This document shows, in pieces, positions 1-33,691 of a stretch of 33,691 bases of DNA. Within the stretch, counting starts at the first letter, position 1. Each line of letters starts with the position of its first letter. A model generated the notes under the pieces. The model searched no databases. It was not told the origin of the DNA and saw nothing but the letters and a program-made list of their open reading frames with translations. Origin of the DNA: Ilumatobacteraceae bacterium (GTDB taxonomy: Bacteria > Actinomycetota > Acidimicrobiia > Acidimicrobiales > Ilumatobacteraceae); contig JANYKU010000026.1 of the NCBI GenBank assembly GCA_025358075.1, forward strand, positions 1 to 33,691. Reading direction: 5' to 3'. The translations under genes were made by a program, and so were the position numbers.

Positions 1-131
1 TCACGGCGGCCCCAACGGTGGCGATCAGTGCAAGTCTCCCGGCGCTGCCGGGCCAGACCATCTGGATCAGGGTGCAACAAGACGGAGTGACCTGGAGCAC
101 GCCGGCGAGCATTGTGGTGCCAGTTCCCTGA
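1..131 (+). CDS. C-terminal end of an unidentified protein (partial)
   Basis: An open frame enters from the left edge and ends at the TGA at 129-131. The visible 42 residues are Thr/Ala/Val-rich with a beta-strand pattern (for example PGQTIWIRVQQDG and VTWSTPASIVVPVP), which resembles the last strands of a fibronectin type III-like or other surface beta-sandwich domain. The stop overlaps the next start as TGATG, so the two genes are probably translationally coupled. The start and the bulk of the protein lie outside the window, so no function can be assigned. Confidence 0.6.
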   Translation, partial: TAAPTVAISASLPALPGQTIWIRVQQDGVTWSTPASIVVPVP

Positions 132-676
132 TGCAGAGTTATAGCGTTGAGCGCATGGACGAAGTCGTGCTCGAACCGAAGGCAGGGCCGCCTCGTGCGG
201 CCCAGCCTTTTGTTCGGGCCGCGATTGCGGTCGTGGCCCTCATAATCATCTTCTTCGCAGTGCTGGTGATCCGCGGCTGGCGCCCAACGTCCACTTCCAC
301 AACGACGAAACCGGCTGCGGCGGCGACCGCAACACAAGTGCCCACGAGCGCCGCAATCGAGTCGAAGTATGGCATCCGATTCACCTTGGTCGCGGTGACT
401 GCCGGTGGTGGAATGATCCAGGTCCGGTATCAAGTGATCGACAGCGCCAAGACAGAGGCGATCCACGGCACCGAGCTTGCTCCGTACGTCGTCGACAGCC
501 ACGGCGCGAAGTACGCCGACCCCGGAATGGTTGGCCACAGCCACGTCGGCAAGACCATGGCTTCGGGCGCCACCGACTACATCCTTCTCGCAAATGCGCA
601 GGGCGGGGTGAAGGCGGGTTCGTTCGTGACCATCAAAGTCGGCGACCTCGAACTGCGCAACGTGCCGGTGGTGTGA
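131..676 (+). CDS. Single-pass membrane protein of unknown function
   Basis: 181 residues. A short acidic N-terminus is followed by one strong hydrophobic segment (about residues 28-48), a Thr/Ala/Pro-rich linker (about 50-75) and a C-terminal domain of roughly 105 residues with alternating strands (KYGIRFTLVAVTAGGGMIQV and later). With no N-terminal signal cleavage pattern it most likely sits as N-in, C-out, with the globular domain outside the cell. The ATG at 131 overlaps the stop of the preceding gene (TGATG), which fixes the start and suggests one operon with it. I do not recognise the family. The extracytoplasmic domain could be a partner of the truncated upstream protein, but that is only inferred from the coupling. 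Confidence 0.7.
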   Translation: MQSYSVERMDEVVLEPKAGPPRAAQPFVRAAIAVVALIIIFFAVLVIRGWRPTSTSTTTKPAAAATATQVPTSAAIESKYGIRFTLVAVTAGGGMIQVRYQVIDSAKTEAIHGTELAPYVVDSHGAKYADPGMVGHSHVGKTMASGATDYILLANAQGGVKAGSFVTIKVGDLELRNVPVV

Positions 677-726
677 TCACCTCGATCGCGTGCGCACGAA
701 TCCAGCTCTGACAGCACGACGCCTTA

Positions 727-732
727 TATCCT
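727..732 (+). promoter_or_regulatory. -10 element TATCCT for a leaderless lipoprotein gene
   Basis: TATCCT fits the actinobacterial TAnnnT -10 pattern and ends 6 nt before the ATG at 739, the position expected if transcription starts on the start codon. No Shine-Dalgarno sequence is visible upstream of this ATG. Confidence 0.45.
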
Positions 733-738
733 GCTGCC

Positions 739-1212
739 ATGCTTCGTCGAATCGCCCTTGTTGCCGTTGCCCTGACGCTCGCCGCGTGCAGCACCTCCAC
801 CACGAAGTGCAAAGCGGGGATCACGTTCTACGTCGCCGAGGTTGCCGGCGCGCTGAGCCGGGGCGGCAGCGAGCCCCTGACCATCTGTCTCGACGGCAGC
901 TGCCAAAACGTCACCATCACTCGCGAGCATGTGGGCAGCTCGATCTTCCTGCCGTTCAAAGGAGTCGGCAACAACGTCGATCACGACCTCACCGTCACGG
1001 GTGTCGGAGCCTTCAAAGGCGAGTACAAGGGCAAGCTGGCCAGCTACCTCCAAGATCCCGGCGGTGGCTCCGCGACCTGCGCGCTGGCGACCGTGAAGAT
1101 CGGCGCCAATGGCGCCCTCACGCCGGCCATCCCAGCGCCGCAAAATACGACCACGACTGTCGGCGTGGCGGTGCCAACGACCGCCGTAGCCACGACGACA
1201 ACGGGTGGCTGA
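739..1212 (+). CDS. Small lipoprotein of unknown function
   Basis: 157 residues. The N-terminus has two arginines, a hydrophobic stretch and a lipobox LAAC ending at Cys17, a signal peptidase II site, so the mature protein should be a lipid-anchored extracellular protein. The body (about 25-130) holds several further cysteines, including Cys24 and the SCQN motif, that could form disulfides. The C-terminus is a Thr/Val-rich low-complexity tail. There is no family I recognise. It has its own putative leaderless promoter (727-732) and stands in the same direction as the copper protein gene downstream, with 66 bp between them. A role in the envelope is implied by the lipobox; anything more would be a guess. 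Confidence 0.75.
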   Translation: MLRRIALVAVALTLAACSTSTTKCKAGITFYVAEVAGALSRGGSEPLTICLDGSCQNVTITREHVGSSIFLPFKGVGNNVDHDLTVTGVGAFKGEYKGKLASYLQDPGGGSATCALATVKIGANGALTPAIPAPQNTTTTVGVAVPTTAVATTTTGG

Positions 1213-1253
1213 CCCGTCCGAAGATAAGGTTCGTGTGTCTGCGCGACAGGGGT

Positions 1254-1259
1254 TAGCGT
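1254..1259 (+). promoter_or_regulatory. -10 element TAGCGT before the leader ORF of the CopC-CopD gene
   Basis: TAGCGT fits TAnnnT and ends 8 nt before a GTG at 1268 that opens a four-codon ORF. The main gene starts at 1279 and lacks a Shine-Dalgarno sequence, so transcription beginning at or next to 1268 with translation passing from leader to main ORF is the simplest reading. Confidence 0.4.
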
Positions 1260-1267
1260 CGAGTTTC

Positions 1268-1282
1268 GTGAGCCCCGAATGA
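1268..1282 (+). CDS. Four-codon leader ORF overlapping the CopC-CopD start
   Basis: GTG AGC CCC GAA TGA (M-S-P-E). The stop codon overlaps the ATG of the downstream gene as ATGA (1279-1282). Its start lies 8 nt after TAGCGT. This is the same layout as the phoH leader at 14103-14166. The reading is inferred; the sequence shows only the overlap and the spacing. Confidence 0.35.
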   Translation: MSPE

Positions 1283-3018
1283 GACGGTGGAGCGGGATCG
1301 GGATCTGCGCACTGGCGGTGTTCGTCGTGCTACCCGCAACGCGTGTCGCTGCGCATGCCACGTTCATCACTTCCAATCCTGTCGATGGATCGGTGCTCGC
1401 CGGTTCGCCCACGGTGGCGGAGATGCGGTTCACCGAAGCGGTCTTGCTGAGTGCCAGCCGCGTGCAGTTGCTGCACCTAGGAACTGAAGTCGAAGAAGAC
1501 CTCAAGCTGAGCACTGCTCACGGCGGCACCACGCTGCTCGCCGAGATGCCCAAGTTGCAACGCGGCGCCTACATCCTGCGCTTCGTGGTCGTGGATCCGG
1601 CAGATCTGCACAAGACGGTCGGGTCGATCTCGTTCGGCATCGGTGTCGCCGCACCGCCGTCGGAATCGGGTCAGCAGGTCGACAGCTCGTGGCTGTCGAT
1701 CGTCCTGCGTGCCATCACCGATGGTGCACTGCTGCTCGCCGTTGGCGCTGTCGTCGTTGCGGTGCTCCTCGTGCGCAACGGCCGTCGCGATCTCGATCAG
1801 GTCACCCGGCTGGCAATTCTCAGCGGTGCCGTTGTGGCGATCGGTTGGTTGGGCCTACTCGTCGCCGACGCGGCCACCGTCGGATTCGGCAACGTGCGAT
1901 GGACGAGCCTGTTGCTCAACAGTGATCCCGGACGCCGCGCCCTCGTCGGGGTGCAGCTCGCGCTCGGGTTGTGGTGGACCGTTCGCCTCTTGCGCCGCGG
2001 CGGCAACCATGCTGCCCAGTGGTTCGTCGTGCGCATCCTCGCAGTCATCGGCGCCGGGTTCGTGATCGCCGATGCGTATGGAGGGCACGCCGGGATCGGG
2101 GGCTCCTTCCTGGTCGGCGTGCTCCTACGCGTCGTGCACGTTGCCTCGTTGTGTGTGTGGATCGGCGCGGTCGCGGCGATGTGGATGCTCACCCGACGAG
2201 ATCACCACCTGCGTGCCTTGTGGCCGTCGATCAGTTCGCTGGCCGCGATCGGGCTGGCTGTCACAGGTGCCAGTGGACTGTTGTTGAGTGGGCGTGTTGC
2301 CGTCACCGTCACTGCCCTCCTCGGCACGACCTACGGTCAGCGCATCGTGATCAAGGCCGGTCTCCTCGTGGTGTTGGCCGTCCTCGGGACGCTGGCCACG
2401 CGCCGGATCCGCCAGGGCAACGAGCCGCGTCGATTGCCGTTGGAGCTCGCTGTGGCAGGCATTGCCGTGGTGATCGCGTCGTTGCTGGCCAGTTCGGCGC
2501 CGGCGCGCGGCGAGCAGTTTCTTCCACCCCCCGACGAGCAGCCGCAGGTCGTTACGAGCGATCTGCTCGACTTGACGGTGAGTGCCTCGATCGAGCCGGC
2601 GCGGCCTGGCCCCAACCTGGTGCAGGTCCGCGTGCTCGACACTCGTCGCCCGTCGCCCGGCCCGGTGCAAAATGTGACGCTCCGCATCACCGGGGGAGAC
2701 GGCTCGGTCATCGCCCAGCGCCAGGGTGTCCCGGCGAGCGGCGTGATCGAATGGACCGACATCGCCGTTCCCAATCCCGGTACCTACCGCATCGAGGTCG
2801 ACGTCGATCGGCCTGCGGTACCGGTCGCGCCGTTCGTAGCGTCGTGGTCCGTCGATCCGGCCCCCGTGCCGCGCGTCGACCGGGTGTTGTCGACGCGATC
2901 GTGGGCCCCGCTGGCTGCCGTCTTCGCTGCCGGATGGGTCCTCCTCGTTGCCGCGGGTTGGTGGGGGAGCCGCAGGCTGTTCACGTCGAGCCACCACGAA
3001 ACCAGCCCGGTGCACTGA
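1279..3018 (+). CDS. CopC-CopD fusion copper-handling membrane protein
   Basis: 579 residues. A signal peptide (1-25, cleaved after VAA) exposes His26, the usual N-terminal copper ligand of CopC. The CopC domain runs to about residue 125, with Asp109 and His111 (DLH) in the place of the second CopC ligand pair. A multi-pass CopD domain (about 140-410) follows, then an extracytoplasmic Ig-like or YtkA/FixH-like domain (about 420-525) and a last membrane segment (about 538-558). CopC binds Cu(II) outside the membrane and CopD is thought to move copper inward. Fusion of the two is common in actinobacteria. The ATG is chosen because the signal peptide starts there and a leader ORF stop overlaps it. 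No other copper gene is adjacent. The choice between copper uptake and resistance cannot be made from sequence. Confidence 0.85.
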   Translation: MRRWSGIGICALAVFVVLPATRVAAHATFITSNPVDGSVLAGSPTVAEMRFTEAVLLSASRVQLLHLGTEVEEDLKLSTAHGGTTLLAEMPKLQRGAYILRFVVVDPADLHKTVGSISFGIGVAAPPSESGQQVDSSWLSIVLRAITDGALLLAVGAVVVAVLLVRNGRRDLDQVTRLAILSGAVVAIGWLGLLVADAATVGFGNVRWTSLLLNSDPGRRALVGVQLALGLWWTVRLLRRGGNHAAQWFVVRILAVIGAGFVIADAYGGHAGIGGSFLVGVLLRVVHVASLCVWIGAVAAMWMLTRRDHHLRALWPSISSLAAIGLAVTGASGLLLSGRVAVTVTALLGTTYGQRIVIKAGLLVVLAVLGTLATRRIRQGNEPRRLPLELAVAGIAVVIASLLASSAPARGEQFLPPPDEQPQVVTSDLLDLTVSASIEPARPGPNLVQVRVLDTRRPSPGPVQNVTLRITGGDGSVIAQRQGVPASGVIEWTDIAVPNPGTYRIEVDVDRPAVPVAPFVASWSVDPAPVPRVDRVLSTRSWAPLAAVFAAGWVLLVAAGWWGSRRLFTSSHHETSPVH

Positions 3019-3391
3019 CGGTAGGTCGTTCGGCCCAATTGAGTGCCATTGGCTTTTCAATTCCAAGGCCCCATGGCACCATTCCCCTGTCGAGGAATTG
3101 GGCTTAAGCCCGGATCCTCACGGTATGCACATATGTAAGTGGACGGTTCACAACTGTCGGCGGACTGCTGATCACTTGTGAGTGTCGGACGAGCAGATTG
3201 GGTCGTAGCGGGCCTGCTCGTTGGCGGCGACACACACTGGCTCGGCGGGACGGACGCCACAGTTTGAAAATCGAACGACGGGGTTAGCCGAGGGACGGTC
3301 TGCTAACCCCGTCGATCGCGCCTGGCGTTACGTCACGCACCCGGTATCGTGAGCGGTCTTGTCTGGGTCGCGGCGCACGTGACCCTGGCAC
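3019..3391 (+). other. Structured 373-bp intergenic region with no credible gene
   Basis: No convincing ORF is present. Three separate inverted-repeat structures are visible. First, GCCCAATT (3033-3040) can pair with AATTGGGC (3096-3103), enclosing GTGCCAT (3042-3048) against ATGGCAC (3073-3079). Second, GTGTCG (3182-3187) pairs with CGACAC (3228-3233), enclosing ACGAGCAG (3189-3196) against CTGCTCGT (3214-3221). Third, a 13-bp perfect repeat spans 3276-3314. There is also the palindrome GGGCTTAAGCCC at 3100-3111. The stretch may contain the copC-copD terminator, a small RNA or both. Confidence 0.5.
3276..3314. repeat. 13-bp perfect inverted repeat upstream of tRNA-Cys
   Basis: CGACGGGGTTAGC at 3276-3288 is the exact reverse complement of GCTAACCCCGTCG at 3302-3314, with a 13-nt loop. 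There is no T-tract after it on the plus strand, so it is not a classical terminator. It lies 77 bp before the tRNA and could be a terminator, an RNA processing structure or an operator. Confidence 0.7.
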
Positions 3392-3463
3392 GGCGACGTG
3401 GTCGAGTGGTTCAGGCAAGGGCCTGCAAAGCCCTGTACATGGGTTCGATTCCCATCGTCGCCT
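3392..3463 (+). tRNA. tRNA-Cys (anticodon GCA)
   Basis: A full cloverleaf can be drawn. The acceptor strands are GGCGACG (3392-3398) and CGTCGCC (3456-3462), with discriminator T at 3463. The D-stem is short. The anticodon stem AGGGC/GCCCT carries loop CTGCAAA, which places GCA as the anticodon. The T-stem ATGGG/CCCAT carries loop TTCGATT. Discriminator U73 is typical of cysteine tRNAs. No CCA is encoded. The transcript would read through a hairpin repeat 23 nt downstream (3486-3530), which could end it. Confidence 0.93.
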
Positions 3464-3485
3464 CTCAACCTGCAGCTCCCAATCC

Positions 3486-3530
3486 TGTGGAGTGTTTTGT
3501 GCCTACCTGGGCACCCCCAAACACTCCACA
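3486..3530. repeat. Dispersed hairpin repeat, copy 1
   Basis: TGTGGAGTGTTT (3486-3497) is the exact reverse complement of AAACACTCCACA (3519-3530). The loop holds a nested stem, GTGCC (3499-3503) against GGCAC (3510-3514). Two related copies lie at 21149-21196 and 21204-21248. The loop core CTACCTGGG here is the reverse complement of the CCCAGGTAG core in copy 2, so this copy is inverted relative to copy 2. It follows tRNA-Cys and may act as its terminator. Confidence 0.75.
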
Positions 3531-3566
3531 TGGACAGCGTTCGTTCGAGGGGTGATTCAGCTCTGG

Positions 3567-3572
3567 TACCGT
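3567..3572 (+). promoter_or_regulatory. -10 element TACCGT for the secreted-protein pair
   Basis: TACCGT fits TAnnnT, with a weak TTCGAG at the -35 distance. Transcription would begin near 3580 and give an untranslated leader of up to about 110 nt before the GTG at 3690, or about 45 nt before the alternative ATG at 3626. Confidence 0.35.
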
Positions 3573-3689
3573 TGCTGAGGCGCCGGAACGAGATGCGCAA
3601 AGTCTCTGGTATCGGAGTGCGGATCATGTCTCGAACACCACACACCTCACCGATGCGCAGGCAGCGCGAGAAATCGCATCGACACCCCG

Positions 3690-4619
3690 GTGCGCTGGCC
3701 GATTGTTCTTGTTGCGCTCCTTCTCGAACTCGTTGTCGGCGTATCGACCCAGGAATCCGCTGCACATGCGGCTCCGGACGGCGAGACGTACAAGTTCTCC
3801 ATCGCCGCGGTTGACGGACCCCGAAGCACGCTCTGTCTGGGCGAGACCGTTCGCTACACGGTGAAGGTTCTTGGCTCGCCGACCATCGGGGCGTCACCGG
3901 TGATCGAGGTGCCGGGTGTCAAGGTCGAGGCGTCGGTGGCCGGCGTCGGTGCCTTCGTCGGTTCCAAGGGATCCGGAGTCAACGGTGCCGAAACTGGATT
4001 CGATATCGATGATCCGATCGGTATTCAATTCAGCTTCAAGGCCGGCCAGAAGCCCGGCACGACGAGACTGATCTTCGCGGCTCCCGTGAAAGGCGACAGC
4101 ATCGACAACGGGCAGCTGTCGTTGAGCCTTCCGGTGCGGGTGATCGCGTGCCGATTCTATGTAGGGGGTTACACGAGCTTTGGGCCCAACGCCCTCGACA
4201 ATCCATCGATCCCGTACCCACCCATCATTGCGAAATTGGAGCCAACACTGCTCACAGCAGATGTCAACGGACATTTCACAGCGTCGGCCACGATGGATTG
4301 GATTGGATCAACGCTCGCGGGCGGCGGCGTCTCGGTGACGGAAAAGTTCGGCGCGGGTTCTCGCGTCGACATCAGCGGTGAAATGTCGGACGATGGAAAG
4401 CTCTCGTTGAACTTCGTCTACCAAATCGAGATGAGCAGCGTCGTCGAGTCGGTCGGTGGGGTGACGCAAGCCGGATCCGGAGGACCGTATCTACTTGACC
4501 CGCTCCAGGTCACGGTCAACACTCAGGGCAGCGGCGGGGTCATCAGGAAGCCGCAGGGCTCCGGTCGACCTGACTTTCTTGGCAAAGCCGTGATCGTCGT
4601 CATCCCCGAGAAGGAATAG
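3690..4619 (+). CDS. Secreted protein of unknown function
   Basis: 309 residues from the GTG at 3690. A hydrophobic segment (about 4-18) and a cleavage site near residues 23-28 (SAAHA before APDG) form a Sec signal peptide. The mature part is Gly/Ser/Val-rich and predicted mostly beta, with two cysteines (CLGE and ACRF). Its layout suggests two domains, about 30-155 and 160-309. No family is recognised. The chosen GTG has no Shine-Dalgarno sequence. An upstream ATG at 3626 does have one (GGAG, 3614-3617) but is in another frame. Removing one C from the CCCC run at 3685-3688 would fuse it to this protein and give the signal peptide a normal basic N-region, so a small frameshift is possible. 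The downstream lipoprotein gene starts 3 nt after the stop, so the two are an operon. Confidence 0.7.
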   Translation: MRWPIVLVALLLELVVGVSTQESAAHAAPDGETYKFSIAAVDGPRSTLCLGETVRYTVKVLGSPTIGASPVIEVPGVKVEASVAGVGAFVGSKGSGVNGAETGFDIDDPIGIQFSFKAGQKPGTTRLIFAAPVKGDSIDNGQLSLSLPVRVIACRFYVGGYTSFGPNALDNPSIPYPPIIAKLEPTLLTADVNGHFTASATMDWIGSTLAGGGVSVTEKFGAGSRVDISGEMSDDGKLSLNFVYQIEMSSVVESVGGVTQAGSGGPYLLDPLQVTVNTQGSGGVIRKPQGSGRPDFLGKAVIVVIPEKE

Positions 4620-4622
4620 GGC

Positions 4623-5744
4623 ATGCGCAACTCGTCTCGCCGGCGGTGGGTGATGCGTTCCCTTCTGGTTCTCCCATTGTCTGTCTCGTTCGCGTGCAGT
4701 TCATCGCCATCGAGTAGTCCCGCTTCGTCGACTCTCCAGTCGGAGGTCCCGGCGACGTCCGCACCCTCGTCGGAGGTGCCCGTCGCCACGACGGCTCCAT
4801 CGACGGTGCTTGCCTCGACGACACCAGGCTCTGATCCGCAGACGTTCGACGCAAAGGTGGTCTTCGGCTCGGGGGCGTTCATCATGCAGACAACCGACGC
4901 GGGCCTCGCCGGTCTCCCGAGCTACACGGCCACACTGACGCTCGCGTTTGACGGCACCCGTGCTGGTCAGCCCAGCACCTGGTCGAAGACCTACGTCATG
5001 CTCGACATGACGACGCCGGCCGCACGCCAGTTGACCATCCAGAAGTCCGGTGATGTTGCCGACCCGGCCCAAGTTTTCATGGCGGAACTGAACGGCGCCG
5101 CCTACGAAAAGAACGCGCAGGATGCATGCACTGCTGGTGTCATCCCAACCGACCAAACACTCGCTCAACGATTCGAACCTGCTGGACTCCTCGGCGGCGT
5201 CGTGGGAGCAGACGCGGCAGGCAGTGAGGCGATCAACGGCGCTCCGGCCGATCACTACACCTTCGATGAACACGCACTCGGCCAGGCCGGTCTGGCCACA
5301 TCGACAGGCGAGATGTGGGTGGCCTCGGACGGTGGGTACATCCTCAAGTATCTGCTCACGACGAAGGGCAATGCGGACTACTTCGGCGAGGGCGTCGAGG
5401 GCACGCTCCATTGGGACTACGAGCTCACCGGCGTTGGCCAGCCGGTCACGATCACGCTCCCCGACGACTGCCCGGCCGGGATCTTGAACGTGCCAGAGCT
5501 GTCGGATGCCTCGAATGTGACGAACCTGCCGGGCGTCCTGACGTTCGACACGGCCACAAGTCTGGCCGATATCGCCGCGTTCTATCAGGCGCAGATCCCG
5601 ACCCTCGGTTGGGCGCCGGGGAACGATCCCACGTTGACCGACACATCGATGATCGAGGACTTCACCCAGGGGACTGTCACGTTGACGGTGTCTGCCACGA
5701 CGAACAATGGGGTGACAACTGTCCAGATCGCAGTAACGACCTAG
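4623..5744 (+). CDS. Lipoprotein, possibly with an LppX/LprG-like fold
   Basis: 373 residues. A basic start (RNSSRRR) and hydrophobic stretch lead to a lipobox ending at Cys25 (SFAC), followed by a long Ser/Thr/Pro linker (about 26-75). The body has the pattern of mycobacterial-type lipoproteins that hold lipids: paired strands around TLTLAFDG, a segment ending in NGAPADHYTF (about 205), a tryptophan strand (GEMWVASDGGYILKY) and a last domain around 300-373. That resemblance is by eye and weak. AAGGA lies just upstream of the ATG, and the gene is 3 nt after the secreted-protein gene, so both products probably work together outside the membrane. The convergent monooxygenase gene ends 6 bp away. 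Confidence 0.7.
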   Translation: MRNSSRRRWVMRSLLVLPLSVSFACSSSPSSSPASSTLQSEVPATSAPSSEVPVATTAPSTVLASTTPGSDPQTFDAKVVFGSGAFIMQTTDAGLAGLPSYTATLTLAFDGTRAGQPSTWSKTYVMLDMTTPAARQLTIQKSGDVADPAQVFMAELNGAAYEKNAQDACTAGVIPTDQTLAQRFEPAGLLGGVVGADAAGSEAINGAPADHYTFDEHALGQAGLATSTGEMWVASDGGYILKYLLTTKGNADYFGEGVEGTLHWDYELTGVGQPVTITLPDDCPAGILNVPELSDASNVTNLPGVLTFDTATSLADIAAFYQAQIPTLGWAPGNDPTLTDTSMIEDFTQGTVTLTVSATTNNGVTTVQIAVTT

Positions 5745-5750
5745 CGACCG

Positions 5751-6917
5751 TCAGCCGGCGGCGACCTCTGCTTGGTGCTTGGCGACCATTTCCTCGACGG
5801 CTTTCATGTTGCGATCGGCGAGCTCCGGGCGCGACTCGATGGCTCGAGCCTTGGCGTTGAGCGTGCTCCACGCCTGACCCTGGAACTCGGGCATCACTCG
5901 CTGGGCGATGAGCTCGTAGCTGCGATGTGTCGTCTCCGGATTTGCCCACTCGTGAGCCAGTTGCATGTAGCAGCCGAACCCGCCCGACTGCTTGGTCAAC
6001 CGGTCGATCTGCTCGCACGCCATGTCGGCAGTGCCGATCGAACCGAGTCCACTCTCGTTGACGAAATCGATCATCTCCTTGACGTTGCCACCCGCCACGG
6101 CCATCTGCGGGAACGCGGCGACCTTCTGGAAGTAGTTGAACCACTGGGCGATGCCGAACTCGACGTTCTTGTACGCCTGTTCTTTGGTCTCGGCGATGTG
6201 CATCATGCCGACGAGCCGCCACTGGTTGCGATCGGCGACGGTGCCGAACTTGGCGGCGCGTTCCTCCATCACATCCCAATGCAGTCCGAGCAGATCGAAG
6301 CCCTCGGATTGCGTTGCCCCGATCGACAGCAAGCCGATGCCATGTTTGCCGGCGAGACGAGGACCCGACGGCGAGGCGACCGCCGGCACGGCGACATCGA
6401 ACAGCGGATTCGAGTATGGGCGCAGGTGCAGACGGGCATCGACGAGGTTCCACGTCTTGGTCTGGCTGTTGACCGGCTCGTCGCTGCTGAGCAGCCTCAT
6501 GATCACGTCGAGCCCTTCCTCCAACAGCGGACGCGTCTCAGTGGGATCGAGGCCGAGCATGATCGCATCGGTCGGCAGTGAACCTGGCCCGAGACCGAGC
6601 ATGAACCGCCCACGGGTGAGGTGATCGAGCAGCACGGCTCGCTCGGCGACCATGTATGGATTGTGGTAGGCGACGCTGGTGACTCCGGTGCCCAGCTTGA
6701 TGCGCCGGGTGCGCTCTGCGGCTGTGGCGATGAAGATCTCGGGACAGGCGATGATCTCGCTGCCCGCGGAGTGGTGTTCGCCGATCCAGGCCTCGTCATA
6801 TCCGAGCTTGTCGAGGTGGACGATCAGTTCCAGATCGCGCTCCAACGCCAACGTCGGGTTCTCGCCCGCCGGGTGGAATGGTGCCATGAAGATTCCGAAA
6901 CGAAGACGATCCGACAT
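5751..6917 (-). CDS. LLM-class flavin-dependent monooxygenase
   Basis: 388 residues, the normal size for the luciferase-like family. These enzymes use reduced FMN or F420 in a TIM-barrel fold to oxidise or reduce small substrates. Family marks include the N-terminal strand RLRFGIFMAPFHP, LGYDEAWIGEHHSAG (about 40-55), RIKLGTGVTSVAYHNPYMVAE (about 72-92) and RGRFMLGLGPGSLPTDA (about 102-118). The ATG at 6917 is preferred over more upstream codons because AAGGAG lies 5 nt before it and the family N-terminus begins there. The gene starts 31 bp after the end of the EF-G-like gene on the same strand, so it is probably transcribed with it. Substrate and cofactor choice (FMN or F420) cannot be read from sequence. 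Confidence 0.88.
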   Translation of the reverse strand: MSDRLRFGIFMAPFHPAGENPTLALERDLELIVHLDKLGYDEAWIGEHHSAGSEIIACPEIFIATAAERTRRIKLGTGVTSVAYHNPYMVAERAVLLDHLTRGRFMLGLGPGSLPTDAIMLGLDPTETRPLLEEGLDVIMRLLSSDEPVNSQTKTWNLVDARLHLRPYSNPLFDVAVPAVASPSGPRLAGKHGIGLLSIGATQSEGFDLLGLHWDVMEERAAKFGTVADRNQWRLVGMMHIAETKEQAYKNVEFGIAQWFNYFQKVAAFPQMAVAGGNVKEMIDFVNESGLGSIGTADMACEQIDRLTKQSGGFGCYMQLAHEWANPETTHRSYELIAQRVMPEFQGQAWSTLNAKARAIESRPELADRNMKAVEEMVAKHQAEVAAG

Positions 6918-6948
6918 GAGTGCTCCTTGAGTTGACGATTGGGGGGGA

Positions 6949-9075
6949 CTAACGGGCCGCAGCACTGCCGGCGCTGCCGCCACCGCCGCCACCGCCGTGC
7001 GAGCCCTTCAACTGCGCCGCCTTCAACTTGCTGACGAGGTTGTTGGGGAGGATCTCGTCGTGGTCGTGCGTCGCCACGAATCGACCGCGGCCGGCGGTGA
7101 GCGAGCGAAGATCGAGTGCATAGCGGATGATCTCCGAGGTGGGCACCAATGCAGACACCTCTTGCTCACCATGTTCGCCGGCGGAGGTGCCCACGACCCG
7201 TCCGCGTCGTGTGGTGAGGTCGGCCAGCACGTCGCCTTGGTACGACGAGGGGATGGTGACCTTGAGCGACGAGATCGGCTCGAGCACTACAGCACCGGCG
7301 CGACCGAGCGCCTCTTTGAATCCCGATGCCGCGGCGTTCTTGAACGCCATGTCGGAGGAATCGACGGAGTGGTACTTGCCGTCGTAGCACTCGACGCGCA
7401 CATCGACCACTGGGAAACCGTAAGCGCCACCCGACGTCATTGCTTCTTCGATCCCCTTTTGCACGGCACCCATGTAGTTGCGCGGGATGGCTCCGCCGAC
7501 GACCGAGTCGACGAACTCGAACCCTGCGCCACGGTCGAGCGGGCTGACCCGCAGGTTGGCGACCGCGTACTGCCCGTGCCCGCCGGATTGCTTCTTGACC
7601 TTTCCTTCGGCGTCACCGGTGCCCACGACAGTCTCGCGATACGGCACGCGCACGTCTTCGGTGTCGACTCGCACCCCGAACTTGCGGGCCAGTCGCTCGA
7701 GTGCCACCGCCAGATGGGTGTCGCCCGCACCACTGAGCACCGTTTGGTGCGCATGGTTGCGGTCGACGCTGAGCGACGGGTCTTCTGCCACGAGCCGTTG
7801 AAGCGCGCCCGACAACTTGTCGTCGTCGGTCTGTGTGAGCGGCTTCAACGCGATTCCGAACACCGGGGGAGGAGATCGGTAGCCGATGACCCGCACCGGC
7901 ATGTTTCGTGGCGCCAGCGTTGCACCGGTGGCTGTGTTGGTCAGCTTGGCAACGGCGATGATGTCGCCGGCGACCGCCTTCGTGCACGGCAGTTGCTCCT
8001 TTCCGCGCATGTAGAACAAGGCGTGGAGCCGCTCTTCGGCAGACGTGTTGCTGGCGATCAAGCGCTCGTCGGGCGAGATGGTTCCGGACACGACTTTGCA
8101 CAACGAGACCTGACCGACGAACTGATCGGCGAGGGTCTTGAACACGTACGCCAGAGGTTGGGCGCCGGCGTCGGCGGGGACATCGACCTGCTCGGTGCCG
8201 GCGATCACCCTCATCGGCCGATCGGACGGGGCCGGGCCGATCTCGCAGATGAAATCGGCGAGGCGATCGACGCCGACGCCGGTGAGCGCCGAGCCGACCA
8301 ACACGGGGAACTCGAGGCAGTCGAGCACTTCGTGGGCGAGCGTGCGCTCCAGTTCGGCCGCCGATGGAACATCGCCCGACAGGTATCGCTCGAGTTGATC
8401 GTCGTCACCGGACACGATCTCTTCGACCAGTTCATCGTGAACGCGATGCTCTTCGTCGGCGATCTCGTTCGGGATCGGCGCCGAATGGTGGCGGCCGTCG
8501 TTGTCGTATTCGAAGGCTTGGTCGGACAACACATCGGCGACACCGTGCAGGCTGTCCTCTTCGCCCAGCGGCAACTCGAGCGCGGCGAAGCCATGGCCCC
8601 ACTTCGCTTGGAGGGCGCTGAGCACGCTGTGGAAGTCGGCCCGCTGCTTGTCGTCTTTGTTGACGAACACGAGACGAGGGATCTTGTTGGCGACGCAACG
8701 CTCCCACGCCAGTTCGGTACCGACCTCGATGCCATCGACCGCGCTGACCACGACGATGGCGAGATCGGCCACACTCATCGCCGCCTCTTCCTCACCGACG
8801 AAATCGGCGTAGCCAGGCGCGTCGAGCAGGTTGATCTTGTACGTCTCGCCGTCGCTGGCCCGCCACTCGAACGGCGCAACGCCGAGCGACAACGACATGC
8901 CACGCTTCACTTCTTCGGGATCTGTCCCGGTGACGGTGGTGCCGTCTTCGACCCTGCCGACTCGAGTCGTGACACCGGCTCGATGCAGCAGTGCCTCGAC
9001 GAGCGTGGTCTTGCCGCAGCCGTTGTGGCCGACCAGTACCACGTTGCGGATGCGCTGTGTTGGGATGACTTCCAC
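6949..9075 (-). CDS. Elongation factor G-like GTPase (EF-G2 type)
   Basis: 708 residues, EF-G length, and complete. G1 is GHNGCGKT (16-23), switch I is RGMSLSLGVAPF (58-69), G3 is DAPGY (85-89) and G4 is NKDD (139-142). Domains II to V follow, with the domain IV/V motif GYRSPPPVFGIALKP and the C-terminal TTRRGRVVGTS. In canonical EF-G the residue after DxPG is the catalytic His; here it is Tyr. The protein ends in an unusual Gly-rich tail (GSHGGGGGGG then SAGSAAAR). These features fit the actinobacterial EF-G-like group whose role on the ribosome is unsettled, rather than the main fusA. The start is GTG 9075, and a -10 (TAAAGT) lies upstream at 9114-9119. The monooxygenase gene follows by 31 bp. 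Confidence 0.88.
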   Translation of the reverse strand: MEVIPTQRIRNVVLVGHNGCGKTTLVEALLHRAGVTTRVGRVEDGTTVTGTDPEEVKRGMSLSLGVAPFEWRASDGETYKINLLDAPGYADFVGEEEAAMSVADLAIVVVSAVDGIEVGTELAWERCVANKIPRLVFVNKDDKQRADFHSVLSALQAKWGHGFAALELPLGEEDSLHGVADVLSDQAFEYDNDGRHHSAPIPNEIADEEHRVHDELVEEIVSGDDDQLERYLSGDVPSAAELERTLAHEVLDCLEFPVLVGSALTGVGVDRLADFICEIGPAPSDRPMRVIAGTEQVDVPADAGAQPLAYVFKTLADQFVGQVSLCKVVSGTISPDERLIASNTSAEERLHALFYMRGKEQLPCTKAVAGDIIAVAKLTNTATGATLAPRNMPVRVIGYRSPPPVFGIALKPLTQTDDDKLSGALQRLVAEDPSLSVDRNHAHQTVLSGAGDTHLAVALERLARKFGVRVDTEDVRVPYRETVVGTGDAEGKVKKQSGGHGQYAVANLRVSPLDRGAGFEFVDSVVGGAIPRNYMGAVQKGIEEAMTSGGAYGFPVVDVRVECYDGKYHSVDSSDMAFKNAAASGFKEALGRAGAVVLEPISSLKVTIPSSYQGDVLADLTTRRGRVVGTSAGEHGEQEVSALVPTSEIIRYALDLRSLTAGRGRFVATHDHDEILPNNLVSKLKAAQLKGSHGGGGGGGSAGSAAAR

Positions 9076-9113
9076 CGGCGTGACCCCCGTTACTCGTACA
9101 TTGCCGTGCCGGG

Positions 9114-9142
9114 ACTTTATCCACGACCGACGCGCTCGGTCG
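9114..9142 (-). promoter_or_regulatory. EF-G-like gene promoter with overlapping dyad operator
   Basis: On the minus strand the -10 TAAAGT reads from 9119 to 9114. A perfect 7-bp dyad, CGACCGA at 9124-9130 and TCGGTCG at 9136-9142 with 5 nt between, sits in the -10/-35 spacer and would place a bound dimer over the RNA polymerase site. A three-codon ORF (M-Y-E, 9101 to 9090) lies between this promoter and the GTG at 9075. The IS left end is only about 50 bp upstream of the dyad. Confidence 0.4.
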
Positions 9143-9190
9143 ACGCCTTGTGCACGCCCGAACGAACGAGTGCGCGAACGCCGCCCCTAG

Positions 9191-10993
9191 GTGACCCCTG
9201 TAGTAGTGGGTGCCCTGGCGGGGTGCTGCCAGGTATGGCGATCGTGGGCGCGTGTGTTGCTGGTGGCGAGGTGACGGTTTCAGTGTGATCGCGTTTGGTT
9301 GAGGCGCAATCGCTGTGCTGACGGTCTGCTGCGACGGGTCTGGACGGTCCTGTCGACGGTTCAGCTCGTTGTTGTCGCCCATTGACTGCCGTTGAAGGTC
9401 ACGCCGAGGGTGACCAAACGCGCAAGGTTGATGGCGGCAGCGCGAGTTTCGACGTCGGTGGCGACGCGTCGTCGACCGCGGGTGCGTGCTTTACGTCCAC
9501 CCCACGCGACGCGCACGAAGTGGGCGATCTTGCGCTCCACTTTCGGTCGGGTCGACCGGTACGCGTGCTGCCACTCGGGGTCGGCCTGCGCGTTCTTGGC
9601 GCGCTGCAGTATCGCTTCTTTCGGATGGATCGTGACCGAACGCCCTTTGGTCGATGTGGTGCACCGCTCGGGTGACGGGCACCCGGCGCAGTGTTCGGCG
9701 AAGTCGGCTCGGCCAGCACCATCCGGGCTGCGGCGGATGTTGACGACGTGACCGGCCGGGCAACCAACGCTGTCTGCGTCCAAGTTGATGGTGAAGTCGT
9801 CTTTGCCGAACAGGCCAGCACGCCCGCTGGCCGGTGGGACCTTGGCGATCAGATCGAACCCGGCCTGGGCCAGATCATCGAGCGTGTCCGCGCCCGCGTA
9901 CGCGGAGTCGCCCATCACCGTTGGTTTGACCTCGTCGTCGGCGTGACCGGCGATCAGATCGTGGACTGCGTCGGCGTCATGGATGTTGGCTGGGGTGACG
10001 ACCACGTCGTCGATCAACTCCGAGTCCGGGTCGACCGACAGATGCGCCTTGTAACCATCGAAGCGGCGGTTACGCGACTTGTGACCGTGACGCGCTTGCG
10101 GGTCGACCGTGGAGATGATCCGGTCACGGGCCACTTTGCGGGCGATCCGGAACAGACCGTCATCACCCTGTTCGACGTCTTGGCCAGCAACGAGCGCCAA
10201 CAGCTCGGCCGCCTCGCCGACCGGGCCGATCAGCACCTCACCATCCAACACGGCCAGCGCGGCGAGCGCGTCGCCGACCAGCGCGTCGACGAGGACCTCG
10301 CGGGCTTCGCGATCATCCCAATCACAGGCCGGTTTGCCCGGCCCGACATAGTCGTCGTCACGAACCAATGCCGCCCGCACCCGCCCCGCGAGCGGCGAGC
10401 CGTCCAATGCCCGAAGCAGCTTGCGGATCGCGGACCGCAACTGGGTCACCGTGTCCTGTGTCGAGACCGCGTCATAGATCGGGGTCGAGTCCAACACCCG
10501 CACCCGGTCGCGCATCACGCCCGCCTCACGAGCAACAACCTTGGTGTCTTCCAAGAATCGTTTCGGCCGATCCGACGCCCGCAACCGGTTGCGTTGACCA
10601 ACTAGCACCGTTGGATGGAAACCGCGATAGCCGGCATCGACCCCGGCCGCGGCCTGCCAACGCAGATCGCATTCGAGATGATCGACCGCTTCTTGATCCG
10701 ACAGACCCTCCAACGACTGCAGCACCATCACCGTTGCCAACACCCGCGCCGGCACCGTCGGCCGACCGAGCCGCGAGTTCTTGTAGCAATCAGCAAAGTA
10801 GTCGTCACCGAACAAGCGGACGCCGTGCTCGGCCAACAGGCGATACACGCCTTTCAACCGGTCACCGAGCAGCTCCCTCGGATTCTCGAAACGCTGCCCC
10901 ACCGGTGCCGACCCCAAAGCCATATGAGCATCCTATTTTCGCGGGTCACCACCCGCCAGGGACCCCCAACAGAACGACTACTTCAGGACTCAC
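9191..10993 (-). mobile_element. Complete IS1182-type insertion sequence
   Basis: The element is 1803 bp. Its left end GTGACCCCTGTAGTAG (from 9191) matches the reverse complement of its right end, GTGAGTCCTGAAGTAG (ending 10993), at 13 of 16 positions, and TCCCTGGCGGG-like sequences recur inside both ends. CTAG flanks it at 9187-9190 and 10994-10997, consistent with a 4-bp target duplication. Because CTAG is palindromic, these bases could instead belong to the terminal repeats (CCCTAGGTGA on both sides). One full-length transposase fills most of it. Stem-loops lie near both ends (CCTGGC/GCCAGG near the left, CGGGT/ACCCG near the right). The element looks intact and therefore probably recent. 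Confidence 0.82.
9361..10923 (-). CDS. IS1182 family DDE transposase
   Basis: 520 residues, full length. The N-terminal DUF772-type region (PVGQRFENPRELLGDRLKG, then RPTVPARVLATVMVLQSLEG and LSDQEAVDHLECDLRWQAA) is followed by the DDE catalytic domain. Candidate catalytic residues are Asp145 (VLDSTPIYDA), the Asp of TVMGDSAYAG and the Glu of RSTRPKVERKIAHFVRV. A cysteine cluster (GCPAGH, HCAGCPSPERC) is typical of the family. AGGA lies upstream of the ATG at 10923. The enzyme cuts and joins the ends at 9191 and 10993. No frameshift or stop interrupts it, so it should be active. Confidence 0.9.
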   Translation of the reverse strand: MALGSAPVGQRFENPRELLGDRLKGVYRLLAEHGVRLFGDDYFADCYKNSRLGRPTVPARVLATVMVLQSLEGLSDQEAVDHLECDLRWQAAAGVDAGYRGFHPTVLVGQRNRLRASDRPKRFLEDTKVVAREAGVMRDRVRVLDSTPIYDAVSTQDTVTQLRSAIRKLLRALDGSPLAGRVRAALVRDDDYVGPGKPACDWDDREAREVLVDALVGDALAALAVLDGEVLIGPVGEAAELLALVAGQDVEQGDDGLFRIARKVARDRIISTVDPQARHGHKSRNRRFDGYKAHLSVDPDSELIDDVVVTPANIHDADAVHDLIAGHADDEVKPTVMGDSAYAGADTLDDLAQAGFDLIAKVPPASGRAGLFGKDDFTINLDADSVGCPAGHVVNIRRSPDGAGRADFAEHCAGCPSPERCTTSTKGRSVTIHPKEAILQRAKNAQADPEWQHAYRSTRPKVERKIAHFVRVAWGGRKARTRGRRRVATDVETRAAAINLARLVTLGVTFNGSQWATTTS

Positions 10994-13348
10994 CTAGGGC
11001 TTGCGAGTCGAGTAGCTCGACGTGGCCAGACGCAGGCCGGGGAACTGGCCGAGACGTTCGAGGGCAGCGACCGTGCTACGCATGGCGTCGGCCGGAACGG
11101 GGTGACTGATCAGGTAACCCTGCGCCTTCGTGCAGCCGAGGTCACTGAGCACCTGCAGCTGGTGAACACTCTCCACACCTTCGGCGACCATGTCGAGCCC
11201 GAGCGAGCGGCCCATGGCAACGATGGTACGGACGAGGGAGCGATCGTTGGGGTTGTCGGCAACGCCGTGCACGAACGCTCGGTCGATCTTGATTCGTTGC
11301 AGCGGGAACTTCTGCAGGAGCGAGAGCGATGAATAGCCGGTACCGAAGTCGTCGAGGGCGATGCGCGCACCGAGGGATCGAATTCGGCGCAGCGTGGCCA
11401 GTGCCAACTCGGGCTCGGTGATCATCACGCTCTCGGTGACCTCGAGCCACAGCAGTTGTGGGGACACACCGCTGCGGGCGAGTGCCTCGTTGACGATCGA
11501 CGGGAAGTTCGGGTCGCTCAGCTGCCGCGGGGACACGTTGACGGACATCGTGGCCGACTCGCTGCAGACCCCATCGTCGATCCACGTCCGCAACTGGGTG
11601 AGCGCCTCGAGCAACGCCCACGACCCGATCGGCACGATCGTGCCGGTGTCTTCGGCGATGGGGATGAACTCGGCGGGCGAGACGATCGTGCCGTCGGCCT
11701 GCTGCCACCGCATCAACGCCTCGAAGCCGACGACGTCGCCGGACTCGAGGTCGAGGATCGGCTGGTGGAACAGTCGCAACTCGCGGCGATCGAGGGCTCG
11801 GTACAACGCGGTCTCGACGGAGAGCCGGTGGGCAACGCGCTCGTGCATCGACTCGTCGTAGACCGCCAAACAGTTTCGGCCGGCGTCCTTCGCTCGATAC
11901 ATCGCCGTGTCGGCGTGGCGCAGCAAGTCTTCGGCCGACGAGCTGGAGCTCGGGCTCAGCGACGCAACGCCGATGCTGGCGGTGACGAACACATCGCCCT
12001 GGCTGATCGGCAGCGGCTCTCGGAAGATCGACAACAAGCGCTCGGCCAAGGCCAACGAAGCGCCGGGGGAGCGCGTCGACGGATCGAGCACGACGTACTC
12101 GTCGCCCGACAGGCGGGCAACGGTGGAGTGTTCGGGTGCGGCCTTGCTGAGGCGCATGGCCACCATCTTCAGCACCTCGTCGCCCGCGGCATGGCCGAGG
12201 CTGTCGTTGATGTTCTTGAAGCGGTCGAGATCGACGAAGTACAGCGTGGGATGACTATCGGACTGCCACGCCATGCGCAGGCAATCGTTGATGCGTTCGA
12301 GCAGCAGCAAGCGGTTGGGCAGATTGGTCAGCGCATCGGTCTGCGCGCTGAGACGCAGATCGTTCTGCGTGCGGCCGTTGGCCCGCACCGATTGAGTGAC
12401 GCGCAGCGTGACCGCGCCGGCGAGAACGAGTGCAGAGATCGAACGCACCAGGCCATCGGTGGGATCGACCGGACCCGTGGCAGCGAGGGCAATGATCGGG
12501 ATGACCAACGAAGAAGTCGTCAGGATCAACCTGCCGAACAAGCGATGGTTCGCCGGCTCGCTGGTCGCCCGCTTCAACCAGACGACGGTCGGGTGGATGA
12601 ACGCGCCCGCCGCGGTGAAGTAGGCGGCGACGTACGCGGCGGTTGCGGTGTTGGTGGCCCCGCTGCCGATGTGGCCGGCGCTGAACAGACCCCACAGCAC
12701 ATCGCCGGAGAGGTTGAGTGCCATCGCCACGCTGACCAGCCAGATCGACGGCTGACGGGAGCCCGAACGCGAGAACAACAGCAGCACGAGCAGGAACAGC
12801 ACGACCGTTCCCACCGGTTGGTAGGCGTTGTCGAGGATCGAGGCGCCGAGCGACCCACCGCGGTGCTTGAGGGTGGGCTCGATCAATGCAACCCACGTGA
12901 TCAACCACCCGCCGAGACCGACGATCAGCGCATCGCCGAGCACCGACCGGATGCTGGCCGACGCCTGCCCACTGAGCATGTGGATGAGGGCGATGATGAT
13001 GCACAACGAGCCACAGACGCCGAGTAGGTCGGAGGCGCGGTTGAACCCATTGCTGTCGCCGAGACTGTCGACGATCTGCGATGCGGCGAAGAACCCGCCG
13101 ATGGCACCGACCGTGGCGATGAACCTGTGATTGACGCGGTGGACCCGGGCTGCGACGAAGGTCGCGCTGACCAGAACTGCAGCGGCACAGAGGTACGCAG
13201 CGGTGCCCAACCAGGAGACGCGCAGAATGACGACAGCCGCCGCCAACGCATACCCGATTCCAATAGCCCACCATGTGAGGGGGGCTAGCGCCCGCTTCAA
13301 TACGCCTCCCTTGCCCGTCTTCAACCGTCGGAAAGCGTGTATCCACAC
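10994..13348 (-). CDS. Membrane-bound GGDEF-EAL cyclic di-GMP enzyme
   Basis: 784 residues from GTG 13348. About nine or ten hydrophobic segments (25-320) form a membrane sensor, followed by a GGDEF domain (about 336-500) and an EAL domain (about 507-770). The GGDEF signature is SGDEY (414-418), a tolerated variant, and the inhibitory RxxD site is absent. The EAL domain keeps EAL (543-545), NVSPRQL, LEVTES, DDFGTG, the Lys of KIDRAF, AEGVES and the Gln of KAQGYL, so phosphodiesterase activity is likely and cyclase activity possible. A TTG at 13300 with a better ribosome site (GGGAGG, 4 nt away) is an alternative start that removes 16 residues. The stop TAG lies inside the CTAG that borders the IS. 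Confidence 0.9.
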   Translation of the reverse strand: MWIHAFRRLKTGKGGVLKRALAPLTWWAIGIGYALAAAVVILRVSWLGTAAYLCAAAVLVSATFVAARVHRVNHRFIATVGAIGGFFAASQIVDSLGDSNGFNRASDLLGVCGSLCIIIALIHMLSGQASASIRSVLGDALIVGLGGWLITWVALIEPTLKHRGGSLGASILDNAYQPVGTVVLFLLVLLLFSRSGSRQPSIWLVSVAMALNLSGDVLWGLFSAGHIGSGATNTATAAYVAAYFTAAGAFIHPTVVWLKRATSEPANHRLFGRLILTTSSLVIPIIALAATGPVDPTDGLVRSISALVLAGAVTLRVTQSVRANGRTQNDLRLSAQTDALTNLPNRLLLLERINDCLRMAWQSDSHPTLYFVDLDRFKNINDSLGHAAGDEVLKMVAMRLSKAAPEHSTVARLSGDEYVVLDPSTRSPGASLALAERLLSIFREPLPISQGDVFVTASIGVASLSPSSSSSAEDLLRHADTAMYRAKDAGRNCLAVYDESMHERVAHRLSVETALYRALDRRELRLFHQPILDLESGDVVGFEALMRWQQADGTIVSPAEFIPIAEDTGTIVPIGSWALLEALTQLRTWIDDGVCSESATMSVNVSPRQLSDPNFPSIVNEALARSGVSPQLLWLEVTESVMITEPELALATLRRIRSLGARIALDDFGTGYSSLSLLQKFPLQRIKIDRAFVHGVADNPNDRSLVRTIVAMGRSLGLDMVAEGVESVHQLQVLSDLGCTKAQGYLISHPVPADAMRSTVAALERLGQFPGLRLATSSYSTRKP

Positions 13349-13367
13349 CCCGTCCGAAGCGTCTCGT

Positions 13368-13374
13368 TAGGCTA
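13368..13374. promoter_or_regulatory. Bidirectional -10 element TAGGCTA
   Basis: TAGGCT (plus, 13368-13373) and TAGCCT (minus, 13374 to 13369) share five base pairs. Both fit TAnnnT and face away from each other toward the divergent GGDEF-EAL and GNAT-like genes. This symmetric arrangement can load polymerase in either direction, though only one at a time. Confidence 0.4.
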
Positions 13375-13444
13375 CACGAAACAGGCAAAATGCACAAGGG
13401 GTGGTTTAACTCGCGCGAGCAGTCACCAGAAAGGCAGAGTACGG

Positions 13445-14068
13445 ATGTTCGTCACACGCCACAACGCGGCGGTCGAACGCGGCCTGCTGGAGCGCCTGTG
13501 GGACCTGTACGAGCTCGCCTACCGACGAACCGCCGAGGAATCGGCCAGCCGGGAGATGTTCTTCCGGTCGGAGTTCGACTCGGCAATCGCCGATCCGACC
13601 AACCGGCTGTGGGTGCTGTGGGCCGATGACGAGCCGGTGGCGATGGTCCTGATCGCCACCGATATCAGCTCCACCCGGTATCTCAGTGCTCCCTTCTTCG
13701 AACGGCGGTTCACCGATCATTCGCGTCGCGGAGCGGTGCACTACGTCCTCTTCGTCGTGGTGCACCCGCGCTACGCCGCCAGGGGAGCGCTGACCCGTAT
13801 GGCTCGCGACGTGCTGGGCACCGAGGCCGCAGAAGGGGTGTTGCTGGTGTTCGACTCGCCGGCGGTCAACCAACCGAACGACGATGGCGGCGCCGCCCTG
13901 CTCTTCGAGCGTCTTGCAAACATGGTGGCGAGCGGAGCGCCGCTGATACCGCTCGACGTTTCGCGCTACTACGGCATCGACTTTGCAGCCAGTTCGGCAT
14001 ACGTCGACACTTCGTCGCCCGCGGCCGAGCGCACCCCCACGCCGGTGCCCGTACCTGCTCGGCGATAG
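13445..14068 (+). CDS. GNAT-like protein of unknown substrate
   Basis: 207 residues. The run VHYVLFVVVHPRYAARGALTRMARDVL (about 100-126) resembles strand 4 and the acetyl-CoA loop of GNAT acyltransferases, followed by an Asn-rich segment typical of strand 5 (FDSPAVNQPN). Earlier strands (LWVLWADDEPVAMVLIATDI) fit the same fold. No catalytic residue can be named. The ATG at 13445 is chosen because the compact domain starts there and AAAGG lies upstream; an upstream in-frame ATG would add 36 unlikely residues. Transcription probably comes from the bidirectional element at 13368-13374. The C-terminus is Pro/Thr-rich. The gene could be an acyltransferase or a fold relative without activity. Confidence 0.6.
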   Translation: MFVTRHNAAVERGLLERLWDLYELAYRRTAEESASREMFFRSEFDSAIADPTNRLWVLWADDEPVAMVLIATDISSTRYLSAPFFERRFTDHSRRGAVHYVLFVVVHPRYAARGALTRMARDVLGTEAAEGVLLVFDSPAVNQPNDDGGAALLFERLANMVASGAPLIPLDVSRYYGIDFAASSAYVDTSSPAAERTPTPVPVPARR

Positions 14069-14102
14069 AGCTTTCTTGGCGCGCAAACAGATGCAGGTTC
14101 GC

Positions 14103-14108
14103 TACCGT
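14103..14108 (+). promoter_or_regulatory. -10 element TACCGT for the phoH operon
   Basis: TACCGT fits TAnnnT and ends 8 nt before the ATG at 14117 that opens a ten-codon ORF. It is the only good -10 in the short gap before phoH. No convincing -35 is seen. Confidence 0.45.
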
Positions 14109-14116
14109 ATGGGCAA

Positions 14117-14149
14117 ATGAGTCCCAGTACGGGCCTGACCTGCCCATGA
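14117..14149 (+). CDS. Leader ORF 1 of phoH (10 codons)
   Basis: ATG to TGA, encoding MSPSTGLTCP. It begins 8 nt after TACCGT, so it would be read from a leaderless mRNA. Its stop overlaps the start of leader ORF 2 by 4 nt (14146-14149, ATGA). Confidence 0.4.
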   Translation: MSPSTGLTCP

Positions 14150-14166
14150 CCACGCCCACCCAATGA
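14146..14166 (+). CDS. Leader ORF 2 of phoH (6 codons)
   Basis: ATG to TGA, encoding MTTPTQ. It starts in the stop of leader ORF 1 and ends in the start of phoH, both as ATGA. It has no ribosome-binding site of its own, so translation would have to arrive from leader ORF 1. Confidence 0.35.
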   Translation: MTTPTQ

Positions 14167-15131
14167 CCGCCTTCACACGGGTGTACAGCGTCATCGTCCC
14201 AGGTGCTCACCTCACGCCGGCGTTGCTCGGCCAGCGCGATGTCAATCTGCGAATCATCGAGCAGGCGTTCCCGGCTGCAACGATCGTGGTGCGCGGCAAC
14301 GAGATCACGATCGACGGTCCGCAGGCCGAGCTGGTCAGCCGGCTCTTCGAGGAACTGATCGTGCTGCTCCAGGGTGGCCATCATCTTGATGAGGGGACGT
14401 TGCAACGATCGATTGCGATGATGCACGACAACGAACGGCCGAGTGCCGTGCTGACCGACGACATCATGCGCGGCGCCAAGGGTAAGCCGGTGCGACCGAA
14501 GTCGGCCGGCCAGAAGCGGTACATCGATGCGATCCGCAACAACGTGATCACGTTCGGGCTCGGTCCGGCGGGTACCGGCAAGAGTTGGTTGGCGGTGGCG
14601 ATGGCAGTGCAGGCGTTACAGACCAAGCAGGTTCAACGAATCATCCTCACGCGCCCCGCGGTCGAGGCCGGCGAGCGCCTCGGGTTCCTCCCGGGCGACC
14701 TCATGGCCAAGATCGATCCATACCTGCGGCCGCTGTACGACGCGCTCTACGACATGGTCGAGCCCGAGGGCCCGCAGCGTTTGCTCGAACGTCAAGCGGT
14801 CGAGGTGGCGCCGTTGGCGTTCATGCGCGGCAGAACGTTGAACAGCAGCTTCATCATCCTCGACGAGGCCCAGAACGCAACCCCCGAACAGATGAAGATG
14901 TTCCTCACCCGCATCGGGTTCGGCTCGAAGGTGGTCGTCACTGGTGACACCACACAGGTCGACGTTCCGGACGGTCGCAGTGGCCTGCTCGGTCTCGAGC
15001 GCACGCTGGCCGACATCGACGGGCTGGCGTTCGTGCGACTCGGTACCGGCGATGTGGTTCGGCATCGCATCGTGGCCGACATCGTCGCCGCGTACGGTCG
15101 GGCCGACGAACGCAAGGCTGCTCGTGAGTGA
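14163..15131 (+). CDS. phoH: PhoH family ATPase
   Basis: 322 residues, normal length. The family's small N-terminal nucleic-acid-binding region ([20 protein letters not shown] and RGNEITIDG) precedes a P-loop ATPase with Walker A GPAGTGKS (134-141) and Walker [10 protein letters not shown] (230-238), then [12 protein letters not shown] (258-269). PhoH proteins are cytoplasmic RNA-acting ATPases that repeatedly sit beside ybeY, as here. An in-frame stop at 14136 limits the start to the ATG at 14163, which has no Shine-Dalgarno sequence but overlaps the stop of a six-codon ORF. The stop overlaps the ybeY start by 8 nt, so phoH, ybeY and the CorC-type gene form one coupled operon. Confidence 0.93.
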
Positions 15132-15723
15132 TGACGGCCGTCCACGACTGGCGCGCCCTCAGCGTGTCGGTGGCGACGGGGTTCCTGAGGTGTTCTGTGC
15201 TGATGAGCAGGCCGACCTACGAGTCGATCTCGCACGTTGGCAACAGCTCGCCTTCGAAGTGTTGATCGCCGAAGGGGTGCGCGGCTTGGCCGAGTTGGCA
15301 GTCCTGTTCGTCAGCGAACGCGAGATGGCCGAGCTCAACGACAGCTACATGGGCAAGCCCGGGGCGACCGACGTGCTGGCCTTCCCCATCGATGCCGCCG
15401 AAGCGGAGATCGTGCAGCACGGACAGCCGCCGAGTCGCGGGCCCGACCGGGCGCCGCCGGATCCGGCCGACATGCCGCTGTTGCTCGGCGACGTGGTGAT
15501 CTGTCCGGCGGTCGCCGCTCGGCAGGCGCCGGATCACGCCGGCACCGTCGACGACGAACTGGCGCTGCTGGTCGTTCACGGTGTGTTGCACGTCCTCGGT
15601 CATGATCATGCCGAGGCGCCCGAGCGACTTGCCATGCAGGCCCGCGAACGGCAGTTGCTCGAACAGCATCACTGGCATGGCGACGCGCCTGCCGGCTTTC
15701 GTCAGGAGCACCTCGCTCGATGA
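15124..15723 (+). CDS. ybeY: Endoribonuclease YbeY, rRNA maturation factor
   Basis: 199 residues from GTG 15124. The metal-binding signature VVHGVLHVLGHDH is intact, with its three histidines for zinc, and the preceding substrate region (MGKPGATDVLAFPID) is normal. YbeY is needed for 16S rRNA 3' end maturation and ribosome quality control. The start is uncertain: GTG 15124 overlaps the phoH stop, while GTG 15190 (before FCADEQADL) would give the usual short N-terminus of the family. Either way the gene is translationally coupled to phoH. The stop overlaps the next start as ATGA (15720-15723). The middle (about 100-125) has a Pro-rich insertion compared with short YbeY proteins. Confidence 0.92.
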   Translation: MSDDGRPRLARPQRVGGDGVPEVFCADEQADLRVDLARWQQLAFEVLIAEGVRGLAELAVLFVSEREMAELNDSYMGKPGATDVLAFPIDAAEAEIVQHGQPPSRGPDRAPPDPADMPLLLGDVVICPAVAARQAPDHAGTVDDELALLVVHGVLHVLGHDHAEAPERLAMQARERQLLEQHHWHGDAPAGFRQEHLAR

Positions 15724-17018
15724 TCGCCTTCAACAACACCGACATGCTGATGCTGCTCACGATCTTCGGTTTGTTGGTCGTGCTGATCTTCACGTCCATC
15801 GCCGAGATGGGGTTGTCGCGGATCACCAAGACGAAGGCCGCCTCGCTGACGGCCGGCGGTCACAAGTCGGCTCGCACGTTGCAGAAACTGGTCAGCGCCC
15901 CCGAACGATGGGTCAACCCGTTGCTGTTGACCATCAACGTGTGCCAGACGGTGCAGGCGACGCTCACCGGCATCCTCTCGGCACGGTTGTGGGGCACCTA
16001 CGGCGTCATCCTCGGCGTCATCGCCAACGTGGTGGTGTTCTTCGTCCTGGCCGAGGCCGTGCCGAAGACCTATGCCGTGCTCCATCCGCAGAAGGCTGCG
16101 CTCGCCACGGCGAGGGCGACGGCCGCGCTTGTTGCGTTCCCACCACTGCGGCTGATCTCGCGTGGGCTCATCGGTCTGACGAACGTGTTGGTTCGTGGCA
16201 AGGGCCTCGAGCAAGGTCCGTTCGTGTCGGAGTCCGAGCTGCTCGGGATCGTGGAGGTCGCCGCCGAGGATGGTGTGGTCGAGCATGAAGAGCGGGAGCT
16301 CATCGAGAGCATCATCGAGTTCGGCGACACCGTGGCTCGCGAGGTGATGGTGCCGCGGCCAGACATCGTCACCATCGACGATTCGTCGACCGTGACCGAG
16401 GCGATCGATCTGGCGATCGCCCATGGCTTCAGTCGCCTGCCAGTGCTCGGCAGCGGTGGCGACGATGACGTCATCGGGATCACCTACACGAAAGACTTGA
16501 TGCGCGCCGAGCGTCTCGACGAGGGTGACCACTTGATCACCGAGTTCGTGCGCGTCGCTCGATTCGTACCCGAGAACAAGCCGGTCAGCCGATTGATGCG
16601 CGAGATGCAGGCCGAGAAGTTCCACGTGGCGTTGGTGGCCGACGAGTACGGGGCACTGTCGGGTCTGATCACCCTCGAGGACTGCCTGGAGGAACTGGTC
16701 GGCGAGATCGTCGACGAGCACGACGAAGAAGACACGGAAGTTCAGCGTCTCGCCGACGGCGACTACTCGGTCGACGGCGGCATGAGCATCTCCGATCTCA
16801 ACGATCTGCTCGACACCGAGATCCCGGATGACGATTGGGAAACGGTTGCCGGATTCCTCTTCGGCACGCTCGAGCACGTGCCCGATGCGGGGGAGAACGT
16901 GACGCGCGACGGTTGGCGCTTTACGGCGACGGAAGTCGAGGGCCGGCGAATTCGACGCGTCGAGGTCAGCCGCCAGCCGGCAGTCGACGCCTCGCCGCTG
17001 GAGATCGACACCCGGTAG
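15720..17018 (+). CDS. CorC/HlyC-type membrane protein with CBS pair
   Basis: 432 residues. The N-terminal DUF21 (CNNM) domain has about four membrane segments (5-140). Two CBS domains follow (about 205-325, with EVMVPRPDIVTIDD and LVADEYGALSGLITLEDCLEELVGEI as family marks), then the C-terminal CorC_HlyC domain (about 340-425). These proteins are linked to magnesium or cobalt efflux; the old haemolysin name is not informative. The ATG overlaps the ybeY stop (ATGA). The order phoH-ybeY-corC is conserved across many bacteria and supports the calls. The stop codon TAG is also the first half of the -10 of the next gene. Confidence 0.9.
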   Translation: MIAFNNTDMLMLLTIFGLLVVLIFTSIAEMGLSRITKTKAASLTAGGHKSARTLQKLVSAPERWVNPLLLTINVCQTVQATLTGILSARLWGTYGVILGVIANVVVFFVLAEAVPKTYAVLHPQKAALATARATAALVAFPPLRLISRGLIGLTNVLVRGKGLEQGPFVSESELLGIVEVAAEDGVVEHEERELIESIIEFGDTVAREVMVPRPDIVTIDDSSTVTEAIDLAIAHGFSRLPVLGSGGDDDVIGITYTKDLMRAERLDEGDHLITEFVRVARFVPENKPVSRLMREMQAEKFHVALVADEYGALSGLITLEDCLEELVGEIVDEHDEEDTEVQRLADGDYSVDGGMSISDLNDLLDTEIPDDDWETVAGFLFGTLEHVPDAGENVTRDGWRFTATEVEGRRIRRVEVSRQPAVDASPLEIDTR

Positions 17019-17021
17019 CTT
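17016..17021 (+). promoter_or_regulatory. -10 element TAGCTT of a leaderless SDR gene
   Basis: TAGCTT includes the stop codon of the preceding gene and ends 7 nt before the ATG at 17029. No Shine-Dalgarno sequence precedes that ATG. Confidence 0.45.
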
Positions 17022-17028
17022 CCCGGTC

Positions 17029-17781
17029 ATGCAGATTTCGCTGGACGGCAAGGTCGCACTCGTCACGGGCGCATCGAAGGGCATCGGCCGAGCGATTGCC
17101 GGTTCGCTTGCCGAGGCCGGTGCCAAGGTCATGCTGAGCTCGCGCAAGCAGGACCAACTGGAGATCGCTGCCGCCGAGATCGGCGGCGACACCGCAGTCT
17201 TCGCTGCCAACGCCGGCGACATCGACTCCGCCAAGGCGTGTGTCGCCGCAACGGTCGAGCGGTTCGGCGGCCTCGACATCCTCGTCAACAACGCGGCTAC
17301 CAACCCGTACTACGGCCCGACGTTGGGCGTCGACGCCGGTCGCTTCGACAAGACGTTTCAAGTCAACTTGCGCGGTCCGCTCTTCTGGTGCCAAGCGGCG
17401 TGGGAGCAGGCGCTGCGCGACAAGCCTGGCGTGATCATCAACATTGCGTCGGTCGGCGGTCTGCGCGCCGAGGGAGCGCTTGGGGTGTACAACCTCACAA
17501 AGGCAGCGCTCATCCACCTCACCCGCCAACTTGCCTCCGAACTCGGGCCGACGCGGGTGGTCGGCATCGCCCCTGGCTTGGTGAAGACCGACTTCGCTTC
17601 GGTGCTGGTCGCCAACTTCGGTGATCGCCTCGCCGCATCAATGCCGCTCAAGCGGCTCGGCGAACCGCAAGACATCGCCAACCTGGCCACGTTCCTGGCC
17701 TCCGAACTGGCGTCGTGGATCACGGGCGAGACGTACGTGATCGACGGCGGCGCCGGAGTGCGATCGGGCGCGATGGACTAG
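17029..17781 (+). CDS. Short-chain dehydrogenase/reductase
   Basis: 250 residues, classical SDR length. The nucleotide-binding motif is TGASKGIG (13-20), NNAA is at 87-90, and the catalytic set is Ser141, Tyr154 and Lys158 (YNLTK). The segment GIAPGLVKTDF and C-terminal GETYVIDGGAGV are typical of the FabG-like group. It reduces or oxidises a carbonyl/alcohol with NAD(P)(H). Basic residues early in strand 2 (SSRKQDQL) suggest NADP, but only weakly. It has its own leaderless-type promoter, so it need not be co-regulated with the phoH operon 10 bp upstream. The substrate is unknown. Confidence 0.88.
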   Translation: MQISLDGKVALVTGASKGIGRAIAGSLAEAGAKVMLSSRKQDQLEIAAAEIGGDTAVFAANAGDIDSAKACVAATVERFGGLDILVNNAATNPYYGPTLGVDAGRFDKTFQVNLRGPLFWCQAAWEQALRDKPGVIINIASVGGLRAEGALGVYNLTKAALIHLTRQLASELGPTRVVGIAPGLVKTDFASVLVANFGDRLAASMPLKRLGEPQDIANLATFLASELASWITGETYVIDGGAGVRSGAMD

Positions 17782-17791
17782 CGGTCGCGCC
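17767..17791. terminator. Hairpin between convergent SDR and MFS genes
   Basis: GGCGCGA (17767-17773) pairs perfectly with TCGCGCC (17785-17791) across an 11-nt loop. The structure fills the gap between the two convergent stop codons. There is no T-tract on either side, so any termination would be of the U-less actinobacterial kind. Confidence 0.4.
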
Positions 17792-19075
17792 TCACCACGG
17801 CTCGACCTCGATCGCCGTTGGCGTGTCGTCGAGGTTCGACTGCATGCGTGCTCGGGCGATGTTGGCCATGCTGTTCGGAGTGATCGACGAGGAGAGGGTG
17901 ATCAAGGCGATCGCACCCATCCCCGCGCCGACGAAGAACGGTGCCCGTAGACCGAACTCGCGAGCAACGATTCCACCGAGCGCGGCGCCGACGGAGATCG
18001 ACCCCCACACCAGCCAGCGGTACACGCTGTTGACCCGACCGAACAGGCTGGCCGGAACGATTCGTTGGCGGAGCGAGACCGTGACGGTGTTCCAGACCGT
18101 CGTGCCGAACGCCATTGCCGCCGTGACCGTCGCGCTGACCCAGAGGCGCGGCCAAAAGCCCTCGGCAAACATGCAGAGCGTCCACACGACAACGGTCCCG
18201 TAGATGATCACCAACGAGCTGAACATCTGGGACAGACGTTCAGCCAGCAACCCTCCGATGACCGCACCGACGGCGCCGATGGCGATCAGCGCGCCGTACC
18301 AGCGATCGCTGAGGTGGAGCAGGTCTTGGGCGAACAGCACGAAGATCGCCGCGGTCATCTGCATGCCGAGCACCGACAAGCTGGCGGCAAGCGCGAGGCC
18401 ACGCAACACTTGGTGACTCATCAACCACCGCAGGCCTTCTTTGATGTCGGTGCGGATGCGAGGTCGGGTTGCGGTGGGCGGCGGGGGCTGCTTCACCGAC
18501 AGCTGAATGGTGAAGACCAGCACTGCAGCGACCGCGAAGCTCGTCGCGTCGACGCCGAACGGAAGCCACAGGGCGGCCACGAAGAGCAGGCTGCCGATCA
18601 GGGTGCCGACGAAGCTGTTGGCCGCGATCTCGGCGGCGAACCGGCGACCGTTCGCCTTCTCCAACTGCTCGATCGGCACGATCGACGGGACGAGGGCTTG
18701 CGACGCATTGTCGAAGAACACCTCCGCTACTCCGAGGCAGCCTGCGGCGATCCACAACATCCACACTTCGGCATGCCCAGCGGCGACGACGATCGTGAGC
18801 GTGCCGATCACGGCACACCGGAAGACGTCGGCGCGGACCATGAGGATGCGATGATCGATGCGGTCGACCAGCACTCCGATGGGCAGCGACAGCAACAGCC
18901 ACGGCAAGGCCGCGGCGACTCCCACGAAGGAGATCGACAACTCGCTCCGCGTCAGCCTGGCGGCAAGAAGCGGAAGCGCGACGATGAACACCCCGTCACC
19001 CAGATTGGAGATCGTGCTCGCCGTCCACAGCCGCCAGTACGCGGGCGGCAGTCGAGCGGTGGGGTTGGGATTCAC
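17792..19075 (-). CDS. MFS transporter, EntS-like exporter type
   Basis: 427 residues with about 12 hydrophobic segments and a cytoplasmic loop near the middle (about 195-215, rich in Pro and basic residues). The loop between helices 2 and 3 (GVLVDRIDHRILMV) matches the MFS motif A region. The overall style (YWRLWTASTISNLGDGVFIVALPLLAARLTRS) is that of MFS_3 exporters such as EntS and macrolide or tetracycline pumps. The substrate cannot be read. GTG 19075 is chosen because helix 1 begins about 15 residues later and because an 18-codon leader ORF ends there as GTGA. A weak GGAG lies 10 nt upstream. The gene is convergent with the SDR. Confidence 0.85.
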   Translation of the reverse strand: MNPNPTARLPPAYWRLWTASTISNLGDGVFIVALPLLAARLTRSELSISFVGVAAALPWLLLSLPIGVLVDRIDHRILMVRADVFRCAVIGTLTIVVAAGHAEVWMLWIAAGCLGVAEVFFDNASQALVPSIVPIEQLEKANGRRFAAEIAANSFVGTLIGSLLFVAALWLPFGVDATSFAVAAVLVFTIQLSVKQPPPPTATRPRIRTDIKEGLRWLMSHQVLRGLALAASLSVLGMQMTAAIFVLFAQDLLHLSDRWYGALIAIGAVGAVIGGLLAERLSQMFSSLVIIYGTVVVWTLCMFAEGFWPRLWVSATVTAAMAFGTTVWNTVTVSLRQRIVPASLFGRVNSVYRWLVWGSISVGAALGGIVAREFGLRAPFFVGAGMGAIALITLSSSITPNSMANIARARMQSNLDDTPTAIEVEPW

Positions 19076-19128
19076 CGAGGGGCGTCTCCGACCAAGAAAC
19101 TCACGTGTCCCGAATGTTTGTTCCGCAT
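19072..19128 (-). CDS. Leader ORF of the MFS transporter (18 codons)
   Basis: ATG at 19128 to TGA at 19072, encoding MRNKHSGHVSFLVGDAPR. Its stop overlaps the MFS GTG as GTGA. A TAnnnT hexamer (TAAGGT, 19143 to 19138) lies 9 nt before its ATG. No ribosome-binding site is visible for it. Confidence 0.35.
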   Translation of the reverse strand: MRNKHSGHVSFLVGDAPR

Positions 19129-19137
19129 GTTGGGGCG

Positions 19138-19143
19138 ACCTTA
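19138..19143 (-). promoter_or_regulatory. -10 element TAAGGT before the MFS leader ORF
   Basis: TAAGGT on the minus strand fits TAnnnT and ends 9 nt before the ATG at 19128. It lies just past the menE stop (19148). Confidence 0.35.
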
Positions 19144-19147
19144 CTCG

Positions 19148-20254
19148 CTAGGTCGTGAGCCGATGTCGAAGGACCTTGCCAGATGTCGTCGTTGGCAAGC
19201 TGCTGACGATGCGGACTTCTTTGGGCGCCATGAACCCTGGAAGGGACTCGGTGACGCACGACCGAATCGACGCCAAGGTCGGCGGCGTCGAGTGGTCGAC
19301 GGGCACGATCCAGGCGACGACTCGCTCGCCCCACTCGACGTCGGGTACCCCGGCGACGGCCACCTCGGCGACGCCGGGATGGCCGGCCAACGAGGCCTCG
19401 ACCGTTGCCGGCCACACGTTCTCACCGCCGGTGATGATCAGTTCGTCACGCCTGCCGCGCACCTTCAACCGACCATCGTCATCGATGTCTCCGAGGTCGC
19501 CAGTTGCGAACCAGCCGTCGGCCACGGGCTGCGACCCGTCGCGATAGCTGCGCAACAGCATCGGGCAGCGCAGATGGATCTCACCGAGTGGATCGATGCG
19601 CACATCGACACCGTCGAGCGGGAATCCGTCGTACACCACGCCGCTTCCGGTCTCGGTCATCCCATAGGTGGTGACGACGTTGCTCGGTAGATCACCGGGT
19701 GGACGTGATCCGCCGAGGACGATGCGCCGAAAGATGCTCGGGTCGACGCGCCGCAGCGCCGTCGGTACCAACGAGACCAACGTGGCCCCATCGGCGGCCG
19801 CGTCGCTGACCGCCCGGGCATCGAATCCATCGTGCACGACGACGCGGGCTTCGGTCGCAATGGCGCGGGTGATCACGGACAGCCCGCCGATGTGTGACAG
19901 CGGCAGGCAGGCGAGCCAGGTGTCGGTTGTTGTCACGGCAAGTCGCGCCGACGTGGCGCGGGCCGAGGCCCGGACCGCGTCGTGGGTCAAGACGACACCG
20001 CGCGGCGTGCCGGTGGTTCCGCTAGTGGCGACGACAAGTGCGTCGCCGTCTTCGACGCCGCGGCCTTCGAGCTCGTGGACGCCGCGCTCGTCGACCAGCC
20101 GATCGGGAGCAATCGCGGTCAGCGTCGTTCGGCGTGCCACCGGCGGAAGGCGCCGATCGAGCGGGAACGCGGCGTCGCCCGCATCCCAGATCCGCAGCAG
20201 CGCGTCGACAAAACCTGGGCCCCCCGGGAGATCGATCGCAACGAGGTGCGGCAC
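19148..20254 (-). CDS. menE: o-Succinylbenzoate-CoA ligase MenE
   Basis: 368 residues, the short form of this AMP-forming ligase seen in actinobacteria. It activates o-succinylbenzoate to its CoA ester in the menaquinone pathway. Motifs are VATSGTTGTPRGVVLTHD (about 75-92), the aromatic/acidic TTYGMTETGSG, GWFATGDLGDIDDDGRLKVRGRRDELIITGGENV and the C-terminal Lys of TTTSGKVLRHR. The MenE call rests on length and on adjacency to menA; motif alone would allow a generic acyl-CoA ligase. GTG 20254 lies 7 nt after TAGCCT on this strand and only 24 bp from the divergent menA start. The MFS gene unit lies 72 bp downstream. Confidence 0.87.
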   Translation of the reverse strand: MPHLVAIDLPGGPGFVDALLRIWDAGDAAFPLDRRLPPVARRTTLTAIAPDRLVDERGVHELEGRGVEDGDALVVATSGTTGTPRGVVLTHDAVRASARATSARLAVTTTDTWLACLPLSHIGGLSVITRAIATEARVVVHDGFDARAVSDAAADGATLVSLVPTALRRVDPSIFRRIVLGGSRPPGDLPSNVVTTYGMTETGSGVVYDGFPLDGVDVRIDPLGEIHLRCPMLLRSYRDGSQPVADGWFATGDLGDIDDDGRLKVRGRRDELIITGGENVWPATVEASLAGHPGVAEVAVAGVPDVEWGERVVAWIVPVDHSTPPTLASIRSCVTESLPGFMAPKEVRIVSSLPTTTSGKVLRHRLTT

Positions 20255-20261
20255 GGTCAGA

Positions 20262-20271
20262 AGGCTACGGT
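20262..20271. promoter_or_regulatory. Shared leaderless divergent promoter of menE and menA
   Basis: The minus-strand -10 TAGCCT (20267 to 20262) and plus-strand -10 TACGGT (20266-20271) overlap by two bases. Each ends exactly 7 nt before a GTG, at 20254 for menE and 20279 for menA. Both mRNAs would therefore begin at the start codon, and the two polymerases cannot bind together. No -35 is recognisable for either. Confidence 0.55.
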
Positions 20272-20278
20272 GGCGGCC

Positions 20279-21145
20279 GTGAATCGGTGGATACTCGGCG
20301 CCCGCCCGCGCACCCTTCCTGCGGCGGTCGTGCCGGTAGCAATCGGTGCCGGTGCTGCCGCGGGCGGCCCGTCGCCGGTGTGGTGGCGGGTGCTCCCTGC
20401 GTTGGTCGTCAGCCTGGCGTTACAGGTCGGCGTGAACTACGCCAACGACTACAGCGATGGAGTGCGCGGCACCGACGACGTTCGAGTTGGTCCGGCGCGG
20501 CTTGTGGCCGGAGGCCTGGCCAAGCCCAGTCATGTCAAGGCCGCAGCACTCGCAGCATTCGGTGTTGCTGCACTCGCCGGATTGTCGTTGGCGCTGGCGA
20601 CCACCTGGTGGCTGGTCGCTGTCGGGCTGGTGGCGATGCTTGCCGGCTGGGGCTATACCGGCGGGCCGAAGCCCTACGGCTATCTCGGCCTCGGCGAGCT
20701 CTTCGTGTTTGTCTTCTTCGGCCTCGTGGCGACGGTCGGCACGACGTATGTGGTGATCGAAGGGTTTCCGGCTCGTGCGTGGGTTGCGGGATGCGTTGCC
20801 GGGTTCCTCGCCTGCGCCCTGCTCGTCGTCAACAACCTGCGTGACATCCCAACGGACCGTGCGGCCGGCAAACGCACGTTGGCGGTTCGCCTGGGGGATC
20901 ATCGAACTCGATGGCTCTACGTCGGTTGCGTTCTTGCCGCGGCCGCATCGATCATCGTCATCGCGGTCGTGTGGCGGCGGTGGACCGCGCTCGGTCTGCT
21001 CGGTCTGCTCGTGGCCTTGGCGCCGATCCGGTTGGTTCGCGATGGAGCGGAAGGCAAGCAGCTGATCGCTGTTCTGGGCGCTACCGGTCGCACCCAACTC
21101 GCCGTCGGGATCCTGGTCGCAGTCGGCCTCGCACTGTCCTCCTAG
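20279..21145 (+). CDS. menA: 1,4-Dihydroxy-2-naphthoate polyprenyltransferase MenA
   Basis: 288 residues, normal length, with about eight or nine membrane helices. It attaches the polyprenyl tail to dihydroxynaphthoate in the membrane. The start (NRWILGARPRTLPAAVVPV) is diagnostic for MenA. The first Asp-rich prenyl-diphosphate motif is NYANDYSDGVRGTDD (about 45-60) and the second region is NNLRDIPTDRAAGKRTLAVRLG (about 187-208). GTG 20279 is chosen over GTG 20270 because it lies 7 nt after the -10 TACGGT and matches the family start. The gene is followed by two hairpin repeats that separate it from the convergent menH. Confidence 0.93.
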   Translation: MNRWILGARPRTLPAAVVPVAIGAGAAAGGPSPVWWRVLPALVVSLALQVGVNYANDYSDGVRGTDDVRVGPARLVAGGLAKPSHVKAAALAAFGVAALAGLSLALATTWWLVAVGLVAMLAGWGYTGGPKPYGYLGLGELFVFVFFGLVATVGTTYVVIEGFPARAWVAGCVAGFLACALLVVNNLRDIPTDRAAGKRTLAVRLGDHRTRWLYVGCVLAAAASIIVIAVVWRRWTALGLLGLLVALAPIRLVRDGAEGKQLIAVLGATGRTQLAVGILVAVGLALSS

Positions 21146-21148
21146 CCC

Positions 21149-21196
21149 TGTGGAGTGTTTCGACGTACCCAGGTAGGCGGCACGAACAACTCCACA
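21149..21196. repeat. Dispersed hairpin repeat, copy 2
   Basis: TGTGGAGTGTTTCG (21149-21162) pairs, with two mismatches, with CGAACAACTCCACA (21183-21196). The loop holds GTACCCAGGTAGGC, the reverse complement in part of the copy 1 loop. It begins 4 nt after the menA stop. Confidence 0.75.
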
Positions 21197-21203
21197 CCCG
21201 ACG

Positions 21204-21248
21204 TGTGGAGTGTTTCGGCGTACCCAGGGTGTGCTGAACAACTCCACA
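21204..21248. repeat. Dispersed hairpin repeat, copy 3
   Basis: TGTGGAGTGTTTCGGC (21204-21219) pairs, with a few mismatches, with GCTGAACAACTCCACA (21233-21248). It lies in tandem with copy 2, and the outermost bases of the pair, CCCTGTGGAG (21146-21155) and CTCCACAGGG (21242-21251), are also perfect inverted repeats. It sits before the menH stop and may end transcription from both sides. Confidence 0.75.
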
Positions 21249-21262
21249 GGGACGGGGTCAGG

Positions 21263-22042
21263 TCACCAGTTGAGGTCGTTCAGCCAGCTGCGCAGCAGGG
21301 CAATGACTCGATCGGGATCCTGTAGATGGGCGGCGTGTCCGGCACCGGCGATCTCCTCGAAGCGACCGTCGGGCACGCTCGCCCCGATCCGTCGACCGAT
21401 CTCGACGTACTTCTCGTCGTGTTCGCCGGCCATCGCCAGGACGGGCATGCCGAGCTCGCCCAGCCGCGACCACAGGGAATCCTGCGCTCCGGTTCCGGCG
21501 AGCCGCAGGCTGGTGGCCAAGCCGTTGGCGGAGTTCCTGAGCCGATCGGCGCGTTGTTGGTCATCCAGACGCAACCCGGCGAACAACGGCTGGGCCAGCC
21601 AATCGTCGAGGAAGGCTTCGACACCGATTCGTTCGACCTTGTCGGCCAGCTTCTCGTCAGCTTCGCGGCGCGCAGCACGTTCGGTGTCGTCGGCGATTCC
21701 GGGAGATGCGCCGACGAGCCCGAGACCTCGGACCAGCTGAGGGTGCAACACGGCGGCATGGAGGCACAAGCGTGCGCCCAGGCTGTAGCCGATGTAGACG
21801 CCCCGGCCGCACTGCGACGTGAGCAGCCCGGCCGTCGCGGCAAGATCGGTGCGAACCTCGCTGGACTCACCATGGCCGGGTTGATCGACGACGATCGACT
21901 CGTAACCGTTTGCCGCGAGATGCGCGGCGATCGGCTTCCACGAACTGCCGGTCTGCGTGAATCCATGGACGAACACCAGTCGAGGGCCGTGCCCAAGGGT
22001 CCATCCGGCGAGCTCGCCGGTGAAACGCCGCCACTCAGACAT
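21263..22042 (-). CDS. menH: SHCHC synthase MenH (alpha/beta hydrolase)
   Basis: 259 residues. The fold marks are the oxyanion strand FVHGFTQTGSSW, VVDQPGHGES and the nucleophile elbow GYSLGARL with Ser87. An acidic residue in GEHDEKY and the His of GAGHAAH complete the triad. The segment ERAARREADEKLADKVE then FLDDWLAQPLFAGL matches the lid of MenH, which removes pyruvate from the MenD product. That lid and the position among men genes support the name over a generic hydrolase. The ATG at 22042 overlaps the stop of the DsbA-like gene by 8 nt, so the two are translationally coupled and share the 22700-22705 promoter. Confidence 0.87.
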   Translation of the reverse strand: MSEWRRFTGELAGWTLGHGPRLVFVHGFTQTGSSWKPIAAHLAANGYESIVVDQPGHGESSEVRTDLAATAGLLTSQCGRGVYIGYSLGARLCLHAAVLHPQLVRGLGLVGASPGIADDTERAARREADEKLADKVERIGVEAFLDDWLAQPLFAGLRLDDQQRADRLRNSANGLATSLRLAGTGAQDSLWSRLGELGMPVLAMAGEHDEKYVEIGRRIGASVPDGRFEEIAGAGHAAHLQDPDRVIALLRSWLNDLNW

Positions 22043-22691
22043 TGGCGGTTCGTCTGGCGACCACGCTGCGCAGCACCTCCACGAACGTGGCGGGTTCCTG
22101 CGCGCCGGGCACCATCCACTTGCTGTCGAACACGTACGTGGGCACCGCGGTGATGTCCAGTTCCGCAGCGTTCTGCAGCTCGTGGCGAACCTCGGCGAGA
22201 CCGTCGTTGCTGTCGAGGAACGCACGCGTCCGGTCGTGGTCGAGTCCGACGTCAGCGCAGCATGTAGCCAGAACGTCGGGGTCACCGATGTCGAGGCCAT
22301 CGATGAAATATGCCTGCAGCAGGCGTTCCTTCAGGGCGCCTTGGTGGCCTGTCGTCTCGGCCAACCAGAGCAACCGGTGGGCGAGCAACGTGTTGGCGCG
22401 GAGGGCGCGATCCATTCGGAAGTGGAGCCCGCTCTCGGCAGCAATCTGCGTGACGTGATCGATGATTTCCCGGGCGCGCTCGTAGCCACCGAACTTCTTG
22501 GCATAGGTATCGATGACCGGAGCCGACTTGCCCGGCGATGCCGTTGGGTCGAGCTGAAAGGGCCGGAAGACGATGTCGACGTCGATCTCGTCGGCCAGTT
22601 CGGCGACAGCAGTTTCGAAACGACGCTTGCCGATGTAGCACCAGGGGCAGACGACGTCAGACCAGATCTCGACGTCGACGTGGGGGCGCAC
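22035..22691 (-). CDS. DsbA-family (FrnE-like) thioredoxin-fold oxidoreductase
   Basis: 218 residues. A thioredoxin-fold strand (HVDVEIWSDVVCPWCYIGKRRFE) carries a CPWC active site (Cys15, Cys18), followed by the helical insertion of the DsbA group (about 65-150) and the cis-proline segment ITAVPTYVF. There is no signal peptide, so it acts in the cytoplasm, as FrnE-like proteins do. GTG 22691 is chosen because it lies 8 nt after TATCAT and the conserved strand starts right there. The stop overlaps the menH start by 8 nt. No known menaquinone step needs this enzyme. Its coupling to menH and shared control point with menD suggest a redox link, which is only an inference. Confidence 0.87.
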   Translation of the reverse strand: MRPHVDVEIWSDVVCPWCYIGKRRFETAVAELADEIDVDIVFRPFQLDPTASPGKSAPVIDTYAKKFGGYERAREIIDHVTQIAAESGLHFRMDRALRANTLLAHRLLWLAETTGHQGALKERLLQAYFIDGLDIGDPDVLATCCADVGLDHDRTRAFLDSNDGLAEVRHELQNAAELDITAVPTYVFDSKWMVPGAQEPATFVEVLRSVVARRTANV

Positions 22692-22699
22692 GGGAATCG

Positions 22700-22717
22700 A
22701 TGATAGGCGCCTATCGT
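22700..22717. promoter_or_regulatory. Divergent promoter and palindromic operator of dsbA-menH and menD
   Basis: The perfect 14-bp palindrome GATAGGCGCCTATC (22702-22715) overlaps both -10 elements: TATCAT on the minus strand (22705 to 22700), 8 nt before GTG 22691, and TATCGT on the plus strand (22712-22717), 7 nt before ATG 22725. A dimeric repressor bound there would cover both -10s. Some of the symmetry comes from the -10s themselves; the GGCGCC centre does not. Confidence 0.55.
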
Positions 22718-22724
22718 GGCGAAC

Positions 22725-24395
22725 ATGACCTCGTTGCCGCAGGACGTACAGGCCACGTTCTGTGCAACCCTGGTCGACGAGTGGGTGCGTCAGGGGTTGC
22801 GGCACGCAGTCGTTGCGCCCGGTTCGCGGAGCACGCCCATGGCCTTGGCGCTGGCGCAGCGAACCGACATCATCGTTCACGTCTTCCTCGACGAGCGGTC
22901 CGCATCGTTTGCCGCACTCGGGATCGGATGCGCGTCGGGCGTACCCGCGGTGCTGTTGTGCACGAGCGGAACGGCCGCAACCCACTTTCATGGTGCAGTC
23001 GTCGAAGCCCATCAATCGGGTGTTCCGCTCTTGGTGGTCACAGCCGACCGCCCTCCGGAGCTGCACGGCGTCGGCGCACCGCAGACCATCGAACAGGCCA
23101 ACCTGTATGGCGGCGCCGTTCGTTGGTTCCACGATCCCGGCGTGGCCGACGACGACGACCGCGCGTCGTGGAGATCGGTTGCCTCGACGGCGTGGGACCG
23201 AGCACGTGGCACGTCTGCCGGGCCGGTGCACCTCAATCTTGCGTTCCGGGAGCCGCTGGTGGGCGTGACTGGCGCGCTGCCCGAGATTCAGTCCCGGGTG
23301 CCGCTCGATTTGCCTTCGTTCGACCTCGACGGGCTGGTCGGTCTACTCGACACGGCCAGCGGGATCATCGTGGCCGGCAACGGCGTCGATCGCCCCGATG
23401 CTGTGCAGGCGCTCGCCGACGCAACCGGGTGGCCGGTGCTCGCCGACCCGCTCTCGGGCTGCCAGACACTGGATGCGGCGGTCGTGCGCTTCGATGCGAT
23501 CTTGCGCCATCCGGCGTTTGCAGTCGGTCATCGCCCGGCGGCGGTTCTGCAGCTCGGCATGCCACCGGCATCGAAGGTGCTCTCGCTCTGGCTGGCGGAT
23601 TCAGGCGCCAAGCAGGTGGCGGTGTCACCCGTTGGGTTGATCTCCGATCCGAACCTCGTGGGCGCGCGGCAAGTGCACGCGCCGATCAGTGAGTTGTGCG
23701 TGCAGCTCGCGGCAAGGGCGCCTGCTGGGCGTTCGAAGGACTGGCACGACGCTTGGGTCGCCGCAGACCGGGTAGCCAGGTCTGCTCTCGATGTGGTGCT
23801 CGATGCCGAGAAATGCCTGTCGGAACCTGGCACGGCGCGCGCGGCCACGGCAAGCGTGCCGACGGGTGGTCACCTCGTTGTCGCCTCGTCGATGCCCGTG
23901 CGCGATGTCGAGTGGTTCGGCGCGCCGCGCGGCGACATCACCGTCCATTCCAATCGTGGTGCCAATGGAATCGATGGTGTGATCGCGACCGCGATCGGCG
24001 TCGCGATCGGCAGTGGGGCTCCGACGGCGGTGTTGCTCGGTGACGTTGCGTTCTGCCACGACTTGTCGTCACTGGCTGCGCTGCAATCGCGTGGTCTCGA
24101 CCTGACCATCGTCGTCACCGACAACGACGGGGGAGCGATCTTCTCGTTCCTTCCTCAGGCATCGGCCCTTCCCGCCGACCAATTCGAGAAGTTGTTCGGA
24201 ACGCCCCACGGCACCGACATCGTCGAAGTCGCCCGAGCCCTCGGGCTGCGCGCCTACACGGCGAAGTCTGCACGGGACCTTGCCGCGGCCTTCGACGAGC
24301 ATGACATCAGCGTCGTGCGCGTGGCCTCGTCGCGCCGCGAGAACGTCGATGTGCACGCGGCGCTCAACGGCGCGGTCGTCGCCGCGCTGAGCTGA
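22725..24395 (+). CDS. menD: SEPHCHC synthase MenD
   Basis: 556 residues, normal length. MenD joins 2-oxoglutarate to isochorismate using thiamine diphosphate. The N-terminal part has RHAVVAPGSRSTPMALAL (about 25-42) and HVFLDERSASFAALGIG (about 50-66, with the conserved Glu for the cofactor). The C-terminal part has LLGDVAFCHDLSSLAAL and VVTDNDGGAIFSFLPQ, the ThDP/Mg2+ site. The ATG at 22725 is chosen because it lies 7 nt after TATCGT, while a GTG nine bases upstream lies inside the -10. It is divergent from dsbA-menH and convergent with menF, whose stop is 3 bp away. Confidence 0.93.
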   Translation: MTSLPQDVQATFCATLVDEWVRQGLRHAVVAPGSRSTPMALALAQRTDIIVHVFLDERSASFAALGIGCASGVPAVLLCTSGTAATHFHGAVVEAHQSGVPLLVVTADRPPELHGVGAPQTIEQANLYGGAVRWFHDPGVADDDDRASWRSVASTAWDRARGTSAGPVHLNLAFREPLVGVTGALPEIQSRVPLDLPSFDLDGLVGLLDTASGIIVAGNGVDRPDAVQALADATGWPVLADPLSGCQTLDAAVVRFDAILRHPAFAVGHRPAAVLQLGMPPASKVLSLWLADSGAKQVAVSPVGLISDPNLVGARQVHAPISELCVQLAARAPAGRSKDWHDAWVAADRVARSALDVVLDAEKCLSEPGTARAATASVPTGGHLVVASSMPVRDVEWFGAPRGDITVHSNRGANGIDGVIATAIGVAIGSGAPTAVLLGDVAFCHDLSSLAALQSRGLDLTIVVTDNDGGAIFSFLPQASALPADQFEKLFGTPHGTDIVEVARALGLRAYTAKSARDLAAAFDEHDISVVRVASSRRENVDVHAALNGAVVAALS

Positions 24396-24398
24396 GCG

Positions 24399-25574
24399 CT
24401 ACGGCCGCACGATGGCCGACAGCATGGCCTGGAACTTTGCCTGGGTCTCGGCGAGCTCGGCCAGCGGTTCGCTGTCGGCCACGATGCCGCCACCGGCCAC
24501 CAACCGCGCGCATCGGCGATCAGCGGAGAACTCGGCGCATCGAAGCGCGACTGCCCACGTGCCATCGCCCGCGGAGTCGACCCACCCGACGGACCCTGCG
24601 TAGCGACCGCGCTCGAAGCCCTCGACCTCGTCGATCAACGCCAACGCCGCATCCCTAGGGAAGCCGCCGACCGCCGGGGTCGGAGCGAGGGCGCGAACCA
24701 ACTCGAGCACGTTCGGTCGCGGATCGGAGAGGTGGCCTTCCATTCGAGTTCCGAGATGCTGCACGTTGGCGACCGCCACGATCGAGGGCTCGGGCTCCCA
24801 GTCGAGGTAGCTGCACCACGGCAACAGCGTGTCGTGGATCGTGTCGATCACGATCCGGTGCTCTGTCTGGTTCTTGGCGCTGGCCAACAACTCCGCCGCA
24901 GAGCGTTGATCGGTGTCGGGGTCACCCGTTCGCGGTGTGGTGCCGGCGAACGGTTGGGCCCGCACGGTGTTGCCTTTCACGGAGACGAGCAACTCGGGCA
25001 TCGCCCCGACGAACCCATCGATCGAGTATCGAAAGCTCGACCCGAACGACGCCCGGAGTCGCAGCAGCACTGCGTGGATGTCGATGGGCTCGTCACTGCT
25101 GACGCGGATCTCGCGAGCGATGACCGCCTTCGACAACCGGCCGTCGCGCACCGCATCTCGTGCGGCCGAGACCGCGGCCAGGTAGTGATCGATCCGTGTC
25201 AACGGCTCGGTCGTGAAGCTCTGGGCACGGGGCTGTGGCCTCGCCGGCGTGTCGAGGTCGGGTGCGGCGTCGTCGATGGTGGTCACCCATCGGCGGCCAT
25301 CGGCGGCCTTGACCACGGCCATGGCCGGCACGATCAGCTCGCATGGCGAACCTGGTTTGAACGGCACCACGCCGAGGGCCACTGGTCGTGCTCCGTCGGC
25401 TTGGTCATCGTGTTCGATCGCCGCGAGAAATTCTGGCACGTCGTCGATCGAGACTCGAGCAGCAACGCCTCGCCCGGCGATACCCACTCCGTCGCGTACG
25501 AACAAGTAGCCATCGCCGCGAGCGATGTCGTTGAGGTCGACGTCGCGATCGAGCGGTCGACTGAGGGCCCGCAC
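24399..25574 (-). CDS. menF: Isochorismate synthase MenF
   Basis: 391 residues. It converts chorismate to isochorismate, the first step of the pathway. Family marks are GVVPF (about 68), LSKAVIAREI (about 155, the catalytic Lys), SFRYSIDG-FVGAMPELLVSV, QPFAGTTPRTGDPDTD, KNQTEHRIVID and TPAVGGFPRDAALALIDEVEGFERGRYAGSVGW near the C-terminus, which ligate Mg2+. GTG 25574 is chosen: AGGAG lies 9 nt upstream and the start is 5 nt after the ubiE stop. Open frame continues upstream over ubiE but is not protein-like. Isochorismate can also feed siderophores, but the men neighbours argue for menaquinone. Confidence 0.9.
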   Translation of the reverse strand: MRALSRPLDRDVDLNDIARGDGYLFVRDGVGIAGRGVAARVSIDDVPEFLAAIEHDDQADGARPVALGVVPFKPGSPCELIVPAMAVVKAADGRRWVTTIDDAAPDLDTPARPQPRAQSFTTEPLTRIDHYLAAVSAARDAVRDGRLSKAVIAREIRVSSDEPIDIHAVLLRLRASFGSSFRYSIDGFVGAMPELLVSVKGNTVRAQPFAGTTPRTGDPDTDQRSAAELLASAKNQTEHRIVIDTIHDTLLPWCSYLDWEPEPSIVAVANVQHLGTRMEGHLSDPRPNVLELVRALAPTPAVGGFPRDAALALIDEVEGFERGRYAGSVGWVDSAGDGTWAVALRCAEFSADRRCARLVAGGGIVADSEPLAELAETQAKFQAMLSAIVRP

Positions 25575-25579
25575 GAAGG

Positions 25580-26284
25580 TCAGCTCCTGGTGCCCAGTAG
25601 CAATTGGGTGATGCCACCAGAGAGCTGGTGGTGCTGGGCATCGGCGAACCCGGCAGCACGCAGATCCTGGAGCATCTTTGCGGGCGGCGGCAGGTAGGCG
25701 ATGCTCTTCGGCAGGTAGCGATAGGCGGCACCGTCGCTGAGCAAGCCGCCGATCTTCGGCACGACCTTGCCGAAGTAGATGTTGTTGCCCCATCGAATGA
25801 TCTTGCTGCGCGGCACGCCGACGTCGAGCAGGGCGATCCTGCCTCCGGGGCGCACGACCCTGCCGAGCTCCTCGAAGAACCGTGGCAACTCGACCAAGTT
25901 GCGCAAGGCAAACCCGCACGTCGCACCATCGACGGCGTGGTCGGGGAGTGGCAGGCGCAAGATGTCGGTTTGCACTCGCGGTGCCCCACTGCGATCGGCG
26001 GCGAGCATTCCGAAGCTGATGTCGAACGACAGTGGCCGCTGGCCGGCGCGGGCCAGGTCGGTGCACAGGTCGCCCGTGCCGCTGGCCAGATCGATCACGG
26101 TGCTGTCCGCCGGCAGTGCCAGCAGCTTCACGGCCTTGCGTCGCCAGCGCACATCGAGGCGGAACGTCATGATCCGGTTGACGAGGTCGTAGCGCGGCGC
26201 GATTGCGTCGAACATCTGCCGGACCGCCGTGACCTTGTCGTCGCCCTGCGGCAGGGCCTCGCTGTCCCACGCTCGTTTGCTCAC
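25580..26284 (-). CDS. menG: Demethylmenaquinone methyltransferase MenG/UbiE
   Basis: 234 residues. It is a class I SAM methyltransferase that makes menaquinone from demethylmenaquinone. Motifs are VRQMFDAIAPRYDLVNRIMTF (about 20-41, the UbiE signature), VIDLASGTGDLCTDLA (motif I) and AVDGATCGFALRNLVELPRFFEELGRVVRPGGRIALLDVG. The C-terminal part (RYLPKSIAYLPPPAKMLQDLRAAGF) is also typical. GTG 26284 follows TAGCCT by 7 nt. menF starts 5 nt after its stop, so the last and first pathway enzymes share one transcript. Confidence 0.93.
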   Translation of the reverse strand: MSKRAWDSEALPQGDDKVTAVRQMFDAIAPRYDLVNRIMTFRLDVRWRRKAVKLLALPADSTVIDLASGTGDLCTDLARAGQRPLSFDISFGMLAADRSGAPRVQTDILRLPLPDHAVDGATCGFALRNLVELPRFFEELGRVVRPGGRIALLDVGVPRSKIIRWGNNIYFGKVVPKIGGLLSDGAAYRYLPKSIAYLPPPAKMLQDLRAAGFADAQHHQLSGGITQLLLGTRS

Positions 26285-26291
26285 CCGGAGG

Positions 26292-26319
26292 AGGCTATTC
26301 GTGTTGCCGGTCGTGTCAA
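26292..26319 (-). promoter_or_regulatory. ubiE-menF promoter, TTGACA-N16-TAGCCT
   Basis: On the minus strand, TTGACA (26319 to 26314) lies 16 nt before TAGCCT (26297 to 26292), which ends 7 nt before GTG 26284. This is the clearest promoter in the window: consensus -35, TAnnnT -10 and a leaderless start. Confidence 0.65.
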
Positions 26320-26342
26320 CCGGTCAGCGTGCTGCGGCAAGT

Positions 26343-26360
26343 ATGGGGATGTGGTGGTGA
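26343..26360 (+). CDS. Possible five-codon ORF ahead of the sigma factor
   Basis: ATG GGG ATG TGG TGG TGA (MGMWW). Its stop overlaps the chosen sigma GTG as GTGA (26357-26360). The GGGGA at 26345-26349 serves as a ribosome site for that GTG, and no -10 is visible near the ATG, so this may be chance. Confidence 0.2.
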   Translation: MGMWW

Positions 26361-26887
26361 TTCACGCCGACGGAGGCGATGAGCCGGGATTGATCGACGT
26401 CAACTTCGACGACTTCTACTCCCGCGGCTACCGGCGATGTGCGGCACTTGCGTATGCGCTCACCGGGTCGGCTTCTGATGGCGACGACCTCGTGCAAGAG
26501 GCGTTTGCCACCGCGTACCGCCGCTGGTCGGAGATCGCCGGCTACGACGAGCCTCTGGCATGGGTGCGCAAGGTCATGGTCAACAACGCCATGTCGAGAG
26601 GACGTCGGCTGCGGCGTGAGGTTCGCGCGTTGGTCAGGCTCCGCAGTCGCCCGCCCGCCGCGGCGCCCGCGATCGATGCGGCCGATCGCGCACTGTGGCG
26701 GCTGGTCGGCGAGCTCCCCAAACAACAGGCTGCCGCGATCGCCCTGCACTACATCGACGACCTCACCGTGGAGTCGATCGCCAGCTTGTTGGGCTGTTCG
26801 GCCGGCACCGTGAAGACCCACCTTTCGAGGGGTCGCCATGCCCTCGCGACACGGCTGGCGACCGAAAAGGAATGCTCCGATGACTGA
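26357..26887 (+). CDS. ECF sigma factor, SigE-like group
   Basis: 176 residues. Region 2 (FDDFYSRGYRRCAALAYALTG then GDDLVQEAFATAYRRW, with the DDLVQEAF motif) binds core polymerase and the -10. Region 4 (LPKQQAAAIALHYIDDLTVESIASLLGCSAGTVKTHLSRGRHAL) is the -35-binding helix-turn-helix. There is no extra domain. Three in-frame GTG codons (26351, 26354, 26357) are possible; 26357 has the best ribosome-site spacing (GGGGA, 7 nt). The stop overlaps the next gene's ATG by 8 nt, the usual sigma/anti-sigma coupling. It is divergent from ubiE with about 70 bp between. Confidence 0.88.
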   Translation: MIHADGGDEPGLIDVNFDDFYSRGYRRCAALAYALTGSASDGDDLVQEAFATAYRRWSEIAGYDEPLAWVRKVMVNNAMSRGRRLRREVRALVRLRSRPPAAAPAIDAADRALWRLVGELPKQQAAAIALHYIDDLTVESIASLLGCSAGTVKTHLSRGRHALATRLATEKECSDD

Positions 26888-28403
26888 TCTCGACGAACGC
26901 GAAGAATCCTTTGATGCGACGCTGCGTGCGGCCGGACTGCGGCTGCGCGACGACCTTGCTCGCTCTGCCGTGCCGATGTTTCGCGCTCCTCGGCTTACAC
27001 ATCGCCGTCGGTGGGTCATCGTCGTGGCAGTGGCGATCGTGGTCATCGTCGGCCTGGTGGCGATCGGCACGAACCGCAACGATCGAAGCCTCGGCAACGA
27101 CCCCTCGAGCTTGCGTTGGCTCGTTGAGGACCTGCCGGCAGGTTGGAAGGCGACCAGCGTGTTCGATCCGGGCGCATCCGAGATCAATCAACATCCTAGT
27201 TTGATCAATCTGTACGCCACCCGAGATCCGTCGAAGGGTCCGATCCTCTTCGTGCAGGGCTCGATGGGGATCAAGGATCAGGGCGTCGAGCCGGGGCAGA
27301 CAAAGAGTCAGACGGACTATCAAGAGACGACGATCGGAGCGCGGCGGGCGGTGTTTGCCGACGAGTTGGCTGACCGGGTGCTCTACATCGACGTCGAAGG
27401 CCACTGGGTGTTGTTGAAGGCCCAACACATCACCGACGCCCAGTTGAGCGATCTCGGGCGATCCGTTGTGCTGAAAGACGACGGAAGTGCCGAGATCCCG
27501 GCAGCGGCGCTTGTCGATGGGCTCCAACTCGTGGCTCCCGCTTCGGCTTCCATTGACTCCATGATCCTCCCTCGCACGGGTACCACGGTCGCCACGTCCA
27601 TCTACGACGGTGGAACCGACGGCCACATGACGCTCGCGGTCGGTCGTCCGCACCCAGCAGCGCTGGCCTTTGCCGAGCTGAGCTACACGCTCGAGCCCGT
27701 CAAGATCGGCAACGCGTCGGGCTTTGTCGGGTCGTATCAGATGGACTCGACTCCTCCGTTGACTCTGCGGATGGCGTATTGGGAGCGCGAGGGACTGGCG
27801 TTCATCCTCACCGGACGGGGTGTTTCACAGGCCGATGTGCTCACTGCCGCCGAGTCAGTTGCGCCCGCCGCAACGTCGGCATGGGCTGCCCTGCTCCAAT
27901 CGGCGCGACCTGCCGCCCCCGCCGGGACGACGCCTGCAGTCGAGGGGGGAGCAACCACCGATGTGCCGTTCACCGGCGAGCCGCATGACGTCGCGGTCGA
28001 TGTGGCGGTGTCCGACGTCTCCGCGAACGAGCAGCGGTGGTCGGGAAAGCTCCCCACCGGTGAGTCCTGGAGCGTGCAGGTGGTCCGACTGTACGACTCG
28101 ATCAGCCTGTCGACTCAGCTCAATGGGGCGAACCAAGCGTTCATGAGTGGTCCAACGGCTCGTGCCCCCGGCGAGGAGATCGCTTGCTGTGGTCCTGTCA
28201 ACGTCATCACTGCCAACCCGAAGGCCTCTGCACTACGCGTGCTGCGTCACAACGGCGATCGCTACACGATCCCGTTGCACGATCTGCCAGGCACCGCCGG
28301 ACTGCGCATCGCCCTCATCGCCCTGCCCGACAGCGGGCCACAGCGGGCCGAGCTGATCGACGCCGACGGCAACGTGCTCGAAACGATGCCCGGCGGAGGG
28401 TGA
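26880..28403 (+). CDS. Putative membrane anti-sigma factor with large outer domain
   Basis: 507 residues from ATG 26880. A charged cytoplasmic N-terminus (1-44) precedes one membrane helix (about 45-63) and an outer part of about 440 residues. The N-terminus has no HxxxCxxC zinc motif, so it is not a ZAS anti-sigma. It resembles the proteins of unknown fold that follow SigE-like ECF genes in actinobacteria. The outer part has two likely domains, about 70-330 and 370-507, the second with a CC pair (GEEIACCGPVN). The 8-nt overlap with the sigma gene supports the role. It would hold the sigma factor at the membrane until an outside signal is sensed; the signal is unknown. An ATG 14 codons upstream is possible but less likely. 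Confidence 0.65.
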   Translation: MTDLDEREESFDATLRAAGLRLRDDLARSAVPMFRAPRLTHRRRWVIVVAVAIVVIVGLVAIGTNRNDRSLGNDPSSLRWLVEDLPAGWKATSVFDPGASEINQHPSLINLYATRDPSKGPILFVQGSMGIKDQGVEPGQTKSQTDYQETTIGARRAVFADELADRVLYIDVEGHWVLLKAQHITDAQLSDLGRSVVLKDDGSAEIPAAALVDGLQLVAPASASIDSMILPRTGTTVATSIYDGGTDGHMTLAVGRPHPAALAFAELSYTLEPVKIGNASGFVGSYQMDSTPPLTLRMAYWEREGLAFILTGRGVSQADVLTAAESVAPAATSAWAALLQSARPAAPAGTTPAVEGGATTDVPFTGEPHDVAVDVAVSDVSANEQRWSGKLPTGESWSVQVVRLYDSISLSTQLNGANQAFMSGPTARAPGEEIACCGPVNVITANPKASALRVLRHNGDRYTIPLHDLPGTAGLRIALIALPDSGPQRAELIDADGNVLETMPGGG

Positions 28404-28449
28404 GCAAGTCACCGATCTTCTGGCGGCGCCGATGATTTCGTGACTTGCT
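28403..28449. terminator. 10-bp hairpin over the two convergent stop codons
   Basis: AGCAAGTCAC (28403-28412) pairs perfectly with GTGACTTGCT (28440-28449). The stem includes the end of the anti-sigma stop and the stop of the minus-strand acyl-CoA synthetase. No T-tract follows. It may end transcription from both directions. Confidence 0.4.
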
Positions 28450-30073
28450 GACCAACCCCTGAGGAATCGGCGGCGATCTTCTTGGCCCAGCGGTAGTCGG
28501 CCTTGCCTGATGGCGATCGAACGACCTCGGTGACGAACACGAAGGCCTTCGGCAGCTTGTAGCGGGCGATGTGATGCTCGGCCTCGGCCAGCAGTGAGGC
28601 TTCGTCCTCGGGGCTTCCGCTGCGCATGCGCACGACCGCGACCACCTCGTTGCCCCACCGTTCGCTCGGCCGGCCGGCGACGACACAGTCGTAGACCCCG
28701 GGGTGCGCCTTGAGCGCCGATTCGACCTCCTCGGCGAAGATCTTCTCGCCTCCCGAGTTGATCGTCACCGCGTCGCGGCCGTGCAACTCGACCATGCCGT
28801 CGCCGCGCAACTTGGCCCGATCACCCGGTACGGCGTAACGCATGCCGCCGATCATCGGATAGGTGCGCTCCGTCTTGGCCGCATCGCCGAGATACCCGAG
28901 CGCCAAGCGGCCGCTCTTGGCCAACCATCCGAGCTCGTCCTCGCCCGCCGCCAACTCGCGATCGAGGTCGGCCGAGAGGACGTGGTTGCCCGGACTGATG
29001 GCGAACGATCCGGTCGACGCCCGATTGGCTGCCGAGACATGGGCCAACTGGCCGCCGGCCTCCGACGATCCCAGCCCGTCGACGATGATCAGCGAAGGAA
29101 GGTGCTCGAGGAACTTCTCCTTCAGGCCGACGCTGAGCGCGGCGCCACCCGAAAGCAGCACGGTGAGCGACTGGAGGTCATAGGTCGACGACTCCAACTC
29201 GTCGAGCAGCGGTCTGGCGAAGGCATCGCCGACGATGAGCAAGAAGTTGAGTCGTTCACGTTCGACGAGGCTCCAGATGTCTGCAGGGTCGAGCCGGTCG
29301 GGGATCGATTGCACGAACACCGTGCCGCCGAGGTTCCACGTGCGAAAGGTCATCCAGTGCCCGGCGCCGTGCATGAATGGCGCGGCGAGTAACGCCTTCA
29401 GCCCGCCATTCGCCGTGGCCACGACACCTTCGAGTGTCTCCGCATCGGAGCCACCGAAGCACTCGACGTTGGCGTCGCTGTTTCGCCACAGAACGCCCTT
29501 CGGCATTCCGGTCGTGCCGCCGGTGTAGAGGATGTAGAGATCGTCGGGGCTCCACTCGACGGCGGGCCGCTCGGGTGAGGCCGATGCCAGCGCGTCCTCA
29601 TACCAGACCGCGCCGGGCAGCAGTTCGTGGCCCGACTCGTCGGGAACCTGCAGGATCACCCGCAGGTTCGGCAGTGACGGCAGAACTTCTGCCAGCGTCG
29701 GCGCGAACTGGCTGTGAACGACCACGGCGGCCGCGTTTGAGTCGTGCAGCAGGTACCGCAACTCCTCGGCGACGTACCGGTAGTTGACGTTGAACGGCGC
29801 GACTCGTGCCTTGAATGCGCCGAGCATCGACTCCAGGTATTCGTTGCCGTTGTGCAGGTAGACGGCGAGATGATCCTGACCGCTCTCGTGGCCGGCCAGT
29901 TGCGACCGTTCGACGTGCACACCGAGGTCGTGCTGGATCAGATGATTCGCGAGGCGGCGCGTCCGTTCGGTGACCTGCGCCCACGTCAGTCGGCGGTCAC
30001 GGAACACGAGACACTCGGCGTCTGGCCGTGTCGCGCCAATCGCCTCATGAACTTCGGCCACCGAGAACTCCAT
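28409..30073 (-). CDS. Acyl-CoA synthetase (FadD type)
   Basis: 554 residues. It is an adenylate-forming ligase: P-loop YTGGTTGMPKG (183-193), VDGLGSSEAGG as the A5-like motif, GYLGDAAKTERTYPMIGG, then RGDGMVELHGRDAVTINSGGEKIFAEEVE and the C-terminal catalytic Lys of RSPSGKADYRW. It activates a fatty or other carboxylic acid to its CoA thioester. The chain type cannot be read. It resembles the FadD proteins actinobacteria use for fatty acid or sterol side-chain breakdown. The ATG at 30073 follows TAGGTT by 6 nt and has no Shine-Dalgarno sequence. An SDR lies 65 bp upstream on the same strand. Confidence 0.88.
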   Translation of the reverse strand: MEFSVAEVHEAIGATRPDAECLVFRDRRLTWAQVTERTRRLANHLIQHDLGVHVERSQLAGHESGQDHLAVYLHNGNEYLESMLGAFKARVAPFNVNYRYVAEELRYLLHDSNAAAVVVHSQFAPTLAEVLPSLPNLRVILQVPDESGHELLPGAVWYEDALASASPERPAVEWSPDDLYILYTGGTTGMPKGVLWRNSDANVECFGGSDAETLEGVVATANGGLKALLAAPFMHGAGHWMTFRTWNLGGTVFVQSIPDRLDPADIWSLVERERLNFLLIVGDAFARPLLDELESSTYDLQSLTVLLSGGAALSVGLKEKFLEHLPSLIIVDGLGSSEAGGQLAHVSAANRASTGSFAISPGNHVLSADLDRELAAGEDELGWLAKSGRLALGYLGDAAKTERTYPMIGGMRYAVPGDRAKLRGDGMVELHGRDAVTINSGGEKIFAEEVESALKAHPGVYDCVVAGRPSERWGNEVVAVVRMRSGSPEDEASLLAEAEHHIARYKLPKAFVFVTEVVRSPSGKADYRWAKKIAADSSGVGQQVTKSSAPPEDR

Positions 30074-30079
30074 CAGCGC

Positions 30080-30085
30080 AACCTA
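30080..30085 (-). promoter_or_regulatory. -10 element TAGGTT of the leaderless FadD gene
   Basis: TAGGTT on the minus strand ends 6 nt before the ATG at 30073. A -35-like GTGACG lies 16 nt farther upstream (30107 to 30102), matching TTGACA at four of six positions. Confidence 0.45.
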
Positions 30086-30138
30086 GAGAAGATGTGACCA
30101 GCGTCACTAGTCGGACCGGAGGTGATGCCCAACTTTCG

Positions 30139-30951
30139 TCAGCGCATGCGAACCACGTTGCCAGTGACCATGCGGGCGTCATCGGTACACAGCCAAGCAA
30201 TCACTGCAGCAACGTCAGAAGGATTGGCGACGTGGATGTGGTCGGAGCTGGTGGCGGCGAACTCGCGAACTGCGTCGTTGACCCAACCGGAGTCGGTGAT
30301 CGGCGGATAGACGATGTTCGCCGTGACCCCCCGACGGCCGAGCTCGGCGGCGGCCGACATCGTGTAGTTCTCCAGCGCCTGCTTTGCCGCGCCATACGTG
30401 ACCTCCGACGAAAAGCCATCGGAGCCGCCGGATGTCAGTCCGATGATGCGACCCCATCCACAACCTCGCGCCAGATAGCGACGTGCAAACTCAGCGATCA
30501 TCAGTGCGCCGGCCCGGGCGTCGACGCCGAACGTGCGGTCGAACAACGCCGCGGTCACCTCGGTGGTTGTGCGCCCGGCCGGGTCGAGCCCGCCGGCCAG
30601 GAACGAGTCGCCTTCGGTCCATCCTGTGGCGTTGTTGACCAGGATGTCGACCGGTCCCAACTCCGCCTCGGCTCGATCGAACAACATTGCCGGCGTGGCG
30701 GCGTCGAGCAGGTCGGCCTCGATCGCGATTGCCCTTCCGCCGGCAGCCACGATGCGCCCGACGACCTCGTCGCCCGATCGCATACGGTTCTGCTGATACC
30801 GCTCCGGTGTGGCCGCGTCGGAAGTGACACGGCCTCGCAGGTAGGCGACCAGCACGGCAATCCCGTCAGCTGCGAATCGCTCCGCGGTGGCAGCGCCGAT
30901 GCCATGGTTTGCGCCGGTGACAATGGCGACGTGTGGCACGCGCTCGTTCAT
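30139..30951 (-). CDS. Short-chain dehydrogenase/reductase
   Basis: 270 residues. The cofactor motif is TGANHGIG (12-19), NNAT follows LGPVDILV, and the active site is the Ser of LTSGG with Tyr and Lys in TYGAAK. After YPPITDSGW the end is NPSDVAAVIAWLCTDDARMVTGNVVRMR, which lacks the usual final Gly-Gly region. The loop near 35-60 is longer than in most SDRs. Substrate unknown; the FadD and MaoC neighbours suggest a beta-hydroxyacyl or similar lipid intermediate. The ATG at 30951 directly follows GGAG with no spacing, and the stop of a 26-codon ORF is 3 nt upstream, so reinitiation may set the start. GTG 30939 is an alternative. Confidence 0.83.
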   Translation of the reverse strand: MNERVPHVAIVTGANHGIGAATAERFAADGIAVLVAYLRGRVTSDAATPERYQQNRMRSGDEVVGRIVAAGGRAIAIEADLLDAATPAMLFDRAEAELGPVDILVNNATGWTEGDSFLAGGLDPAGRTTTEVTAALFDRTFGVDARAGALMIAEFARRYLARGCGWGRIIGLTSGGSDGFSSEVTYGAAKQALENYTMSAAAELGRRGVTANIVYPPITDSGWVNDAVREFAATSSDHIHVANPSDVAAVIAWLCTDDARMVTGNVVRMR

Positions 30952-30954
30952 CTC

Positions 30955-31035
30955 CTAGCTCACGAGCACAACATTGGAATCGTCGAGCCCCTTGGACACA
31001 GGGACGTCGTCGTCGATGAGCAGCGAGGTGCGCAT
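30955..31035 (-). CDS. 26-codon ORF with a VapB-like start
   Basis: ATG at 31035 to TAG at 30955. It opens MRTSLLIDDDV, close to the usual beginning of VapB-type antitoxins (MRT-x-L-x-IDDD), then departs from that family (PVSKGLDDSN and on) and stops. Its stop lies 3 nt before the SDR ATG (TAG GAG ATG). It could be a coupled leader ORF, or a broken antitoxin fragment. No toxin gene is nearby. Confidence 0.25.
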   Translation of the reverse strand: MRTSLLIDDDVPVSKGLDDSNVVLVS

Positions 31036-31081
31036 GCTTCTGATGCTTTCACATCAACCAACTGGTACGAGTCTCCCGCGG

Positions 31082-31543
31082 CTACTCGTAGCTGCGATAG
31101 ATGACCTCGGCAACGCAACTCGGCTTGGCAGCACCCTCACATTCGAAGGTCAGCTCGTAGGTCGACTGCACACCCCCGGCGATGTCGTCGACGCCGAGCA
31201 ACTTCACACCCAGCCGAAGATTGGCGCCGACCGGCACGGGTGACATGAACCGCACCTTGTTGCAGCCATAGTTCACACCCACCGCGAAGCCGGTGGTGTG
31301 CACCACCATCGGCATCAACACCGGCGCAAGCGACAACGTGAGGTAACCGTGGGCGATCGGACCACCGAACGGGCTTTCCTTCTTCGCTCGCTCTGGATCG
31401 ACGTGGATCCATTGGAAGTCCCCAGTGGCCTCGGCGAACTGGTTGACCCGTTCCTGTGTGATCTGGATCCATTCGCTGTAGCCGAGATGTTCGCCGACGA
31501 CCTGCTTGAGCCCGGCCGCTCCCTCGATCACGCGTGCTGTCAT
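31082..31543 (-). CDS. MaoC-family (R)-specific hydratase
   Basis: 153 residues, a single hot-dog domain. The hydratase signature is intact: FAEATGDFQWIHVDPERA with Asp42 and His47 as the catalytic pair, then PFGGPIAHGYLTLSLAP. It is expected to add water to an enoyl-CoA, giving an (R)-3-hydroxyacyl-CoA. The N-terminus (GEHLGYSEWIQITQERVNQFA) is typical of the family. It is divergent from the second acyl-CoA synthetase with 39 bp between the starts. The hexamer AAAGCT, 6 nt before the ATG, is a near match to TAnnnT. It was considered as a menaquinone thioesterase (MenI) and rejected because the hydratase motif is present. Confidence 0.9.
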   Translation of the reverse strand: MTARVIEGAAGLKQVVGEHLGYSEWIQITQERVNQFAEATGDFQWIHVDPERAKKESPFGGPIAHGYLTLSLAPVLMPMVVHTTGFAVGVNYGCNKVRFMSPVPVGANLRLGVKLLGVDDIAGGVQSTYELTFECEGAAKPSCVAEVIYRSYE

Positions 31544-31570
31544 GTCGGGAGCTTTGCAGTCGCCGGGGCG

Positions 31571-31576
31571 TACGGT
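31571..31576 (+). promoter_or_regulatory. -10 element TACGGT of the leaderless acyl-CoA synthetase
   Basis: TACGGT ends 6 nt before the GTG at 31583, which decides the start used here rather than the ATG at 31664. Confidence 0.45.
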
Positions 31577-31582
31577 GAAGTC

Positions 31583-33226
31583 GTGACCGACTGGTTGGTA
31601 CGTGCTGCGCTGTTCCCGGTTCGCTTGACCAAGAACGCGGCGCGCCTGCTACGAAGGCTGCTGATGGCCGACTTCCTCACGGCGTACTCACTCACCCAGC
31701 CCGACAAGCCGGCAGTGATCGACGACCGTGGAGATGGCGCAACCACGACGCTGACCTACGGCCAGCTCAACGAGCGGGCGAATCGTTTGGCCAATGTCCT
31801 GCTCGATCTCGGTGCTCGCTCGGGCGAGACCAAGGTCGTGTGGTGCGGTCAGAACTCGCCGGGTCTAGTGGTGATGATCAACGCAGCGCGCAAGTTGGGC
31901 GTAACCGCGGTGCCACTCAACTATCGCCTCAGTGACGAAGAGGCGACCTATGTCGTCGATCACTGCGACGCGTCGATCGTCTACGTCGATGCCGAGTTCG
32001 CCGCGACCTTCGAGCGGATTCGTCGTGACTTGCCGAAGGTTCGGCAGTACCTGGTCTTCGATGGCGACGTGCCCGACGGCATGATCAACGCCGACGCAGC
32101 GGTCGCGGCAGCCTCGCCAAGCGAGCCGGAAGTTCCGCCCGCCACCGAGGCCGGGGCGACGATGATCTACACGAGTGGCACCACGGGCAAGCCGAAGGGT
32201 GCGTTCCGTCGCGGCGGCGGTGACAACACGCACGCCATCGGACTGCTGATGCTGATCGGCTACACCCCCGACGATGTGTACATCCCCACCGGTCCGCTGT
32301 ACCACAGCGGCCCATCGGGATTCTTGGCCGGCGCCCAAGCGCTCGGTCAAACGGTCGTGCTGCAACGTCATTTCGACCCGATCGACTGGCTGCGCCTCGT
32401 CGACACCTACAAGGTGACATCGACATTCAGCGCGCCGACACCCATTCGAATGGTGTGCAATCTCCCGAGCGAGGTGAAGGCCAAGTACGACGTGTCATCG
32501 ATGAGACGGATGATCGCCAACGCCGCGCCGTGGAGCTTCACACTGAAGCAGATGTACCTCGCAGACTTTCCGGCCGACTCTCTGTTCGAGGTGTACGGGT
32601 CAACGGAGCTTGGCGTCAACTGCGTCTTGCTTCCGGCCGATCAGTTGCGCAAGCCGGGGTCGTGTGGCAAGCCGGCGCCGATGATCGAGATCAAGTTGTT
32701 CGACGACAACGGCAGCGAGGTCACGGGCACGGGCCCCGAGCACACCGGTGAGCTGTTCGTGAAGGGCGCCAGCGTGTTCGCCGACTACTACAAGCAACAC
32801 GAGCAATATCTCAACGATCAGCGGCACGGCTATCAGACGGTCGGCGACATCGCCTACTTCGACGACGAGGGCTACGTCTACATCTGCGATCGCAAGAAGG
32901 ACATGATCATCAGCGGGGGCATGAACATCTACCCGGCAGAGATCGAGGCCGCGCTCGAGGCGCATCCCGATGTGCTCGAAGCTGCGGTGTTCGGCATTCC
33001 CAGCGAGGAGTGGGGCGAGTCCGTTCACGCTGTCGTCGTCGTACGCGAGGGCGCGACGATGACCGAGGAAGAGGTGGTCGTTCACGCCCGCGGACACCTC
33101 GCCGGCTACAAGATTCCGCGCTCTGTCACGTGGAGCCCGGAGCTGCCGAAGACCGGCAGCGGCAAGGTCCTTAAGCGGGACCTGCGTGCCCCCTACTGGG
33201 AGGGTCGTAGCCGCTATGTAAACTAG
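31583..33226 (+). CDS. Acyl-CoA synthetase (FadD type), second copy
   Basis: 547 residues from GTG 31583. An amphipathic N-terminal stretch (residues 1-27, TDWLVRAALFPVRLTKNAARL) may attach it to the membrane. The ligase proper has IYTSGTTGKPKG (196-206), FEVYGSTELGVN, GYQTVGDIAYFDDEGYVYICDRKKDMIISGGMNIYPAEIE and the catalytic Lys of TGSGKVLKRD. It activates an unidentified carboxylic acid. The start follows TACGGT by 6 nt; an ATG at 31664 would give the bare enzyme. It is divergent from the MaoC hydratase, so the two may act on the same CoA ester. It is only a distant relative of the first synthetase. Confidence 0.88.
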   Translation: MTDWLVRAALFPVRLTKNAARLLRRLLMADFLTAYSLTQPDKPAVIDDRGDGATTTLTYGQLNERANRLANVLLDLGARSGETKVVWCGQNSPGLVVMINAARKLGVTAVPLNYRLSDEEATYVVDHCDASIVYVDAEFAATFERIRRDLPKVRQYLVFDGDVPDGMINADAAVAAASPSEPEVPPATEAGATMIYTSGTTGKPKGAFRRGGGDNTHAIGLLMLIGYTPDDVYIPTGPLYHSGPSGFLAGAQALGQTVVLQRHFDPIDWLRLVDTYKVTSTFSAPTPIRMVCNLPSEVKAKYDVSSMRRMIANAAPWSFTLKQMYLADFPADSLFEVYGSTELGVNCVLLPADQLRKPGSCGKPAPMIEIKLFDDNGSEVTGTGPEHTGELFVKGASVFADYYKQHEQYLNDQRHGYQTVGDIAYFDDEGYVYICDRKKDMIISGGMNIYPAEIEAALEAHPDVLEAAVFGIPSEEWGESVHAVVVVREGATMTEEEVVVHARGHLAGYKIPRSVTWSPELPKTGSGKVLKRDLRAPYWEGRSRYVN

Positions 33227-33400
33227 CAGCTGATGCGGCATGTCGCACGCGTTGAGCTGGGATGTTGGGGCGATTGCCAATCGACTCGATGTGTCCATCA
33301 ATGACCGCGAGGACTTGCCGTTGTCCGGTAGCTACCGAGGAAAAGTGCCAACGGAGTGCCATCGAGAGATCGATGCGCATCAATGCGTGCGCGCATTCGG
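33227..33400 (+). other. Non-coding stretch after the acyl-CoA synthetase
   Basis: No supported gene. TGCG/CGCA and CAGCT/AGCTG pairs just after the stop may form a terminator hairpin. Open frames on both strands are short and show no recognisable motif. Confidence 0.4.
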
Positions 33401-33603
33401 GGTCTTGTAGCTCAGTGGTGCGCGGCCGACCGGCGATGCGGTCGCTGCGCAGATCCTGTCGGACGCCTAAAAATCGCTACGCTTGGCGAGCCCAGTACCC
33501 GGGCCTGACTGGCAAAACCTTGATCTTGACTGGCCGCATCGCCGGATAGAGCATCGGTTTCCTAAACCGTGTGTCGTAGGTTCGAATCCTACCGGGGGCG
33601 CCA
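33401..33603 (+). pseudogene. tRNA-Arg (CCU) interrupted in its D-loop, acceptor stem damaged
   Basis: The 3' part (33546-33603) is a clean tRNA: D-stem half GAGC, anticodon loop TTCCTAA (CCU), T-arm GTAGG-TTCGAAT-CCTAC, acceptor strand CGGGGGC, discriminator G and an encoded CCA. The matching 5' part, GTAGCTCAGTGG, is at 33407-33418. Between them are 127 extra bases (33419-33545); joining the two pieces restores a normal D-arm. The insert holds a perfect 12-bp inverted repeat, CCGGCGATGCGG (33430-33441) against CCGCATCGCCGG (33534-33545). The 5' acceptor bases (33401-33407, GGTCTTG) do not pair with CGGGGGC, so the gene is probably dead. Confidence 0.6.
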
Positions 33604-33636
33604 AGAAATCTAGCTTCACCTGGGCATACTAGCTGG

Positions 33637-33648
33637 TTGAACGTTCAA
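33637..33648. promoter_or_regulatory. 12-bp palindrome TTGAACGTTCAA
   Basis: A perfect palindrome 25 bp before an ATG at 33674 that stays open to the window edge. It has the shape of an operator, but the regulated gene lies outside the window. Confidence 0.3.
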
Positions 33649-33691
33649 GCGACGTGACCGTGATTGCCCGCCCATGACCGCCATTTCTCGG

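Follow-up and report, generated by a model that had tools for sequence, protein, structure and literature searches.

The phoH gene of an Ilumatobacteraceae bacterium is preceded by two tiny open reading frames (ORFs), which are chained to each other and to phoH by ATGA overlaps and would probably deliver ribosomes to the gene, from a predicted leaderless landing site, by two successive hand-overs. The window analysed here is a stretch of 33,691 nucleotides (contig JANYKU010000026.1). On its forward strand, a -10-like hexamer, TACCGT (14103-14108), is predicted to be a leaderless promoter from its sequence, from its recurrence in the family and from the spacing found in the organism's own genome. 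It is followed, after 8 nt, by the ATG (14117) of ORF1 (MSPSTGLTCP, 10 codons plus stop, 14117-14149), a predicted leaderless tiny ORF whose TGA (14147-14149) overlaps the start of ORF2 (MTTPTQ, 6 codons plus stop, 14146-14166) as ATGA at 14146-14149. The TGA of ORF2 (14164-14166), the second relay step, overlaps the phoH ATG (14163) in the same way, as ATGA at 14163-14166. Both tiny ORFs are recognized from the sequence and from relatives, and the hexamer, the 8-nt gap and the two overlaps are read directly. This anatomy had been given letter for letter in an initial annotation of the DNA, and every element was found again on re-reading. As had also been claimed there, phoH has no alternative start: an in-frame stop lies at 14136 (-27), and the ATG at 14163 is the sole start codon from there to codon 4. 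The reported lack of a Shine-Dalgarno (SD) sequence was borne out as well, since the 22 nt preceding phoH gave a duplex energy of +0.7 kcal/mol with a generic anti-SD sequence, compared with -2.8 (weak) for ybeY and -6.6 (good) for corC. An additional ATG at 14109, absent from the initial annotation, opens a reading frame for MGK (14109-14120), the TGA of which overlaps the ATG of ORF1. It abuts the hexamer, at a place where transcription would hardly have begun, and an ATG occurs at that place in 5 of 37 relay leaders; it is treated here as chance.

The leaderless entry at ORF1 predicted in the initial annotation agrees with a proxy drawn from the organism's own genome. In 648 kb (the window included) of 4.4 Mb, a crude gene call from the G+C content by codon position gave 356 putative genes; in 74 of them a candidate start has a TANNNT that ends 6-9 nt ahead of it, against 3-15 in each of ten other spacing bins. 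The 8-nt gap between TACCGT and ORF1 lies on this peak, and we infer that transcription starts at or adjoining 14117. We further infer that ribosomes load, in all likelihood, on ORF1, with which a leaderless message would begin, and that termination and re-initiation would pass them twice, from ORF1 to ORF2 and from ORF2 to phoH, the peptides of the two ORFs themselves being probably of no consequence. A leaderless landing on ORF1 followed by two hand-overs is, judging from the sequences of the window and its relatives, the probable explanation of the leader as a whole. We rejected the idea that this genome uses relays generally: they were found at the leaderless spacing before 5 of the 356 putative genes, compared with 1-5 in nine control bins and 0 in one.

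A PhoH match was found in 149 of 150 genomes of the family, some having only a paralogue or a fragment, and 110 phoH loci, the window included, were examined from 25 genera of Ilumatobacteraceae, a family of the class Acidimicrobiia; 26 of the phoH starts were set by hand, and the counts ignore relatedness. The phoH start reads ATGA in 87 of the 110 loci. Under a fixed classification, which requires TANNNT at 5-11 nt from a following ATG or GTG and adds two longer leaders of genus g14, 44 loci are relays, in which a tiny ORF predicted to be leaderless is linked to phoH through RTGA overlaps alone (35 by one hop, nine by two). In another 25 the hexamer immediately precedes phoH (it lies 12-18 nt before the gene in 2); nine, all of genus g10, are entered from an upstream frame; and 32 belong to no class, including a subgroup of genus g19 (L032, L033, L035 and L036) that has a short leader without ATG. 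The promoter appears to have found two main solutions in the family: the hexamer precedes either phoH itself or a tiny ORF that would lead to it. The tiny-ORF relay into phoH is not chance: when the 80 nt preceding each of the 110 phoH genes were shuffled with dinucleotides preserved, 1.56 relays were expected and 51 observed (42 without g10), and at least two hops were expected in 0.08 and observed in 11 (7 without g10). Genus g10 contributes nine loci to the first of these observed counts and four to the second, and neither count includes the two long g14 leaders. Outside the family, 28 loci of the order and 48 of 80 named loci, at least one of which (L128) is in fact a family member, added a single relay candidate besides L128: L100, whose first ORF starts with GTG. 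The hexamer lies 5-11 nt before a phoH start in 22 of these 76 loci, and the rest, L098 among them, show neither arrangement.

A stricter test took every ATG that stands 6-9 nt behind TANNNT and no more than 100 nt from phoH, and the resulting 44 ATGs are a different set from the 35 and nine relay loci above, the equal number being coincidental. From 37 of the 44, phoH is reached by overlaps alone (28 one-hop, 9 two-hop), whereas 10.8 are expected with a random frame and 22.9 with the ORF length kept; for two hops the corresponding expectations are 0.33 and 0.36. The spacing between ORF1 and phoH, modulo 3, is 2 in 28 cases, 1 in 15 and 0 in one; one-hop spacings differ by multiples of three by definition, and the modulo-3 counts are the actual test. 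Among the seven misses, five stop 11 or 14 nt inside phoH (two in g19, three in g22), one stops 5 nt inside phoH (g3) and one upstream of it (L045). In the g22 loci L025, L028 and L038, and by eye also in L027, which has a GTG start, ORF1 overruns the phoH start to a TAG 14 nt inside the gene; conservation of phoH's own codons may be the only reason that this TAG persists. Exactly 26 nt, or nine codons, separate the ATGs of ORF1 and phoH in 21 of the 28 one-hop leaders (for example, L006-L013 and L020-L024), and ORF1 is 9-10 codons long in 28 of the 37 relays. Nine codons is about the length of mRNA covered by a ribosome.

These regularities bear on the simplest alternative, that ribosomes bind the phoH AUG directly on an SD-less leader of about 46 nt and that the tiny ORFs are passengers. 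Direct binding predicts neither the preferred frame (37 of 44 against 10.8) nor the 26-nt spacing nor the two-hop leaders (9 against 0.33), and we consider it unlikely, even with the points in its favor: the window's leader folds like its shuffles (z 0.23), some g19 relatives retain phoH behind a leader without a tiny-ORF ATG, and many translated small ORFs of Mycobacterium tuberculosis are described as being without evident function (PMC9094748).

The predicted hand-over by 4-nt overlaps, also put forward in the initial annotation, fits with the linkage being kept while the peptide changes. Differences per codon position were compared in 20 loci of four genera, with phoH codons 3-11 as the control. 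For the first, second and third positions they are 0.40, 0.46 and 0.34 in ORF1 and 0.29, 0.10 and 0.42 in phoH in g11; 0.15, 0.43 and 0.25 against 0.05, 0.08 and 0.56 in g21; 0.29, 0.58 and 0.48 against 0.11, 0.15 and 0.70 in g23; and 0.12, 0.25 and 0.14 against 0, 0 and 0.22 in g19, where two loci only are compared. Changes in ORF1 thus show no third-position excess in these 20 loci, and the nearby phoH codons show the coding pattern; at the level of sequence, ORF1 keeps its linkage and its length while its peptide drifts. This is what the annotation had proposed to look for by alignment (persisting overlaps and ORF lengths with a drifting peptide), and it holds for the first hop. The second is confined to particular lineages, and the window's genus is represented by this one genome. 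The tiny ORFs would seem to be selected for frame and length, not for peptide, which is relevant to small-protein calling.

The sole trace of conservation in the ORF1 peptide is a proline at codon 3: 16 of 37 peptides, in five genera, start with MSP, MKP or MNP, a preference that may act at the level of DNA, RNA or peptide. It means that the first codons are not wholly free, as would be expected if ORF1 were an attenuator that senses a peptide or codons and regulates the operon by halting ribosomes under some stress. We regard such an attenuator as highly improbable, given the absence of a third-position excess among ORF1 changes. Furthermore, no hairpin beyond chance was found in the window's leader (14117-14240; z 0.23 against shuffles, this leader only), and an Rfam search of 13900-14400 with E up to 1 gave no match. 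On the fold, the Rfam result and the codon-position pattern together, an attenuator or riboswitch was rejected as a candidate.

The double relay itself, which the initial annotation had described in the window, turns out to be real and to occur in six genera, the window's own included, but it is not the common design of the family, in which one hop prevails (35 against 9 of 110 loci). Two-hop leaders are found in g1 (the window, its only locus), g6 (3 of 10), g11 (1 of 11), g14 (2 of 11), g19 (1 of 10) and g27 (its only locus), so that the second tiny ORF, of 4-10 codons, is present in 9 of 37 relays. Since the assembly behind the window is a draft in 193 contigs and the set includes no further genome of its genus, the second overlap might be an error of sequencing or assembly that has altered a one-hop leader. 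This is hardly credible, because two-hop leaders occur in eight other loci of five other genera; in g6 and in g14 they include nearly identical pairs from different genomes. We also rejected an origin of ORF2 as a duplicated phoH start: in the nine two-hop loci ORF2 matched the phoH start of its own locus no better than it matched other phoH starts, the fraction at least as good being 0.14-0.85.

In every two-hop leader the spacing between ORF1 and phoH is 1 modulo 3, which is a consequence of the geometry of such a chain. Of the 15 ATGs with this spacing, nine have a second tiny ORF, far above the null expectation, and six stop 5-14 nt inside phoH. The simplest and best reading of ORF2 is therefore that of a frame adapter, which would restore the register between ORF1 and phoH. 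A second hop would then be tolerated, two hand-overs still yielding enough PhoH.

Tiny ORFs also bridge an upstream frame to phoH in g10, in which one (VIAS) is present in genomes G085 and G107, two are present in G031 and G047, and none in the other five. In loci L087 and L203 these are MIAT and then MTTD...R, and in L206 and L207 VIAS, each arranged in successive RTGA overlaps from the upstream stop to phoH. The g10 loci were rejected as leaderless relays: in nine of nine, the frame whose end lies shortly ahead of phoH stays open over 90-110 codons, up to the end of the fragment, and by eye it looks like the C-terminus of an upstream acetyltransferase. Since this frame runs on from the upstream gene, the TANNNT motifs matched in these loci are coincidental.

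It is possible, though we hold it only tentatively, that chained tiny ORFs are a reusable frame adapter, a second overlap of start and stop arising wherever drift has shifted the leaderless landing ORF out of frame with its gene, so that a quality-control operon would be entered independently of SD sequences and passed through consecutive terminations. If so, the entry to an operon concerned with RNA and the 16S 3' end would work on ribosomes before YbeY has matured that end.

The operon begins with phoH (PF02562, E 3.5e-90; 14163-15131, forward strand, like the two genes that follow), which has no SD sequence and one possible start. It continues with ybeY (PF02130, E 9.9e-32; 15124-15723), which starts with GTG and overlaps the phoH stop by 8 nt (GTGAGTGA), and with a corC-like gene (Pfam domains CNNM, CBS and CorC_HlyC; 15720-17018), which overlaps ybeY as ATGA and is preceded by AGGAG at 15704-15708. 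YbeY has been implicated in the maturation of the 3' end of 16S rRNA (PMC5101352). An entry that needs no anti-SD would keep working with 16S 3' ends that YbeY has yet to mature, and might let the operon be read by such immature ribosomes; a directly leaderless phoH, as in other members of the family, would serve equally, and entry free of the anti-SD therefore does not explain the tiny ORFs. The suggestion in the initial annotation that two relays make phoH-ybeY-corC output specially sensitive to translation itself is not supported: 25 of 110 loci have the hexamer straight before phoH, and corC has its own AGGAG. Beyond the anatomy, nothing found here speaks for a translation sensor.

Leaderless small ORFs coupled by RTGA are known from mycobacteria, in which they have been described as over-represented, with one example in which the linkage is conserved and the peptide is not (Shell et al. 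2015, PMC4633059). ORF1 and ORF2, at 10 and 6 codons, lie within the 5-50 codons of that class, and its overlap of TGA with RTG is present at both 14163-14166 and 14146-14149. The phoH leader shares with those described by Shell et al. a small, unannotated ORF with a leaderless RTG (predicted here) and a TGA overlapping the RTG of the next gene. In contrast, the cases described there have one small ORF per gene, whereas here there are two in tandem, and one gene is concerned across 25 genera. Neither "phoH" nor "Rv2368" appears in the main text of that paper. Among the literature matches listed on coupled, tandem and phoH-related cases and on leaderless work in Acidimicrobiia, no tandem relay was recognized. 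We therefore class the one-hop phoH leader as a further case of the known mycobacterial kind, and the tandem arrangement, together with its fixation on phoH, as an apparently new form of it.

A 2025 review repeats the idea of ribosome delivery and cites mycobacterial interspersed repetitive units, or MIRUs (PMC12548453), which resemble the phoH leader as described there, in having a small ORF at the gene start and -4 nt coupling that likely keeps the gene translated. However, MIRUs are repeated elements, and the phoH leader has no second copy in its own genome: a DNA search with 13900-15200 at E 0.001 returned two further matches inside phoH and none in the leader. In a synthetic leaderless bicistronic design for Corynebacterium glutamicum, removal of the fore-cistron AUG is reported to lower output (PMC10367133). 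There, as predicted here, a leaderless fore-cistron hands ribosomes to the downstream gene, but the design is synthetic and its enhanced output, as described, also needed an active SD motif, of which phoH has none. The ATGA gene pairs treated by Huber et al. (2019, PMC6728339) likewise have a 4-nt stop/start overlap that couples the translation of neighbors; those are pairs of genes, with an intragenic SD used in many groups, whereas the ORFs here have 6 and 10 codons and no SD. As the same gene is served by zero, one or two tiny ORFs in relatives, the family offers a natural replicated experiment on translational coupling, in which one can ask what each hand-over costs in output, whether one ribosome re-initiates twice and why nine codons are preferred.

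Elsewhere in the window, a possible leaderless small ORF, MRNKHSGHVSFLVGDAPR with its stop, lies upstream of an MFS transporter gene (PF05977, PF07690; 17794-19075, reverse strand); it follows TAAGGT and overlaps the GTG of the transporter as GTGA. The cluster at 19148-26284 contains AMP-binding ligase, UbiA, alpha/beta hydrolase, TPP enzyme, chorismate-binding and UbiE domains, presumably for menaquinone synthesis. A DDE transposase (PF01609, PF13751, DUF772) is encoded at 9361-10923 on the reverse strand, with an EF-G-like gene on one side and, on the other, a gene that by eye resembles GGDEF/EAL.
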